DNA of 64,000 bases from Eubacteriaceae bacterium (lineage in GTDB: Bacteria; Bacillota; Clostridia; Eubacteriales; Eubacteriaceae). The stretch's first letter is position 1; each line of letters starts with the position of its first letter. A program made the translations under genes and the position numbers. Positions 1 through 64,000 of the stretch are shown here, in pieces. The notes beneath the pieces are model-generated. The model did not search any database and was not told the origin of the DNA. It saw only the letters and a list, made by a program, of their open reading frames with translations. The stretch spans positions 1-64,000 of the forward strand of contig JAAYJS010000031.1 in NCBI GenBank assembly GCA_012522805.1, given 5' to 3'.

Positions 1-426
1 GGAATGAGGACAAGCCCGGGAATGTTACGAAGGAAAATTCAGAGCACGGCTTAAAAGTGGCGATAACTTGGTGGAAATGAGTAACACTTTTCAAGAGAAA
101 GTAGCAAGATGTCCGTCTCTTGTTTTATCTTGCATAATTCGGCAGTAAAAGAAATGAATACGTAGCCAATGATACAACAGAAATTTTGGATTGATCTGTT
201 AGAAATAAAAAACAACAAACTGGTCGTCAGCTACCAATGGCCTCCCCAATCTATTTGGTTTAAGTCGGTAAGGTGAGTTGGAATGGTGTTTGTTGACTGC
301 AATCGCATCGTGCCGGCATCTTTAGGGTGAAGGCCAGTTACAATCATCAAGCAAGGGCTACTCCCAATGCGTTGTAATGTTTACAATATTAAGATTGTAG
401 GAAAGTCTTTCTGAAAAGAAGATGTG
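1..426. other. gene-free stretch upstream of carA
   Basis: No open frame with a ribosome binding site or recognisable product is visible on either strand. There is a weak 7-bp inverted repeat (GCAAGAT / ATCTTGC) near 105-155, but no U-tract follows it. I recognise no riboswitch, tRNA or mobile element here. Confidence 0.5.
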
Positions 427-435
427 TGTTATAAT
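427..435 (+). promoter_or_regulatory. probable extended -10 promoter of carAB
   Basis: TGTTATAAT at 427-435 is an extended -10 element (TGn plus TATAAT). No good -35 hexamer lies 16-18 bp upstream, as is common for extended -10 promoters. It would give a leader of about 145 nt before carA. Confidence 0.45.
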
Positions 436-508
436 TTAATCAGTATTGACGTGGGCTGTAAAGGCAATTAAAAGAACATGATACGTTTCAATCGGATGCA
501 TTTTAAAG

Positions 509-566
509 GATGCTTGGCTCAGAGCAAGTATGTAAACCCTAGGAGCACTGTTACGACTCCATTGGG
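509..566 (+). other. structured leader of carA
   Basis: Two possible stem-loops precede the Shine-Dalgarno: a weak one at 512-529 (CTTG/CAAG) and a better one with arms CCCTAGGAG (537-545) and CTCCATTGGG (557-566). Neither has a U-tract, so this is not an intrinsic terminator. I see no PyrR-binding consensus. The structure may affect translation, but this is only a folding impression. Confidence 0.25.
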
Positions 567-588
567 TAAGTGGTAAGGAGAAGATCGG

Positions 589-1707
589 ATGTCATATTTT
601 AAAAGGGATAAACGTGCCTATCTATTACTGGCCGATGGTACTTTGTTTGAAGGATACAACATGGGTGTTGAAGGAACCGCCATTGGCGAGTTGGTTTTTA
701 ACACCGGCATGAGCGGCTATCAGGAAACTCTAACCGACCCGTCCTTTTACGGACAAATTGTGTTGCAGACCTACCCGTTGGTAGGTAATTATGGCGTCAA
801 CGACGATGATATGGAATCGGAAAGAAGTTGGGTCAGCGGTTTAATTGTTCGGGAATGGTGTGGGGAACCCTCCAACTTTAGAGCCACCGCGACCATTCAC
901 GATTTTTTGGTGCGTCAAAAAAAAGTCGGACTCTGGGATATCGATACCAGAGCCTTGACTAAAATACTCAGGGACCGGGGAAGTATGAAGGCTGCGATTA
1001 CGACCTTAGATGTCCATAGCCATCGGGATGCGTTGTTGGATCGTATCCAAAACGATCCGGTGCAGGACGGTGTAGCGGCGGTTACCTGCGATAAAAAAGG
1101 TTGGTTTTATACAAGAGAAAATAGAGCCAACCACGTAGCCCTGATCGACTACGGTTACCGAAAAGCATTTTTAAACATCTTATTGGACTTGGGTTGTAAT
1201 GTCACCATTATGCCCGCACAAACAGATTTAAATGCGATTCGGGATTTAAACCCCGATGGGATTTTTTTAAGCAACGGCCCCGGCGATCCCCGCACCTATT
1301 CCCTGTATGCGGACTTGGTCAAAGACTATCTGGATTACGGCAAGCCGATTTTTGGAATCGGTTTGGGACATCAACTGCTGGCCTTGGTAAAAGGTGCCGA
1401 GATCACGACTTTACCCCACGGACATCGGGGCTTTTCGCACCCCGTACAATCCGTCGAGACGGGCAGGGTCTATATGACTCATCAAAACCACGGTTATACC
1501 GTAGTTCCCGAGAGTGTATCTGAAAAAGTGGGCAAGATTACCCACGTACACCTGCACGATAAAAGTTGCAAAGCCATCGAATATGCCGAAGGCTATGTGT
1601 TTTCGACGGAGTTTTATCCTCAAATTACCCCATGCCCCAATAGCACCGGTTTTTTCTTCGAGCGTTTTAATGAATTTATGGAAAGGGGACAACTGGGATG
1701 CCTCTAA
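589..1707 (+). CDS. carA: carbamoyl phosphate synthetase small subunit with lost glutaminase triad
   Basis: In the family, CarA hydrolyses glutamine and passes ammonia to CarB for arginine and pyrimidine synthesis. The N-terminal domain is normal (FNTGMSGYQETLTDPSFYG, IDTRALTKILRDRGSM). The class I amidotransferase domain (about residue 180 onward) keeps FLSNGPGDP and HQNHGYTV. The catalytic residues do not survive. The nucleophile elbow reads FGIGLGHQ, with Gly258 (codon 1360-1362) in place of Cys. The His-x-Glu segment reads FYPQITPCP, giving Tyr343 and Gln345 (codons 1615-1617 and 1621-1623) where E. coli has His353 and Glu355. Length (372 aa) and frame are intact, so the fold is probably kept while glutaminase activity is lost. 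The stop overlaps the carB start by 10 bp, which suggests coupled translation. AAGGAG at 575-580 supports the start. Confidence 0.95.
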   Translation: MSYFKRDKRAYLLLADGTLFEGYNMGVEGTAIGELVFNTGMSGYQETLTDPSFYGQIVLQTYPLVGNYGVNDDDMESERSWVSGLIVREWCGEPSNFRATATIHDFLVRQKKVGLWDIDTRALTKILRDRGSMKAAITTLDVHSHRDALLDRIQNDPVQDGVAAVTCDKKGWFYTRENRANHVALIDYGYRKAFLNILLDLGCNVTIMPAQTDLNAIRDLNPDGIFLSNGPGDPRTYSLYADLVKDYLDYGKPIFGIGLGHQLLALVKGAEITTLPHGHRGFSHPVQSVETGRVYMTHQNHGYTVVPESVSEKVGKITHVHLHDKSCKAIEYAEGYVFSTEFYPQITPCPNSTGFFFERFNEFMERGQLGCL

Positions 1708-4700
1708 GACAGGATATCAAAAAAGTTTTAGTCATCGGTTCGGGTCCGATTGTCATCGGGCAGGCAGCGGAGTTTGATTATGCCGGAACCCAAGCCTGTA
1801 AAGCCTTGCGTGCAGCCGGTTTGGAAGTCGTTCTGATCAACTCCAACCCTGCTACCATCATGACGGATAAGGCCATGGCGGATCAGATTTACATCGAACC
1901 GCTGACCTTAGATGTGGTCAAACGCATTATAGAAATCGAAAAGCCTGATTCGGTGTTGTCCACCCTCGGCGGTCAAACCGGGCTGACCCTGTCCATGCAA
2001 TTGGCAAAGGAAGGCTTTTTAGAAGCCCACGGCGTCAAATTGTTGGGGGCCGATGTCGAAACCATCGACAAAGCCGAAGACAGACAGGCTTTTAAAAATA
2101 TGATGTGGGATATTGGCGAGCCGGTCATCCCCTCGGAGGTGGTGCACACCGTGGAGGACGCCCTAGCATTTGCCAAACGCATGGGTTACCCCGTGGTGGT
2201 GCGACCCGCTTTTACCCTAGGGGGGACCGGTGGCGGTATAGCTCGAAACATCGAGGAGTTGACGACCATCGCATCCACAGGGTTGCGCTTGTCGCCCATC
2301 AATCAGATTTTGGTAGAACGGGGCATCGAAGGCTGGAAAGAAATAGAATTTGAAGTGATGCGCGATGCCGTCGGCAACGCCATCGCCATTTGTTCCATGG
2401 AAAATTTTGACCCGGTGGGCATCCACACAGGCGACTCCATCGTGGTGGCACCGGTGCAAACCCTCAGCGAAAAGGAAATCCAAATGCTGAGAACCTCTGC
2501 CTTAAAAATTGTTTCCGCCCTCGGGGTTCAAGGCGGTTGCAATGTTCAATTTGCCTTAAATCCGGAAAACTTCAATTATGCGGTTATCGAGGTCAACCCC
2601 AGGGTATCCCGTTCCTCGGCCTTAGCGTCCAAGGCGACGGGTTACCCCATTGCCAAGGTATCTTCGATGATTGCCATCGGCTATCGTTTAGACGAAATCG
2701 TCAACGACATTACCGGCACCACCAGCGCTTGTTTTGAACCGGTGGTGGACTACATCGTGGTCAAATTCCCACGCTGGCCCTTTGACAAATTTGTCTATGC
2801 CAAGCGAACACTGGGTACGCAAATGAAAGCCACCGGCGAGGTGATGTCCATCGGTAACAGCTTTGAGCAAGCCATTATGAAAGCGGTGCGCTCGGCAGAG
2901 TTGGGCTACGAAACCCTTCGCGTCGAGAAATACGCCAAGGCCACCAATGCAGAAGTATATGAAGCCATCGGCGGTCATGATGACGAGAGAATTTTTTCCG
3001 TTTACGAAGCGTTGTATCGCAGTATGAGCATGCAGGAAATTTGGGAAATGACCCGCATCGACATGTGGTTCTTGGATAAATTGCGCCACTTGGCCATTAT
3101 GGAAAGAGACTTGGTCAACAAAGGCCTCCGCGATTTTAAAGGGGAAGAGCGCTTGGAAGTTGCCCGATCCTTAGGCTTTATGGACTGCACCATCGAGGCT
3201 TTGACGGGAGACAAGGTAGACCGACGCTACGCATCTTTTAAAATGGTGGACACCTGTGCCGGCGAGTTTGAAGCGGAAACCCCCTATTTTTATTCCACAG
3301 CGGATGAGGAAAACGAAGCCGCGCAATTTTTGGAAAAAACAAACCGGAACCGCAAACGGGTGCTGGTTTTCGGATCCGGCCCCATCCGCATCGGGCAAGG
3401 AATCGAATTCGACTACTGCTCCGTTCACTGTGCTTGGGCCTTGCGGGAGATGGGTTACGAGGCGATTATCATCAACAACAACCCGGAAACCGTCTCCACT
3501 GATTACGACACAGCGGACAGACTTTACTTTGAACCGCTGACCGCAGAGGACGTGCGCTCCGTGGTAGAGGTCGAAAAGCCCCAAGGGGCCATCGTACAAT
3601 TTGGTGGTCAAACCGCCATTAAACTCATCAAACACCTACAGGAAATCAATGTACCGATTTTGGGGACCGATCCCGAACATATCGACGCCGCGGAAGACCG
3701 GGAATTGTTCGATGCACTTCTGGAAGAGTGTGGCATACCACGCCCCAAAGGGGAAACGGTCTACACGACCCACGACGCGGTACGGGTAGCGGAAACTCTG
3801 GGCTACCCCGTCTTGTTGCGCCCTTCCTACGTCTTAGGCGGTCAAAATATGATCATTGCCTACGAAGCGTCGGACGTGGTGGAATATATGGACATCATTA
3901 CCCGTCAGGAATTGGAAAACCCCGTACTCATCGACAAATATTTGATGGGCAAAGAAGTTGAGGTTGACGCCATCTGTGACGGCGAAGACTTTTTGATCCC
4001 GGGCATTATGGAACACGTGGAGCGGGCGGGGGTGCACTCCGGCGATTCGATTTCCGTGTACCCACCTCAAACCCTATCGGAGTCCATCCAAGAAACCTTG
4101 GTAGACTACACCGGCAGATTGGCAAAAGCCCTCAAAGTTGTCGGGATGGTCAATATCCAATATGTGATTTACGAAGACGAGGTTTACGTGATTGAAGTGA
4201 ACCCCCGATCCTCCAGAACCGTACCCTACATTTCCAAGGTCACGGATATTCCCATGGTCAAATTAGCAACCCGGATGATGTTGGGTGAAAAGTTAAAAGA
4301 CATGGGTTACACCTCCGGCTTGTATCCGGAAAAAGATTGCGTGGCGGTTAAAGTACCGGTGTTTTCCTTTTCAAAGTTACAGGACGTAGACGTCCAATTG
4401 GGACCGGAAATGAAATCCACCGGTGAGGTGTTGGGTATCGCCAAAAGCTTTAACGATGCGGTGTACAAAGGCTTGGTGGCCTCCGGTAACCGCATGGATC
4501 GCAAAGGCGGCGTTTTAATTACCGTTAGAGATCGGGATAAAGAAGAGATCGTAGACATTGGGCGTCGTTTTAAAGACATCGGATTTAACCTTTACGGCAC
4601 CGTGGGGACGGCTTTAACCCTAAACGAGGCGGGCATCCCCACCAAGGTGGTGCGCCGTATGGCGGAAGAAGAGCCCAATATCGGCAACCTCTTGGAAAGC

Positions 4701-4898
4701 GGTCAGGTGAAATACGTGATATCCACCGCTACAAAAGGACGCCAGCCGGAAATAGACGAAGTTAAAATGCGACGGAAAGCCGTTGAAAGTTCTATTAATA
4801 TTCTCAGTTCTTTAGACACGACGAGAGCATTGTTAGAATGCTTAGAGTCCGAAAAGACAATGAAAGACATCGAGTTGGTCAATCTGAAAACCATATAA
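1698..4898 (+). CDS. carB: carbamoyl phosphate synthetase large subunit
   Basis: This cytoplasmic enzyme makes carbamoyl phosphate from bicarbonate, ammonia and two ATP. At 1066 aa it has the usual length and the usual duplicated plan. The first half begins with GSGPIVIGQAAEFDYAGTQ and its ATP-grasp carries GGTGGGIA. The second half begins near residue 555 with GSGPIRIGQGIEFDYC and carries LGGQNM in its ATP-grasp. A C-terminal allosteric (MGS-like) domain starts near residue 935. I see no damage to ATP-grasp motifs, unlike the partner CarA. E. coli CarB is known to work with free ammonia alone, so this subunit could remain active without a glutaminase. It is the last gene before a strong terminator. 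Confidence 0.97.
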   Translation: MPLRQDIKKVLVIGSGPIVIGQAAEFDYAGTQACKALRAAGLEVVLINSNPATIMTDKAMADQIYIEPLTLDVVKRIIEIEKPDSVLSTLGGQTGLTLSMQLAKEGFLEAHGVKLLGADVETIDKAEDRQAFKNMMWDIGEPVIPSEVVHTVEDALAFAKRMGYPVVVRPAFTLGGTGGGIARNIEELTTIASTGLRLSPINQILVERGIEGWKEIEFEVMRDAVGNAIAICSMENFDPVGIHTGDSIVVAPVQTLSEKEIQMLRTSALKIVSALGVQGGCNVQFALNPENFNYAVIEVNPRVSRSSALASKATGYPIAKVSSMIAIGYRLDEIVNDITGTTSACFEPVVDYIVVKFPRWPFDKFVYAKRTLGTQMKATGEVMSIGNSFEQAIMKAVRSAELGYETLRVEKYAKATNAEVYEAIGGHDDERIFSVYEALYRSMSMQEIWEMTRIDMWFLDKLRHLAIMERDLVNKGLRDFKGEERLEVARSLGFMDCTIEALTGDKVDRRYASFKMVDTCAGEFEAETPYFYSTADEENEAAQFLEKTNRNRKRVLVFGSGPIRIGQGIEFDYCSVHCAWALREMGYEAIIINNNPETVSTDYDTADRLYFEPLTAEDVRSVVEVEKPQGAIVQFGGQTAIKLIKHLQEINVPILGTDPEHIDAAEDRELFDALLEECGIPRPKGETVYTTHDAVRVAETLGYPVLLRPSYVLGGQNMIIAYEASDVVEYMDIITRQELENPVLIDKYLMGKEVEVDAICDGEDFLIPGIMEHVERAGVHSGDSISVYPPQTLSESIQETLVDYTGRLAKALKVVGMVNIQYVIYEDEVYVIEVNPRSSRTVPYISKVTDIPMVKLATRMMLGEKLKDMGYTSGLYPEKDCVAVKVPVFSFSKLQDVDVQLGPEMKSTGEVLGIAKSFNDAVYKGLVASGNRMDRKGGVLITVRDRDKEEIVDIGRRFKDIGFNLYGTVGTALTLNEAGIPTKVVRRMAEEEPNIGNLLESGQVKYVISTATKGRQPEIDEVKMRRKAVESSINILSSLDTTRALLECLESEKTMKDIELVNLKTI

Positions 4899-4914
4899 AG
4901 GATGCAAGATTTAA

Positions 4915-4970
4915 GAAAAACCTCTCCGGGAAAGCGGATTCTCCCGGAGAGGTTTTTAAGTTTTTTTACG
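4915..4970 (+). terminator. carAB intrinsic terminator
   Basis: Arms CCTCTCCGGGA (4921-4931) and TCCCGGAGAGG (4942-4952) form a GC-rich hairpin followed by a T-rich tail. It lies 16 bp after the carB stop. Confidence 0.9.
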
Positions 4971-5086
4971 ACTGCGTGAGTGTCGTGCTGTAAAACAAGC
5001 AAATCATCGTAAATGCCGGCTCCTCACAAAACGATGAATTGTGTAGTGAAAGAAGTAGAGAGCACTTTTCACTTGTCTTTATAAAC

Positions 5087-5134
5087 AACAAAGAAACTGT
5101 AACAAATCATGATAATCAGCTACAGTCTCTTTGT
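5087..5134 (-). terminator. hairpin ending the leftward demethylase operon
   Basis: The imperfect inverted repeat ACAAAGAAACTGTA (5087-5102 region) / TACAGTCTCTTTGT (5121-5134) lies about 45 bp beyond the last leftward gene. The T-tract is weak on both strands, so it could be a terminator or a 3-prime mRNA stabiliser. Confidence 0.55.
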
Positions 5135-5180
5135 TCTGTGTGTATGTGATGGGCGGTTCACTTTGAGGTGATGGGATTCA

Positions 5181-5825
5181 TCATAGAGGATAAAAGCAAC
5201 AGTTTTCTTTTAAACATTCTTTATTTTTGGCATAGAAGGAACAATGAATGGTTCCTTCATCAGCAAGATGAATCTTTAAGTTTTCTCGAATAAAAGCAAC
5301 GCCTTGCAATAGGGCAATATAAGTATTGCGTTTACAGCAGCGAGGCCCCGAATATTTCGCCATCTCTATTAATCCAAGACCGGTTATGCGGTTGGTGTCG
5401 CTCCAAGATTTTTTGGATAAAGGCGTCGTATTGGTGAGTATGCTGTAAGCGATACCTAAACCTACGGCTGCGCCGCAACACCCATACAAACCGCAGAACC
5501 CTTTCAATACTTTTAAAGAACGCTCATAGGCAATTTTCAAGGCATTGTCGAGTGTTTTTCTATCCTCTCCCAGCGATCGGTAACTACAAGTCAACAACAC
5601 TGCGGATACCAAATAGTGATGAAACGGATGGTGAAAAGGTAATTCAGGAATGCCCATAATCTTTTCAGCTAATGCTACCGGGGCAAGATCTTGATTTTGA
5701 TCGTTAAAAGTATTCAGGCAAATTTCATTGACTTTATCGTAAGCGGGGATATCCTCCGGTAGAATTTCCATAACAAATGATGGTTGACCATCTATGACTG
5801 GTGTGCTTGAATCTTTAAGCGACAA
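5181..5825 (-). CDS. cysteine-rich DUF5714-like protein
   Basis: Protein of 214 aa with no signal peptide or membrane segment. The core GLYGCCGAAVGLGIAYS, the later GPRCCKRNTY and a C-terminal cluster with paired cysteines (NKECLKENCCFYPL) suggest a metal- or Fe-S-binding domain. This resembles the DUF5714 family, which has no established function. It is the last gene of the eight-gene leftward operon. Its apparent TTG start lies inside the stop region of the corrinoid-protein gene, so translation is probably coupled; an internal ATG at 5771 is an alternative. The context suggests a role in maturing or reactivating the corrinoid methyltransferases. I cannot assign a reaction. Confidence 0.6.
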   Translation of the reverse strand: MSLKDSSTPVIDGQPSFVMEILPEDIPAYDKVNEICLNTFNDQNQDLAPVALAEKIMGIPELPFHHPFHHYLVSAVLLTCSYRSLGEDRKTLDNALKIAYERSLKVLKGFCGLYGCCGAAVGLGIAYSILTNTTPLSKKSWSDTNRITGLGLIEMAKYSGPRCCKRNTYIALLQGVAFIRENLKIHLADEGTIHCSFYAKNKECLKENCCFYPL

Positions 5826-6450
5826 GCTCTTTCACCTTTTGTGCAGCAGAAGCCGCATCAGGCGTATAAGCATCTGCACCGATCTCATCAGCAAAGTCTT
5901 GGGTTATCGGTGCACCACCTACTATAATTTTGATTCTGTCTCTAAAGTCTGCCTCGTTTAAAGCTTGAACGGCTTCTCTTAAGGCGGGCATCGTAGTAGT
6001 TAAAAGAGCGGATAACCCTACGACGGCTACATCGGGATTCTCTTTTACTTTCTCAACAAAGGTTTGAGCTGGAACATCGACACCCAAATCCATTACTTCA
6101 AATCCGGCACTTTCAATCATCATACGTACAAGGTTTTTCCCTATATCGTGCAGATCGCCATGTACAGTACCTAGGATCATTTTACCACCAGCTTCTTGAT
6201 CGCCACTTGCTAAGTGAGGTTTTAAAACCTCTACCCCTTTTTTCATGGCTTTTGCTGCCAACAACATTTCGGGAACAAAGAGATCCCCGGCGGAAAAACG
6301 AGCTCCGACATCATCCATGGCGGAAATCATTCCTTCGTTTAGAATCATGTTGGGATCGATACCTTCTTGAATGGCTTCCTCTACTAATTTTGGTACAATA
6401 CGCACTTTGCCTTTACTGACATGATCGTGTATTTCTTGAATTTTAGACAT
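5815..6450 (-). CDS. corrinoid protein of a methyltransferase system (MttC/MtgC family)
   Basis: This 211-aa methyl carrier binds a cobamide and shuttles the methyl group between the substrate methyltransferase and the methyl-THF methyltransferase. An N-terminal helical B12-binding cap (about 1-85) is followed by a Rossmann-like cobalamin-binding domain with the D-x-H-x-x-G signature GDLHDIGKNLV; its His is the lower axial cobalt ligand in this family. The motif GLSALLTTTMP and a C-terminal GGAPIT complete the family pattern. The start has a GAGG site. It lies 12 bp after the methyl-THF methyltransferase gene. This is one of three corrinoid proteins in the window. Confidence 0.93.
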   Translation of the reverse strand: MSKIQEIHDHVSKGKVRIVPKLVEEAIQEGIDPNMILNEGMISAMDDVGARFSAGDLFVPEMLLAAKAMKKGVEVLKPHLASGDQEAGGKMILGTVHGDLHDIGKNLVRMMIESAGFEVMDLGVDVPAQTFVEKVKENPDVAVVGLSALLTTTMPALREAVQALNEADFRDRIKIIVGGAPITQDFADEIGADAYTPDAASAAQKVKELVA

Positions 6451-6462
6451 TTTTACCTCACT

Positions 6463-7266
6463 TTAAAGTTCTTTTTTAGTCAATAAGCCATCTCTATAGG
6501 CTTCAATATAATTTAAACAATACTCGTCAATCCCCAATAAGGCTTCTGCGCCGTAAATAACACCGAGCATATCTGTGTTGGTAGGGTCGACAATGGCAGA
6601 GTCCATCCCTGCATTGATGGCTAGCACCATAAAGGGCAAGTTGATGTATTTGCGCATGGGTAATCCAAAGGAAATATTGGATAAACCGCTGGTAATGTGG
6701 ACATCAGGATAAGCTTTTCTGATTTGATGACAGCATTCTACAAAGGATAACAATGCCTCTTCATCGGTAGAAAGAGTAACTACTAATGGGTCGATGTGTA
6801 GCCTGGATGGAGCAATACGATATTCTTTTGCTTTCTCCATGATGTTGTTAAAAACATCCATTCTGCGCTCAATGCTTTTGGGAATTCCCTCATCATCGCA
6901 CAACAAAGCAACGCACTCCCATTCCGTATCGGCAATAACCGGGAAAATGGTTTCTACTTTATTACCTTCCATCGAAACGGAGTTGATCAACCCCGGTTTG
7001 TTGCAAAACGGAATGGCATCTACACAGGCTTGGGCACTGGGACTGTCGATACAAATAGGAACATCGGTAACGGATTGTATTTGGTCGATCATCCACTTTA
7101 AAGTTTCTACTTCATTTTTTTCAACGGAAGCGCAACAATCAATGTAGGTTGCATTGGCATCTGCCTGCATCTTTGCTCGTTCTCGAATAAGGCTTTCATC
7201 CCTCTCTGCAATGGCCTTGGCCACAACAGGTATGGAACCGTTAATTTTCTCTCCAATAATAATCAA
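6463..7266 (-). CDS. methylcorrinoid:tetrahydrofolate methyltransferase (MtgA-like)
   Basis: Predicted to transfer the methyl group from the methylated corrinoid protein to tetrahydrofolate, delivering it to one-carbon metabolism. The 267-aa protein is a single pterin-binding TIM barrel of the MeTr family: GEKING near the N-terminus, CIDSP, NSVSMEG and HITSGLSNISFGLP match the pattern seen in MtgA and AcsE. The start appears to be TTG, since there is no ATG at the equivalent position where its paralogue at 28917-29720 has one. A GGATG sequence lies upstream. It sits between an MttB-family gene and a corrinoid protein gene, the classic three-component set. Confidence 0.92.
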   Translation of the reverse strand: MIIIGEKINGSIPVVAKAIAERDESLIRERAKMQADANATYIDCCASVEKNEVETLKWMIDQIQSVTDVPICIDSPSAQACVDAIPFCNKPGLINSVSMEGNKVETIFPVIADTEWECVALLCDDEGIPKSIERRMDVFNNIMEKAKEYRIAPSRLHIDPLVVTLSTDEEALLSFVECCHQIRKAYPDVHITSGLSNISFGLPMRKYINLPFMVLAINAGMDSAIVDPTNTDMLGVIYGAEALLGIDEYCLNYIEAYRDGLLTKKEL

Positions 7267-7285
7267 TGGTTTTCCACATCCTTCT

Positions 7286-8719
7286 TTATAATAATTCTTT
7301 TTCTGCGGCTTTTAAGATAGCGTTGACTTCTTTAGTGATGGTTGGATCTTGCGGAATAATCTCGTCTTCTTCAATCATAGCGAGAGCAGCTTCACCGGCA
7401 CGCTTGGTTAAAGGCACTTCTCCGGTGGCAATCCAATCTGCCCAAACGCTATCAAATCCGATCGTCGGTTCAAAAACTTCTTTATTTTGGAGAGCTTCGA
7501 CAGTGTGTTCTTGCTCTAAGAAGCTTTCGCCATCATTGATGACATATTCCAATCCGTCCAGCCCCAAGGATTCTTCATCAATTGTAAAAGGACGTTGAGC
7601 TTTGCGTATCATTGCCATGATCTCATTATCTAAGACCAATTGGCTCAGAGAGCAACACATTACACTGGCAAGACTTCCAATACCGGTGATCATAGTTGCT
7701 CCGGCCATACTTGGCAACAATGCGTTGATCATTTTCTCATAACCAGCTTGTTCATCTAAAGCACAAGAGGTACAAGATAAACCATAAACGTCGGTCATGA
7801 ATCCGAGAGAGCTCGCTAACTGAACTGCTAAAGCTGATGAGATTCCGGTTTCCGGTAAACCCAAAATACTTTGAGTGTTTTTCATATTGGCGAAGAAAGT
7901 TCTGGAACCGTATATCAGGACACAGTCTGGATTCATCAAATAGGCGATACAAGAGAAACCTAAAATTTCAGCATGAGATTGTATTACAGTTCCTGCAACA
8001 GATAAGGGAGAGGTTAATCCACCCATGGGTGCTGCTAATACGGAGATTGGAATACCAAGGGTGACGACGTAGCGCATGGTATCCGTAATCTCTTTCGGCA
8101 TGAACAAAGGAGATTCCGGAGAAATACCAACCATGCCAATCGGATTTTCAGCCAGGTCGGAGCCACCATAAACCTTAAACAACTCAGCGATATATTTGGA
8201 GTTGCTCGCTAAGGAAATACCAGGTCCATATATGGGTTTTTTAGAATACTCAAACATGGCTGCAGTTTGTTTTAATTGGGTAATTTCTGAGGGAACGTCA
8301 CTGGGATATACCAAAGCGCAAGGAACGTCTAGTTGTTCCAGTTGGTTCATTAAGCGAATGGTATCGATGAGATCTGCTAATTTTCCGTTTCTTCTTTTAC
8401 CCGTTACCATATCGGCAATCCATGGAGCCCCACCGGTACTATGTGTAAAAGTTTTTCCAAGGGACATATCGATTGTTTTACCGGAGGCTTTACAAGTCAG
8501 TGTTACCTTGCTCTTTTGGTTTTTAACGACTTTGCCGACAAAATCAGGATTAAAATAAACCCTTTCTCCTTCAATGCGACAACCGTTGTCTGCTAATTGA
8601 TCTCTGATAGTGGGATCTTCCACCTTCATTCCGAGGCTTTCTAAAAGGCCAACACCGTACTCATGAAGTTTTTTTACTTCTTCATCAGAAACATAGTTTA
8701 ATTTGGGAATGTATTGCAT
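7286..8719 (-). CDS. MttB-superfamily quaternary amine methyltransferase (non-pyrrolysine)
   Basis: Predicted to demethylate a quaternary or methylated amine and load the methyl on the adjacent corrinoid protein. The 477-aa protein matches the trimethylamine methyltransferase family along its length (HSTGGAPWIADMVTG, GGLTSPLSVAGTVIQ, GFMTDVYGLSC, EVFEPTIGFD). There is no in-frame TAG, so it belongs to the non-pyrrolysine branch that includes glycine betaine MtgB, proline betaine MtpB and carnitine MtcB. The upstream TTG at 8734 gives a five-residue extension, but AGAGGAG lies just before the ATG at 8719, which I prefer. The substrate is not readable from sequence. The neighbouring M24 peptidase and cyclodeaminase-like genes hint at a proline- or amino-acid-derived betaine. 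Confidence 0.92.
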   Translation of the reverse strand: MQYIPKLNYVSDEEVKKLHEYGVGLLESLGMKVEDPTIRDQLADNGCRIEGERVYFNPDFVGKVVKNQKSKVTLTCKASGKTIDMSLGKTFTHSTGGAPWIADMVTGKRRNGKLADLIDTIRLMNQLEQLDVPCALVYPSDVPSEITQLKQTAAMFEYSKKPIYGPGISLASNSKYIAELFKVYGGSDLAENPIGMVGISPESPLFMPKEITDTMRYVVTLGIPISVLAAPMGGLTSPLSVAGTVIQSHAEILGFSCIAYLMNPDCVLIYGSRTFFANMKNTQSILGLPETGISSALAVQLASSLGFMTDVYGLSCTSCALDEQAGYEKMINALLPSMAGATMITGIGSLASVMCCSLSQLVLDNEIMAMIRKAQRPFTIDEESLGLDGLEYVINDGESFLEQEHTVEALQNKEVFEPTIGFDSVWADWIATGEVPLTKRAGEAALAMIEEDEIIPQDPTITKEVNAILKAAEKELL

Positions 8720-8745
8720 AAAAACTCCTCTCAATTCTTTTTATT

Positions 8746-10044
8746 TTATTTTTTTCTAGCATGTGCAAGTTCCATGCGACGTTCTTTTGTGATGGAAAGC
8801 CATATTAGAGTTACAATAATACCGATAACACCCATGGCGGTTAAGTAAGTAAAGAAATATTTGTAACCTGTTACGCCTGGGAACTTATCCAGTAAAGGAC
8901 CGGCAACCAATGGTGCGAAGAATTCAGCACTGTATCCTAAAGGACAGACAATTGAGGTGACGGTTCCGGTCATTTCTAAGGAGTAGTCTCCTTCTTCAAG
9001 AATAGCGTAGTGGAGGGATTGTATACCGTACATAACCGTGTAAAGACTGACAGCACAAATTACAACGATCCATATCAAAGAAGCTTTACCAGGTGTAATC
9101 GTGATGCCGAGGATGCTCAAAGTTAAGATGATAAAACAGATTAACAGGATCTTGGAGCTACCGAATTTATCAGCAGCAAAACCTGCAGTAAAACTACCGA
9201 TGGGGCGCATATATTGTGAAAAGATCGAAAAGAATGCGCCTAAAGTTGCAGTTGCACCAAACACCTGTGTGGTGTAAGGAGTAAAATAAAAATAGCTTAT
9301 AATTACAGTATAAGATGTAAATATAATTGCAACGACCAACCATGTTGTGGGCATCTTGAGCGCTTTTTTAAGCACCGGTACATTGACAAAAGATTGCCCT
9401 TTTACATTTTTAGATTCAAAAGGATCTTTAAAACGGATCCAGAGTAGAACACCTAAAAGAATATGTATTGCTGCATAACCGGCAATGATGGCTGATAAAC
9501 CTACTTTATCTGAAGCAATTCTAGAGAGGTATGAAAACAATGCAAGCATTGCGGTTGCTTGTACAATATTTACAATGCCTCGTCCTCCTTCAAATAAACC
9601 AAAAGCACGTCCTTGCTCATTAGAACTGGCAATCGTACGAATGGCTTTAACCAAAGCGTTCCAAAAGGTCATAATAGTGGTGATACCCCATACTGCATGA
9701 ATGAGTAAAACAACAGGATAAGGGGGGTAGAACAATAAAATAAGAGCTAAAATACCGGTAACCATAAGAGAAAAGGTCATGAGCTTTCGAGTGGAGAAAC
9801 GGTCCGCCATAAATCCACCCATGATGTAACCGGGAATAGCAAATAAGCCGTAAACACTGCCTAAAGTACCCATCTGGGTATTGGTTAGGTTAAAATGTAA
9901 AACAAATGTGTCATAGTAGTATGCTTTGAAATAAGGAAGCGCGTAAATCATGGCACCGGAAATAATCAAGATGATTAAGGTACCCATATTTTTTTTCAAT
10001 TTGCCTTCTTCTACAATTTCAGTTGTTGTAATGTTGTCGTTCAT
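8746..10044 (-). CDS. MFS transporter
   Basis: Twelve-helix major facilitator protein of 432 aa. The loop between helices 2 and 3 reads GGFMADRFSTRK, the MFS signature A-like motif, and a related sequence GFAADKFGSSK appears in the second half. An ATG with AAAGGA upstream supports the start. It is in the leftward operon 26 bp before the MttB-family gene, so it probably imports the methylated substrate. The family assignment is firm; the substrate is inferred from context only. Confidence 0.9.
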   Translation of the reverse strand: MNDNITTTEIVEEGKLKKNMGTLIILIISGAMIYALPYFKAYYYDTFVLHFNLTNTQMGTLGSVYGLFAIPGYIMGGFMADRFSTRKLMTFSLMVTGILALILLFYPPYPVVLLIHAVWGITTIMTFWNALVKAIRTIASSNEQGRAFGLFEGGRGIVNIVQATAMLALFSYLSRIASDKVGLSAIIAGYAAIHILLGVLLWIRFKDPFESKNVKGQSFVNVPVLKKALKMPTTWLVVAIIFTSYTVIISYFYFTPYTTQVFGATATLGAFFSIFSQYMRPIGSFTAGFAADKFGSSKILLICFIILTLSILGITITPGKASLIWIVVICAVSLYTVMYGIQSLHYAILEEGDYSLEMTGTVTSIVCPLGYSAEFFAPLVAGPLLDKFPGVTGYKYFFTYLTAMGVIGIIVTLIWLSITKERRMELAHARKK

Positions 10045-10072
10045 TAGTCAATCCTTTTCTTTAGTTCAATAT

Positions 10073-11167
10073 TTATACAGAAATGATGGAATCCTCGAAT
10101 TTTTTAGAAGTTTTTGTAAAACTATGGTATCCGTCTTTAGTAACGAGAATGTCGTCTTCTAAACGTACGCCACCGATACCTTCTAGGTAAATACCTGGTT
10201 CGATGGTAAAGGTCATACCTTCCTCTAATACCAAGTCGTTGGTTGGAGTGATATAGGGTTCTTCGTGAACACTAAGCCCTAAACCGTGCCCTGTTCGATG
10301 TAAGAAAAATTCCCCATAACCTTTTTCTGTTATATAATCGCGAGCTGCTTTGTCGATTTCACATGCCTTAACACCGGGTTTTACTTTAGCGACTGCTGCT
10401 TGATTAGCACCTAAGACGATATTGTAGATTTCTTCAAGCTTTGGATCGATATCAGAACCCAAGAAAAGACAACGTGTAATATCGGACCAGTAATACTGGT
10501 AGTAGGCGCAGAAATCCATTAAAATAATATCGTTTTCTTTAAAGGAGTAGTCGCCGGAAACACCATGAGGATTAGCAGAGTTGGCGGCACCTAGAGCAAG
10601 AATAATAAATTCATCTGTGATGACTCCAGGAATTTTTGCCATAAAAGAGTAAAGCATTAAAAGAAGTTCTTTTTCTGTCATGCCGGGCTTAATTTTGGTA
10701 CGGACGTAAGCGATTGCATCGTCTACAATATCAGCGGCCTTTTGCATTAAAGCGATTTCCGCATCATCTTTAAACATGCGCATTTTATGGAAAATCGTAC
10801 CGATATCTTCAATCTTAGTAACAGCTTCAGAAAGCACATCGCCGATTTTCATCGAAAAGTAATCTTTATCAATGAATAGTTCATTTCCCTTTATAACGCT
10901 TTTAATAGCTTCCAGTGGGCCGTCTTCATCTGTATAGGTTACATCCTCTATACGTCCTTTCATGCAATTGGTATCCACTGTAGGGTTAATCATTTTGCAA
11001 TATTTTTGTTCAGCGTTTAAATAAAGACCGTAAAAACGTTCATAAGGTATGATGTGAATACCTGTCAAATAATTGATCGTCTCGGGAGTTCCGATGATCA
11101 CTTCCTTTTTTTCTTCTTGGTTCAGCATTTCATATGCTTTTTCCCGTCTTTTAACAAAATGATTCAT
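10073..11167 (-). CDS. M24-family metallopeptidase (Xaa-Pro peptidase/creatinase-like)
   Basis: 364-aa pita-bread-fold protein with an N-terminal creatinase/prolidase domain (about 1-125) and a catalytic M24 domain. Candidate metal ligands are all present: Asp pair in ILMDFCAYYQYYWSDIT, His in HRTGHGLGLSVHEEP, Glu in FTIEPGIYLEG and Glu in GVRLEDDI. That favours an active metallo-aminopeptidase or Xaa-Pro dipeptidase. The same fold also covers creatinase, which needs no metal. AAAGGAG precedes the ATG. In a betaine-demethylation operon it may release or process a proline- or N-methyl-amino-acid-containing substrate, but that is inference. Confidence 0.88.
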   Translation of the reverse strand: MNHFVKRREKAYEMLNQEEKKEVIIGTPETINYLTGIHIIPYERFYGLYLNAEQKYCKMINPTVDTNCMKGRIEDVTYTDEDGPLEAIKSVIKGNELFIDKDYFSMKIGDVLSEAVTKIEDIGTIFHKMRMFKDDAEIALMQKAADIVDDAIAYVRTKIKPGMTEKELLLMLYSFMAKIPGVITDEFIILALGAANSANPHGVSGDYSFKENDIILMDFCAYYQYYWSDITRCLFLGSDIDPKLEEIYNIVLGANQAAVAKVKPGVKACEIDKAARDYITEKGYGEFFLHRTGHGLGLSVHEEPYITPTNDLVLEEGMTFTIEPGIYLEGIGGVRLEDDILVTKDGYHSFTKTSKKFEDSIISV

Positions 11168-11269
11168 AATTTCTCCTTTGCTCTATGCATGTTTTATATT
11201 TGCGGACAAGAAAATATAGCCCTAGGGCTATATCTTCTTGAAAGCGCATGGAATCAATAAGCTCTATTA

Positions 11270-11890
11270 TTAAATGATTTCTTTTGCTTTTAATGCAGCC
11301 GTGGATGCATCTGCTGAATAAATAGCATTGATCCTTTCGGCATAAGCCGGTGTTAATGGAGCACCCCCCACCATATATTTTGCTTCAATGCCTGCATCCT
11401 GACAAGCTTTGATAATGTCCTCCATATGAGCCATGGTGGTGGTTAACATGGCAGACATCGCAACAATATCTGCATTGTTTTCTTTTGCTTTTTCAACAAA
11501 TTCTTCCTTTGCAGTATCCACGCCTAAATTGACGACTTTGAAGCCGGCACTTTCTAGCATCATGACCACAAGGTTCTTACCAATATCGTGCAAGTCCCCC
11601 TTAACTGTTCCGATAACAACAGTACCTAAATTATGGATTTCCGAATCCGAAATTAATGGTTTAACAATATCCATACCGGCATTCATTGAGCGAGAAGCCA
11701 TTAAAACTTCAGGTACAAACATTTCGCTTTTTGCAAATTTTTCACCGACAATAGCCATGCCTTCTAATAAACCTTTATTTATTATATTCGTAGCATCTTC
11801 GCCTGCCTTTAAAGCATTATTGATTTCATTGATGACATCGTCTTCTTTACCATCAACCACAAATTGGCTGATTCTTTCATAAGTACTCAT
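11270..11890 (-). CDS. second corrinoid protein of the operon
   Basis: 206-aa cobamide-binding methyl carrier with the same plan as the product of 5815-6450: N-terminal helical cap, then GDLHDIGKNLVVMML with the cobalt-ligating His, and GGAPLTPAYAERI near the end. It is clearly diverged from the other carrier, so the two probably serve different methyltransferases. AAAAGGAG precedes the ATG. It is the second gene of the operon, directly after the cyclodeaminase-like gene. Confidence 0.93.
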   Translation of the reverse strand: MSTYERISQFVVDGKEDDVINEINNALKAGEDATNIINKGLLEGMAIVGEKFAKSEMFVPEVLMASRSMNAGMDIVKPLISDSEIHNLGTVVIGTVKGDLHDIGKNLVVMMLESAGFKVVNLGVDTAKEEFVEKAKENNADIVAMSAMLTTTMAHMEDIIKACQDAGIEAKYMVGGAPLTPAYAERINAIYSADASTAALKAKEII

Positions 11891-11944
11891 TACTACTCCT
11901 TTTATCTCTCATTTTTTTTTAATTAATTCATGCTATACTAAAAA

Positions 11945-12973
11945 TCAAAGAGGGAGCATTTTGCCAATTTTGTTATTAATAGCGATATCGAAAATGGCCT
12001 TTGCAATCGTAACATCGCAAACGGACATACCGATATTACTACACACAATTAACTCTTCGGCGCTTTCTCTTCCTTTTTTTAGACCTGCAACAATTTCTCC
12101 AGTTTGTGCATATACTTTTGGTAACCCTTTGTCCTTAGGAAAATAACCGTTTTGAGCGAAATATTCGTGTTCGTCATGGGAGTCGACGATATATTTGTCA
12201 GCACGATATTGTGTTTTAAGGTCAAAATAGGTGTTCATATCGCATGGAAGGATGGTTTGACCATTAGAGATCCAATCATCCTTTACAGCTGTTAAAGGTT
12301 CTTTCAAAATGATGGTAGCAGAGCTTAGAACTTCACAATTTTCTGCTACGACTTGGGCGTTGTCAGCTTTGATAATTTCTGCATCTATTTCCGGTTGAAC
12401 GAGTTTAATCAAATCGTCCATTCTGGATTCTACGATATCATAGATGTAGATTTTATCTAGATTTTTTAAAGTTTTGACGACAAAGCGCACATGTTCGATT
12501 CCCTGCACACCACACCCGTACATGCCAAAAGTTTTAGCATCAGGGTGAAGAGCAGCTGCAGCGATGACGGTTACGGCTGGGGTTCTCATAGCAGTAATCC
12601 ACGTACTATCCATAATAGCCATGGGCACACCCGAGAGAACGTCGTTTAATACAAACAAACCTGTTGTTTGTGGTAAATCATATTTTTTCGGATTGTTGGG
12701 ATAACATTCAATCCATTTACAACCACAGGCTTTCATTTTTGGAACATAAGCGGGCATAGCGTGGAAGAAAACTTCCGGCCAAGGATGAACACCACCCTTA
12801 GCTGGCATTTCATAGTTTTGATGACCATGCTCTATCAAAGTATCTTCGATAATATCTAGGATTTCCTCTCTAGATAAACCGATATTTTCGCATTCATTTT
12901 TCGTAAGGTAAAGGGCTTCCTTTCCTAAATCTAAATGTTGTGCGATATATTCGCGATCTTGTTCAAAACTCAT
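11945..12973 (-). CDS. ornithine cyclodeaminase / mu-crystallin family protein
   Basis: 342-aa NAD(P)-dependent enzyme family. The nucleotide-binding turn reads FGMYGCGVQGIEH and is preceded by the family motif ITAMRTPAVTVIAA. The family includes ornithine cyclodeaminase, alanine dehydrogenase (archaeal), ketimine reductases and pyrroline-2-carboxylate reductases, so the exact reaction cannot be fixed. It is the first gene of the leftward operon, downstream of a sigma-54-type promoter, with CGGAGG before its ATG. Its position with an MttB-family methyltransferase suggests processing of the demethylated cyclic or N-alkyl amino acid, such as a proline-betaine product. Confidence 0.85.
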   Translation of the reverse strand: MSFEQDREYIAQHLDLGKEALYLTKNECENIGLSREEILDIIEDTLIEHGHQNYEMPAKGGVHPWPEVFFHAMPAYVPKMKACGCKWIECYPNNPKKYDLPQTTGLFVLNDVLSGVPMAIMDSTWITAMRTPAVTVIAAAALHPDAKTFGMYGCGVQGIEHVRFVVKTLKNLDKIYIYDIVESRMDDLIKLVQPEIDAEIIKADNAQVVAENCEVLSSATIILKEPLTAVKDDWISNGQTILPCDMNTYFDLKTQYRADKYIVDSHDEHEYFAQNGYFPKDKGLPKVYAQTGEIVAGLKKGRESAEELIVCSNIGMSVCDVTIAKAIFDIAINNKIGKMLPL

Positions 12974-13029
12974 TGATGGACCTCCGTAGTTAAAGATTTA
13001 TTTGCGACACTATATTACATAGCATTGAT

Positions 13030-13046
13030 ATGCATAAAACATGCCA
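13030..13046 (-). promoter_or_regulatory. sigma-54-type promoter of the leftward operon
   Basis: On the minus strand TGGCAT-GTTTT-ATGCA puts GG and GC exactly 10 nt apart, the -24/-12 geometry. The -12 box differs from TTGCA by one base. Predicted transcription begins about 46 nt before the ATG at 12973. A cognate activator is encoded at 16806-18575. Confidence 0.65.
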
Positions 13047-13124
13047 AAATAATGATTTTTAAGAAATATAAAAATATGCAAAAAAATCCTCTGAAAAAGC
13101 TAAAAACACTTAAAAATAGTTGAA

Positions 13125-13136
13125 TTAAGCGCTTAA
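13125..13136. promoter_or_regulatory. candidate enhancer palindrome
   Basis: Perfect dyad TTAAGCGCTTAA, the only strong GC-containing palindrome in the AT-rich divergent region. A Fis-type helix-turn-helix activator would bind such a site as a dimer. No second copy was found, so the assignment is tentative. Confidence 0.3.
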
Positions 13137-13384
13137 CTAGATGTTAATATTAAAGAAAAGATCAAGCTCTATAAAAAATAGACCGAAGACATTGGCACTA
13201 AAACTTCAAAAAAGAAAAAAATGTCAAAAAATGAAAAATAAATATACGATATTTTTACACAACAATATTTTCTCTCTATCTTCACTCACAATTATTCAGA
13301 AAAAAATGTAAATATTAAGTTTTAACGATAAGGAATTCCTTGATAATTGAATAATAAGAAAAAACTGATATCACATAGTAACTC

Positions 13385-13400
13385 TGGCATAACAATTGCT
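13385..13400 (+). promoter_or_regulatory. sigma-54-type promoter of the rightward operon
   Basis: TGGCAT-AACAA-TTGCT has GG (13386-13387) and GC (13398-13399) separated by 10 nt, matching the -24/-12 consensus except for one base. Transcription would start near 13411, giving a leader of about 70 nt. Confidence 0.75.
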
Positions 13401-13479
13401 TTTAATCTTATTAAAGATGTTTGCGATCTATATTACTATTCGATTTTTGTAAGATTCGATTTGATTAAAGGAGAAGCAA

Positions 13480-14934
13480 ATGGATAATTGGAGTCATCAT
13501 ACGACGAGAAGACAATTGGGCATTGAAGTATTGGATAAAGAACAATGCGCAATGATTCATCAAGCTGTTCTAGAAGTATTGAAAGAGGTTGGAGTAGAAA
13601 TTCACAACGAGCGTGCTCTAGAGATTCTAAAAAAAGCAGGTGCCTTTGTAGAAGGTAAGAGAGCTCGTTTTGCACCGGCAATGGTTGAAAAAGCTATTCG
13701 GTCTGCACCTTCACAAGTAACTTTATATGCTCAAGATATGAGTTCTAAAATGATTTTAGGCGGAAGAAGATTTTACTATGGTCCTGGACCTACAGTTATT
13801 AATACTCTAGATCCTTATACCGGAGAAAGAAAAATTCCACACTATCAGGATACCTGTAATGCAGTTAAAGTAATGGATGCATTGCCAAATATCGACTATT
13901 TAATGGATTTTGGTACTATTGACGATGTCGAAACACAGGTCTTGGACGTTTATTGTTTTAGGGCTATGTATGAAAATTCAAGAAAACCGATTGTACACTG
14001 GGCTTACAACCGTGAAAATGCACAAGCCATGATCGATATGGGTTCCAAAATTCGTGGCAGTGTTGAAGAGTTACAAAAATATCCATTTTTTACCATTTAT
14101 TCTGAGCCTATTACGCCCTTGGTTCATGAAAATGAAGGCTTAGATGTCATGATGACAATGGCAGAGCACGGTTTACCCTTTGTGTATACCTCTGCAGCTC
14201 AAGCAGGGATGACCTCTCCGGTTACCCTAGCAGGAACCATTGTTATCCAACTAGCAGAATCTTTAAGTGGCTTGGTTATCAATCAATTAATTAATGAAGG
14301 CTCCCCCTACATTATGGGTGGTGTCATCACTGTTGTTGATATGGCATCAATGCAAATTACTTACGGATCTCCAGAATTTAACGTGATGTCTGGCGGTTTG
14401 GCAAGTATGTCTAGTTTCTACGATCTACCTGTTTTCACAACAGCTGGTTGCTCTGATTCTAAAGCATTAGATCAACAAAGTGGTATCGATATGGCGACTA
14501 GTATCTTAATGTCTGCATTGTACGGTGGTAATCTAATTCATGATGTTGGTTACATGGAGTCTGGATTATTAACATCTACAGAAGCGATGGTTATTGCTGA
14601 CGATATAATCGGACAAACAAAACAAATTATTCGTGGTATCGAAGTGACCGATGAAAGCTTGGCGGTGGATGTCATTAAAAAAGTAGGACCCGGTGGTAAC
14701 TTCTTAGCGGAACGCTCTACTTACGATAAATTTAAAACCGAATGGTGGTTCCCAACCGTGTTTAACAGAAAAGTTTATGCTAATTGGGAAGCAGATGGTA
14801 AACCGGAATTAAGAGATATTGCCAACGCAAAAGTTAGAAACATTCTTGAAAATCACAAAACACCAGAATTTGATATCGATGTTAAAGAAGAATGCGATCA
14901 AGTGTTGAAAGACTTGATAGAGACTTATAAATAG
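13480..14934 (+). CDS. MttB-superfamily methyltransferase (glycine-betaine type, non-pyrrolysine)
   Basis: 484-aa member of the trimethylamine methyltransferase family without an in-frame amber codon. Family features include RRFYYGPGPTVINTLDPYTG, HWAYNRENAQAM, AAQAGMTSPVTLAG, GSPEFNVMSGG and GGNFLAERSTYDKFKTEWW. It has diverged from the MttB-family protein at 7286-8719. AAAGGAGA precedes the ATG. It is the first rightward gene and is followed by a BCCT transporter, so glycine betaine or a related betaine is the likely substrate. No corrinoid protein is adjacent on this strand, so it probably shares the carriers made by the divergent operon. Confidence 0.92.
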   Translation: MDNWSHHTTRRQLGIEVLDKEQCAMIHQAVLEVLKEVGVEIHNERALEILKKAGAFVEGKRARFAPAMVEKAIRSAPSQVTLYAQDMSSKMILGGRRFYYGPGPTVINTLDPYTGERKIPHYQDTCNAVKVMDALPNIDYLMDFGTIDDVETQVLDVYCFRAMYENSRKPIVHWAYNRENAQAMIDMGSKIRGSVEELQKYPFFTIYSEPITPLVHENEGLDVMMTMAEHGLPFVYTSAAQAGMTSPVTLAGTIVIQLAESLSGLVINQLINEGSPYIMGGVITVVDMASMQITYGSPEFNVMSGGLASMSSFYDLPVFTTAGCSDSKALDQQSGIDMATSILMSALYGGNLIHDVGYMESGLLTSTEAMVIADDIIGQTKQIIRGIEVTDESLAVDVIKKVGPGGNFLAERSTYDKFKTEWWFPTVFNRKVYANWEADGKPELRDIANAKVRNILENHKTPEFDIDVKEECDQVLKDLIETYK

Positions 14935-14945
14935 TTTTAAGGAAT

Positions 14946-14984
14946 AGCATGCCGGGTAAGCCTTGGAGGCTAACCCGGCATGCT
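14946..14984 (+). other. intercistronic hairpin between methyltransferase and transporter genes
   Basis: Perfect 12-bp arms AGCATGCCGGGT and ACCCGGCATGCT enclose a further short stem. No U-tract follows, so complete termination is unlikely. It may be an attenuator or an mRNA-processing/stability element that lowers transporter expression relative to the methyltransferase. Confidence 0.6.
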
Positions 14985-15069
14985 TCAAAATAAGTTTAAC
15001 TAATTTGGTTACCTAGCAAACTAACTACTGCTAGGCATCTCAATATGAAAGGTTTACAAGAGGGAAGAA

Positions 15070-16695
15070 ATGAAAGGAAAGAAAGAAAATAACAAAAAAT
15101 TCTTTGATATTGTTAACAAGTGGGTATTGTTTCCTTCAGGCGGTGCCTTAATCTTCTTTGTGTTATTGGGTGTTTTTATTCCAGAAACCTTTGCTGCCGG
15201 CGCGGATCACGCTTTGGGATTTGTCTTAAAGTATTTTACATGGTTTATTACACCAGCGTGTTTTGGCATGGTTATCTTCTGCTTATGGGCAGGCTTCAGC
15301 AAATATGGCAGTATTAAGCTAGGGGGTGCAGATGCCGAGCCGACTATGAGCAAACCGGTTTGGTTTGCTATTGCTCTAACTTCCGGGATTGCAGTTGGGA
15401 TCAACTACTATGGTGTTTACGAACCTTTGTCTTTTGCTTACAATCCTCCGGAGTTTTTAGGCGTTGCGGTTATGAGTGAAAGTGCCATACTCAATGCTTT
15501 AAAATACACATTCTTGCATTGGTGTTTCCACCCATATGCTATTTATACATCGGTAGGCATTTGCCTTGTGTTTTTAATCTACAATGCCAAGAAAGATTAT
15601 CGTGTATGCACGGCACTGTATCCGCTATTGGGTGATAAAACCTACGGACCCATTGGCAATTTTATAGATTCTTTGTCTATTTTTGCTATCATTGCAGGGA
15701 TCGGTACTTCCTTAGGGTTTGCAACCCTGCAAATAGCGAGAGGTTTAGACATCATCGTTGGATTTGAGAGTAATGCTTTTAGTTGGTTGGTAATTATTGG
15801 TTTGACCACCATTGTTTATACGATATCCAGTATTTCAGGATTGCATAAAGGGATTACTTACATCTCCAACTTAAATACAGTTCTATACTTTTTTGTATTG
15901 GTTTTTTCCTTTGTCGTTATAGATCCTATTGGCGTTGTTGAGTTAACCATAACTTCTATAGGTCAATATCTCAATCAATTTTTAGACATGTCTCTCTATT
16001 TGGATCCTATTATGAGAACAGGATGGGTTGGGGCCAATAACGTTTTCTTTAATACTTGGTGGATTGTTTTTGCTCCATTAATTGGTTTGTTTTTAGTAAA
16101 GTTAGCCTATGGAAGAACCATTCGGGAATTTGTAACCGTTAACCTAATTGCACCGGTAATTTTTTCTTTTGGATGGTTTGGCATCTTTGGTGGTGGCGCT
16201 ATAATTCTAGAAAAATTTCATGGTACGCAAATCGGTAAGGCGATTTCGGAAATTGGTTCTGATATGTCCTTATATGCGTTTTTCAACGAACTGCCAATAT
16301 CAAAACTAATGAATCCGATAGCATTACTGATTGTTATTTTGTCATTTATAACATTAGCAGAGTCCATGACAATGTCTATCGCTGCTATGACTCTTAAAGA
16401 ATTTAAAGATGAAACTGGGGAAGCAAGCCCGCCCAGAATTGTATCGGTTTTCTGGGGGGTAGTAATGGCGTTGGTAGCGTATGTCTTATTGATTACAGGA
16501 GGAACTGCAGCATTGCAAACTTCGAGTATTGTGTGTGGTTTACCTTTATGTGTGCTAATTGTTTTCATGATGGTCTCTCATTATAAAGCAATGAAGAGTC
16601 TTTATAAATTCGATATTTACAGCCGTGGTGATCTGAAAGTTTATGATACCGAAGAAAAGAGTAGATTGGAAGGTGTTTCACTCAAAGATTCTTAA
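15070..16695 (+). CDS. BCCT-family betaine/carnitine/choline transporter
   Basis: 541-aa membrane protein with about twelve hydrophobic segments. Family features include GINYYGVYEPL, the HWCFHPYAIY segment with the conserved Trp and the GIGTSLGFATLQIARGL stretch, as in BetP/OpuD-type carriers of quaternary ammonium compounds. The start has GAGGG upstream. It follows an MttB-family gene, which supports import of a betaine for demethylation rather than only osmoprotection. The preceding hairpin may tune its expression. Confidence 0.93.
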   Translation: MKGKKENNKKFFDIVNKWVLFPSGGALIFFVLLGVFIPETFAAGADHALGFVLKYFTWFITPACFGMVIFCLWAGFSKYGSIKLGGADAEPTMSKPVWFAIALTSGIAVGINYYGVYEPLSFAYNPPEFLGVAVMSESAILNALKYTFLHWCFHPYAIYTSVGICLVFLIYNAKKDYRVCTALYPLLGDKTYGPIGNFIDSLSIFAIIAGIGTSLGFATLQIARGLDIIVGFESNAFSWLVIIGLTTIVYTISSISGLHKGITYISNLNTVLYFFVLVFSFVVIDPIGVVELTITSIGQYLNQFLDMSLYLDPIMRTGWVGANNVFFNTWWIVFAPLIGLFLVKLAYGRTIREFVTVNLIAPVIFSFGWFGIFGGGAIILEKFHGTQIGKAISEIGSDMSLYAFFNELPISKLMNPIALLIVILSFITLAESMTMSIAAMTLKEFKDETGEASPPRIVSVFWGVVMALVAYVLLITGGTAALQTSSIVCGLPLCVLIVFMMVSHYKAMKSLYKFDIYSRGDLKVYDTEEKSRLEGVSLKDS

Positions 16696-16805
16696 TACAG
16701 GAACAGATCTTACTGTCCCATTAAAATGATTTTCTAAAATCATCGCATATCGTTGTATTTATAATTAAAGTGACTGGTTGGAATAAAAAAATTAAGGAGA
16801 ATTTT

Positions 16806-18575
16806 ATGGATGACATTGAAGTAAAAAACCTCATAGATCAAATGCTAGAATTAGTTGATTTGCACCATAAAGGTGTTCTTATTCTCGACAGTCAACAAAA
16901 TATCATCAAATGCAACGATATGTTTTTAGATATTTTTAATATAGAAAGGAATCTTACAGAAAAAGAGCTTAAAGATAAAGTCAACAAAGTACTACGAGAC
17001 TACGGCATTCAAAAGGAGAACCTTTTCTTAAAAAGTAAAGAAAATAAACAGATCAATATCACCTATCAAGCTATTAAAGTCTTTAATAAAGCCTACGATG
17101 CTTGGCTATTTGAAACCGTGTCTAAAGAAGATTTACGCAATAGTATATTAGAAAATATGGTGCATTTCGGTCAAGATGGCATACATGCTGTAGATATGGA
17201 TGGCAATATGATTTTGTACAATAAAGCTCAAGGGAAAATTGATTGTCTGGATCCTGAGGAAGTATTAGGTAAACACGTAACGGAAATTTATGCACTAGAC
17301 GACAACACTTCTTTATTGTTAAAGGTATTGAAAACAAAACAACCAATCGACACACTTCGCCAATCTTACTATACAAGAAAGGGTGCGTTTGTCGATTGCG
17401 TGACTTCCGTTATACCTCTTTACTATAAAGACCAAATGGTAGGGTCTATGGCCATTGTTAGAGACTACTACAATGTATTGAAAACATTGGAAGAAAACCA
17501 TATGGTTTATGGAAAAGATAAGAATCATCAGAAACCGAAATATTCCAAGAAACAAACGCGGTACAATTTTTTGGATATATTGACGGTCAACGAAGACTTT
17601 AAGAGAAATATCGATATTGCAAAGTTAGCTGCGGACACCAACTCCAGTGTATTGATTATTGGAGAGACTGGCACAGAGAAAGAAATGTTTGCTCAAAGCA
17701 TACATGATTACAGCTTGCGACGAAAAGATCCCTTTGTGGCTATCAATTGCGCGGCCATTCCTGAAACACTGTTGGAAAGTTTGTTATTTGGTACAACAAA
17801 AGGGACTTTTACCGGCGCCATGGACAAGCCAGGGTTATTTGAAACAGCTGGTTGTGGAACAGTTTTTTTAGATGAAATTAACTCCATGTCTCTTTTTCTA
17901 CAATCTAAACTCTTAAGAGTATTGGAAGAGAAAACTGTGACACGTTTAGGTTCACAGGATTTGATACACATCGATGCACGGATCATCTCTTCTTGCAATG
18001 AGAATCCTATTGCCGCTGTTGATGAAAATCGCTTGCGAGGAGACTTGTTTTATCGTTTGGCGGTAGTGTATATCGTCGTACCTTCTTTGCGTAAAAGGCC
18101 GGAAGATATTCTGTATCTTACACAAAAGTTTATTGAACGCTACAATCAAAAGTTCGGGAAGAAAGTGAGTGGTCTCTCTGAAAAGGTAACAAACTTTTTT
18201 TACCAATACCCTTGGCCCGGCAATGTACGTCAATTAAAGAATCTTTTGGAATCGGCGATAAACACCGTTGATACAAATGAATCGTATTTAGAAATGCACC
18301 ATTTGCCCAAGTATCTCTTCAACGAGGAAGATCAGCTACGTTATGGTTTTAATTACCATGTTGCTGCAGAAAAAACACCGCAAAAGACGTTTACGTCATC
18401 TCCTAGTAAAGAGAATAAAACCGAAGATGTATTTGCAAGGATCGAGCAGGAAGAAAAAGAATTTATTATACGTCATTTGGAACTCAATATGGGCAATATT
18501 TCAAAAACTGCTAGAGAATTGGGAATGAGTAGACAAAAATTGTATTATCGTTTAAAAAAGCACGGTATTAAATAA
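16806..18575 (+). CDS. PAS-domain sigma-54-dependent activator with altered Walker A
   Basis: 589-aa enhancer-binding protein. Two N-terminal PAS-like segments (about 10-115 and 117-225) are followed by an AAA+ domain (about 255-480) and a C-terminal Fis-type helix-turn-helix (NISKTARELGMSRQKLYYRL). Walker B is normal (GTVFLDEI). The P-loop reads GETGTEKE, with Glu291 (codon 17676-17678) where the family has Gly, and the sigma-54 contact loop reads GTFTGA instead of GAFTGA. The ATG at 16806 has AAGGAGA in front; an upstream GTG at 16770 is less likely. It probably controls both divergent sigma-54-type promoters, sensing substrate or redox through its PAS domains. Whether it can hydrolyse ATP is uncertain. 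Confidence 0.92.
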   Translation: MDDIEVKNLIDQMLELVDLHHKGVLILDSQQNIIKCNDMFLDIFNIERNLTEKELKDKVNKVLRDYGIQKENLFLKSKENKQINITYQAIKVFNKAYDAWLFETVSKEDLRNSILENMVHFGQDGIHAVDMDGNMILYNKAQGKIDCLDPEEVLGKHVTEIYALDDNTSLLLKVLKTKQPIDTLRQSYYTRKGAFVDCVTSVIPLYYKDQMVGSMAIVRDYYNVLKTLEENHMVYGKDKNHQKPKYSKKQTRYNFLDILTVNEDFKRNIDIAKLAADTNSSVLIIGETGTEKEMFAQSIHDYSLRRKDPFVAINCAAIPETLLESLLFGTTKGTFTGAMDKPGLFETAGCGTVFLDEINSMSLFLQSKLLRVLEEKTVTRLGSQDLIHIDARIISSCNENPIAAVDENRLRGDLFYRLAVVYIVVPSLRKRPEDILYLTQKFIERYNQKFGKKVSGLSEKVTNFFYQYPWPGNVRQLKNLLESAINTVDTNESYLEMHHLPKYLFNEEDQLRYGFNYHVAAEKTPQKTFTSSPSKENKTEDVFARIEQEEKEFIIRHLELNMGNISKTARELGMSRQKLYYRLKKHGIK

Positions 18576-19468
18576 TGAATAATCATGCTAAAGGCATTGC
18601 AATGGCAATAATTGGAGCAACAGCGTACGGTTTTTTGCCTATAATTGCTAAATTTCTTTTAAACATCGATGTGAGCAGCTCCGATGTTTTAGTTTCTCGA
18701 TTTATCATCGTGTTGCTGTTAACGGGTGCGTATTTAGTTTTCAAGAAAAAATTGACTGTACCATCGATAAAACAGGCACGAGACCTCATAGCATTTGCCG
18801 CATTGGGTTATGGTGGTGCTATATATTTATTAACGGAATCGTGTCGTTTTATACCTGTCAGTCAAGCGACGGTCATTCACTTTTCTTATCCCTTCTTTGT
18901 AGCGTTGTTTATGGTGATGTTTTTTAAGGAAAAAATAACGAAGCTTAAGATCTTAGCTTTGTTGTTGATCGCCTTAAGTTTGAGGTTCTTTATTGGAACT
19001 GATATACAAGCTAACATCAAAGGAATCATTTTAGCGCTAACCTCCGGCTTGGCTTTTGGTGCATATATGACCAGTATCAATCAAAGTAGCTTAAAGGGTT
19101 TTGACACTATGAACTTGATGTTTTATTTGTCACTGTCGGTGATTGTGACATTTGGAACTTTTGCTCTGGTAGCGGGGCAATCGCATTTGTTTTCGCTTCA
19201 GCCAATAGCGTATGGATATATCCTTCTTTTAGGTTTGACTTCTGTTGTTGGTATATCGTTTGCAACGATGGCGGTTCGAACCATTGGAGAAACCCACACA
19301 GCAATGCTCTCGCTGGTGGAGCCGGTGGTATCTTATTTGGGAGGGATTGTTATTTTTTCTGAGAAAATGTCTCTCAGAAATCTCATCGGAAGTTTTATCA
19401 TGCTTTTGGTCATTTTAGTCGTCATTGGTGATGAACAAGCTTCAAAAAATAAAGAGAGCTTTAAATAA
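18575..19468 (+). CDS. EamA/DMT-family transporter
   Basis: 297-aa membrane protein with ten predicted helices in two EamA repeats, typical of drug/metabolite exporters. Sequence features include the glycine-rich AIIGATAYGFLPIIAKFLL first helix and a terminal helix before a charged tail. Its ATG shares one base with the stop of the regulator gene, so it is co-translated with it. It may export a partly demethylated product such as dimethylglycine or an N-methyl amino acid. The function is inferred from the operon. Confidence 0.88.
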   Translation: MNNHAKGIAMAIIGATAYGFLPIIAKFLLNIDVSSSDVLVSRFIIVLLLTGAYLVFKKKLTVPSIKQARDLIAFAALGYGGAIYLLTESCRFIPVSQATVIHFSYPFFVALFMVMFFKEKITKLKILALLLIALSLRFFIGTDIQANIKGIILALTSGLAFGAYMTSINQSSLKGFDTMNLMFYLSLSVIVTFGTFALVAGQSHLFSLQPIAYGYILLLGLTSVVGISFATMAVRTIGETHTAMLSLVEPVVSYLGGIVIFSEKMSLRNLIGSFIMLLVILVVIGDEQASKNKESFK

Positions 19469-19482
19469 AGAAAGGACAAACT

Positions 19483-20139
19483 ATGTTCGAAAAAGTACAG
19501 TTGCCGATTAGTTTAAATCAACAGCAATTGTTCCAAAATATGAAGATAACCCCTGAATTGAACAATTACGATGTCTTTGTAAAAACTTACGAGTCCTTAT
19601 GGAAAAAATTACCCAATTTAGTTCAAATTGAGGGTGTATTTAAACTATGGAAAAATACTTTTGGAAAAGAAATACACGAAGATTTGGCTCATACTTCTCA
19701 TTTAGTGTATTGCCTAGTTACTTTAGGTAAAGACATTAGCGATCAGTGTACAGCATACTTTGCCGAGAGGGACTATGTCAGTGGGATGATGATAGACAGT
19801 ATCGCAGATTTGTTGCTGTTTAATGCATCCAACAACCTCTATACCCTCGTTTGTAAAGAGATATCTGAAAAGAGAGGTTATGGATTGACGAGACGGTACT
19901 CTCCCGACGATCGTACGATTTCCATTGTGCATCAAAAGACCATACTGGATGTTTTTAAAGAAGATGATCTATCGATAGATATTGGCATTACAGAAGGTTA
20001 TATGTACAACCCTTTAAAGACATTGGGCTACGTGTATGGTGCCGATAGAGATTTGCAAATGACTGGCGTAGACCATGATTGCCGGTATTGTAGCAATATA
20101 AATTGTGAGATGAGAAAAAGCTTTAAAAAGTCGGTATAA
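19483..20139 (+). CDS. MetH activation-domain-like corrinoid-associated protein
   Basis: 218-aa soluble protein that resembles the reactivation domain of B12-dependent methionine synthase. The diagnostic stretches are GYGLTRRYSPDDRT and ITEGYMYNPLKTLGYVYG, which correspond to the AdoMet-binding region of that domain. It ends with a cysteine motif CRYCSNINCEMRK that could hold a metal. Stand-alone versions occur near corrinoid methyltransferase genes in acetogens. A role in reductive methylation of inactive cob(II)alamin carriers is plausible. No RamA-type activator gene is visible in the window, which makes this a candidate substitute. Confidence 0.7.
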   Translation: MFEKVQLPISLNQQQLFQNMKITPELNNYDVFVKTYESLWKKLPNLVQIEGVFKLWKNTFGKEIHEDLAHTSHLVYCLVTLGKDISDQCTAYFAERDYVSGMMIDSIADLLLFNASNNLYTLVCKEISEKRGYGLTRRYSPDDRTISIVHQKTILDVFKEDDLSIDIGITEGYMYNPLKTLGYVYGADRDLQMTGVDHDCRYCSNINCEMRKSFKKSV

Positions 20140-20272
20140 ACAATAAAAATAAAGCTTTAAAAATAAAATTTCTTTTTTACGGATCAGCATTCCCATTATT
20201 ACAGCGTGGGTTAAAGAGTCAAATTTAAGTAAAACTTGAATTCATAATGAATAACAATAAGGAGAGAAAAAC

Positions 20273-21625
20273 ATGGGAAAAGAATTGCTTTTAAAAGTAT
20301 TGAGACACGAAGAAGCGGATCGGGTGCCATGGGTGCCGTTTGCTGGAGTTCATGCTGGAGCTTTAAAAGGCTATTCAGCGAGAGAAGTTCTGACTGATGA
20401 AGAAAAACTTTACGAATCCTTGATGGAGGTATTTAAACTCTACGAACCCGATGGTATGCCAGTACATTTCGATTTACAAATCAAAGCAGAGATACTGGGA
20501 TGCGAACTATTGTGGGCGGAAGAAAACCCACCTTCAGTTTTAAGCCACCCCTTTGCCGGCACCGAGCTTAAAGTTCCTTGTAAATGCAAAATACCTAAAA
20601 AAACTGATGGCCGTCTACCTATTTTTTTAAACGTAATGGAACGATTAAATAAAGAAATCGGCGACAAAACTGCTTTGTACGGGCTTATATGTGGTCCTAT
20701 TACACTGGCTTCTCACATCAGAGGTCCGGAATTTTTTATGGATATCATCATGTATCCGGATTACGCTAAACAAATGATGGAGTTTTGCGTGGAAGTGTGC
20801 AATACATTGTCCGACTATTATGTCGAAGCCGGCATGGAAATAATTGCTATTGTCGATCCGGTGCTCAGTCAAATATCTCCAAAATCCATAGAAGACTTAT
20901 TCTTAGAAGGCTTCACAGCTATCTTTGATTTTATTCGAAGTAAAGATGCTTATGGTTGTTTCTTTGTGTGCGGCAATGCTACTTTGCAATTGGATGTTAT
21001 GTGCCGTTCCAATCCGGATTGCATTTCTATTGATGAAAATGTCAACATATACGAGGCGAAAAAAATAACCGACCAATACAATATCACTATCGGGGGAAAT
21101 ATTCCTTTAACCACTGCCATGCTTTTTGGGAATCAGCAAGACAATATGAAATATGTAGTGGATATGTTGGACAATATCGATCATAAAAATCTTATTGTTA
21201 GTCCTGGTTGCGATATGCCCTATCATATTCCGGTAGAAAATACAATTGCCTGCGCTCAAGCAGTCATCAATACAGAGGAAACTAGAAAATTTATTGAAAA
21301 TTATGAAGCGGTTGATAATCTGCCGGAGGTAACTCTCCCGGATTACAATAAATTGGACAAACCTTTGATAGAAGTATTTACTTTAGATTGGGAAACCTGC
21401 GCAGCTTGTACCTACATGGTCAAAGCAGCAGAGATAGCGGAGGAAGTGTACGGAGATAAAATAGACTTGAGAGTTTATAAATACAACACGTTAGAAGAAA
21501 TCGCCAGAACAAAGGCCATGGAAGTAGAAAAATTACCTTCGATTTATGTTAACGGCGAATTAAAATGGAAATCTATCATTCCCAGCCGTCAGGAGTTGAC
21601 AGAATTATTGGATACTTTGATTTAA
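20273..21625 (+). CDS. UroD-family methyltransferase fused to a thioredoxin-like domain
   Basis: 450-aa protein. Residues 1-345 are a uroporphyrinogen-decarboxylase-fold domain of the MtaA/MtbA type. The Zn-site segments are atypical: FFVCGNATLQ (Phe where the usual HxC has His) and SPGCDMPYHIPVENT. Residues about 360-450 form a thioredoxin/glutaredoxin-like domain with Cys-Ala-Ala-Cys at 376-379 and a cis-Pro region LPSIYVNGE. I know of no standard enzyme with this architecture. It may move a methyl or sulfur-bound group using its dithiol, or use the dithiol to control the corrinoid or zinc. AAGGAGAG precedes the ATG. Confidence 0.8.
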   Translation: MGKELLLKVLRHEEADRVPWVPFAGVHAGALKGYSAREVLTDEEKLYESLMEVFKLYEPDGMPVHFDLQIKAEILGCELLWAEENPPSVLSHPFAGTELKVPCKCKIPKKTDGRLPIFLNVMERLNKEIGDKTALYGLICGPITLASHIRGPEFFMDIIMYPDYAKQMMEFCVEVCNTLSDYYVEAGMEIIAIVDPVLSQISPKSIEDLFLEGFTAIFDFIRSKDAYGCFFVCGNATLQLDVMCRSNPDCISIDENVNIYEAKKITDQYNITIGGNIPLTTAMLFGNQQDNMKYVVDMLDNIDHKNLIVSPGCDMPYHIPVENTIACAQAVINTEETRKFIENYEAVDNLPEVTLPDYNKLDKPLIEVFTLDWETCAACTYMVKAAEIAEEVYGDKIDLRVYKYNTLEEIARTKAMEVEKLPSIYVNGELKWKSIIPSRQELTELLDTLI

Positions 21626-21662
21626 TAAAGACGATTTTTATCATTCTTGAAAGGAGAAAAGC

Positions 21663-22586
21663 GTGAAATTATTGCTTTTGACCGGTTTTTTAGGTGCTGG
21701 AAAAACAACTTTACTTAAAAAATGGTTGAAAGAAACTCAAAGTTTTCGTATCGGAGTATTGATGAACGAATTTGGCGATATGGGAATAGATGGTCGTCTG
21801 ATTGAGGAAAACGGACTGACTCTTTTAGAGATCAGTGGTGGCAGTGTTTTTTGCGCTTGTCTCAAAGAAGACTACATCCTTGGCCTCATTTCTCTATTGT
21901 CGAGGGATTTGGATCTGGTGATTGTTGAAAGCTCAGGCATGTCCGATCCCTCCAATATGGAGACAGTATTGACAACTGTAAAGGAGCAAGCCGGTAAAGG
22001 TTACGACTACCTAGGTGCTGTATCGATTGTTGATGCTCGGTATTTTTTGGAGCAACAAAAAGTGATTGTTGCCATCAATCGTCAAATTGCTTACTCCAAT
22101 ATTGTAGTTGTTAACAAAATAGATCTGCAAACTGAAGAGAATTTAAAAAAAATAGAGAAGTCTATTCATGAAATCAATCCAAAAAGTTGCATATTTTATT
22201 CTGAATATGGAAATGTTGCTCTTCCAGAAATTTTGAATGCTATATCAGGACGCCCGATACCCGATGCAGAAGAAAGCATCAATACTCCGGAAAACAGACT
22301 GAAAACAGGGGTATTGACCTGTGAAAAACCAATTCCAAAGACTGACTTTATGTCCTTTGTGGATGCAATTAAACCTTATACTTACCGGATCAAAGGTTTT
22401 TTAAAGAGCGACAAAGGTAACTTCGAAGTTAGTTCGGTTGGTACCTTGTCTCATTACCGTCATTGGCCGGAAAATATCGATAAGACCGAAGTGGTCATTA
22501 TCTCGTCAGTGGGAATCAAAATCGTGAGCTTGGTTCATCGCACATGGAAAGAAATGGGACTCAAAGCTCCGATCGAATTTAAATAA
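21663..22586 (+). CDS. CobW/COG0523-family GTPase
   Basis: 307-aa G3E-type P-loop GTPase. Motifs: Walker A GFLGAGKTTLLKKW at the N-terminus, ESSGMSDPSNM in the Walker B/switch region, and NKID for guanine specificity. The usual CxCC metal motif is reduced to FCACLKED. C-terminal CobW_C domain begins about residue 225. GTG start with AAAGGAGAA upstream. Family members insert metals (Co, Zn, Ni) or maintain B12 enzymes. Here, beside a corrinoid-type methyltransferase with a thioredoxin domain, a metal-chaperone or corrinoid-maturation role is likely. Confidence 0.85.
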   Translation: MKLLLLTGFLGAGKTTLLKKWLKETQSFRIGVLMNEFGDMGIDGRLIEENGLTLLEISGGSVFCACLKEDYILGLISLLSRDLDLVIVESSGMSDPSNMETVLTTVKEQAGKGYDYLGAVSIVDARYFLEQQKVIVAINRQIAYSNIVVVNKIDLQTEENLKKIEKSIHEINPKSCIFYSEYGNVALPEILNAISGRPIPDAEESINTPENRLKTGVLTCEKPIPKTDFMSFVDAIKPYTYRIKGFLKSDKGNFEVSSVGTLSHYRHWPENIDKTEVVIISSVGIKIVSLVHRTWKEMGLKAPIEFK

Positions 22587-22729
22587 ACTGACGATACTAA
22601 ATACAATTAAACAAAATAGAGATTACTTAGAATTGCAGACAAGGATATAAAAATTATTGGTATAGCAGATTAAGTAATAGAATATGCATGCAGAAGAAGT
22701 GTCAAAAAATAGATTTAATAAGGTGGACT

Positions 22730-23848
22730 GTGAAAAAAATTAAGAGAGAGAGACGATTAATTCTAGCGATACTGGTTGTGTTGATATTAATAGCTGGTTG
22801 TAGCAGTGAAGCCGACAATTTGATAGAAGAAAAAGACCGATCATCATCTACAGAGGAGGTAATCTTAGAGATTGGAATGTTGGGCACGACTATTAAGCCC
22901 GTAGCGGTGATTATAGCCGAATCCAATGGTTTTTTTGAAGAAGAAGGCGTTGTTGTCAATTTTCAAAAAGTCTCTTCTATGAATGATGCCTATTTGGCGG
23001 TTGCGAATGGCGACTTGGATATCTACCTTTTTAGTAGCACTGCAGCGGCTACCTTTATCACCCAAGGGACCACAACCCTTCGAGTGTTTGGTGGCACCGT
23101 TAGTGAAGGGTCGGAAATTATGGCAGCAAAGGGTAAAGGCATTCAAATCAAAAAAGCGGAAGATTTTGTTGGGAAAACTATCGCTTGTCAAATGCCCGAA
23201 ACGGGACAGATGGTTCTCAAAGACTATCTAAAAAAAGAAGGCTACACCATTGGTTCTCCCGATGAAGATGTTGATGTTAAATTTATCTACGTCAACGATA
23301 GTCACACTGCCATGGAAGGATGTGTAAAAGGCGAGTATGATTTGTGTATTACCAATGCGTCCTTGGGTTATTATGCGGACGACTTCGGCATTGATGTGGT
23401 GGCAACGGTTAAAGATTTTGTCAATCCCTATCCTTGCTGTCGTCAAACATGTTATGAAGGCACCTATACAGAGAAAAATGATGATTTGGTAAAATTTGAA
23501 ATCGCTGCTCTCAGGGGCTACGAATTTTACCTGAACAATGAAGAAAAAACGTTGGACATTTTGGAAGCATATTCCGGTGAAAAACGCGATTTTTTAAAGG
23601 CACAAATTTATGGAACGGAAAACTACACTCCAATCATGCGAGTTTCCTTGGATCCGGATAAAAAAGCCACGGTAGGATTTTACAAAGCTTTGGACAATAT
23701 TGGTGAAATTGAAAATGCTTTGGAAGTGGACTGGGATCAGTATGTCGTGACGGATATCTATGAAAAAGCTTTAGCGACCTTGGTTGAAAGAGAGCCGGAC
23801 AATGCCCTGTGGACCGATTTGAGAGATTATTTTAAAATGCATAATTAA
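22730..23848 (+). CDS. ABC transporter substrate-binding lipoprotein (NitT/TauT type)
   Basis: Extracytoplasmic binding protein of about 372 aa. A basic N-terminus and hydrophobic helix end in the lipobox LIAGC, with Cys24 to be lipidated. The mature part has the NMT1/SsuA-like fold: IGMLGTTIKPVAVIIAES, then ANGDLDIYLFSSTAAATF. I chose the GTG at 22730 because AAGGTGG lies just before it; the ATG at 22688 would add 14 residues with no ribosome site. It is followed by matching ATPase and permease genes. The ligand may be a nitrogen or sulfur compound, or a corrinoid-related molecule; it cannot be read from sequence. Confidence 0.87.
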   Translation: MKKIKRERRLILAILVVLILIAGCSSEADNLIEEKDRSSSTEEVILEIGMLGTTIKPVAVIIAESNGFFEEEGVVVNFQKVSSMNDAYLAVANGDLDIYLFSSTAAATFITQGTTTLRVFGGTVSEGSEIMAAKGKGIQIKKAEDFVGKTIACQMPETGQMVLKDYLKKEGYTIGSPDEDVDVKFIYVNDSHTAMEGCVKGEYDLCITNASLGYYADDFGIDVVATVKDFVNPYPCCRQTCYEGTYTEKNDDLVKFEIAALRGYEFYLNNEEKTLDILEAYSGEKRDFLKAQIYGTENYTPIMRVSLDPDKKATVGFYKALDNIGEIENALEVDWDQYVVTDIYEKALATLVEREPDNALWTDLRDYFKMHN

Positions 23849-23872
23849 AACCAGAATGCATGGAGAACCAGT

Positions 23873-24652
23873 ATGGCAGAATATAGAATAGAAAACCTGA
23901 GTTTTTCATACACGAAGACTGCGCCACCTGTGCTTAAAAACATCCATCTTACCATTGATGATGGCGATTTTGTTTGTGTTGTAGGCCCATCAGGTTGTGG
24001 AAAAACCACTTTATTACGTCTCCTTGCGGGACTAGCACTGCCAACCGTCGGTTCTATTAAAATGAATGGCAAAACCATTACAGGTCCGGGGACAGATCGA
24101 GGAATTGTCTTTCAGAATTATACATTGTTTCCTTGGATGGTTGCCAGAAAAAATGTGGAATTTGGTATTCAGCAAACGAAACAAGATCTATCTCACGGAG
24201 AGGTGCAGGACATCGCAAATCAGTTTTTACAAAAAGTAAAGATGGAAGAGGATGGAGATAAATATCCCTTTGAACTTTCCGGGGGTATGCGGCAGAGAGT
24301 TGCTATTGCCCGAGCCTTGGCCATGGATGCAGATACATTGTTATTGGATGAACCCTTTGGCGCTTTGGATCCTAAAATACGTGCAAACTTACAGGATTTA
24401 CTGGTAGAGCTTTGGGATAATGCCGGAAATATGAGAAAAACAGTCATTTGTGTGACCCACGATATTGACGAAGCGGTACGTTTGGGTAATCGTATCTTTT
24501 TTATGGATCAGGGTACCATTTCGAATGAAATTTCCGTTGATTTACCGAGAACTAGACATTTCCAAGACCCGATCAACGGACCCAAGATGTGTGGCATCAG
24601 AAGACAACTATATGCCCTATTTGATAAAAGTGGAGCTGTAACGGAAAAATGA
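23873..24652 (+). CDS. ABC transporter ATP-binding protein (SsuB/TauB type)
   Basis: 259-aa nucleotide-binding subunit. Walker A GPSGCGKTT, Q-loop FQNYTLFPW, signature LSGGMRQR, Walker B LLLDEPFGALD and H-loop VTHDIDEA are all intact, so it should be active. It follows the binding-protein gene and overlaps the permease start by 4 bp (ATGA), indicating a co-translated importer. Confidence 0.95.
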   Translation: MAEYRIENLSFSYTKTAPPVLKNIHLTIDDGDFVCVVGPSGCGKTTLLRLLAGLALPTVGSIKMNGKTITGPGTDRGIVFQNYTLFPWMVARKNVEFGIQQTKQDLSHGEVQDIANQFLQKVKMEEDGDKYPFELSGGMRQRVAIARALAMDADTLLLDEPFGALDPKIRANLQDLLVELWDNAGNMRKTVICVTHDIDEAVRLGNRIFFMDQGTISNEISVDLPRTRHFQDPINGPKMCGIRRQLYALFDKSGAVTEK

Positions 24653-25557
24653 AAATAAAAAATATGCTTATTGCCCATGTTTTTCTCTTTATCCTTTTAT
24701 CGATATTGTTGTTGATACCTAAGCAGCGTCCGATGGTCAAGGATTCCGGCGCTATGTTGGTAGCCATCGTTTTAATAGAGACTATTTTTTTAATAGCGGT
24801 CGCAAGTAATAAAACTGCAGACAAGGGTGCTTACGATATTGTTACCTTTATTTGGATTTTCTTTATCATTTGGGAATTGACAACGTCTGTTTATAATATT
24901 GGTCATCCTGTTTTAGCACCTTCACCGGAAAATGTGTTCAAAGTCTTTCAGGTTCAATGGCAAAAACTATTGCTCAATGTGGTTTATTCTTTGAGACTTT
25001 TATTCTCAGGGCTTTTCTTAGGTTTAACCTCAGCAATTTTTCTGGGACTGTTTGCAGGATGGATAACCAGACTCAAAAACTTTACTCAACCCATTGCCAA
25101 TGTGATGGCTCCAATACCGGCAGTGGTTTTTTCACCCTATTTGGTATCGGTTATGCCATCTTTTCGAAGCGCCTCCATGTTGGTCATATTTTTAGGCGTT
25201 TTTTGGCCAACCTTTTTAACCACCATCAACCGTATTGCTTTTATAGAGCCTCAAATACTGGATACTGCACGATCTTTTAATCTCAGCCATTCCATTATGA
25301 TTAGAAAAATATTGTTGCCTTATATTTTACCCGGGGTTGTGTCCGGTTCAAAGATTACTTTGACGACTTCACTTTTAATGCTGAATTTTGCAGAGCTAAT
25401 GGGGGCTACCCACGGTATGGGTTATTATGTACAAAATAGCATTACCTATGCCAATTACACCCACGCTGTTGCTGGAATCATCGTCATTGGTATCGTGGTG
25501 ACGGTATTAAATATTTGGGTAACCAAGATTCAAAAACATGCCATTGGTTGGCGTTAA
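24649..25557 (+). CDS. ABC transporter permease (SsuC/TauC type)
   Basis: 302-aa integral membrane subunit of the same importer. Two N-terminal hydrophobic segments precede a standard BPD_transp_1 domain, whose EAA-like loop reads EPQILDTARSFNLSHSIMIRK. The start overlaps the ATPase gene by 4 bp. It is the last gene of the rightward regulon before a strong terminator. Confidence 0.93.
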   Translation: MKIKNMLIAHVFLFILLSILLLIPKQRPMVKDSGAMLVAIVLIETIFLIAVASNKTADKGAYDIVTFIWIFFIIWELTTSVYNIGHPVLAPSPENVFKVFQVQWQKLLLNVVYSLRLLFSGLFLGLTSAIFLGLFAGWITRLKNFTQPIANVMAPIPAVVFSPYLVSVMPSFRSASMLVIFLGVFWPTFLTTINRIAFIEPQILDTARSFNLSHSIMIRKILLPYILPGVVSGSKITLTTSLLMLNFAELMGATHGMGYYVQNSITYANYTHAVAGIIVIGIVVTVLNIWVTKIQKHAIGWR

Positions 25558-25568
25558 AAGAGAATGGC

Positions 25569-25610
25569 AAATAAGCATCCGATGGAACCATCGGATGCTT
25601 ATTTTTTGTT
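25569..25610 (+). terminator. terminator of the rightward demethylase regulon
   Basis: AATAAGCATCCGATGG and CCATCGGATGCTTATT form a 16-bp perfect stem with a two-base loop followed by a T-run, directly after the permease stop. Confidence 0.93.
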
Positions 25611-25888
25611 CTGAACAGATGCCGTATTAATAAAGATTTACACGAACCAAATAGCTTATAGCATTGGATTGCTGTACGCTGCATTTCTGCTCGATGCCAC
25701 CTAAAGTGGGAGCACAGAGCGGGAGAGTTCGTCATAATTGGGCGACTCTATTGTTAAAAATGCTGGCACTATGACGTTGATAAGATCTTCCCTTCAAAAG
25801 GGGAACCGATTTAAAATGATTATAATTGAAAATCGGTGGGGTGACAAGAGTTGTTTGCGATGGTAGAAATAAGCCCAGCACCACTGAA
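25611..25888. other. gene-free stretch between convergent operons
   Basis: No supported gene, promoter or repeat is visible between the two convergent terminators. Confidence 0.5.
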
Positions 25889-25925
25889 AAACCCTCCCGA
25901 GCCATGTGGTGGCTTTGGAGGGTTT
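25889..25925 (-). terminator. terminator of the leftward O-demethylase-like cluster
   Basis: On the minus strand AACCCTCC/GGAGGGTT with an inner GGCT/AGCC pairing is followed by TTTTTC, about 40 bp after the DUF2284 gene. Confidence 0.8.
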
Positions 25926-25966
25926 GAAGATTCAAGCGATCACTTAAAAGCAACATAAACAAAAGC

Positions 25967-26512
25967 TCATGCATCACTGTTTATTAAGAGGGCGGCTGTG
26001 TAAGCCAGTCGATGGGCACCGTAGTAATAGGGCACATCATTGTCGGCACACAGTTCGGAAACCAAAATACCGGCGCCTTCTAAAGAAACAAAGGCGAGTT
26101 CCGGAAAGCGACAAGGGGCGTCGGGATAGGTACAGGTTGGACAGATGCGGCAACACCCCGCAGATAAAGGTAAAATATCCTTTACCTCTGTTTGGATCCA
26201 TGCGACCAAATCGGCAAAACGTTTTTGGTGCTGCTTTTCCAATTCTTCCATCGCTTCAAAATCGAAGCTGTCCTCGATGTCTCCGATGCTTTGCAGCAGT
26301 ATGCCGCTATTAAAAGATCGGATGCGATGTTCCATTTCTTCCAAAGTGCCGCATGCCGGAGGGCAAGTCCAACAAAGGTCGTATTGATGACACTTATTGG
26401 ACATGCACATTTTACGCACCTCCGGGTTCAACTTCAGGGTTTCCGGTGGGATGGCTTGAGCAGTATAAAAACCCAGCTTTTCAGCTTGTTGAAGGATGTT
26501 GTCGATATTCAT
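25967..26512 (-). CDS. DUF2284 predicted metal-binding protein
   Basis: 181-aa cysteine-rich soluble protein (COG5423/DUF2284 type). Cysteine clusters occur near residues 36-54 (MCMSNKCHQYDLCWTCPPACG) in two overlapping motifs and near 120-133 (CCRICPTCTYPDAPC), fitting Fe-S or zinc binding. The family has no proven function but is frequent in anaerobes near corrinoid methyltransferases. It is the last gene of the leftward cluster, 25 bp after a UroD-family gene. A role in electron supply or corrinoid reactivation is an inference. Confidence 0.85.
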   Translation of the reverse strand: MNIDNILQQAEKLGFYTAQAIPPETLKLNPEVRKMCMSNKCHQYDLCWTCPPACGTLEEMEHRIRSFNSGILLQSIGDIEDSFDFEAMEELEKQHQKRFADLVAWIQTEVKDILPLSAGCCRICPTCTYPDAPCRFPELAFVSLEGAGILVSELCADNDVPYYYGAHRLAYTAALLINSDA

Positions 26513-26537
26513 ACACGTCGTTTTACCCTCAGTTGTA

Positions 26538-27524
26538 TTAGAACATTTTTTTGCTAACGACTTTAATGGCTTCGGTTACGGCATCGTAGGCACCGGGGTA
26601 CATACTTTCCGGACCGCCCATGGTGTTACAGGGGATAAAAGCTCTTTTACCCGCTGCCCGACAAACATCCTCTACTATTTTCAAGGTTTCTTCGGCGGTC
26701 CAGTCCGGTTTATCGATTTTGGAGCTGTCGATTCCACCCATAAAAATGATATCATCGCCGTATTTTTCAATCAATTCCGGCACATTGTTGGTGCTCATAA
26801 CCCCTTGCCAAACATCAATACCCATTTCGATCATGGAGGGTACTAAGGTAGCGGCGTAGGAGTCGGAGTGATGGATGATCAATTCAACCCCCAAGTCTCT
26901 GTACCTTTGATAGACTTTTTTATAGGGATCTAAGAAGAACTCGTTAAACATATCCGGCGATAGGAAGGTCGACTTTTGTGTTCCCCAGTCATCGTGGTGG
27001 AAGAGGGCATTGGGTTTGAGGTGTTTGCAGATATCCTCCGCATAGGCCAATTCAAACTCGGTGATATAAGCGATGAGTTCGTGCATGGCCTCCGGTTCTT
27101 CATAAAAAGCCATGAGGCAGTTTTGAATTTCCAATAAATAGTGGGTTTGCTCAAAGATACCCGGTGCTATAAAAGGAGCGACAAAAAACTCGTTGCGGTC
27201 GATGGCTTCCATCTCTTCGACAAAGGGTGCCCAATCTTCTTCTGAGTAGGAGGTTGCCGGCGCTTTGACCACATCTTTCCATTTTGTTACGTCTTTAACG
27301 ACAATGTGCTCTTCGTCGTGAATGGGAAAGGGTCCGGGCATCCCTTCCGGGAAGGAGATGGTTACGCCCCAAGGGTTGACCACCGGTGGTCCGCCGGGCG
27401 TTGCCGGCGGTGTTGCGGTCCAATAGGGGTGCATCAGTAGTTTAACAAATTCGTATTGATTGACATAACGGTCGGGGTTTCCTCTTTTGAGGGTTTCTAA
27501 AAAATTTTCTTTGATAGATAGCAT
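26538..27524 (-). CDS. UroD-family methyltransferase (methyltransferase I type) A
   Basis: 328-aa TIM-barrel protein of the uroporphyrinogen-decarboxylase superfamily. It is not the heme enzyme; it resembles the acetogen demethylases such as MtvB. Features: SIKENFLETLKRGNPDRYV, HHDDWGTQKSTFLSP, GIDVWQGVMSTNN and FMGGIDSSKID. The HxC zinc segment reads IHHSDS, with Ser in place of Cys, while a later Cys is present in FIPCNTMGG. AAAGGAGAG precedes the ATG. Closely related to the proteins at 29745 and 32785, so it is probably a paralogue with another methoxylated substrate. Confidence 0.85.
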   Translation of the reverse strand: MLSIKENFLETLKRGNPDRYVNQYEFVKLLMHPYWTATPPATPGGPPVVNPWGVTISFPEGMPGPFPIHDEEHIVVKDVTKWKDVVKAPATSYSEEDWAPFVEEMEAIDRNEFFVAPFIAPGIFEQTHYLLEIQNCLMAFYEEPEAMHELIAYITEFELAYAEDICKHLKPNALFHHDDWGTQKSTFLSPDMFNEFFLDPYKKVYQRYRDLGVELIIHHSDSYAATLVPSMIEMGIDVWQGVMSTNNVPELIEKYGDDIIFMGGIDSSKIDKPDWTAEETLKIVEDVCRAAGKRAFIPCNTMGGPESMYPGAYDAVTEAIKVVSKKMF

Positions 27525-27710
27525 TGATCTCTCCTTTTTTCGGTGACATGATAGAGTTTGACATGTAGTTGGCCGTATCGAATATTAAACGTATGCATGG
27601 AATAGCAACAGAATTTTTGTTTTGTCGAAATGTTTTAAAAGAATCCGACCTTTAATGCACGGCACAATCAGGTCTTTGCACACAACACCAAAGTTCGAAC
27701 TACATCGTCC
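27525..27710. other. gap within the leftward cluster
   Basis: 186 bp between the MFS gene and UroD-family gene A. No clear terminator or strong promoter is visible, so read-through from the upstream genes is possible. Confidence 0.4.
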
Positions 27711-28892
27711 TTAGCTGGGATTGTCTGTTTTTGGGAAGGGGTTGACGATAAAGAAGACAATGGCTCCGATAACAGCAATCGCCATACCCACCTTCATCGG
27801 TGCGATGATGGCATCGCCGGTGATATTGGCAATGATTCCGATCCAATAGGTGGATAGGAAGGCGAACAAGTTCATCACTGCTAAAATAATGGAACTTGCA
27901 AAGGCAACTTGCTCAGGAGAGCACATCATTCCGACGATCATCATCGTCGCAGGCATGATGATGGAGAAACCGACACCCACCAAAGCTGCACCAAAGGTAA
28001 CGGCGATGACATTGGGCACAAAGAGCAGAATAGCATAGCCAATGGCGATGATGGCTAAAGCAACGCCGATTAAGAACCTTCCTGTTACCTTAAACAAGGT
28101 ACCGAAGATCACACCTGCAATCATCCCACCGACGGTAAAGAAGGATAGAACGATGGCGGCGGTGGCGGCATCACCGAGGTTTAGAATGGATAAATAGGTC
28201 GACATACCCATGAGCATGGGATAGGTGATAAACATACCAGCTCCGAATAAAACAGAGGCGATCCAAACGCCGAGGGGCAGTTTGGGTTTTTCTTGGCCCG
28301 CTGCGCCTTCCGGTACCGCAGCTGCGACGGGTTCCGGTAAGAACAATAGAACTAATACTAAAGAAATGATCGCAATAGCGTGGGGTAGGAAGCAATAATA
28401 CCATTTGATGCCTGCAAAAAAGCCGCCTAAGAATTGAAAGATAATTCCGCCGACGTTCATCATCAAGGTACCCATACCCATCATGCTGGCGCGTTTGTCG
28501 CCCTCAAAGTGGCCCAGTACCAAGGCGTTTCCTAAGGGAGAGATGATCCCTAAACCGATACCAAAAATAGCACGACCCAATAGAATGAGCGTAAAATTGT
28601 CGTTGGTGAAGTAAGGTGCAACACCGCCCACAACAAAAAGTAGGATACCCAATGCGGAAAGCATTTTGTATTTGACCTTATTACCCGCCAACATTCCGGC
28701 GATAACGGCCGAAGGAATAACAGCCAGCGAAGGCAAGGTGGATGTTAAATAAATCGTGGAAACCGGTAATTGCGGATATGCTTCCATGATGCTATTCAAC
28801 GCAGGTGTAATGGTACCGATACCCATCGCAATAAAGAAGATGGACATAATTGCCGCTACACCGGTAAACCGAACATTATTTCTCGTAGTCAT
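27711..28892 (-). CDS. MFS transporter of the O-demethylase-like cluster
   Basis: 393-aa twelve-helix major facilitator. An N-terminal IMSIFFIAMGIGTITPALN helix is followed by FGIGLGIISPLGNALV and SMMGMGTLMMNVGG, as in sugar/aromatic acid carriers. GGGAGG precedes the ATG. Located between the methyl-THF methyltransferase and UroD-family genes, it probably imports the methylated (perhaps aromatic) substrate or exports the demethylated product. Confidence 0.9.
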   Translation of the reverse strand: MTTRNNVRFTGVAAIMSIFFIAMGIGTITPALNSIMEAYPQLPVSTIYLTSTLPSLAVIPSAVIAGMLAGNKVKYKMLSALGILLFVVGGVAPYFTNDNFTLILLGRAIFGIGLGIISPLGNALVLGHFEGDKRASMMGMGTLMMNVGGIIFQFLGGFFAGIKWYYCFLPHAIAIISLVLVLLFLPEPVAAAVPEGAAGQEKPKLPLGVWIASVLFGAGMFITYPMLMGMSTYLSILNLGDAATAAIVLSFFTVGGMIAGVIFGTLFKVTGRFLIGVALAIIAIGYAILLFVPNVIAVTFGAALVGVGFSIIMPATMMIVGMMCSPEQVAFASSIILAVMNLFAFLSTYWIGIIANITGDAIIAPMKVGMAIAVIGAIVFFIVNPFPKTDNPS

Positions 28893-28916
28893 GATTGACC
28901 TCCCATAACTTTTATT

Positions 28917-29720
28917 TTATTTCTGTATACCGAAAATATCTTCACGATAAGCTTCGATATAATCCATACAATATTCATCATTTGCCAACAAGGCTTCCGT
29001 TGCGTAAATGATCCCTCTCAGGTCTCTGTCTAGGGGATCTAAAACGGCGGAGTCCAGGCCGGCTTGCATAGCCAATACGGTGAAGCCCATATTGACAATT
29101 CTACGATAGGGTAGATTAAAGGACACGTTGCTCATAGCGCCGGTAATGTGTACATCCGGCTCTAATTTTTTGATTTCTCTCATAACGTCCAAAATCATCA
29201 ATACGCCTTCTTCCGAAGTACATAACATTTCAACCAGAGGATCAATATGAATTCTGGATGGTGCGATACCGTATTCCTTTGCTTGAGCCATGATTGTTTT
29301 AAAGATATCGATGCGTTGTTCGGCTGTTTTTGGAATGCCGGTGTCGTCACATAACAGTGCGACCACTTCCCATTTTGTATCGGCGATCAGCGGGAAAATC
29401 TGTTCGATTTTGTCGCCTTCCAAGGATACGGAGTTAATCAGACCCGGTTTGTTACAAAATTGAGAGGCTTCTGCACAAATAGCCGCGTTGGGGCTATCCA
29501 CCGCAATGGGCGTGTCCGATACGGACTGTACCAGATCGATGAGCCACTTCATGGTTTCCAGTTCAATCTCGTCTTTTACGGAAGCGCAGACATCTAAAAA
29601 GTCGGCACCGACTTCCGTTTGCTTAATCGCAAGATCTTTAATAAATTCTTCGTCCTTGGCTTCAATGGCTTTTGCAACTGACGGTATAGAACCGTTAATC
29701 TTTTCGCCTATGATTATCAT
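28917..29720 (-). CDS. methylcorrinoid:tetrahydrofolate methyltransferase (MtvA/MtgA-like)
   Basis: 267-aa pterin-binding barrel, clearly a paralogue of the product of 6463-7266 with the same length and motifs (MIIIGEKINGSIP, NSVSLEGDKIEQIFPLI, GAMSNVSFNLPYRR). Predicted to move the methyl from the corrinoid carrier at 30743 to tetrahydrofolate. The gene starts with ATG after GAGGATCA. Together with the corrinoid protein and a UroD-type methyltransferase I it forms a complete three-component demethylase set like MtvABC. Confidence 0.92.
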   Translation of the reverse strand: MIIIGEKINGSIPSVAKAIEAKDEEFIKDLAIKQTEVGADFLDVCASVKDEIELETMKWLIDLVQSVSDTPIAVDSPNAAICAEASQFCNKPGLINSVSLEGDKIEQIFPLIADTKWEVVALLCDDTGIPKTAEQRIDIFKTIMAQAKEYGIAPSRIHIDPLVEMLCTSEEGVLMILDVMREIKKLEPDVHITGAMSNVSFNLPYRRIVNMGFTVLAMQAGLDSAVLDPLDRDLRGIIYATEALLANDEYCMDYIEAYREDIFGIQK

Positions 29721-29744
29721 ATTGATCCTCCATCAAATTAAAAT

Positions 29745-30725
29745 TTAAAACAATTCCTTACTCACTTCGTCGATGACCTCGTCGGTGGCTTCATAAACAC
29801 CTTCAAAGGATGAGAAGTTGAGCCCTTGGCTGAGACAAGGAATAAAGTATAGTTTTCCACATTCTTCACAGATTTTTTTCGTGTAGTTGTAGATATTTTC
29901 TCTGGTCCAATCCGGGAAATCCACAACGCCGGAGTCAATGCCACCCATAAAGGTAATATCTTTACCGTATTTTTCAATGAGTTCCGGCAAATTGTTGGTG
30001 GTCATGGCGCCTTGCCACACATCGATACCCATTTCGATCATGGCCGGTACCAATGTCGCCGCGAAGGAATCGCAATGGTGAACGATAAATTTGACACCGT
30101 TGTCTTTGTAGTATTGGTATACTTTCTGATAACCCGGGGCGATAAATTCATCAAACATGGCGGGAGATAAGAAGGTGGAACGTTGGGTTCCCCAGTCGTC
30201 GTGATGGAAGATGACTTCCGGTTGGATGTATTTGATCAATTCTGCCGCGTAGTCCAATTCTCTTTGAACAATGACGTCGATCATAGCTTTCATGCATTCC
30301 GGTTCTTCGTAGTAGGCGACAAGGGCTTCGTCCATACTCATCAGGTGATGGGTGTGTTCAAAAATACCCGGTGCGACAAAAGCAGTCACGTATTTTTCGC
30401 CTTTTTCACGAACTGCATCTGCACGTGCGATAGCCGCTGCCCAGTCTTCTTCCGGGTAAATGGCGGATGGCACCTTTAAGTATTCTTCCCATTTTGTAAT
30501 GTCTTTGACGACTATTTTATCCTTCGAATGAACGGGAAATCCACCAATCTGGCCCTCCGGCCAACTTCTGGTCACTCCCCAATCGTCGACTATGGTTTCG
30601 CCGGGCATGATGTTTTTGCCCATGGGTGCTTCCAAAATAATATCCATGAATTCGTATTGCTTCACAAACCTGTCCGGATGGCCACCTTTAATGGTTTCGA
30701 GGAAATTTTCTTTGATCGATAGCAT
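29745..30725 (-). CDS. UroD-family methyltransferase (methyltransferase I type) B
   Basis: 326-aa paralogue of the 26538 protein with the same landmarks (FHHDDWGTQRSTFLSP, GIDVWQGAMTTNN, FMGGIDSGVVD). Its zinc segment VHHCDS keeps a Cys in HxC spacing, and a second Cys appears in FIPCLSQG, so it has the best preserved metal site of the leftward pair. It lies next to the corrinoid protein and methyl-THF methyltransferase genes and is the best candidate for the substrate-demethylating partner. Confidence 0.87.
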   Translation of the reverse strand: MLSIKENFLETIKGGHPDRFVKQYEFMDIILEAPMGKNIMPGETIVDDWGVTRSWPEGQIGGFPVHSKDKIVVKDITKWEEYLKVPSAIYPEEDWAAAIARADAVREKGEKYVTAFVAPGIFEHTHHLMSMDEALVAYYEEPECMKAMIDVIVQRELDYAAELIKYIQPEVIFHHDDWGTQRSTFLSPAMFDEFIAPGYQKVYQYYKDNGVKFIVHHCDSFAATLVPAMIEMGIDVWQGAMTTNNLPELIEKYGKDITFMGGIDSGVVDFPDWTRENIYNYTKKICEECGKLYFIPCLSQGLNFSSFEGVYEATDEVIDEVSKELF

Positions 30726-30742
30726 TCTTTACCTCACAAATT

Positions 30743-31378
30743 TTATAAACTTGCTATCAATTCTTTGGCAACGGTTACAGCGGAGCCGGCGTCTTGTGCA
30801 TAGCCGTCAGCGCCAATTTCGTCGGCGTATTCTTCTGTAACGGGGGCGCCGCCAACCAAAACCTTGAAGTTGCCGACATCGCAGTTTTTGGCCGCTTCGA
30901 CGGAGGCTTTTAAAGCGGGCATGGTGGTGGTTAACAACCCGGAGAATGCAACGACTTTAACATCCGGATTTTCTTTAATCTTTTCAATAAACGTATCGAC
31001 GGGAACGTCCACGCCCATATCGATAACATCAAAACCGGAGCTTTTAATCATCATAGCGACCAAGTTTTTACCGATATCGTGCAAGTCTCCTTCGACGGTA
31101 CCGATGATGCATTTACCCAACTTTTCTCCTGCACCGGAGGCCAATTGAGGTTCGATGACTTCTAAACCTAATTTCATTGCTTTGGCGGCAATTAGCATTT
31201 CTGGGACAAAGATTTCATCTCTTGAGAACGCATCGCCGACATCCCCCATGGTATCGACCATAGCATCCAAAATTTCTTGTGCGTCTGCACCTGCATCCAA
31301 GGCTTCCTGCACAACACCGGCAATTTTTTTCGTTCTACCTTTTTGAACCATTTCTTTGACTTCATTTAACTTCGACAT
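30743..31378 (-). CDS. corrinoid protein of the O-demethylase-like cluster
   Basis: 211-aa cobamide carrier with GDLHDIGKNLVAMMIKS (cobalt-ligating His), AFSGLLTTTMPAL and GGAPVTEEYADEIG. Similar in length to the two carriers at 5815 and 11270. First gene of the leftward cluster, behind a sigma-A promoter at 31438-31466, with GGAGGAG before the ATG. Confidence 0.93.
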   Translation of the reverse strand: MSKLNEVKEMVQKGRTKKIAGVVQEALDAGADAQEILDAMVDTMGDVGDAFSRDEIFVPEMLIAAKAMKLGLEVIEPQLASGAGEKLGKCIIGTVEGDLHDIGKNLVAMMIKSSGFDVIDMGVDVPVDTFIEKIKENPDVKVVAFSGLLTTTMPALKASVEAAKNCDVGNFKVLVGGAPVTEEYADEIGADGYAQDAGSAVTVAKELIASL

Positions 31379-31404
31379 TGATCTCCTCCAAATGTGTTAA
31401 TTCT

Positions 31405-31428
31405 AGTTAATTTAGAATAAAATTAACT
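31405..31428. promoter_or_regulatory. candidate TetR-type operator (leftward promoter)
   Basis: Inverted repeat AGTTAATTT-AGAATA-AAATTAACT just downstream of the leftward start site. Its TTAATT half-sites resemble the palindrome at 31606-31623. Two TetR-family genes lie nearby. Confidence 0.5.
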
Positions 31429-31437
31429 GCTATTAAA

Positions 31438-31466
31438 AGAATACAACGATTCCTTGGGCTTGTCAA
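31438..31466 (-). promoter_or_regulatory. sigma-A promoter of the leftward cluster
   Basis: On the minus strand TTGACA (31466-31461) and TATTCT (31443-31438) are separated by exactly 17 bp. Confidence 0.75.
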
Positions 31467-31568
31467 GATAAATTGTAAATAACAGAAAACATCTATATAT
31501 ACTCAAAATAAAACCTTTAAATGGGCATTATAACGTTAAATAATGGATAATACATAAAAAAATGCTCA

Positions 31569-31597
31569 TTGACATCGATCAAGCATGGGTATACAAT
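31569..31597 (+). promoter_or_regulatory. sigma-A promoter of the rightward UroD-family genes
   Basis: TTGACA (31569-31574), 17 bp, TACAAT (31592-31597). Transcription should begin near 31604, which puts the following palindrome at about +2 to +20. Confidence 0.8.
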
Positions 31598-31605
31598 ATA
31601 AATAT

Positions 31606-31623
31606 AATTAATTGCAATTAATT
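31606..31623. promoter_or_regulatory. candidate TetR-type operator (rightward promoter)
   Basis: AATTAATTGCAATTAATT is a perfect 18-bp palindrome at the predicted transcription start, the classic position for a repressor. Confidence 0.6.
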
Positions 31624-31660
31624 TTATCGTTTCAATGACCTGTTCATGAAGGAGGAAAAC

Positions 31661-32761
31661 ATGAGTCAAAAAATCGGTCGCTGGATGGAAAGAGCAGCCC
31701 AACGAGATTATTCAAAATCTTGGCAAATACCGGGAAAATTTCCTTGGATCTTTCAACAGCCAAAACCGCCTATAACAGGACGGCCTATTTCGGTTAAGGA
31801 GAATTATTTGCGTTGTGTAAAAGGGGATAAACCCTACTGGATGCCGGCTTATTTTTATGAGGTGAATATCGTTTGGCCCGATGCTTTGGAAGAACACCCC
31901 ATTCCGGAAGTGGATGGTTACGACTGGTGGGGTGTCGATTGGATACTGGTGGACGATATCGACGGGATGATTACCCGACCGGGAACAAGAGTTATATCTG
32001 AATTTTCAAAATGGAAAGAAGAAGTGGAATGGCCGGATTTATCTTTAGTTGATTTTGCTACTGACGGCGCAAAAATTCAAAAAGCTTACGACCCCGACCG
32101 TCCCCATGTTTACGAATGTGTAGAAGGCATTACCGAACGCCTCCACGAGATGATGCCCTTTGACGAATGCTTAATGGCCTTTTACGAAGAACCGGAATTA
32201 TTGCGGGAGTTCCACGAAAAAATGGCTGACTACAAAATAGAGTGTTGCAAACAAGTTTTTACCCATTACGGGCGGGTAGACGGTGTGGTGTACCACGACG
32301 ACTGGGGTACGCAACGATCTGGTTTTTATTCCAACGAAATGTTTAGAGAACATATTATGCCGCCAACCCAAAGACTCCTTGATTACATGATCAGTCAGGG
32401 CATGTTCCTCGAACTCCATTCCTGTGGCAACAACATGCAATATGTTCCGGAAATCATTGAAATGGGTTTTGACATGTGGACACCTCAAATAGATGCCAAC
32501 GACATCGAGGCGCTCTACGACAATTATGGTAAGGACTTGAGTTTTTCTTTTATGTTATTCCTTAAAAAAGAATGGGATGAAGAAAAAGTAAGAGAAACCG
32601 TGCGTGCTTTTGTCGATCGTTTTGGTGCTACCGGACGCACCATGTGTTGGATAAGACCGGAAGATATCGGAGAAGTCGGCATGAAACAAGACGATATTGC
32701 CCGAGACGAATTGTACCGCTACTCACTCAATTATTACAATCAATTATACGGTCGCAAATAA
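31661..32761 (+). CDS. UroD-family methyltransferase C
   Basis: 366-aa UroD-superfamily protein with an N-terminal extension compared with its neighbours. It shares VVYHDDWGTQRSGFYSNEMF with the leftward paralogues and keeps a canonical zinc segment LHSCGNN (HxC), plus a later Cys in RTMCWIRPED. The ATG at 31661 follows AAGGAGGAAAAC; an ATG at 31646 overlaps that ribosome site and is unlikely. It starts a rightward unit controlled by a palindromic operator. Likely substrate: another methylated compound handled with the corrinoid protein at 30743. Confidence 0.85.
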   Translation: MSQKIGRWMERAAQRDYSKSWQIPGKFPWIFQQPKPPITGRPISVKENYLRCVKGDKPYWMPAYFYEVNIVWPDALEEHPIPEVDGYDWWGVDWILVDDIDGMITRPGTRVISEFSKWKEEVEWPDLSLVDFATDGAKIQKAYDPDRPHVYECVEGITERLHEMMPFDECLMAFYEEPELLREFHEKMADYKIECCKQVFTHYGRVDGVVYHDDWGTQRSGFYSNEMFREHIMPPTQRLLDYMISQGMFLELHSCGNNMQYVPEIIEMGFDMWTPQIDANDIEALYDNYGKDLSFSFMLFLKKEWDEEKVRETVRAFVDRFGATGRTMCWIRPEDIGEVGMKQDDIARDELYRYSLNYYNQLYGRK

Positions 32762-32784
32762 CGTTTTTGATTGGAGAAATCAGT

Positions 32785-33771
32785 ATGAATTTAAGAGAAA
32801 ATGCAATGGCTATTTATCATAGGGAACAACCGGATTTTTACGGTGATCTCATGGATGCGATGACCTTTATCATCGACCCTGTCTTTGCACAAGACTCCTT
32901 GATCCCCGATGACGGTCAAGAACATCGAGACTCCTGGGGGACGGTAAAGGTCTTTTTACCCGGAGAACCGGGTGCGCATACTCGGGTTACCCAAGACAAT
33001 GCTGTCATTACAGACATCACCAAGTGGGAAGAACAATTGACAGTGCCGGATATAGATGATCTAGATTGGACAGATGCCGTCGCACAGGCCAAAGCTGTCA
33101 ATCGAAAGGAAAGCTTTGCCTGCATCTTTTGTCCCGGGGGTATTTTTGAAAGAAGCCACTTCCTCATGGGCATGGAAGAAGCGCTGATCAACTACATGGA
33201 ATACCCCGAGGAAATGAAAGCGCTCTTACGAGTTATAACCGATTATAAAATCAAGTTTATCGATAAAATTGGAGAGTTTCTAAAACCCGATGTTATTTTT
33301 TACCATGACGATTGGGGCACCAAGCGCAACTTGTGGTTGCCACCGAGTGTATGGCGGGACATCATCAAACCGTATCAAAGAGAAATTGCAGATGCTATCC
33401 ATCGCAACGATATCCTCTACATGCATCATGCGGATTGTATCTGTGAACCCATCGTTGAAGATATGGTGGAAATCGGTGTGGATATTTGGCAAGGCGTGAT
33501 CCCACAAAACGATATCGTTAAAATCCAGGAAATAACCCAGGGTAAATTGGCTATGGTGGGCGGCATCGATGGTCCTAAAATAGACTTTGTAAACACCACA
33601 GAAGAAGAAATACGCGTGGAAGTTAGGCGAGCCATCGACGCTTATTGCCCCGCCGGGCGTTTTTATCCCTCCATTCCCAATGGCATCTGTTTTAACGAAT
33701 GGAATAATTTGATCGTTCAGGACGAATTAAAAAAATACGGACGCGAGTTTGCTCTCAAAAATCCAGTTTAA
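32785..33771 (+). CDS. UroD-family methyltransferase D
   Basis: 328-aa paralogue of A and B (FYHDDWGTKRNLWLPP, GVDIWQGVIPQND, MVGGIDGPKID). The zinc segment reads MHHADC, so the HxC Cys is Ala, and the late Cys position reads FYPSIPNG. It thus lacks the two cysteines seen in B. Either the metal is bound differently or the protein has changed function. The ATG at 32785 has TTGGAG upstream; the long upstream extension overlaps the previous gene and is rejected. Confidence 0.83.
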   Translation: MNLRENAMAIYHREQPDFYGDLMDAMTFIIDPVFAQDSLIPDDGQEHRDSWGTVKVFLPGEPGAHTRVTQDNAVITDITKWEEQLTVPDIDDLDWTDAVAQAKAVNRKESFACIFCPGGIFERSHFLMGMEEALINYMEYPEEMKALLRVITDYKIKFIDKIGEFLKPDVIFYHDDWGTKRNLWLPPSVWRDIIKPYQREIADAIHRNDILYMHHADCICEPIVEDMVEIGVDIWQGVIPQNDIVKIQEITQGKLAMVGGIDGPKIDFVNTTEEEIRVEVRRAIDAYCPAGRFYPSIPNGICFNEWNNLIVQDELKKYGREFALKNPV

Positions 33772-34010
33772 AAGGTTAACCACTGTAGCACCATGGCTTG
33801 AGTAGGAAAATGGCAAGTCGTGAAATGTGTAGAGAGTATTTTTGAATGCCACAGCCTTGGGTATAGATGAATTCTGTTCAGACAGCCAACTTTTGCAGGA
33901 TATTCACGGGGAAGGTTAAATGTGTTAAAATCATAACCATTAATGACAACAGCGTATGCCATCAAACAATAGACATGCAGAGGATAAGGAATGGAAGACT
34001 GAGGTGCTCT

Positions 34011-34691
34011 ATGGCAATACAACCAAGCGGTAAGAAAACGAAGGATTTAATTTATAGAACAGCGCGTAATCAATTTTATGAAAAAGGGTATAAAAAAACG
34101 ACCCTCAAAAGCATATCGGAAGCCTCCGGAGAAAACACAGCTTTAGTATCCTATTATTTTAAAAGTAAAATGAACTTGGCTTTAGAGGTTTTCAATGAAT
34201 ACATGGCGGCGGTAAAGGTCGTGTCCATGTATTTATTGGAAAAACTAACTCTGAACGACGATCTGATGTTCGTAACAGCTGTAGAATTTCGCATTCAAGC
34301 AAGAAACTTGCAAACCTCTCCGGAGTTTTTAAGATTCTACAATGAGTTAAATGAAACCGGTTTTTTTCTAAAAGAGCAATTCGTATCTGTGGGATTTTTT
34401 GAAAATATCAACCGGCGCTACCATTTACACTTAAGCAAGGATGAGATCATGGCGGTTGCCGTGACCAACTACGCGATATCCGCATCCCTTCAATCAGCCA
34501 AAGCCAAGGGACTGATCGATTGCTCCAACGATTTCATGGTGAGGGCGACTTACAAACATTTTGCAGACCTTCTGGGTTTTGATACAACCTTTACCCAATC
34601 CGTTTTAGAGGAATCTAAAAAAGCGTTCGAAAAGACACAGATTTGGATAGGAAAAGATTTCCACGTGGAATACAAAGACATTGAGGCGTAA
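34011..34691 (+). CDS. TetR-family regulator 1
   Basis: 226-aa regulator. Helix-turn-helix near residues 10-55 (KDLIYRTARNQFYEKGYKKT, then SISEASGENTALVSYYFKSK) and an all-helical ligand domain. The preferred ATG at 34011 follows GAGGTG by five bases; the longer frame from 33867 has no conserved sequence. It is followed at 6 bp by a second TetR gene with a similar C-terminal domain (VTNYAISASLQSAKAKGLID). Probably controls the UroD-family methyltransferase genes through the AT-rich palindromes at 31405-31623. Confidence 0.87.
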   Translation: MAIQPSGKKTKDLIYRTARNQFYEKGYKKTTLKSISEASGENTALVSYYFKSKMNLALEVFNEYMAAVKVVSMYLLEKLTLNDDLMFVTAVEFRIQARNLQTSPEFLRFYNELNETGFFLKEQFVSVGFFENINRRYHLHLSKDEIMAVAVTNYAISASLQSAKAKGLIDCSNDFMVRATYKHFADLLGFDTTFTQSVLEESKKAFEKTQIWIGKDFHVEYKDIEA

Positions 34692-34697
34692 CCCGAT

Positions 34698-35366
34698 ATG
34701 AAACAAGAAGATACAAAAGACAGATTATATCAAAGTGCCAAAAAGCTTTTTCACGAAAAGGGCTTTCATCAAACGACTTTAAAGGACATCAGCACCACGG
34801 CGGAGGCCAATCCGGCCTTAATAGCCTATTATTTTGGCAACAAAACCGGATTGGGGAGGGAAATTCTTGATGAATACTTCAGTCATGCAAAAATGCTGAC
34901 GGCTCATCGTCTTAAGCAAATAGATCCGTCAGCGGAACTTTACCTGCAAACCGCCGTGGATGTCCGGGTTTCAACACAGATGTTCTCTCTCTATCCGAAA
35001 TTATTGCGATTTTATTTAGAACTCAATGAAAGTTCTTTTTATCTCGAAAACGACCTGGTTTCACTGGGTTTTTTCGAAAATATGAATCGAGCTTATCGTC
35101 TCGGATACGATCGCAATTTTTTACGGATAGGGGCCATTACCAACTACGCTGTTGCCAACGCCCTGTCAACAGCTCGAGCCAACGGTGCGATGAATTGCAG
35201 TGACGAGTACATCGTCGTTTCTATTGTCAAACATATCGGCACGATTTTAGGATTTCCTCAAGAAAAAACCGACGACATGATAGAAGCGTCCAAACCCTTA
35301 GCGACACAAATTAATCTCTGCATGGGTGAAGGGTTTCGCTTGTCCTTAAAGACGAAGAGCAATTAA
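34698..35366 (+). CDS. TetR-family regulator 2
   Basis: 222-aa regulator with helix-turn-helix KDRLYQSAKKLFHEKGFHQT plus AEANPALIAYYFGNKTG. Its ligand domain is like that of regulator 1 (ITNYAVANALSTARANGAMN), so the pair arose by tandem duplication. They may form heterodimers or sense related ligands. Confidence 0.88.
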   Translation: MKQEDTKDRLYQSAKKLFHEKGFHQTTLKDISTTAEANPALIAYYFGNKTGLGREILDEYFSHAKMLTAHRLKQIDPSAELYLQTAVDVRVSTQMFSLYPKLLRFYLELNESSFYLENDLVSLGFFENMNRAYRLGYDRNFLRIGAITNYAVANALSTARANGAMNCSDEYIVVSIVKHIGTILGFPQEKTDDMIEASKPLATQINLCMGEGFRLSLKTKSN

Positions 35367-35424
35367 AGTTTTTACAATCATCCTGTGATATGAAATTGAG
35401 ATGATTTGGAAAGAGTGATTCCGT

Positions 35425-35490
35425 AGGTTGTGTAAAAGATTTGGGGGATTAAAAAAAGAACCATACCTGCGGTTTTTCGAAACGGATTTG
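35425..35490 (+). terminator. possible terminator after the TetR genes
   Basis: CCGTAGGT and ACCTGCGG can pair (one G-T) over a long loop and are followed by TTTTT. The large loop makes it doubtful. Confidence 0.3.
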
Positions 35491-35542
35491 GCAGTATTTT
35501 GGTTATATGGATTATAACAAGACAAAGAGATGGAGTTTTACA

Positions 35543-36925
35543 ATGAAAGAAGATGTAAAAAAACTACAAGAACAGCGGATGAAATTGTATTCGGATTTTT
35601 TCAACAACAAATTGCCGGAGTGGGTTCCTATGGAAGTTACGTTGGGTACCAACATTGTGGGTGAATACGGTGGTGGCAGTCCCATTGATTTCCAATACGA
35701 TTACAGCAAATTGTACGAACCGGCTATGGAACTGGCAGATATGGTATACTCCGACAAACCGATTACAAACCCCGTCGGCATCATCGGACGTCCACCGTCC
35801 TTTTATCAAAGCTTGGATTCCCAGTCCTTCGTTATGGGTAACAACGGGTTTGTCCAACACCCGGAGGTGGTCGGCATGATGGACGACGAGTACGACCAAC
35901 TCATCGAAGACCCCTATGCCTTTTTATGGGAAGTGGTTTTACCCAGACAATACAAAAATTTAGACCTTTCTGATCCCGTCAATATGCTCATCAGTTATGA
36001 AATGTCAAAAATGGCTTTGCAAGCGGATACCAACGCATCTTTACCGATGTTTATGGATTTGATCGAAAAAAAAGGATACTATCCCGGTGCACCTATGACG
36101 GCTTCCGGCTTTGCAGAAGCACCCTTCGATTTTATTGCAGATCAACTCAGAAGCTTCTCCGGTATTTCTAAGGACGTGCGTCGCCATAGAACTGAAATTA
36201 AAGAGGCTTGCGAAGCGTTGTTACCTTTAATCTTCTATTGGGGGTTACCGGCAACCCCACATCCGGAAGGATTTGTAGGGACCCCTTTACATATGCCGAC
36301 CTACATGCGTCCAAAGGATTTTGAAGAATTGTGGTTGCCAACATACAAAACCATGATCGAACAGTGGGCCTCCCTTGGGGCACGCACCATGGCCTTCTGC
36401 GAGGACGATTGGATGCGTTATCTAGATCATTTACGGGAACTGCCTGCGGGCACCATCCTCTGGTTTGAATATGCCGATCCGAAATTAGTCAAAGAAAAAT
36501 TAGGAGATAAATTCATCCTCCAAGGTATGTACCCCATCACGTTACTTAAAACCGGTACCAAGCAACAATGTCTGGATAAAGCTAAGGAGCTCTTGGATAT
36601 CATGATGCCCGGCGGTGGCTATATCTTTTCATTTGACAAGGCGCCCTTAACCCTGAACGATATCAACTTGGAAAACTACGCCGCAGTTACCCAATTTGTC
36701 CACGAATATGGTCGTTACGACAACCCGGGAGATGCCTACGGCATGCCTTTAAACAGCGAAGGTTTTGTGAGAGATGAAAGCATCATCGGGCCTTACAAAT
36801 CGAAGTACCACTTCGATTGGGATGCTTTTAAAGCAAAATTCCCCTTGGCTCCCGACAGTGCCAGAGCACGTTTCGAACAATACGATAAAGAAATTCTAAG
36901 CCATATTATGTTTATGTGCATATGA
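35543..36925 (+). CDS. large UroD-family protein E
   Basis: 460-aa member of the UroD superfamily, longer than the others. Features: WVPMEVTLGTNIVGEYGG, FCEDDWMRYLDHLRELP and FILQGMYPITLLKTG. There is no HxC zinc motif at the usual position, so a zinc-dependent methyl transfer to a thiol is not supported. GGAG lies 8 bases before the ATG at 35543. It may be a methyltransferase I for a distinct substrate in this cluster, with low certainty. Confidence 0.75.
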   Translation: MKEDVKKLQEQRMKLYSDFFNNKLPEWVPMEVTLGTNIVGEYGGGSPIDFQYDYSKLYEPAMELADMVYSDKPITNPVGIIGRPPSFYQSLDSQSFVMGNNGFVQHPEVVGMMDDEYDQLIEDPYAFLWEVVLPRQYKNLDLSDPVNMLISYEMSKMALQADTNASLPMFMDLIEKKGYYPGAPMTASGFAEAPFDFIADQLRSFSGISKDVRRHRTEIKEACEALLPLIFYWGLPATPHPEGFVGTPLHMPTYMRPKDFEELWLPTYKTMIEQWASLGARTMAFCEDDWMRYLDHLRELPAGTILWFEYADPKLVKEKLGDKFILQGMYPITLLKTGTKQQCLDKAKELLDIMMPGGGYIFSFDKAPLTLNDINLENYAAVTQFVHEYGRYDNPGDAYGMPLNSEGFVRDESIIGPYKSKYHFDWDAFKAKFPLAPDSARARFEQYDKEILSHIMFMCI

Positions 36926-36953
36926 GCGCAGGCATAAGCCATGTAAAAATAAC

Positions 36954-37010
36954 AACAGAGCCCAATCCGGAAAATTGTTTCCGAGTTGGCTCTGTGTTTA
37001 TTTTTATTTG
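36954..37010 (+). terminator. terminator after UroD-family gene E
   Basis: ACAGAGCC...GGCTCTGT (36955-36995) with an inner GGAAA/TTTCC stem, followed by a T-rich tail. Confidence 0.85.
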
Positions 37011-37287
37011 GCGTGCCTTCCCACAAATTAAAAAGAGCACACTTCTATAAGTGTAGTGATAGCGAAACGAATGGGGTGTGCCGTCTTGATTGCAAAGCCA
37101 TCAGGAAACATAGCTTAGAACCGATATCTAAAACCAAATACCAAGTACAAGGCCATATGAACGGATCAATCTTTCAAGAGGATATCTTCTTTTGTTTATC
37201 GGTTTTGATGATATGTTTTAATCAAAACTTCGATATGAAATAAAACCGGTAAAACATGTAAAATAGCAAATTTTCATTGCTTTTGAC
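37011..37287. other. gene-free stretch upstream of greA
   Basis: No gene with a credible start is seen. The only longer open frame has no ribosome site and no recognisable sequence. Confidence 0.45.
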
Positions 37288-37316
37288 TTGTTTAATGATA
37301 AACATTCATGTATAAT
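37288..37316 (+). promoter_or_regulatory. sigma-A promoter of greA-lysS
   Basis: TTGTTT, 17 bp, TATAAT (37311-37316). The leader to greA is about 110 nt. Confidence 0.75.
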
Positions 37317-37434
37317 ATTGTGAAGATTTAATATAAATAGGATAACTTGATGATTCAAAATGAATAAAGGTGAACGAGACTGTGCGATACGTCGCTTATT
37401 TTTTTTGGATCATGAGTTGTATGGAGAAATGATG

Positions 37435-37920
37435 ATGAATGAAAAAAACTCACAAGAAATTTTAATGACACAGGAAGGCTTAGACAAACTGAAACAACGT
37501 TTGGAGTACCTGAAAACTGTCAAACGCTACGAAGTAGCAGAACGTATAAAAGTTGCTAGAGAATACGGAGATTTGAGCGAAAATTCAGAATATGATGAAG
37601 CCAAGAGCGAGCAGGGCTTTATCGAAGGCGAAATTTCAGAATTAGAGCAGCAAACAAAGAAAGTGCGCGTCATCAAAGAAGAGGATATAGGACTCGATTC
37701 CATTTCTGTTGGTAATATTGTATGTTACAAAGACCTGTCCAATGACTTAGAAATGGAATATAAAATTGTGGGTTCCGCAGAAGCAGATTTAAAAAACAAA
37801 CACTTATCCAGCGAATCACCCATCGGGAAAGCCTTGCTCGGGGCCAAGGTGGGCGAAACAGTTCGCGTCAAAGTGCCCTCCGGGGAAAAACAACTACAAG
37901 TTATAGGAATCAGCAGGTAA
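37435..37920 (+). CDS. greA: transcription elongation factor GreA
   Basis: 161-aa cleavage factor that rescues backtracked RNA polymerase. N-terminal coiled coil with LMTQEGLDKLKQRLEYLKTV and the acidic tip DLSENSEYDEAKSEQ, then a C-terminal FKBP-like domain (SPIGKALLGAKVGE). Three consecutive ATG codons occur; the third (37435) is at the right distance from GGAG and gives the usual length. Co-transcribed with lysS, 9 bp away, a common arrangement. Confidence 0.96.
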   Translation: MNEKNSQEILMTQEGLDKLKQRLEYLKTVKRYEVAERIKVAREYGDLSENSEYDEAKSEQGFIEGEISELEQQTKKVRVIKEEDIGLDSISVGNIVCYKDLSNDLEMEYKIVGSAEADLKNKHLSSESPIGKALLGAKVGETVRVKVPSGEKQLQVIGISR

Positions 37921-37929
37921 GGAGAAACC

Positions 37930-39402
37930 ATGCAAGAAAATCTAAGCGAGGTGCTAGCGGTTCGACGCCAAAAACTGGACCAACTACTGGAAGAGGGCAT
38001 CAACCCCTTCGAACAGACGCGTTACGACGTCAATGCCTACGCTAAAGACATCAACGAAAATTACGAAAAACATGAAGGCCGTCATGTATCGATGGCCGGT
38101 CGCATCATGTCCAAAAGAGGACAGGGCAAAGTCGGTTTTTATGACCTTCAGGACAGCACCGGTCGCATCCAAATGTTTTTGAAGAAAGATTTATTGGACG
38201 ACTACGATCGCATCAAAACCTACGATATCGGTGATATTGTGGGTATCGAGGGAGAGGTTTTTAAAACACAAAAAGGTCAAATATCGGTTCGTTTATCCAA
38301 ATTGACTCTATTGTGTAAATCACTCCAAATTCTTCCGGAAAAATACCACGGCTTAAAGGATATGGATCTGCGTTACCGTCAGCGTTACGTAGACCTCATC
38401 GTCAATCCGGAAGTGCGGGACGTCTTTGTGACTCGTTCTAAAATTGTCCGAAAAGTCAGAGATTTTTTGGACAACAGAGGGTTTTTGGAGGTGGAAACAC
38501 CGGTCTTGTCAACCCTGGCCGGAGGGGCCAATGCCAGACCCTTCGTCACCCATCACAACACCTTAGACATCGATATGTATATGCGTATCGCTTTGGAACT
38601 GCCTTTAAAACGATTGATCGTCGGCGGTTTTGACAAGGTTTATGAAATATCCCGCGTATTCAGAAACGAAGGGATGGATGCGACCCATAACCCGGAATTT
38701 ACCTTGCTGGAAACTTACGAAGCTTATGCGGATTTTAACGATGTCATGCAAATGGTGGAGGAACTCTATCATTACGTAGCCATGGAAGTTTGTGGTAGCG
38801 ACCAGTTCGAATACGACGAACACACCATTTCTTTGAAGGCGCCCTTTAAACGCCTGCGCATGGTGGACGCTGTCACCGAAGCGACGGGTTACAACTTCGA
38901 TGAAATGACCGAGATCGAAGAAGCTGTTGCAGCGGCAAAGGCTTTGGATGTGGAAATTGAAGATCACCATTCCATCGGTGAAATTATGGCGGAAGTTTTT
39001 GATGAAAAGGTCGAGGCATCTTTAATCCAGCCCACCTTTATCACCATGCATCCTGTAGAAATTTCGCCCTTATCCAAGCGCTGTGCACAGGATCCCCGAT
39101 ACACCGAACGCTTTGAGCTGTTTATCAACGGGGCGGAATGTGCCAACGCTTTTTCTGAACTCAACGACCCCATCGATCAAAAACAACGGTTTATCGATCA
39201 GGTTGAGAAAAAGGCTCAAGGAGACGACGAAGCTCACCCCTTCGATGCCGACTTTATCAATGCTTTGGAAGTAGGTTTGCCACCCACCGGTGGTTTGGGT
39301 ATCGGGATTGACCGGATGGTGATGCTTCTAACCGGGCAACACTCTATTCGAGACGTTATTCTTTTCCCCACGATGAAGCCCATAGACCAAAAAGGTGAGT
39401 AA
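37930..39402 (+). CDS. lysS: lysyl-tRNA synthetase, class II
   Basis: 490-aa enzyme that charges tRNA-Lys. N-terminal OB-fold anticodon domain ([20 protein letters not shown]), class II motif 1 near [15 protein letters not shown], motif 2 at [20 protein letters not shown] and motif 3 at [17 protein letters not shown]. All are intact. GGAGAA lies before the ATG. Confidence 0.98.
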
Positions 39403-39455
39403 AATTTAATTACTGCAATGACCTAATTAAGCTAGGGATTAGCGAGGTATCATGA

Positions 39456-39947
39456 ATGCCGAATAATAAAAAGAAATTACCCGTTTTCGGATTCGGCCCT
39501 ATCTATGTCTTAACCTGCCTGCTACTTACGATAGGAGCATTGGCTTTAGATTATTATGGCTATTTAGACATGGGTAAATTGACTAATGGAAAAACAATTC
39601 TGTTTGCCCTAGGTGTAATCCTTATTATTATGGGGATATTTCTATGGATAAAGTCAGTCATATTTCAAAAAATAGGTGAGGAAATAAAAAAAGGACACTT
39701 GGTTACGACAGGGGTATATTCAATTGTCAGAAACCCGATCTATTCGGCATTTATCCTGATCTTTACAGGAATGCTATTGATGTCGGCAAACTTATACTTA
39801 TTGATTTTACCCTTTGTGTTTTGGGCGTATTTAACTGTGTTGATGAAATTGACGGAAGAAAAATGGTTAAAAGAAAAATTCGGAGACGAATACGTAGAGT
39901 ATTGTCGAGAGGTCAACAGAGTCATACCTTGGTTTAGAAAGAGATAA
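39456..39947 (+). CDS. isoprenylcysteine carboxyl methyltransferase-like membrane protein
   Basis: 163-aa membrane protein with about four hydrophobic helices and the PEMT/ICMT signature (GHLVTTGVYSIVRNPIYSAF, then EEKWLKEKFGDEYVEYCREV). This fits an AdoMet-dependent integral membrane methyltransferase of unknown substrate. GAGG precedes the ATG. Confidence 0.85.
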   Translation: MPNNKKKLPVFGFGPIYVLTCLLLTIGALALDYYGYLDMGKLTNGKTILFALGVILIIMGIFLWIKSVIFQKIGEEIKKGHLVTTGVYSIVRNPIYSAFILIFTGMLLMSANLYLLILPFVFWAYLTVLMKLTEEKWLKEKFGDEYVEYCREVNRVIPWFRKR

Positions 39948-39978
39948 GAAAATAAATCTTAAAGACAATGATATGAAC

Positions 39979-40016
39979 AAAGGTGATTAGAGTAAAATCT
40001 AACCGCCTTTTTTGTT
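39979..40016 (+). terminator. terminator of the greA-lysS unit
   Basis: Hairpin AAGG...TTAGA / TCTAA...CCTT with a run of T. Confidence 0.85.
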
Positions 40017-40037
40017 TGCAAAAAAGAAGAAGGTAAA

Positions 40038-40521
40038 ATGCGAATAAATGATTTTCATAACATTTTGGAGCTTGTAAAACAAGATGTTCTGCATAGTGAA
40101 ACGGACTATCTCAAGCTCCTAAAAGTCATAGGAAATAATTGTCGAAACATCATTGTCGAAGGGTGGATTTTATGACTATTACAAAAGTACGGTAGATATC
40201 TTGCACGATCTTATGAGAGAGGGTATGGCTTACCGTATGTCTAATTTCAATTTATCCAAAAGTTACAAAAAAGATTTAGTAAGTATAATAGAGGAAACTT
40301 TATAGCAAGAGAATATAACCTTTATGTCAGGGGGAAAATAGATCTCAGCGAAGATATTTATAAAGTCTACTGGCGAGAAAGGGAGCATGAAAAGTATTAC
40401 CAGCAGGTGACAGGAAAAACCACCTGCTTTTCTTTTCGCAATCGATCGCGTTCGTTGTTATATGCCTATGAAATATCTCGAAGAGATAGATACCGAGTTT
40501 GATGATGATCAAGCCATATAA
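40038..40521 (+). pseudogene. decayed mobile-element gene fragments
   Basis: Three short fragments in different frames. Fragment 1 (40038-40175) has AAGAAGG before ATG and codes for 45 aa (ending KVIGNNCRNIIVEGWIL). Fragment 2, in a shifted frame, contains DILHDLMREGMAYRMSNF and stops at 40305. Fragment 3 contains YNLYVRGKIDLSEDIYKVYW, which recalls the small sigma-like or accessory proteins of conjugative elements. None is intact. This looks like debris of an integrative element, but the family match is from memory and weak. Confidence 0.35.
40403..40436 (+). terminator. terminator within the mobile-element debris
   Basis: GCAGGTG (40403-40409) / CACCTGC (40421-40427) hairpin followed by TTTTCTTTT. 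Confidence 0.65.
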
Positions 40522-40585
40522 AGAGACTTAAAAACCAAACGGCTATTTTTGAATTTGCGAAAAACTCTTGATACTACCATTTCAA

Positions 40586-40614
40586 TTGATTTTTTACGGA
40601 TTTTATGCTATAAT
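40586..40614 (+). promoter_or_regulatory. sigma-A promoter of the riboswitch transcript
   Basis: TTGATT, 17 bp, TATAAT (40609-40614) with TG one base before the -10 (extended -10). Start expected near 40621, right before the structured leader. Confidence 0.88.
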
Positions 40615-40621
40615 ACAGTCA

Positions 40622-40755
40622 ACCTATAAAGAGTGCGCGAGAGACAAGCTCGTTAACCGCACAGCAACCTACACTTATGTAAGGTGCTAAAGCTTGATGG
40701 ATGGGTGTCTATAAATGATTGCAGCACCCGTCTGACGATGGGTGTTCTTTTTATG
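40622..40755 (+). promoter_or_regulatory. S-box-like (SAM) riboswitch with intrinsic terminator
   Basis: The leader has S-box landmarks in order: AAGAG, a GTGCG/CGCAC helix enclosing CGAG/CTCG, then AGCAACC and, after a short helix, GGTGCTAAAGC. A terminator follows: CACCC (40725-40729) pairs with GGGTG (40740-40744), then TTCTTTTT. An upstream ATGGGTG (about 40700-40707) could pair with the terminator's CACCC arm as an antiterminator. P1 pairing is weak and P4 minimal, so it may be a variant such as SAM-I/IV. The controlled gene is the orphan at 40795. Confidence 0.68.
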
Positions 40756-40794
40756 CTCTTTTTATAGGTAAAACTGTAAAGAGAGGTATCTTGT

Positions 40795-41169
40795 ATGAAA
40801 ATTAAATGTTCGGAAAACACCGTAGAACGGTTAAAAAATAACCTAAAAATCGTTTTTGGGCGGTCTATCAGAATCGGCAAAATCTACGAAGGCTTAACAG
40901 CTCCCAGTAATCTTTCCGACGGCGATGCTAAATTAAAACCTTTGCTGGAGGAAGACGGCATATTGGTTTTATCGACCTTGGATAATCGGCGTTTTACATT
41001 TCTTGACGGCGATTACGCCGCCTTTGCAAACCGCATTTATGCGGACTCCATACGCACACAGATTCATTTAAATGAACCGGCAACGACTTACTCCAAAGAA
41101 GAGCTGTACAAAAGATATTTTAGAATTCCCAAGGTATTTCTTGAACTCATCGCCAAAAGTATGTGTTGA
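40795..41169 (+). CDS. orphan 124-aa protein under riboswitch control
   Basis: I do not recognise the family. The protein is soluble, charged, with no signal peptide or membrane helix, and begins KIKCSENTVERLKNN. AGAGAGG precedes the ATG. It lies alone after an S-box-like leader and terminator, so its expression probably follows AdoMet level. In an organism so dependent on methyl transfer it may relate to methionine or methyl-group supply. Confidence 0.8.
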   Translation: MKIKCSENTVERLKNNLKIVFGRSIRIGKIYEGLTAPSNLSDGDAKLKPLLEEDGILVLSTLDNRRFTFLDGDYAAFANRIYADSIRTQIHLNEPATTYSKEELYKRYFRIPKVFLELIAKSMC

Positions 41170-41578
41170 GAGCGGGTTGCAACGCTTTTTTTTAAAAGAA
41201 GATGGCGCTTTTTCGCAATAAGTCCTATCTAAACTTTTAGTGGCAACACTTCATTGAAAAAAATCGATAAAGAGGTGATCCTGTCGGTAGGTTCATCTCT
41301 TTCTATATCGAAGTGGCATGATATAACCGTGCTTTCAACGGAAGGTAGAAAAAAATCTAAGTTCTTGTTGGTTTTTATTCCATTTAAATCCAATACAATG
41401 GACTATTGTTTACGTAAAGGGATATTTGAAGTCAATCCGTCACCAATCATTTGGAATGGCATCTCTTTGGTCTAAGATGCAATTTCGCAAGTGGAGGCTA
41501 AAACTCAAAGGAGACGGGGCACTTAAAATGAGGCTTTCTTAATTGTGTTCAAAAAACCGCACACTTCCTAAGAATGAA
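41170..41578. other. gene-free stretch before the LtaS-like gene
   Basis: A 73-codon frame from a TTG at 41254 lacks a ribosome site and a recognisable product, so I do not call it. Nothing else is visible. Confidence 0.4.
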
Positions 41579-41607
41579 TTGTACAGTCTCGCATAAAATG
41601 TTATAAT
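41579..41607 (+). promoter_or_regulatory. sigma-A promoter of the LtaS-like gene
   Basis: TTGTAC, 17 bp, TATAAT preceded by TGT (extended -10). It gives a very short leader. Confidence 0.8.
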
Positions 41608-41626
41608 TTTTTATCGGAGGAAAAAA

Positions 41627-43792
41627 TTGAACTGGAAGTTTTTTAGACGTCAGCCTCAAAGCCAAGAGATACAAAAAGTAAGCGATATCCCCAACGATAT
41701 CACCATGGAAACGGACCTACCCCGTTTCGTCATCACCTGTATTCTTGCCTTTGCCTTGGTTACGTTCCACAATAGAACCTATCATATCTTTACTTATCGG
41801 GAGGAATATTTCTATGCCATCGTTTTGGCTTTTTCATTACTCCTGTTTTTTCTGATGTTTAATATCCGCTACCGTGGCCGCATCGAATTGCTCATTAATT
41901 TTATCATGGTGATGATGGCCGGTATTGTAGCCTACGCTATTTTGCAGATGTTTTTTGATCAAAACTACGTTTGGCGCGCCTCCATCGTGGAATTTCTCAA
42001 CTATATGTGTGCCACTCTGCCGTTTTTAATTGTTTTAATTTTGACCGGCAGGGCAAGTCTCAGCGTTATTTTTGGCGGTACCGTTATTTATTTATTGGGA
42101 TTGGCCAACCACTTGGTCATGTTGTTTCGTGGGGAGCCGCTCTTGGTACACGATTTATTGGCCACCGGTACAGCCTTAGACGTCTCAGCCAGCTATGTTG
42201 TTCAAATAGATGCGGGTATGATCTATGCCACGTTTTTATATTTATTTGTCGTCGTGGTGGGCTTGGTCCTTTCGGAGGAGCGAAAAAGCAAACCCCACAA
42301 AAGGGTATTGCGCCTGATGGCAACAACGGTTCTGGCGGCTTTCCTACTTTACTTTAACTGGGGCACCCCGGAGGATTTTTATTATTCTTGGATACGGGAA
42401 ATTAACGGCTATCCCTTTACCTTTTGTATCAATATCAAAATGCTCAACACCAAGGAGCCCAGCAATTATCAAGTCAAAGAATTGGAAAAATGGATGCCGA
42501 AAGCCGGCACCTCGCCAAAGAAAGATATCAAAGCGACAGAAGGCGAGAGCACGAACAAAGCGACCCAATTGTATCGGGACGGCGTAAAGCCCCATATCAT
42601 CTCCGTTATGAGTGAATCCTTGGTGGACTATAAGACCTTGGGAAATTTTGACACCAATATGGATTATATGCCTTTCTTGCATCATTTGGAGGAAAATACC
42701 ATTAAAGGTACCACCAATGTGACTGTTTTTGGTGGTGGTACCTGTGACACCGAATACACTTACTTGACGGGCAATACCACAGCTTATGTTCCGGCCAACG
42801 CCAGACCTTATCAATTGTATCTCAATGAATTGGCACCCAATCTGGCGACAACCTTAAACCAGCAAGGTTATCAAAGCCATGCCATACACCCGGGACAACC
42901 CAATGCGTGGAATCGCAATCGCGCTTATGCCTATCTGGGTTTTGAAGACTTTTATACGGCAGAAAATTTCAGCGACCATGATTATGCCCGAAGGATGTAT
43001 ATCAGCGACTGGGCCAGTTACGCCATGATTAAAAAAATTTATGAAGAGCGAGGAGATCAACCGCTGTTTATTCACAACGTGACCATTCAAAATCACGGAC
43101 CTTTTTATGGAGACATCTCCGAATATGAAGATCAAATTACCTTGGAGGGGTTGGAGGGCTATTACCCGGCGGTGGAACAATACTTGACCATGGTGTTGGA
43201 AACCGACAAAGCCACGGAGGATTTAATCCGTTATTTCGAAGACCAAGAGGAACCCGTCGCCGTGGTTGTATTTGGCGACCATCACCCGAAATTGGAAGAC
43301 CAATTTTATGAAGAAATTAACGGTGGCGTGCCCATGGACGAATGGTCTCCTGAGGATAGGCAAAAACGGTACAATACGCCTTTTTATATTTGGACAAACT
43401 TCGACATTGAAGAAAAAGAGATGGGGGTCATCGGCATTCAATATCTGCAATCGGTGTTGTTGGAAGAATTGGGCTTGAAGATGCCGCCGTATCAGCAGTA
43501 TTTAGCAGAATTGATGAAAAAATACCCCATCGTCAACTCCGAAGGGGTAATGGACAGCATGGGCAATTACTATACGAATAAAAATGAAATGAAAAACCCG
43601 GAAGATTTGACTCGATACCAACATTTGCTGTACAACAATATCCACGATGCGAAACATCGGGTCAAGGCCTTGTACTACTTGGAACCGGATAAGATTTCCG
43701 ATAAAAAATACATCAAGGTTCCCGTCCAAATGTACGATTTTAAATTGCCTACGATTGGCAGGCCGCAGCTAGGAACACATGCAATAGAGTAA
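41627..43792 (+). CDS. LtaS-family membrane sulfatase (glycerol-phosphate polymer synthase-like)
   Basis: 721-aa membrane protein. Five to six N-terminal helices (about residues 30-250) anchor an extracellular sulfatase-type domain. The probable nucleophile Thr is in VFGGGTCDTEYTYLTGN, with metal-binding stretches SVMSESLVDY, HAIHPGQPNAWNR and VFGDHHPKLED. Related proteins polymerise lipoteichoic acid or transfer phosphoglycerol. The start is a TTG after CGGAGG. It is followed by a HAD phosphatase gene after 11 bp. Confidence 0.9.
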   Translation: MNWKFFRRQPQSQEIQKVSDIPNDITMETDLPRFVITCILAFALVTFHNRTYHIFTYREEYFYAIVLAFSLLLFFLMFNIRYRGRIELLINFIMVMMAGIVAYAILQMFFDQNYVWRASIVEFLNYMCATLPFLIVLILTGRASLSVIFGGTVIYLLGLANHLVMLFRGEPLLVHDLLATGTALDVSASYVVQIDAGMIYATFLYLFVVVVGLVLSEERKSKPHKRVLRLMATTVLAAFLLYFNWGTPEDFYYSWIREINGYPFTFCINIKMLNTKEPSNYQVKELEKWMPKAGTSPKKDIKATEGESTNKATQLYRDGVKPHIISVMSESLVDYKTLGNFDTNMDYMPFLHHLEENTIKGTTNVTVFGGGTCDTEYTYLTGNTTAYVPANARPYQLYLNELAPNLATTLNQQGYQSHAIHPGQPNAWNRNRAYAYLGFEDFYTAENFSDHDYARRMYISDWASYAMIKKIYEERGDQPLFIHNVTIQNHGPFYGDISEYEDQITLEGLEGYYPAVEQYLTMVLETDKATEDLIRYFEDQEEPVAVVVFGDHHPKLEDQFYEEINGGVPMDEWSPEDRQKRYNTPFYIWTNFDIEEKEMGVIGIQYLQSVLLEELGLKMPPYQQYLAELMKKYPIVNSEGVMDSMGNYYTNKNEMKNPEDLTRYQHLLYNNIHDAKHRVKALYYLEPDKISDKKYIKVPVQMYDFKLPTIGRPQLGTHAIE

Positions 43793-43803
43793 AGGAAGGT
43801 ACG

Positions 43804-44490
43804 ATGGTTCAAGCGCTATTCATTGATTTTTACGGCACGGTGGTACACGAATATGGAAAAGCTTCCTATGAAGTGATCCATCGCATTGCCAAAAGCGTGC
43901 CGGAAGTCGACGCAAAAACAATTTTGGCCCATTGGTGGCAAGTCTTTAACCGTTTGACGGCAGAGGCCAAAGATGCCACTTTTTTAAGACAATACGATAT
44001 CGCCTATCGGACTTTTCAAGAGACCCTGAACGCTTTCAAGTCTCCGGAAGATCCCCTAGCCATGTGCGATAAAATGAAGGAACATTGGAGTGCACCGCCG
44101 GCGTATTCCGATGCCTTGGACTTTATCAACCATACGCCCTTTCCTGTCTATTTTGTGACCAACGGCGACAACGATTTTGTACAACAAGCCCTGGATCGGT
44201 TGAACTTAAAGCCGGCCGGGGTCATGACCAGTGAGCGAGCCCGTTGCTACAAGCCGACAGCGGATATTTTTATGAAAGCTTTGGAGATGGCAAACCTAAG
44301 CGCGAAAGAAGTTTTGCACATTGGGGATTCTCTGAGAAGCGATGTGCAGGGTGCGCTCGGCGTGGGCATCACACCAATATGGATGAACCGGGAAGAAAAA
44401 CCGGTTAGCCAAAAAGTAATGCAAGCCAAAGATTTTTCGGAACTCTCCGACATCCTGTCTCGATTGAGACAACATGGACGTAGAGATTAA
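43804..44490 (+). CDS. HAD-family hydrolase
   Basis: 228-aa phosphatase-like protein. Motif I is DFYGTV with the nucleophile Asp, motif II the TNGDN segment, motif III a Lys in RCYKPTADIF, and motif IV GDSLRSDVQGA. Alpha-helical cap between motif I and II. Substrate unknown; could be a phosphosugar or nucleotide. AAGGAAGGT precedes the ATG. Confidence 0.87.
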   Translation: MVQALFIDFYGTVVHEYGKASYEVIHRIAKSVPEVDAKTILAHWWQVFNRLTAEAKDATFLRQYDIAYRTFQETLNAFKSPEDPLAMCDKMKEHWSAPPAYSDALDFINHTPFPVYFVTNGDNDFVQQALDRLNLKPAGVMTSERARCYKPTADIFMKALEMANLSAKEVLHIGDSLRSDVQGALGVGITPIWMNREEKPVSQKVMQAKDFSELSDILSRLRQHGRRD

Positions 44491-44510
44491 AAATGATTAA
44501 CATAAAAAAT

Positions 44511-44560
44511 CGTTTGACCGGTGGACGTGAAAGTCTGCAGGTGGTCGAGCGTTTTTTTTA
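44511..44560 (+). terminator. terminator after the HAD gene
   Basis: CGTTTGACC / GGTCGAGCG (with G-T pairs) followed by eight T. Confidence 0.75.
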
Positions 44561-44650
44561 ATTGCCATAAAACCTGTGTCTTTCCGATGCTTTAAAAGAC
44601 GTTATGCCTGTCATATCTTATCATTTACTAAGATAGACACCATCACCTTT

Positions 44651-44719
44651 AACAAATGTCAAAAGAACATTGACAAATGTCAAACAAACGTTGACTTACA
44701 CGCAAAACCATTCTATACT
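44651..44719 (+). promoter_or_regulatory. promoter and direct-repeat operator of the aco operon
   Basis: Sigma-A promoter TTGACT (44691-44696), 17 bp, TATACT (44714-44719). Just upstream ACAAATGTCAAA occurs twice with a 22-bp period (two helix turns), and the second copy is part of the dyad TTGACA-AA-TGTCAA (44670-44683). The arrangement suggests that the SorC-type regulator encoded next binds cooperatively here. Confidence 0.65.
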
Positions 44720-44790
44720 GCAATTAATAGGATGGTTTTTGTTTTTGGTGCCATCGCATCAAAAACTCGGTATTTAGTTAGGAGCGTTTA

Positions 44791-45726
44791 ATGAATAAGG
44801 AATATAAATTATTCAAGATTGCCTACGCTTATTATGTGGATAAGCTGAATCAAGAGCAAATTGCAAAGATGCACGGCATCTCCCGCTCCAATGTTTCAAT
44901 GATGCTCAATGAAGCACGCAAAAAGGGAATCGTCGAAGTCAAAGTACGATTCCCTAAACTTTATTGTACCGATTTGGAAAAACAATTGGAGCATCGATTC
45001 AACTTGGACAAGGCCATCGTCCTTCAGGATTATTCGGAAAGTGACGGCGAGCGTATCTCTTTTTTAGCCGGTGCTGCCGGCGAGTATTTGGATACCCTCG
45101 TTGAGGACAACATGGTGATTGGTGTTTCTTGGGGCAAATCCGTATATCAAGTGGCCTCGGCCATGACCTTTCACGGAAAAACCAATGTATTGGTCACCCC
45201 TTTGGTAGGTGGCATCGGCAATGCCATCAACCAATACCACTCCAACCTCATCGCCTCTAATCTTGCCGAAAATATTCGAGGAACAGCCTTCGGCATTTAC
45301 GCCCCGATTTTTGTCCACAGTGATGAATCAAAAGAATTGTTGATGGGAGACCGGCAAATTGAAGAAGTGTTAAACATGAGCCGCCATGCGGATCTCGCTA
45401 TTGTCGGTATTGGAAACATCCAACACTCCACCATGCATGAGTTGGATATTCTAAAGGAGAGTGAGATTGAACAATTGATGGAAGAAGGCGTAGTGGGCGA
45501 TATCAACACCTCTTTTATCAACGAACAAGGAGAAGAAGCGGAAAGTTTTTTAAAAAATCGCACCATCGGTATTTCATTGGATGATTTAAAAAAGATAAAA
45601 AATGTCGTTGCCGTCGTCGGCGGTGAAGTTAAATACCCTCCCTTGCGATCGATTTTAAACAATCGTGTCATCAATACGCTGATCATAGATGATCGATTAG
45701 CGCAGTTGCTCTTGGCAAGGGAATAG
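44791..45726 (+). CDS. SorC/DeoR-type transcriptional regulator
   Basis: 311-aa regulator with an N-terminal helix-turn-helix (LNQEQIAKMHGISRSNVSMM) and a C-terminal sugar-binding domain with an SIS-like phosphosugar fold (VIGVSWGKSVYQVASAM, VTPLVGGIGNAINQYHSN). It is the first gene of the acetoin dehydrogenase operon, 17 bp before acoA, and probably activates it in response to a phosphorylated metabolite. The ATG follows TAGGAG. Confidence 0.92.
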   Translation: MNKEYKLFKIAYAYYVDKLNQEQIAKMHGISRSNVSMMLNEARKKGIVEVKVRFPKLYCTDLEKQLEHRFNLDKAIVLQDYSESDGERISFLAGAAGEYLDTLVEDNMVIGVSWGKSVYQVASAMTFHGKTNVLVTPLVGGIGNAINQYHSNLIASNLAENIRGTAFGIYAPIFVHSDESKELLMGDRQIEEVLNMSRHADLAIVGIGNIQHSTMHELDILKESEIEQLMEEGVVGDINTSFINEQGEEAESFLKNRTIGISLDDLKKIKNVVAVVGGEVKYPPLRSILNNRVINTLIIDDRLAQLLLARE

Positions 45727-45743
45727 TCATAGGAGGTTACAAC

Positions 45744-46706
45744 ATGGCTGAAATGAACAAAGAAACGTTAATAGAAATGTATAAACGCATGAACCATGCG
45801 CGCTTTTTCGAGGAAAAAGTCAGCTGGTTTTTTGCAAGAGGTATGATTCACGGTACCACCCACTTATCTGTGGGGCAAGAGGCATCTGCTGTTGCCGCTT
45901 GTATGGCCTTAAACGACGATGATCTGATTACATCGACCCATCGCGGTCACTCTCAAGTCATCGGAAAAGGTATCGACCTCAATAAAATGATGGCGGAACT
46001 CTTAGGAAAGATTACCGGCTATTGTAAAGGTAAGGGTGGCTCCATGCACATTGCGGACTTAAGCGTGGGTAACTTGGGTGCCAACGGCGTTGTCGGCGGT
46101 GGCCATAGCTTGGCTTGTGGTGCAGCTCTGACCCAACAATATCAAGACACCGGTAAAATTGTTTTATGCTTTTTCGGAGACGGTGCTTCCAACGAAGGGT
46201 CCTTCCACGAAGCGTTAAACTTGGCCTCCGTTTGGAAACTGCCCGTTATCTTCTATTGCGAAAACAACTTGTACGGCATGAGCGTTCCGCAAAGCGCCTC
46301 GATGAACATCAAAGATGTTGCAGTACGTGCCGACTCTTACGGCATTCCGGGACACACCATCGACGGCAACAACGCCATCGAAGTTTTTAATAAAATCAAA
46401 GAGGTTGCAGCATACGTTCGGGAAGGAAATGGCCCTGTTTTGGTAGAATCCAAAACCTATCGTTGGTTGGGACACTCCAAATCCGATGCACAAGCCTATA
46501 GAACGAAGGAAGAAGTGGAATCTTGGAAAGAAAAGGATCCCATCAACTACCTTTACAACTACATGGTCACCAACGATATGGCGGAAAAAGAAGAGTTGGA
46601 CGAATTGAAAAAAACGTGTAAACAAGATATCGAAGATGCAGTGGCATTTGCAAATGTTTCCGATAACCCGCCGCTGTCCTCTGTTACAGAAGATGTATAC
46701 GCATAA
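45744..46706 (+). CDS. acoA: acetoin dehydrogenase E1 alpha (TPP-dependent)
   Basis: 320-aa E1 alpha. It cleaves acetoin (or a 2-oxo acid) with thiamine diphosphate. The TPP motif is complete: [17 protein letters not shown] to [15 protein letters not shown] in [14 protein letters not shown] and the [11 protein letters not shown] region match the family. Length fits AcoA better than PdhA. It works with AcoB, AcoC and AcoL in a large soluble complex that produces acetyl-CoA and acetaldehyde. AGGAGG precedes the ATG. Confidence 0.9.
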
Positions 46707-46717
46707 GGAGAAGACAA

Positions 46718-47713
46718 ATGGAATATAAAGAAATGACCTATAAAGATGCAGTGAACTTAGCCATGACTGAAGAAATGAGAAAAGACGAAAACGTCATTTT
46801 ATTCGGCGAAGACGTCGGTCTCTATGGCGGTGCCTTCGGTGTATCCGTAGGAATGTTCGAAGAATTCGGACCGGAGCGAGTTAAAGACACCCCCATTTCA
46901 GAAGCGGTTATCGCAGGTTGTGCAGCCGGTGCGGCCGTAACCGGCCTCAGACCGATTGCGGAAATTATGTTTATGGACTTTACCACCATCGCCATGGATG
47001 CTTTAGTCAACCAAGCGGCTAAAATGCGCTACATGTTCGGCGGGAAGGCACAAGTGCCCATGGTATTGCGTACCCCCGGCGGCTCCGGTACCGGTGCTGC
47101 AGCACAACACTCCCAATCCTTAGAAGCTTGGTTTTGCCATGTGCCTGGTTTAAAAGTTGTGGTTCCCGGAACCCCTGCCGATGCCAAGGGTTTATTAAAA
47201 GCGGCGATCCGCGACAACAACCCCGTGGTATTTGTGGAACAAAAAACCCTCTATAAAGAAAAGGGAGAAGTCCCCATGGACGACGAATTTGTCATCCCAC
47301 TGGGAAAAGGCGAAATTAAAAGAGAAGGAAGCGATGTGACCGTCATTTCATACGGAAGGATGCTCCCCAGAGTTTTAGAAGCCGCAGACGATTTGAAAAA
47401 AGAAGGCATTTCCGTTGAAGTTGTCGATCCCAGAACGCTGGTGCCCTTAGATAAAGAAATGATCATCGACTCCGTTAAGAAAACAGGTAAACTCATCTTG
47501 GTAAACGAAGCGTGTAAAACCGGCGGATTCCTTGGGGAAATCTCCGCAATGGTTTCAGAAAGCGAAGCCTTCGATTACTTGGATGCGCCCATTGTTCGTT
47601 TAGCGGGCTTAGACGTACCCGTTCCCTACAACCCGGAATTGGAAGCGGCCATCGTACCTTCCGTAGACCAAATCCGTCAAGCTATCGTCGACGTGGTCAC
47701 CAACAAAAGATAG
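46718..47713 (+). CDS. acoB: acetoin dehydrogenase E1 beta
   Basis: 331-aa E1 beta subunit (transketolase pyrimidine domain then C-terminal domain). [32 protein letters not shown] and [19 protein letters not shown] are characteristic. Completes the TPP site with AcoA. Spacing to both neighbours is about 10 bp, so it is in one transcript. It ends with TAG, showing that amber is read as a stop here. Confidence 0.92.
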
Positions 47714-47722
47714 GAGGCCCCA

Positions 47723-49072
47723 ATGGCAACAGAAATTATCATGCCGAAAGCCGGCATGGATATGCAAGAAGGTCAGATTCTTCAATGGTTGGTCGCAGAA
47801 GGCGACAGCGTTGAAGAGGGTCAAGTGATTTTGGAAATCATGACCGATAAAGTTTCGATGGAGGTAGAAGCCGAAGTATCCGGCGTTCTCCTCAAAAAAG
47901 TATACGACGAAGGGGATACCGTTCCCGTCATTACCACCATCGGTTATATTGGCGAAGCCGGCGAAGAAATCGTCGAAACGACACCGGTAGTAGCGGCTCC
48001 CGCACCGCAAGCAGCGCTGGAGGCGGCAACTTCGGCACCGGCCGTTGAGACGCCGGTAATTACCACAACCGACGCAAACGGAAAAGTGCGCGCCACCCCG
48101 GCAGCTCGCGCCTTGGCTAAAGAAAAGGGTTTTGCTCTGGAAAATATTCCGGGAACCGGACCTTTAGGCCGTATCCACAAACAGGATGTACAAGGCTACC
48201 GCGAAGCCGATGCTCTAAAAGTGTCGCCCTTGGCAAAAGCCATTGCCGAAGATAAAGGGATCGACTTAACCGGAAAAACCGGCACCGGTATCGGCGGGAA
48301 AATCATGCGCCAAGATGTATTGGATATGGCCGCACCTCAAACGGCTGCAGCAGCTCAAACAGCCGCTGAAGAGGAAGCGCCCAATGTCGTTCCGATGACA
48401 CCCATGCGTAAAATCATCGCCAAACGCATGACAGAAAGCTTCTTTACCGCACCGACCTTTACCCTGCACACCGATATCGATGTGCGTCAAATCAAAGCTT
48501 TTGTCGCTGCGATTAAAGAGGATGTCATTGAAGCAACCGGTTTTAAACCCAGCTTAAACGACATGATCGTGTTTGCCACATCCAGAGCCTTGATGGCTTG
48601 CCCGGTCATCAACACCTCCTTAACACCGGAGGGCGATGCTGTCATTTACCATCAAGATGCCCATATCGCCATTGCCGTTGCTACCGAAGCCGGTCTCTTG
48701 ACACCGGTTATCCGCAACGTCAACCAAAAGGGCTTGTCCGCTGTCGTTGCAGACACGAAGGATTTGGCAACCCGTGCAAAATCCAACAAATTACTGCCCG
48801 ACGAACTCAGCGGCTCCACCTTTACCATCAGCAACTTGGGTATGTTCGGTATCACCGGATTCAACCCGATTATCAATCAACCCAACTCGGCCATCCTCGG
48901 TGTTTCCACCATTAAAGAGGTTCCGGCCTTGGAAGACGGCCAATGGGTCAACAAAGAGATGATGGATATCTCCATTACCATCGACCACCGTGTGATCGAC
49001 GGTGCAGACGGCGCTCAATTCTTGAAAACACTGAAAGAATTGATGGAAAACCCCTATCGATTGATGCTTTAA
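47723..49072 (+). CDS. acoC: acetoin dehydrogenase E2 (dihydrolipoyl acetyltransferase)
   Basis: 449-aa core enzyme: one N-terminal lipoyl domain (lipoyl-Lys43 in EIMTDKVSME), Ala-rich linkers, two peripheral subunit-binding motifs (TPAARALAKEKGF and SPLAKAIAEDKGI), and a catalytic domain with HRVIDGADGA holding the active-site His. Moves the acetyl group to CoA. The lipoyl domain is almost identical to that of the following E3 gene. Confidence 0.94.
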   Translation: MATEIIMPKAGMDMQEGQILQWLVAEGDSVEEGQVILEIMTDKVSMEVEAEVSGVLLKKVYDEGDTVPVITTIGYIGEAGEEIVETTPVVAAPAPQAALEAATSAPAVETPVITTTDANGKVRATPAARALAKEKGFALENIPGTGPLGRIHKQDVQGYREADALKVSPLAKAIAEDKGIDLTGKTGTGIGGKIMRQDVLDMAAPQTAAAAQTAAEEEAPNVVPMTPMRKIIAKRMTESFFTAPTFTLHTDIDVRQIKAFVAAIKEDVIEATGFKPSLNDMIVFATSRALMACPVINTSLTPEGDAVIYHQDAHIAIAVATEAGLLTPVIRNVNQKGLSAVVADTKDLATRAKSNKLLPDELSGSTFTISNLGMFGITGFNPIINQPNSAILGVSTIKEVPALEDGQWVNKEMMDISITIDHRVIDGADGAQFLKTLKELMENPYRLML

Positions 49073-49081
49073 GGAGGAATC

Positions 49082-50764
49082 ATGGCAACAGAAATCATTA
49101 TGCCCAAAGCCGGTATGGACATGCAGGAAGGTCAAATCCTGAAGTGGATGGTTGAAGTCGGCGATGTCGTCGAAGAAGGCCAAGTGATCTTGGAAATTAT
49201 GACCGACAAAGTGTCCATGGAAGTAGAAGCCGAAACGAGCGGCGTTCTCTTGCAAAAAGTATACGACGAAGGGGATACCGTCCCCGTCATCACCACCATC
49301 GGTTATATCGGTGAAGCCGGCGAAGAGGTTGCGGCAGAAACGCCGGCGCCGAAAGCGGAGCCGGTGCAAGCTCAAGACCAGCCCGCAACAGCGAAGGATC
49401 CAAATCGGTACGACGTCGCCGTGATCGGTGGCGGTCCCGCAGGTTATGCCGCAGCCATCAAAGCTGCCCAAGGCGGTTTAAAAACCCTGATTGTTGAAAA
49501 AGATGTTCTTGGCGGCACCTGTCTCAACAGAGGATGTATTCCTACAAAAACCTATGTGGAAAATGCACAGATATTCAACACCATTAAAAATGCAGAAAAT
49601 CGTGGCGTTATCTTAGACAACATCGCTATATCCGTCGATCTGCCCAAGGCCGTAGCCTTTAAGAACAAAGTGGTCAAACAATTAACCGACGGCGTTGCTT
49701 ACCTGTTAAAGGGCAACAAAGTAGACGTGTTAAACGGTGTCGGCTCCATGGACAACGACAAAAATGTTTACGTCGATGGGGCACAGGTGGCTCAGGCTCA
49801 AAACGTTATTTTAGCTGGTGGTTCCCAATCCGGCCGGATACCCGTACCGGGATTGGACAGCGCCAAGGTCTTAACCTCTGATGATATTTTGGACTTAACC
49901 GAATTGCCGGAATCCCTAGTAGTAATCGGCGCCGGAGTTGTCGGCTTGGAGATGGCCCATATCTTTAATGCCTATGGCACCAAAGTGACTGTCATTGAAA
50001 TGTGCGACCGAGTGTTGCCGGGTATGGATCAAGACGTTTCCAAAGAAATTGGCAGAATTTTAAAACGGGATGGCATTCAAATCAATTTGAAAACCTCCTT
50101 GCAATCCGTAGAAGAAACCGAAACCGGCATCCGTCTGGTTACCGATCAAAAGACCTACGAAGCCGACTTGGCCTTGCTGTCCATCGGCAGAACCCCCGAT
50201 TTGTCTTGTATCGGTACAGCCGATATTCAAGTAGAAAAAAACAGAGTGGTTGTGGACGAATATTTCCAAACCAATATGCCAGGTGTTTACGCTACCGGCG
50301 ATATCAACGGAAAACGCATGCTCGCCCATGCCGCATATAAAATGTCGGAAGTTGCCGTAGACCACATTTTGGGTAAAAAATCCAAAATCAAAATGAATTG
50401 TGTTCCCTCTGCGGTGTATTTGCATCCGGAAGCTGCATCCGTCGGTTTAACCGAAGAGCAAGCCGCCGAGCAACACAAAATTATAGTCGGTAAATTTACC
50501 TACGCCGGCAACGGCCGTGCTTTGGCGACCGGCAACAGCAAGGGCTTTGTTAAAGTGATCCTCGATGAGAAATACAAAGAAATTCTCGGGGTACACATCG
50601 TCGGCATCTCCGCTTCCGAAGTCATCAATACCGCAGCGGTGATGATGGCCAACGAGTTGACGGTTTACGAAGCCATGGACGTGGTGGTTGACCACCCCTC
50701 CTACACCGAAGCGTTACACGAAGCTTTCTGTGCTGCCATGGGCAAGGCCCTACACGCACTTTAA
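49082..50764 (+). CDS. acoL: dihydrolipoamide dehydrogenase with N-terminal lipoyl domain
   Basis: 560-aa flavoprotein E3 that reoxidises the lipoyl groups using NAD. Residues 1-80 are a lipoyl domain (Lys43 in TDKVSME), then a linker and a standard E3: FAD-binding GGGPAGYAAAIKA, redox disulfide GGTCLNRGCIPTK, NAD-binding GAGVVGLEMA and the C-terminal HPSYTEALHEA with the catalytic His. The fused lipoyl domain is seen in some Gram-positive complexes. Last gene before a terminator. Confidence 0.95.
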   Translation: MATEIIMPKAGMDMQEGQILKWMVEVGDVVEEGQVILEIMTDKVSMEVEAETSGVLLQKVYDEGDTVPVITTIGYIGEAGEEVAAETPAPKAEPVQAQDQPATAKDPNRYDVAVIGGGPAGYAAAIKAAQGGLKTLIVEKDVLGGTCLNRGCIPTKTYVENAQIFNTIKNAENRGVILDNIAISVDLPKAVAFKNKVVKQLTDGVAYLLKGNKVDVLNGVGSMDNDKNVYVDGAQVAQAQNVILAGGSQSGRIPVPGLDSAKVLTSDDILDLTELPESLVVIGAGVVGLEMAHIFNAYGTKVTVIEMCDRVLPGMDQDVSKEIGRILKRDGIQINLKTSLQSVEETETGIRLVTDQKTYEADLALLSIGRTPDLSCIGTADIQVEKNRVVVDEYFQTNMPGVYATGDINGKRMLAHAAYKMSEVAVDHILGKKSKIKMNCVPSAVYLHPEAASVGLTEEQAAEQHKIIVGKFTYAGNGRALATGNSKGFVKVILDEKYKEILGVHIVGISASEVINTAAVMMANELTVYEAMDVVVDHPSYTEALHEAFCAAMGKALHAL

Positions 50765-50786
50765 AAGCGTAACCACCCTTTTATAA

Positions 50787-50822
50787 ACCCTACCCCATGC
50801 AAGACCTTGCATGGGATAGGGT
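50787..50822 (+). terminator. terminator of the aco operon
   Basis: CCCTACCCCATGCAAG and TTGCATGGGATAGGG form a long stem close after the acoL stop; the T-tract is poor. Confidence 0.75.
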
Positions 50823-50972
50823 ACTCATTAAAAATACAAATAGCAGTGCATAAAAAAATAGAGAACCGTTGTCCTTAATGTTTCATTGAGGTAGCGGATT
50901 TTTTTACAAGTCACATTTCTAGTAAAATGAATAAAAAAATTAAATTGATTGGATAAAGTCATTAATATTAAC

Positions 50973-51001
50973 TTGATTAGTTGCACTAACTTGATTATAC
51001 T
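50973..51001 (+). promoter_or_regulatory. promoter of the broken surface-protein gene
   Basis: TTGATT, 17 bp, TATACT, embedded in two direct repeats AACTTGATTA spaced 18 bp. The rest of 50823-51287 is AT-rich and gene-free. The leader would be about 280 nt. Confidence 0.55.
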
Positions 51002-51287
51002 GATATTTTTAAAAAATTTTGATTTTCATACAATACTTAATGGATTCAGCTAAGTGCTGTATAAAAATTCAACACAGATCATTTCAAGCGTTTTACGTTT
51101 CCGGTATTAAAGGCCCTATCAGTACGGACAGATCTACTTGCCACGGCTATAAAATAAAGAGGTGTAAGAATTTTTAAAACAAAAACGTACAAAGTTGGAT
51201 AAATTTTTTTAGTTATGGATAATAGTAGAAAAATAATGCAGTATTGCCGTAGTTTGGAGAATTTAGAAGGGAAGGCTTGTGAGAACG

Positions 51288-52219
51288 ATGAAATTTCGCG
51301 TCATTTCGTGGTTGTTGGTTATGGCAATGATGATCGGTATGGTGCCCTTTGGTGTATGGGTGCAAGAACCGACAGCAGAGTAACCGACGCCACCTATTGA
51401 AACAGAACAACCTGTTGTATCGGAAGTACCTATGGATGCAGGGACGGATGAACCGTCGGAGCCGGTATCCGATGCACCGACACCGGACAGAGCTATCCCA
51501 CAGGCGAAACGAGAACCATTACCGCCGGTACGGACCTAGTGGTGGACAACCTGATTTATCGAACCTACACCGTTACAGAAACCCACGAGGACTACGCCAC
51601 GGTGATCTCCGATCCGGTCAGCTTGACCGATGAGAACCGAGAGGGCACCTTGACGGCGACCTTTAAAGAAAGCCCATTGGGTCAACTGACGATTAAAAAA
51701 GTCTTGCAGGACCAAGCAGGTAACCTCATAGATGAAGTTAGAAGTTTTGAAGTGATCATTACCGGACCTTCCTACCCGACAGGGGAAAGAAAAACCTTGA
51801 CTGCGGGCAGCGACTTAGTGTTAGATGGTTTGATTTACGGTGAGTACACCGTAACGGAAACCGCCAATGGGGATTACGACACGATCGACAACAATGCCAG
51901 AGTCAACTTGACCATGGCAGAAAATGAAGGTATCGTCACGCTGACCAATCAAGAAAAAGCCAAAGGCATGTTAACGGTTCATAAAGAACTCTTAACCGCA
52001 GACGGTCAGCCCATAACAGCTGCTAAGGCCTTTGAAATAACGGTTACCGGCCACTCTTATCCCAAGGGTAAGAAAATGCCCATAACCAATGTGACGGATT
52101 TAATTCTCGACAACCTGATTTACGGCGAATACGCTGTCGTCGAAACTGCCAATGCGGCTTATGAGACTACGTTCACCGACAATGCGACTCTCAGTGTCAA
52201 TGAAAAAGAAGACAGCTGA
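51288..52219 (+). pseudogene. truncated repeat-containing surface protein
   Basis: An ATG at 51288 starts a signal-peptide-like sequence (FRVISWLLVMAMMIG...) that meets TAA at 51381-51383. In the same frame a Pro/Glu-rich stretch follows (PTPPIETEQPV), and near 51490 the frame shifts. From about 51491 to 52219 the reading frame encodes about three copies of a 75-80 residue Cna-B/DUF5979-like repeat (FEVIITGPSYPTGE, LVLDGLIYGEYTVTET). It ends without an LPXTG anchor. The gene has at least a nonsense codon, a frameshift or deletion and a missing anchor. The surface adhesin it came from is no longer made as a whole. Confidence 0.75.
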
Positions 52220-52280
52220 AAGGCTAAAGAGAATTGATAAGGATTTCACTGAATTCGACGATTGGTTGAGATTCATTGAG

Positions 52281-52326
52281 TGACAAGAGCCCCTTCATCC
52301 TCAGATGAAGGGGCTCTTGTTGTTTT
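52281..52326 (+). terminator. strong terminator after the surface-protein pseudogene
   Basis: ACAAGAGCCCCTTCATC / GATGAAGGGGCTCTTGT (17-bp perfect stem, 4-base loop), then TGTTTT. Confidence 0.9.
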
Positions 52327-52730
52327 AAAACTTCAGATTGTCAGGTATCAAAATCTGTTTTATCGATTATTCCTTACAAATTTTATTTAAGTTCTTATTT
52401 AATTATCTTTCAGAGCTTTTGAGAGCATTGCTCTATATTTAAACAATAAGAAAAAGTTAATAATGTTGATGATCAAAAATTTAATCAAGGAATACGACGG
52501 TTGTCCCGTCTCTATAATTTAAACTTCAATGTAAAAAGGAGAGGTCTTCGTTCTGTTGGGTGCTTACGACGCCGCTGAGAGCACCAGGGTAAAATGACTG
52601 TGTAAACAAATGCTCTTAAAAGACCTATTCTCTTTCAACCAATTTATTTGTAAAATCCTATAATACTTTGGACTTTAGATTACACTACTTTAGTAATATA
52701 ATCAGCTTACTACGAAATGGTGGTGATTTC
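52327..52730. other. AT-rich gene-free leader of the PTS regulator
   Basis: No gene is seen. A TATAAT occurs at about 52659-52664 and another near 52697, but without convincing -35 partners. A ribosome site GGTGGTGA lies in front of the ATG at 52731. Confidence 0.4.
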
Positions 52731-54731
52731 ATGAATAAGAGAGGCGTGAATCTACTGAACGATATTCTTTCTTCGGAAAAATTATCCGTAGAATGCTTGG
52801 CAAAAAGATATCTCGTAACACAGCAAACCATCAAAAACGATATAAAAGATATCAATTATTAGTTTCAACATAAAACTGCTTTGCATATAAAGATAGATTC
52901 GCAAGACGTTGTAGGTTTGGAGAATCGCTCTGATACTCCGAGCAAAGAGCAATTGGATGCCCTCTTTGAACAAATGGATTTATATGTTTACAAGTTGTCC
53001 AGTGAAGAACGAAAAACCATCTTGATGATTTTACTTTTAATCACATTAAAAAGCATCAAAATGTTTGAATTGATGGAACATCTAGGTGTTAGTAAGAATA
53101 CAATTCTAGGTGATCTGCAATCTATCAAGCAATGGGTTCATATGAAGGACATGGCCTTGGTTTCTTCAAATCAAGGCTATCGGATTGATGGCGAAGAATT
53201 TGAAAAAAGAAAAGCTATAGAAGAATTGTTGTTGGTTAATGCCGATCGCAAACACGGCGATTCCGGTGAATTGAAAAGATATGATTTCTTTAAAAGCTAT
53301 CTTTTAAAACTCATCGATCAACAACAGGTTGAAGGGCTCATCAGTGGCATGATTGTCGAAGCGGAAAAAGAAGAAGAAGTTTTGCTGACGGATTTTTCAT
53401 TTTCCGAGGTGTTGATAAAAACCGTTATTCAAGCCAATCGAATGGCACAGGGAAATATTCTAACCAATTTATGCAATATCGGAGACTGCTATCAAAAAAG
53501 TTCGAAATATAATTTTGGTAAACTCATTTATCAAAATATCAACAATCACATGCAGTTGGATTATTATGAAGAAGAGTTGGCTTATTTGGTAGAAATATTG
53601 AGAAATCAACGTTATCAGAAAAATAACGGCAAAAATACCGATATGATCGATATTTCCATATTAATTAATGAGTTGCTTTATAAAATCTCCAAAAGACTGA
53701 ACATAAATTATTATTTGGATTATGATTTCTACAATTTTTTAATTCAGCACATAAAACTAGCTGCTTTTCGCATCAGAAATAATGAAGAATTAACCAATCC
53801 CTACACAGATGAGATTTTAAAGAATCATTATAAGATTTATAAAATCATAAAAGAAAATTTAGACTCTTTAGAATCTCATATCAAAGGAGAGTTTTCAGAT
53901 GATGAGATCTCATTTTTAGTGATGTACATCATCGCTATGATGGAAAAAAACAAAAAAGATGATATTGTTGTTAATATTTTGCTCTCCTGTGGAACCGGTG
54001 GTGCAACAGCTTACTATATGAAAACACGGTTAGAAAGTTTTTCAGAGAAAATTAATATAGTAGATATTGTACCTTCTCGTTACATTTCTTCGGAATTAAC
54101 AAAAGACATCGACTTAATCATATCCAATCAAGCCTTTGAATATGAAGGTGTGCCGGTTATACAGGTCACTACTATGATTGATGAGAATGATCTCTATGCG
54201 ATTATGAAAATTGTTAATGAGATCATATTAAAAAAGAGTAACGAAAGTAAAAAGAGTACATCTTCGTTTCATGAAGATATGGAGATGGGAGAGATATTAT
54301 CGCCAACATCCATAGCCATTGTTGATGAGGTAAAGGATTGGAAAGATGCTATCGAGGTTTCTGGGCAACTTTTGTTGCAAAATAGCAAGATCGAAGAGAA
54401 ATACATTCAAGCAATGATCGATAATGTTTTGGAAAACGGTCCATATATTGCCATTTATCCTGGAGTTGCGATCCCCCATGCGGAAAGCATTTATGGTGCA
54501 ATAGAAAATGCCATTAGTATTTTAGTATTAAAAAATCCGGTTTATTTTGGGAATGAACAAAATGACCCTATTTACATTGTCATAGCATTAGCGATAGAAG
54601 AACCGGTCTTAATGGAAAAAGCTCTATACGATTTATTTAAGCGCCTGTCAGAAGAAAGCAATCGAAAATTAATTAAAAAAGCGAGAAGCATACAAGAAAT
54701 TTATAATCATATGCTTCTTCAGTTCACATAA
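52731..54731 (+). pseudogene. PRD/EII-type PTS regulator interrupted by an in-frame amber codon
   Basis: An MtlR/BglG-type activator. The ATG at 52731 starts a helix-turn-helix (VECLAKRYLVTQQTIKNDIK), but TAG at 52860-52862 stops it after 43 codons. The same frame continues to 54731: a second HTH (MEHLGVSKNTILGDLQSIKQ), two PRDs (about 53220-53930), an EIIB-like domain (NILLSCGTGGATAYY) and a C-terminal EIIA-like domain with its phospho-His (YPGVAIPHAES). Total about 666 codons, a normal size for the family. It precedes the PTS genes and would control them. The amber codon is probably a nonsense mutation, though a re-start downstream or suppression is possible. Confidence 0.8.
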
Positions 54732-54744
54732 AGGAGAAAAGATA

Positions 54745-55206
54745 ATGGAGATTATTAAAGCTACAGAAGATTACTTGTTTTTAAAGTTAAAAGGAGGTGA
54801 TATGACAACGGTGTTGCGTGAAATGGCACAAACGCTTTATAAAGAAGGATTTGTTGAAGAAACTTACGAACAGGCGGTTGTAGATAGAGAAAAAGTATTT
54901 CCAACAGGATTACCGATTTTACCCTATGGGGTTGCCATACCACACACCGACAGCATACATGTAAAAAAAAGAGGATTGGCTGTCGGCATTTTGAAAGAGA
55001 AGGCATCGTTTACTCTGATGTCCAGTGACACAGAACAAATTGAAGCCTCCATTGTTTTTATGTTGGCTATCAAGGACCAAACGGAGCAGGTCGATTTTTT
55101 AAGTGCGTTGATCGCTTTGTGTCAAAACGATGCGTACTTGAAAACTATTTTTGAAGGATCGGATGTTAATCAAATTGACGAGATTCTACATCAATTGATG
55201 CAATAA
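54745..55206 (+). CDS. gatA: PTS galactitol/fructose-type EIIA
   Basis: 153-aa cytoplasmic phosphocarrier with the active His in GVAIPHTDSIHV, fitting the GatA/fructose EIIA fold. It passes phosphate from HPr to the EIIB at 56607. GGAG precedes the ATG. Similar in sequence to the C-terminal domain of the preceding regulator. Confidence 0.9.
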   Translation: MEIIKATEDYLFLKLKGGDMTTVLREMAQTLYKEGFVEETYEQAVVDREKVFPTGLPILPYGVAIPHTDSIHVKKRGLAVGILKEKASFTLMSSDTEQIEASIVFMLAIKDQTEQVDFLSALIALCQNDAYLKTIFEGSDVNQIDEILHQLMQ

Positions 55207-55223
55207 AGTTTAAGGAGCAAAAA

Positions 55224-56594
55224 ATGGAATTAATTAAAGCAGGAGTTCAGTATATACTGAATTTGGGTGCAGCCACCATGTTGCCCCTCATCCTAACAAT
55301 TTTTGGTATGATTTTAGGACAAGGGTTTAAAAAATCCTTTAGAGCAGGTATTACGGTAGGTGTTGGTTTTACAGGTGTCAACCTAGTTATCGGTCTTTTG
55401 TCTGATTCGGTGGGGGTTGCGTCCAAAGCAATGATTGAGAGATTGGGTTTGCAACTGTCAATTATAGATGTCGGTTGGCCAGTAGCCGCGGCGATCACTT
55501 GGGCAACTCCGGTTGCAGTCATTCTGATCCCGATAATCTTCGCATTTAATATTTTACTTTTGTCTGTGAATATGACAAAAACAATGAATGTAGACATTTG
55601 GAATTATTGGCATTTAATTTTTGTAGGTGGTATGGCGTATTATGCTACAGATAGTATTTTTATCACCATTCTCGTAACTTTAATTAATGCATTTATTATA
55701 TTTAAACTGTCGGACTGGACAGCCCCAGCGGTAGAAGCGGAGTTCGGGTTACCCGGTGTATGTTTACCTCATGGTGAAACGGTTAACTGGGCTCCCATTA
55801 CCTTCTTATTAAACAGATTGTGGGACAAAATACCCGGCATCAACCGTATCGATATCAATGCAGATACAATGAAAGAAAAATTAGGCATTATGGGTGAACC
55901 GATGATGACCGGTTTGGTATTGGGTATCGGTATGGGCTTTTTAGCAGGATATGATTCTTCTAAAATTTTGCAACTTGGTATCCAGATGGCTGCAATCATG
56001 GTTATTTTACCAAGGATGGTTGGGCTACTTATGGAAGGCTTAATGCCGATTTCTGAAGGTGCACGTGAATTTGTTCAAAAAAGATTTCCAGGCAAAGAAG
56101 TTTATATCGGTTTGGATGCTGCAATTGCAACCGGACATCCCTCGGTTATTTCAACAGCGTTGATCATGATCCCGATTACTATTTTGTTGGCAGGGATTTT
56201 ACCTTTTAACAAAATGCTTCCTTTCGCCGACTTAGCTGTTCTTCCCTTTACGGTTATTTGGGCAGTAGCGGCATCTAGGGGTAATATCTTTAGAAGTGTC
56301 TTGAATGCTATCATTCAATTGACGATTATCTTCTTCATTGCAACTAATTTAGGAGCATTGACTACCACTATGGCAAGAGCGGTCGGATTTGCTTTCCCAG
56401 AAGGCGCTACGATGGTATCTGGTATCGATATGAGCTCCCACTTGACCGTATTCTTTATCTTGAAATTGCTTGATCCTTCCAATTTGCCTGAATTCTTATT
56501 AGGTGTCGGCGCAGCGGTCATCTTTTTCGGAAGTTGGTTTATTGTTCGCAACGACATCAAAAAAAGATACGTTGAAAACAAAGAAGTAGAATAA
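55224..56594 (+). CDS. gatC: PTS galactitol-type EIIC permease
   Basis: 456-aa membrane permease of the EIIC-GatC family: NLGAATMLPLILTIFGM at the start, VGFTGVNLVIGLLSDSVG and a run of helices to the end. It moves the polyol inward while it is phosphorylated by EIIB. Operon order A-C-B. Confidence 0.92.
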   Translation: MELIKAGVQYILNLGAATMLPLILTIFGMILGQGFKKSFRAGITVGVGFTGVNLVIGLLSDSVGVASKAMIERLGLQLSIIDVGWPVAAAITWATPVAVILIPIIFAFNILLLSVNMTKTMNVDIWNYWHLIFVGGMAYYATDSIFITILVTLINAFIIFKLSDWTAPAVEAEFGLPGVCLPHGETVNWAPITFLLNRLWDKIPGINRIDINADTMKEKLGIMGEPMMTGLVLGIGMGFLAGYDSSKILQLGIQMAAIMVILPRMVGLLMEGLMPISEGAREFVQKRFPGKEVYIGLDAAIATGHPSVISTALIMIPITILLAGILPFNKMLPFADLAVLPFTVIWAVAASRGNIFRSVLNAIIQLTIIFFIATNLGALTTTMARAVGFAFPEGATMVSGIDMSSHLTVFFILKLLDPSNLPEFLLGVGAAVIFFGSWFIVRNDIKKRYVENKEVE

Positions 56595-56606
56595 AAGGAG
56601 TTAACT

Positions 56607-56882
56607 ATGAAAAAAATAGCTGTAGCATGTGGTACTGGCATTGCAACCTCAACGGTTGTTACCATGAAAATTAAGGAAGCATTGGAAAAAAATAACATTA
56701 AGGCAGATGTTATTCAATGCAAAGTTGCTGAAATTGGACAATACGAAGATAATGTTGATTTAATTGTTACAACAACTTCTTACGAAAGTAAAAAAGTACC
56801 GGTTATTCGAGCCATTTCTTTTCTAACAGGAATCGGAATGGAAAGTGATATCGAAAAAATTATAGAAATTTTAAAAAAATAA
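56607..56882 (+). CDS. gatB: PTS galactitol-type EIIB
   Basis: 91-aa EIIB with the phosphorylated Cys8 in AVACGTGIATSTVV. It phosphorylates the substrate at the permease. The stop shares a base with the next start. AAAGGAG precedes the ATG. Confidence 0.92.
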   Translation: MKKIAVACGTGIATSTVVTMKIKEALEKNNIKADVIQCKVAEIGQYEDNVDLIVTTTSYESKKVPVIRAISFLTGIGMESDIEKIIEILKK

Positions 56883-57628
56883 TGAAAAAAGTGATTGTCA
56901 CAGGCGGTGCGAAGGGAATTGGTAAGGCTATTTGTGAAGATCAAATAAAACGGGGAAATTTTCCGATTATTTTGGACTTGGATAAGGAAAATGCCTGTTT
57001 AAACATCAGAAGATGGTCGGACCAATTCTCGGTGACCGCTGATTTTATCAAAGCAGATGTCACCGATTGGCAATCTATGGAAACTGCTGCGGCACAAGCC
57101 GAGGATAAACACGGTAAAATTGATATACTGGTGGTCAACGCCGGTGTTAGTCACAGGGCTTCTTTTGATGAATTGGGACCTAAGCTATGGCAAAAAACCA
57201 TCGATATCAATTTGACCGGTGCGTTTTTTACAGTGAAGGCATTTTATCGACATTTTACCGAATATAGAGAAGAAGCAGACGGTAGGATTATCTTTATCAC
57301 TTCCGGCTCAGCGATAACCGGTACTGGAGGTGGCGCCCATTATGCTGCGTCAAAGGCCGGCAATCATGGACTTATGCGCGCACTTTCTAAGGATCTGAAA
57401 AGAACCGGAACAACAGTTAATGCTATTGCTCCACGGGTTATCGCAACGGAATTGTTTGATGATCTCTACCCTGAACAAAAAAATAGAGATGCCATTTTAA
57501 ACTCTATACCAGTTGGTCGATTCGGAACTCCAGAAGATGTTGCCTCTTTGGTTAATTATTTGTGCTCTGAAGAAGCGAGCTATATTCATGGGCAAATCTT
57601 GCTGCTAGATGGAGGAAGAACTTATTAA
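56882..57628 (+). CDS. short-chain dehydrogenase/reductase
   Basis: 248-aa classical SDR: cofactor turn TGGAKGIGKA, NAG stretch VVNAGVS, catalytic Ser in ITSGSA and Tyr-x-x-x-Lys in YAASKAG. Likely oxidises a polyol or its phosphate imported by the PTS. Overlaps gatB by one base. Confidence 0.92.
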   Translation: MKKVIVTGGAKGIGKAICEDQIKRGNFPIILDLDKENACLNIRRWSDQFSVTADFIKADVTDWQSMETAAAQAEDKHGKIDILVVNAGVSHRASFDELGPKLWQKTIDINLTGAFFTVKAFYRHFTEYREEADGRIIFITSGSAITGTGGGAHYAASKAGNHGLMRALSKDLKRTGTTVNAIAPRVIATELFDDLYPEQKNRDAILNSIPVGRFGTPEDVASLVNYLCSEEASYIHGQILLLDGGRTY

Positions 57629-58660
57629 ATGAAAGCAATTGTTAAAACAAAAGAAGGTTACGACCAAATTGAATACATGGATGTAGAAGAGCCGCAAACT
57701 TATGGCGACAAGGTAAAAATTAAAGTTGCTTATGCAGGAATTTGCGGATTGGATATCCACACTTTTAAGGGCGATTATGCTAGCAACAAACCGCCAGTTA
57801 TTTTAGGTCACGAGTTTTCTGGTGTGGTAGCAGAGGTTGGGCCAGATGTCAAAAATTTTAAAGTAGGCGATCATGTCACTTCGGAAACAACTTTTGAAAC
57901 CTGTGGTACTTGCCTCTATTGCAAACAAAAGGACTATAACCTTTGTGATCATAGAAAAGGTTTAGGTACTCAGGCTGACGGAGGGTTTGCAGAATACGTT
58001 CTCTCAAGAGAAGAAAGCGTTCACCATGTACCGGACAATGTCTCTCTAAAATCGGCTGCCTTAACTGAACCATTGGCCTGTTGTGTACATGGCTTGTTGG
58101 AAAAAACGACCATTACTGAAGAAGATACGGTCCTAATCTTGGGGCCGGGCACCATGGGGTTATTGTGTGCTCAGGTTGCTTTAGCTGTAGGCGCTAAGGT
58201 TATGATTACTGGAATTACGAAGGATAAAAAGCGTTTGGATATAGCCGAAAAAATGGGTGTTCATCGAGCTATTAATGTTGAGACCGAAAATCTAGAAGAA
58301 GTTGTCAGTGAACAAACTAAAACTTTAGGCCCCACTTTGGTAGTGGACTGCTCCGGTTATATGCCAGCTGTTAACCAAGCACTTCGTTTAGTTCAAAAAA
58401 AAGGAACTGTTGTTCAAATTGGTATGTTTTCAGAACATGAAAATCTGATGGATCAGGATGCAATCATCCAAAGAGAAATCACCTATATCGGCAGTCGGAC
58501 ACAAAAACCCAGCTCATGGGATCTTTCCTTGAAATTAATGAAAGAAGGAAAGGTCAATCCGGAAGCGATCATTACCCAAGAAATTGAATTGAAAGACTTT
58601 AAAGAAGGCTTAAAGCGTCTAATGGAAGGCGATGAAGTCAAAACAGTTATTAAATTTTAA
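57629..58660 (+). CDS. zinc-dependent medium-chain dehydrogenase
   Basis: 343-aa polyol/sorbitol dehydrogenase-like MDR. Catalytic zinc: Cys in AGICGLDIH, GHE in LGHEFSGVVAEVG; structural zinc Cys set in CGTCLYCKQKDYNLC; nucleotide-binding GPGTMGLLCAQVA. Candidate for galactitol-1-phosphate or a similar polyol-phosphate 5-dehydrogenase. Directly follows the SDR. Confidence 0.92.
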   Translation: MKAIVKTKEGYDQIEYMDVEEPQTYGDKVKIKVAYAGICGLDIHTFKGDYASNKPPVILGHEFSGVVAEVGPDVKNFKVGDHVTSETTFETCGTCLYCKQKDYNLCDHRKGLGTQADGGFAEYVLSREESVHHVPDNVSLKSAALTEPLACCVHGLLEKTTITEEDTVLILGPGTMGLLCAQVALAVGAKVMITGITKDKKRLDIAEKMGVHRAINVETENLEEVVSEQTKTLGPTLVVDCSGYMPAVNQALRLVQKKGTVVQIGMFSEHENLMDQDAIIQREITYIGSRTQKPSSWDLSLKLMKEGKVNPEAIITQEIELKDFKEGLKRLMEGDEVKTVIKF

Positions 58661-58685
58661 ATTTAGTTAAGAAAAAAGACTAACA

Positions 58686-58745
58686 AAAAGCCAACCTAGG
58701 CTCGTGCATCTCTTAAAAGATGCACGAGCCTAGGTTGGCTTTTTA
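58686..58745. terminator. bidirectional terminator between the gat and his operons
   Basis: A very long perfect stem (AAGCCAACCTAGGCTCGTGC and its complement) flanked by A- and T-runs separates convergent operons. Confidence 0.95.
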
Positions 58746-58761
58746 GATTCTATAACTTACT

Positions 58762-59385
58762 TTACTTTTGATATCTCTTGGTCAATTCTACGAAAAGATC
58801 TTCCCACGTAACCCCTTCGTTGTTCAATAAAACACTGAGGTGGTAAAGGAGATCCGAAGCTTCGTAGGTCAGCTCTTCCTGAGAATTGTTTTTAGCGGCG
58901 ATGATGGTTTCGGCGCTTTCCTCTCCGATTTTTTTGCAAATTTTATCGATCCCTTCTTCAAAGAGGTAATTGGTGTAGGACCCTTGCACCGGGTGCTGCT
59001 TTCGGTCTTCAATTTGGTCTGCCAAATTGCGCAGAATGGTGACATTGCCCGTTGCCCGATCAGAAATGGTGTGAATGGGCTTAAAAAAGCAAGAGGTTTC
59101 GCCGGTGTGGCAGGCCGGACCGCAGGGGAGCACTTCTAACAATAAACAATCGCCGTCGCAATCGCTGCGCACGTGGACAACTTCTTGGAAATGACCCGAT
59201 GTTTCGCCCTTTACCCAAAGCTGTTGGCGGCTTCTGCTGTAAAAGGTGGCGCGTCCGGTTTGGAGGGTTTGCGCCAAAGCTTCTTCGTTCATATAGGCTT
59301 GCATTAAAACCTCACGGGTGTGGTAGTCCTGTAAAATTGCAGGGATCAGGCCGTTTTGATCAAATTTTAGTTCTTGAATATCCAT
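58762..59385 (-). CDS. hisIE: bifunctional phosphoribosyl-AMP cyclohydrolase/ATP pyrophosphohydrolase
   Basis: 207-aa fusion for the second and third steps of histidine synthesis. HisI part (1-115): LMQAYMNEEALAQTLQTG, VRSDCDGDCLLL with zinc-binding Cys/Asp. HisE part (about 120-207): helical with EESAETIIAAKN and DLLYHLSVLL. Last gene of the his operon. Confidence 0.95.
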   Translation of the reverse strand: MDIQELKFDQNGLIPAILQDYHTREVLMQAYMNEEALAQTLQTGRATFYSRSRQQLWVKGETSGHFQEVVHVRSDCDGDCLLLEVLPCGPACHTGETSCFFKPIHTISDRATGNVTILRNLADQIEDRKQHPVQGSYTNYLFEEGIDKICKKIGEESAETIIAAKNNSQEELTYEASDLLYHLSVLLNNEGVTWEDLFVELTKRYQK

Positions 59386-59395
59386 GAAGTCCTTT

Positions 59396-60151
59396 CTAAA
59401 GATGGACGGTGAGTCCTTGTTCCTGTAAAAAACGCTTTAAATCGCCGATCAGAATTTCTTTATAGTGAAAAACCGAAGCGGCTAAGGCGGCATCGGCGCC
59501 GACTTTGAGCACGTCGGCAAAATGCTGCATTTCTCCTGCACCGCCGGAGGCGATAATGGGTATCCTCAGTTTTTCTGAGAGGATTCGGTTTAGGTCTAAG
59601 TCGTAACCTTCTTTGACGCCGTCCATATCGATGGAGTTGATGCAAATTTCCCCGGCACCCAGTTCTTGACCCCGCAAGGCCCATTCGATGGCATCCCAGC
59701 CGGTGTTTTCTCTGCCACCTTTGACGAAGACGTCCCAGGAACCGGCATTGTTTTTCTTGGCGTCGATGGAGAGTACCACGCATTGAGAGCCAAAACGCTC
59801 GGCGGCTTCCCCGATGAGGTCCGGGTTGGCCACGGCTGCGGAGTTGATGGACACTTTGTCGGCACCGGCATTGAGGACGGATGAAAAGTCTTCCAACTTG
59901 CGGATACCGCCTCCAATGGTTAAGGGGACGCCCACGGCGGCGGCGACCTCTTCGACGACGTGTAAAAAGATATCCCGCTCTTCGTAGGAGGCGGTTATGT
60001 CGTAAAAGACCAATTCGTCGGCACCGGCATCGGAATAAAACTTCGCCAAGTCCACGGGGTGGTCGACATCCTGAATATTTTGAAAGCGCTTGCCTTTGAC
60101 CACACGGCCATTAATGACATCTAAGCAGGGTATAATTTTTTTAGCCAACAT
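59396..60151 (-). CDS. hisF: imidazole glycerol phosphate synthase cyclase subunit
   Basis: 251-aa TIM barrel. It makes imidazole-glycerol phosphate and AICAR, using ammonia normally supplied by HisH. Catalytic Asp11 (IIPCLDV) and the second Asp (VLSIDAKK) are in place, as are the phosphate-binding GGGIRKLED and SGGAGEMQH. Residue 5 is Lys (MLAKKIIP), where T. maritima has the tunnel-gate Arg5; gate residues E46, K99 and the later Glu are kept. Since hisH beside it is broken, this subunit would have to use free ammonia. It overlaps hisA by 11 bp. Confidence 0.96.
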
Positions 60152-60869
60152 TTTCTTCTCTCTTTCTATCGAGGTAGGCCTTTAAATCCAAGGTCCCTTC
60201 GTAAATGGCTTTGCCGGTGATGGCGCCATAAATGCCCATATCTTCCAATTGGTCCAGATGTGCTTCTGTGGCAACGCCGCCGGCGGCAATAATGTTCATA
60301 TTTAAACTGCGATTGAGAAGGTCCAACATTTGAAAATTAGGACCCGTGAGCATCCCGTCTTTACTGATATCGGTATAAACCAAGGTACTCAACCCCAATC
60401 GTTCCAACTTGGTGGCTAAGGCTAAGGCCTCTACAGCCGAGGTTTCCACCCAACCCTTCACGGCAACCATGCCGTGGTTGGCATCTAAGGATACGCAAAT
60501 TTGTTCATCGTAACGGTGGATCAGTTGTTCGATAAAGGGTGTGTTTTCGACGGCTTGGGTTCCGATGATGATGCGCCCGACGCCGATATCGATATAGGCA
60601 TCTGCGGTTTCCATGTTGCGAATACCGCCACCGACCTGCACCGGTATGTTCACGCTTTGAACCATATCGCTGATGAGTTTTAAATTGACGGGCAGTCCGT
60701 CAAAGGCGCCGTCCAAGTCGATGATATGTAGGTACTCAGCACCTTTTTCTTCCAAGTCTTTGGCGACGGCAACGGGGTCGTCAAAATAGATGGTTTCTTG
60801 GTCTTTTTTGCCTTGTGACAGGCGAACACATTTTTGATTTTTAATGTCTATAGCTGGCAAGATGATCAT
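60141..60869 (-). CDS. hisA: ProFAR isomerase
   Basis: 242-aa TIM-barrel isomerase of histidine synthesis. [17 protein letters not shown] with catalytic Asp8, [29 protein letters not shown] with the second Asp. AAGGAG precedes the ATG. It follows the hisH remnants directly. Confidence 0.96.
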
Positions 60870-60879
60870 TCAGTACTCT

Positions 60880-61456
60880 CCTTAAAATTTTAAACAATTG
60901 CAAACCGGCACCGCTTTTGAGGTGCACGATACCCCACGATGTTCCCCTTCAGACGAGTGCGGGATTTTAAATCTCCGTCCTTCGTAGAAGTAAGATGGTT
61001 TCCTCTCGATGAGGGGAACAATGGGATGGGAATGGACACAAGGCACAACAAGTGCTTTGGCAACCGGGCTTGCAAAGCTTTTGCTCTACCCAACCCATAC
61101 ATTCCAAGCCCATAGGGGTAGCTTTGAGTCTTGTATGTTTATTTTAGCAATACAACCTTCAACAAAACCCAACCCGTCTGCATCTCCAATCGTTCCACCC
61201 CTCTTTTTAAATCGTACCCGTATGCCCAAATAAAATGATAGAAGGGGTTTGCCACAGTGCTGCCGTTGCGGATGGTACCCGCCAGTGCGCAGCGATCCCG
61301 TGGGTAGCCAAAGGCACCGAGATCGGGCAATAGAACTTCTAGTTTGGTGGTGAGGCAAGGGTCTCCGGTTATGGGTGGGCAGGTCCAATAGCTTTCAGCT
61401 ATTTCCGACGGATCGAAGTCTGCCATGGGGCTATCCGAGTAGCTATCAGAAGATGC
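60880..61456 (-). pseudogene. hisH: decayed imidazole glycerol phosphate synthase glutaminase subunit
   Basis: The position between hisB and hisA and the length (about 575 bp) are exactly those of hisH, but no frame is open. Fragments in different frames match the family in the right order: ITGDPCLTTKLEVLLPDLGA (about 61307-61364), GKPLLSFYLGIRVRF (about 61210-61253), GGTIGDADGLGFVEG (about 61157-61203) and KSGAGLQLFK (60889-60918). The nucleophile site reads SFYLGIR where functional HisH has GICLGMQ, so Cys is Tyr. At least two frameshifts plus stop codons are present. It cannot make a glutaminase. A functional copy elsewhere cannot be excluded. Confidence 0.88.
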
Positions 61457-62044
61457 CTACTCGATGACCCCCTTGGTGGAGGGGATGCCTTTGACGGTGG
61501 GTTCCATGGCTACGGCGGTCTTTAAGGTCCGTCCAAAACCTTTAAAAAGACCTTCAGCGATGTGGTGATTGTTTTTTCCATAAAGACAGGTGGCGTGGAG
61601 AGTGACTTTGGCATTGTTCACAAAGGCAATAAAAAACTCTTCGATCATTTCGGTTTCCAAATCTCCGATCATTTCTCTGGTAAAGGGTACGTCGTAAACC
61701 AGGGTGGGCCGTCCACTGATGTCGATACACAAACGGCATAGGGCTTCATCCATGGGTAAGTAACAATGGGCATAACGGGTAATACCGGTTTTATCGCCAA
61801 TGGCTTGGGTAAAGGCTTGACCCAGCACAATGCCGATGTCTTCCACCAAGTGGTGGTTATCCACGCCATCCCCTTGACCCGCAAGGGTCAAATCGAATTG
61901 CCCGTGGGCGGCAAAAAGAGTCAGCATGTGGTCAAAAAAACCGATGCCGGTCTGGATGTCGGACTGACCCGACCCGTCTAAATTAAAAGTTAACTGGATG
62001 GATGTTTCCGCAGTGTTACGATGGATGGTTGCAACTCTGGTCAT
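61457..62044 (-). CDS. hisB: imidazoleglycerol-phosphate dehydratase
   Basis: 196-aa dehydratase. Metal-binding His motifs: GFFDHML, DNHHLVEDIG and KNNHHIAEGLFK, with HATCLYG. The ATG at 62044 follows AAGGAGG and overlaps the hisC end by 29 bp; a longer frame to 62071 lacks a ribosome site. Confidence 0.95.
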   Translation of the reverse strand: MTRVATIHRNTAETSIQLTFNLDGSGQSDIQTGIGFFDHMLTLFAAHGQFDLTLAGQGDGVDNHHLVEDIGIVLGQAFTQAIGDKTGITRYAHCYLPMDEALCRLCIDISGRPTLVYDVPFTREMIGDLETEMIEEFFIAFVNNAKVTLHATCLYGKNNHHIAEGLFKGFGRTLKTAVAMEPTVKGIPSTKGVIE

Positions 62045-63086
62045 GGCATACCTCCTTGAGAATTTTTGCAATTTTTTTGTTTTCTTCCGGGGAGCCGATG
62101 GTTAGGCGAATGGCGTGATCATCGGGAAAATATCGGATTAAAATATTGTTGGCCTCCATGGTGTTGTAGATGGCTTCTGCCTTGGGTGTTTTAAAATAGA
62201 TGAAGTTGGAAGCCGCCGGATAAGTTTGAACATCGGGCAAGCACTGCAACAAGTCGTTGATTTTACATTTTTCATCTTTCAATAAAACCAGTCGCTCTTT
62301 TAAAAGATCTCGGTTATTGAGCACGATTTCCGCTGCGATTTGCGTCAAACTGTTGATGTTGTAAGGGGCTTTAACCTTATAGAGATAGTCGATGAGTTTG
62401 GGGTTGCCCAAGCAATACCCACAGCGCAGGGACGCTAAACCGAAAGCCTTGGAAAGAGTCCGCATGATGATGAGGCGTTCGGGGTACATGTCGATCAAGT
62501 CCCCCATGCTGCTGCCGTGAAATTCCATATAGGCCTCATCTAAAACGACCAAGCTTTGTGTGTTGTCGATGATATCGACAATCTCTTCTCTGCTGAACAG
62601 ATACCCTGTGGGGTTATTGGGATTACAAATAAAAATCATTTTGGCCTGATGGGTGTTGGCGAGATCAATCATCGCTTTGCAATCGGGAACACCCTCTTCG
62701 GTATCGGGAACATCCATAAAGGTGGCCCCTGCAATTTCAGCCCAAATGCCGTACATGGCAAAGCCCGGGCTATGGGAGACGGTAATTTCTCCGGGGGATA
62801 CGAAAGTTTGGTACAGCATAGCGACCAGTTCGTCGGAGCCGTTGCCGCAGATGTGGTGGTCTTCCGGGTATCCGGTATAGTCCGACAAAGCGGTGAGTAA
62901 ACGCCGAAAGCCTGCATCGGGATAGCGGTTTAAAGGCGCCGCCATAATTTGTTGACAGATCTCTTCCTTTAAAACGGTGGGAATATCCCAGGGGCACTCG
63001 TTGGCATTGACGACAATCTCGTAATCCGGTGGTGTGACCCGATAAGCATTGAGTTTTTCGATAACCGGTCTGACATAAGAACTCAT
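62016..63086 (-). CDS. hisC: histidinol-phosphate aminotransferase
   Basis: 356-aa PLP enzyme (fold type I). [33 protein letters not shown] and the Schiff-base Lys in [11 protein letters not shown] are all normal. The start overlaps hisD by 4 bp (ATGA). Confidence 0.96.
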
Positions 63087-64000
63087 TGAAACCGCCTTTC
63101 TACACTGAGTGCGTGGGCATCTAAACCTTCGGAACGGGCAAAAGTAGCAATTTTTTGATAGACTTTTTTCAAAGCCGCTCGATCGTATTGGATGATGGAG
63201 CTTCTTTTAATAAAGTCGTACACCCCAAGGGGAGAAGAAAAGCGGGCGGTACCCGAAGTGGGTAGGGTGTGGTTGGGCCCTGCAAAATAGTCTCCCAAGG
63301 GTTCGGGGGTATAATGTCCAATAAAAAAGGCACCGGCATTGTACAGGTGTTCCAGAGCTTCCTCGGGGTTTTCCAGTAAAATCTCCAAATGCTCCGGGGC
63401 AATGGCGTTGGCTAGGGCATAGGCTTCTTCGAGATTGTGTACATCAAAAATAAACCCGTAATCCGCAATGGCCTTGGCGGCGATGTCCTTCCTTCCCAGA
63501 TCTTCCTCTAGTTGCTTGGCAATGGCCGCTTCGACGGCATCGCCAAAGGCGGGGTCGGTGGTAATCAGAATAGCCATGGCCCTCTCGTCGTGTTCCGCTT
63601 GGGAGAGTAAATCTCCTGCGACGATAGCCGGATCGGTATCGATACCGTCGGTGATCACCAGCACTTCGCTGGGACCGGCGATCATATCGATGGCCACCTT
63701 TCCGAAAACTTCTCGCTTGGCTAAGGCGACAAAAATATTGCCGGGACCGACGATTTTATCCACCGGGGCGACGGTTTCGGTACCGTAGGCCAAGGCGGCT
63801 ACCGCTTGGGCACCCCCCACCTTATACACACGGTGTACCCCTGCAATTTGGGCTGCCGCTAAAATGGCCGGAGCAACCTTGCCGTTTTTTTGCGGCGGTG
63901 TGACGATGGATAACTCCGATACACCTGCTACCAAAGCGGGGATAGCATCCATCAACACTGTGGACGGATAGGCAGCCTTTCCTCCGGGGACGTACAGCCC
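63083..64000 (-). CDS. hisD: histidinol dehydrogenase, partial
   Basis: The 5-prime part lies outside the window; 306 codons are visible from the edge. It opens with [19 protein letters not shown], which is a conserved HisD region, then [19 protein letters not shown] and [16 protein letters not shown]. Zinc enzyme for the last two steps of histidine synthesis. Confidence 0.95.

Follow-up and report, generated by a model that had tools for sequence, protein, structure and literature searches.

HisF is the cyclase subunit of imidazole glycerol phosphate (IGP) synthase and can use ammonia by itself in vitro (PMC5919458). In living cells, hisH mutants of E. coli and Salmonella are auxotrophic despite the ammonia present in minimal medium (PMC3896937), and HisF alone is therefore not always enough. 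A hisH deletion mutant of C. glutamicum grows in ammonium minimal medium (unpublished observations reported in PMC3896937), and hisH mutants of K. pneumoniae are described as rescued by high ammonium in the work of Rieder et al. (1994), as that work is cited in PMC5919458. Natural hisH pseudogenes, and the ammonia argument that goes with them, are already known from Blochmanniella endosymbionts, for which the authors suggest that histidine can still be made from ammonia (PMC12779916).

The locus described here resembles that of Blochmanniella in that hisH has decayed in place naturally and the same ammonia argument can be made (PMC12779916); however, Blochmanniella are carpenter ant endosymbionts, whereas the present case is a bacterium with a 2.0 Mb genome that has kept its his operon and belongs to a class with many hisH losses. 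C. glutamicum provides the parallel of a HisF that sustains growth on ammonium minimal medium without HisH, but in a laboratory-made mutant of a wild type with functional hisH. For Klebsiella, the likeness is ammonia-dependent IGP formation by HisF only in vivo (as cited in PMC5919458), which would also apply here, although laboratory mutants there stand against natural gene loss in our case. Word searches of the open literature, with most subscription papers outside their scope, turned up no account of repeated hisH loss in this class, nor of the HisF signature set out below, and both appear unreported. This wider pattern of recurrence is a more interesting result than the single pseudogene.

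Organization of the his operon

The his operon forms the last 5 kb of the window (the whole 64,000-nucleotide stretch of DNA analysed), lies on the minus strand, and runs on into the contig beyond. The genome assembly comprises 2.0 Mb in 47 contigs and is 97.8% complete. Across the window and the contig beyond it, the gene order is hisZ, hisG, hisD, hisC, hisB, a gap, hisA, hisF, and hisIE, with the following features (window coordinates unless stated otherwise):

58691–58738, two-way: terminator-like hairpin with a 20-bp stem at the end of the his operon (hairpin search)
58762–59385, minus strand: hisIE, intact ORF (homologues adjoin hisF in other genomes)
59396–60151, minus strand: hisF, intact, catalytic D11 and D130 present (TIGR00735, 350 bits)
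60141–60869, minus strand: hisA, intact (Pfam His_biosynth, 2.4e-78)
60878–61424, minus strand: hisH pseudogene, a collinear remnant of HisH residues ~10–199 (frameshift-aware alignment)
61457–62047, minus strand: hisB, imidazoleglycerol-phosphate dehydratase, intact (Pfam IGPD, 1e-62; ORF); the ORF is open as far as 62071, with the ATG at 62047 as the probable start
62016–63086, minus strand: hisC, intact ORF (homologues in other his operons)
63083–64000, minus strand: hisD, running beyond the window to contig position 64366 (contig ORFs; homologues in other his operons)
Contig positions 64449–66316, minus strand: hisG and hisZ, upstream of hisD (contig ORFs)

All eight remaining his genes (hisZ, G, D, C, B, A, F, and IE) are open ORFs. 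A Shine-Dalgarno-like AAGGAGAG precedes the ATG of hisA, which should thus be translatable in spite of the broken gene upstream. A hisJ-type histidinol phosphatase in the genome scores over its cut-off; therefore, hisH is the sole gap found in the histidine pathway. The contig stretch holding the start of the operon gave no Rfam match to an RNA regulator at gathering score, and a search of the coding strand of the hisH remnant found no terminator-like hairpin.

The hisH remnant

The gap between the hisB stop (61457) and the hisA start (60869) measures 587 bases and is the usual site of hisH in relatives; we are nearly certain that it carries a hisH pseudogene. No family was matched in a Pfam search of single reading frames across the gap, as expected because the gene is broken. 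We therefore rely on a frameshift-tolerant dynamic-programming alignment against a profile of intact HisH proteins from 12 same-family genomes. The remnant spans profile positions 10–199 of 202 in order and without rearrangement (window 61424 to 60878), a collinear match that marks descent from hisH at the conserved hisB/hisA site; the start region, up to 61456, is too decayed for alignment. With a frame-break penalty of -10, the alignment scores 102.5, against 25.1 +/- 2.6 (maximum 35.6) in 60 dinucleotide shuffles, or ~30 shuffle standard deviations over background. At this severe penalty, 6 frame breaks and 3 stops are needed, and 53 of 178 residues are identical; a mild penalty gives 147.7 versus 29.1 +/- 4.1 in shuffles, with 17 breaks, and the real lesion count probably lies between the two figures. 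An earlier profile from other relatives, which included one mis-oriented row, scored 125 versus 25.3 +/- 3.4, with the opposite strand at background (24).

The nucleophile elbow LLGICLGMQ (core GICLGMQ) reads LLSFYLGIR in the remnant, so that Tyr stands at the position of the catalytic Cys expected of HisH (TIGR01855), and the gap holds no single open frame of ~200 aa scoring over the family cut-off. The region matches only itself within the genome, which gives no sign of a repeat, and no close sister genome with the same pseudogene was found. The preliminary description had read this gap as a hisH decayed in place, with ordered HisH fragments in different frames, a nucleophile segment reading SFYLGIR, and intact hisB, hisA, hisF, hisC, and hisIE around it; each of these readings is borne out by the alignment, including the frameshift-aware comparison that it had proposed, and by the full-length ORFs of the neighbors.

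Absence of hisH among related genomes

The same description had handled the loss as an isolated oddity, whereas it proves to be one case of a recurrent loss. Among 392 genomes of the same class, each at least 95% complete, hisF is present in 284 and hisH in 259; 27 of the 284 genomes with hisF (9.5%, the genome under study included) have no hisH, and an order-level survey added one further such genome (G046). When the hisF neighborhoods of the 27 other HisH-less genomes were searched with the His proteins of the window, hisB was found directly before hisA in 16 loci, and a purC-like gene lay between the two in another 6, such that 22 of the 27 have one or the other arrangement. Apart from hisH, the his operon is complete in most of the HisH-less genomes. 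No HisH-like ORF was found in these 27 hisF loci, and no amidotransferase gene stands in place of hisH in the operons.

A maximum-likelihood tree built from 94 HisF rows requires 15 changes between presence and absence of HisH by the best estimate (24 with shuffled labels), at least 11 of which are forced by well-supported branches; long branches leave some placements unsure. HisH-less rows lie among HisH-encoding rows of the same family (e.g., f48, f23, f21, f36, and f62), and also beside HisH-encoding rows of the same genus (g160 and g58). Transfer of his genes could explain some of the changes.

The purC-like gene, for SAICAR synthase, occurs at six loci (L043, positions 5000–6150; L049; L050; L054; L056; and L058) in families f10 and f72. 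At ~1 kb, this hisB/hisA insert was a candidate replacement amidotransferase, and was rejected as PurC-like, an identity judged by sequence rather than by profile search. With this gene in that position, the his operon is tied to purine synthesis, where the by-product AICAR is used again. Among the remaining HisH-less genomes, the his operon of G064 (L061) has no hisA beside hisF and also no hisH; in G046, G190, G244, and G281 (L041, L055, L057, and L060), hisF lies apart from the other his genes, and HisF may have another role.

Divergence of HisF

We considered 76 HisF columns that are identical in at least 64 of the 65 rows from HisH-encoding genomes. The residues that we take to be the tunnel gate of T. 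maritima HisF are largely kept in the 27 HisH-less rows: R5 in 25, E46 in 27, K99 in 25, and E167 in 26. The catalytic pair of T. maritima HisF, D11 and D130 (PMC5919458), is present in 27 of 27. Three positions that are identical in 65 of 65 HisH-encoding rows have relaxed: R249 (kept in 13 of 27), which PMC9032424 and PMC12828452 give as the hinge with W123 of HisH; Q123 (14 of 27), which first recognizes glutamine (PMC9052757); and D98 (18 of 27), which belongs to the interface network (PMC9052757). T53, T78, F49, and R146, which are not known interface residues, drift too. Taken together, the positions named in the literature are just slightly more relaxed than the other columns (mean 22.3 vs. 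25.1 of 27 kept), since the conserved gate residues are among them. Tests on independent pairs point the same way, although most are too small for significance (single positions: median p 0.125 at D98, Q123, and R249; 0.008 at position 74).

HisA of the same operon serves as a control. Mean identity to the HisH-encoding rows is 0.58 for HisF of HisH-less genomes versus 0.66 for the others, compared with 0.484 versus 0.499 for HisA; the HisF-minus-HisA mean is 0.096 versus 0.161 (Mann–Whitney p = 4e-9, uncorrected for relatedness). In this comparison it is HisF, and not HisA, that has diverged faster in HisH-less genomes.

HisF of the window scores 350.5 bits against a TIGR00735 cut-off of 294.6. 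In common with the glutamine-dependent HisH–HisF synthase, it keeps D11, D130, E46, K99, and E167, but differs in that the glutaminase is a pseudogene, gate residue R5 is Lys, and hinge residue R249 is His. With D31H, these make three departures at invariant positions; by comparison, 54 of the 65 HisH-encoding rows have no departure, and none has more than two. The three departures fit a recent loss of HisH. Lys at position 5 recurs in 2 of the 27 HisH-less genomes and in 0 of the 65 with HisH.

Explanations for the loss of hisH

We consider it probable that hisH has decayed under a retained operon, that HisF runs alone on ammonia, and that the window captures an intermediate. Small insertions, deletions, and substitutions would have turned hisH into a pseudogene, the rest of the his operon being kept under selection; HisF would take free ammonia without its glutaminase partner, and histidine synthesis would go on wherever ammonium is plentiful. 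Many other lineages of the class would stand at the end state, with a complete operon, no hisH, and a HisF free of HisH-contact constraints. The genome encodes an otherwise complete pathway with no HisH, and an ammonium-fed, HisF-only IGP synthase is likely here: it is supported by the many other genomes that have complete his operons without hisH, by the relaxed HisH-contact residues of HisF, and by two laboratory precedents, one from Klebsiella (as cited in PMC5919458) and the other from C. glutamicum (PMC3896937). The preliminary description had already suggested that histidine could still be made at high ammonium. We infer, for this organism, a running pathway with ammonia as the nitrogen donor. 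The changed gate residue, R5K, is a point against HisF acting alone. For the class, it seems rather likely that an ammonium-fed histidine pathway without HisH is a recurrent natural state, many times reached and followed by drift of HisF contacts, of which the window would be an intermediate.

It is unlikely that histidine is instead taken from the surroundings and that neutral decay has begun across the entire operon, with hisH the first to go by chance. The genome, at only 2.0 Mb, would suit such a course; however, many lesions are concentrated in the 547 bases of hisH and the eight other his genes show no visible break, a pattern improbable if decay were even, and other lineages retain operons that are complete apart from hisH, the tree requiring 11 or more changes.

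Supply of HisF by another glutamine amidotransferase (GATase), most plausibly of PabA/TrpG type, is highly improbable. One such protein of 195 aa is encoded in the genome (C18:37371), but its gene is immediately followed by a pabB-like gene, the partner expected for it; R249 of HisF is changed, with no hint of a maintained docking surface, and hisH is replaced by no amidotransferase gene in the other HisH-less operons. By size, two class I GATases of 547 and 534 aa fit PyrG and GuaA, and one of 376 aa fits CarA; a further class I match is a peptidase-like protein.

A genome-wide search for a second hisH, which the preliminary description had called for, found nothing that reaches the HisH cut-off in the assembly, the only weak match (21 bits) being a CobQ-like protein. 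There is very little probability that the breaks arose as errors of sequencing or assembly, or that the unassembled part of the genome conceals an intact hisH. Although the assembly is in 47 contigs and 97.8% complete, a single gene carries no fewer than 6 frame breaks and 3 stops and has lost its catalytic Cys, with eight open his genes around it, and a second copy would have to fall in the missing ~2%.

Implications of a probable HisF-only pathway

The absence of hisH from about one in ten hisF-encoding relatives points to natural histidine synthesis in which HisF takes free ammonia. The finding is also relevant to the proposal of an early histidine synthesis that used free ammonia and HisF alone (discussed in PMC5919458). 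Because HisH is counted as required for predicted histidine prototrophy in a large survey of gut-bacteria genomes (Table 1 of PMC9026213), the HisH-less genomes, about one-tenth of those with hisF in the class, could be miscalled as auxotrophs. The losses are also natural replicates in which a textbook enzyme of ammonia channelling is deprived of one of its halves, and may reveal which residues of HisF exist solely for the partnership with HisH.

Downstream boundary of the operon

The hairpin at 58691–58738 is very strong, and separates the his operon from a convergent locus (55224–58660) of apparent sugar-alcohol transport and dehydrogenase genes.
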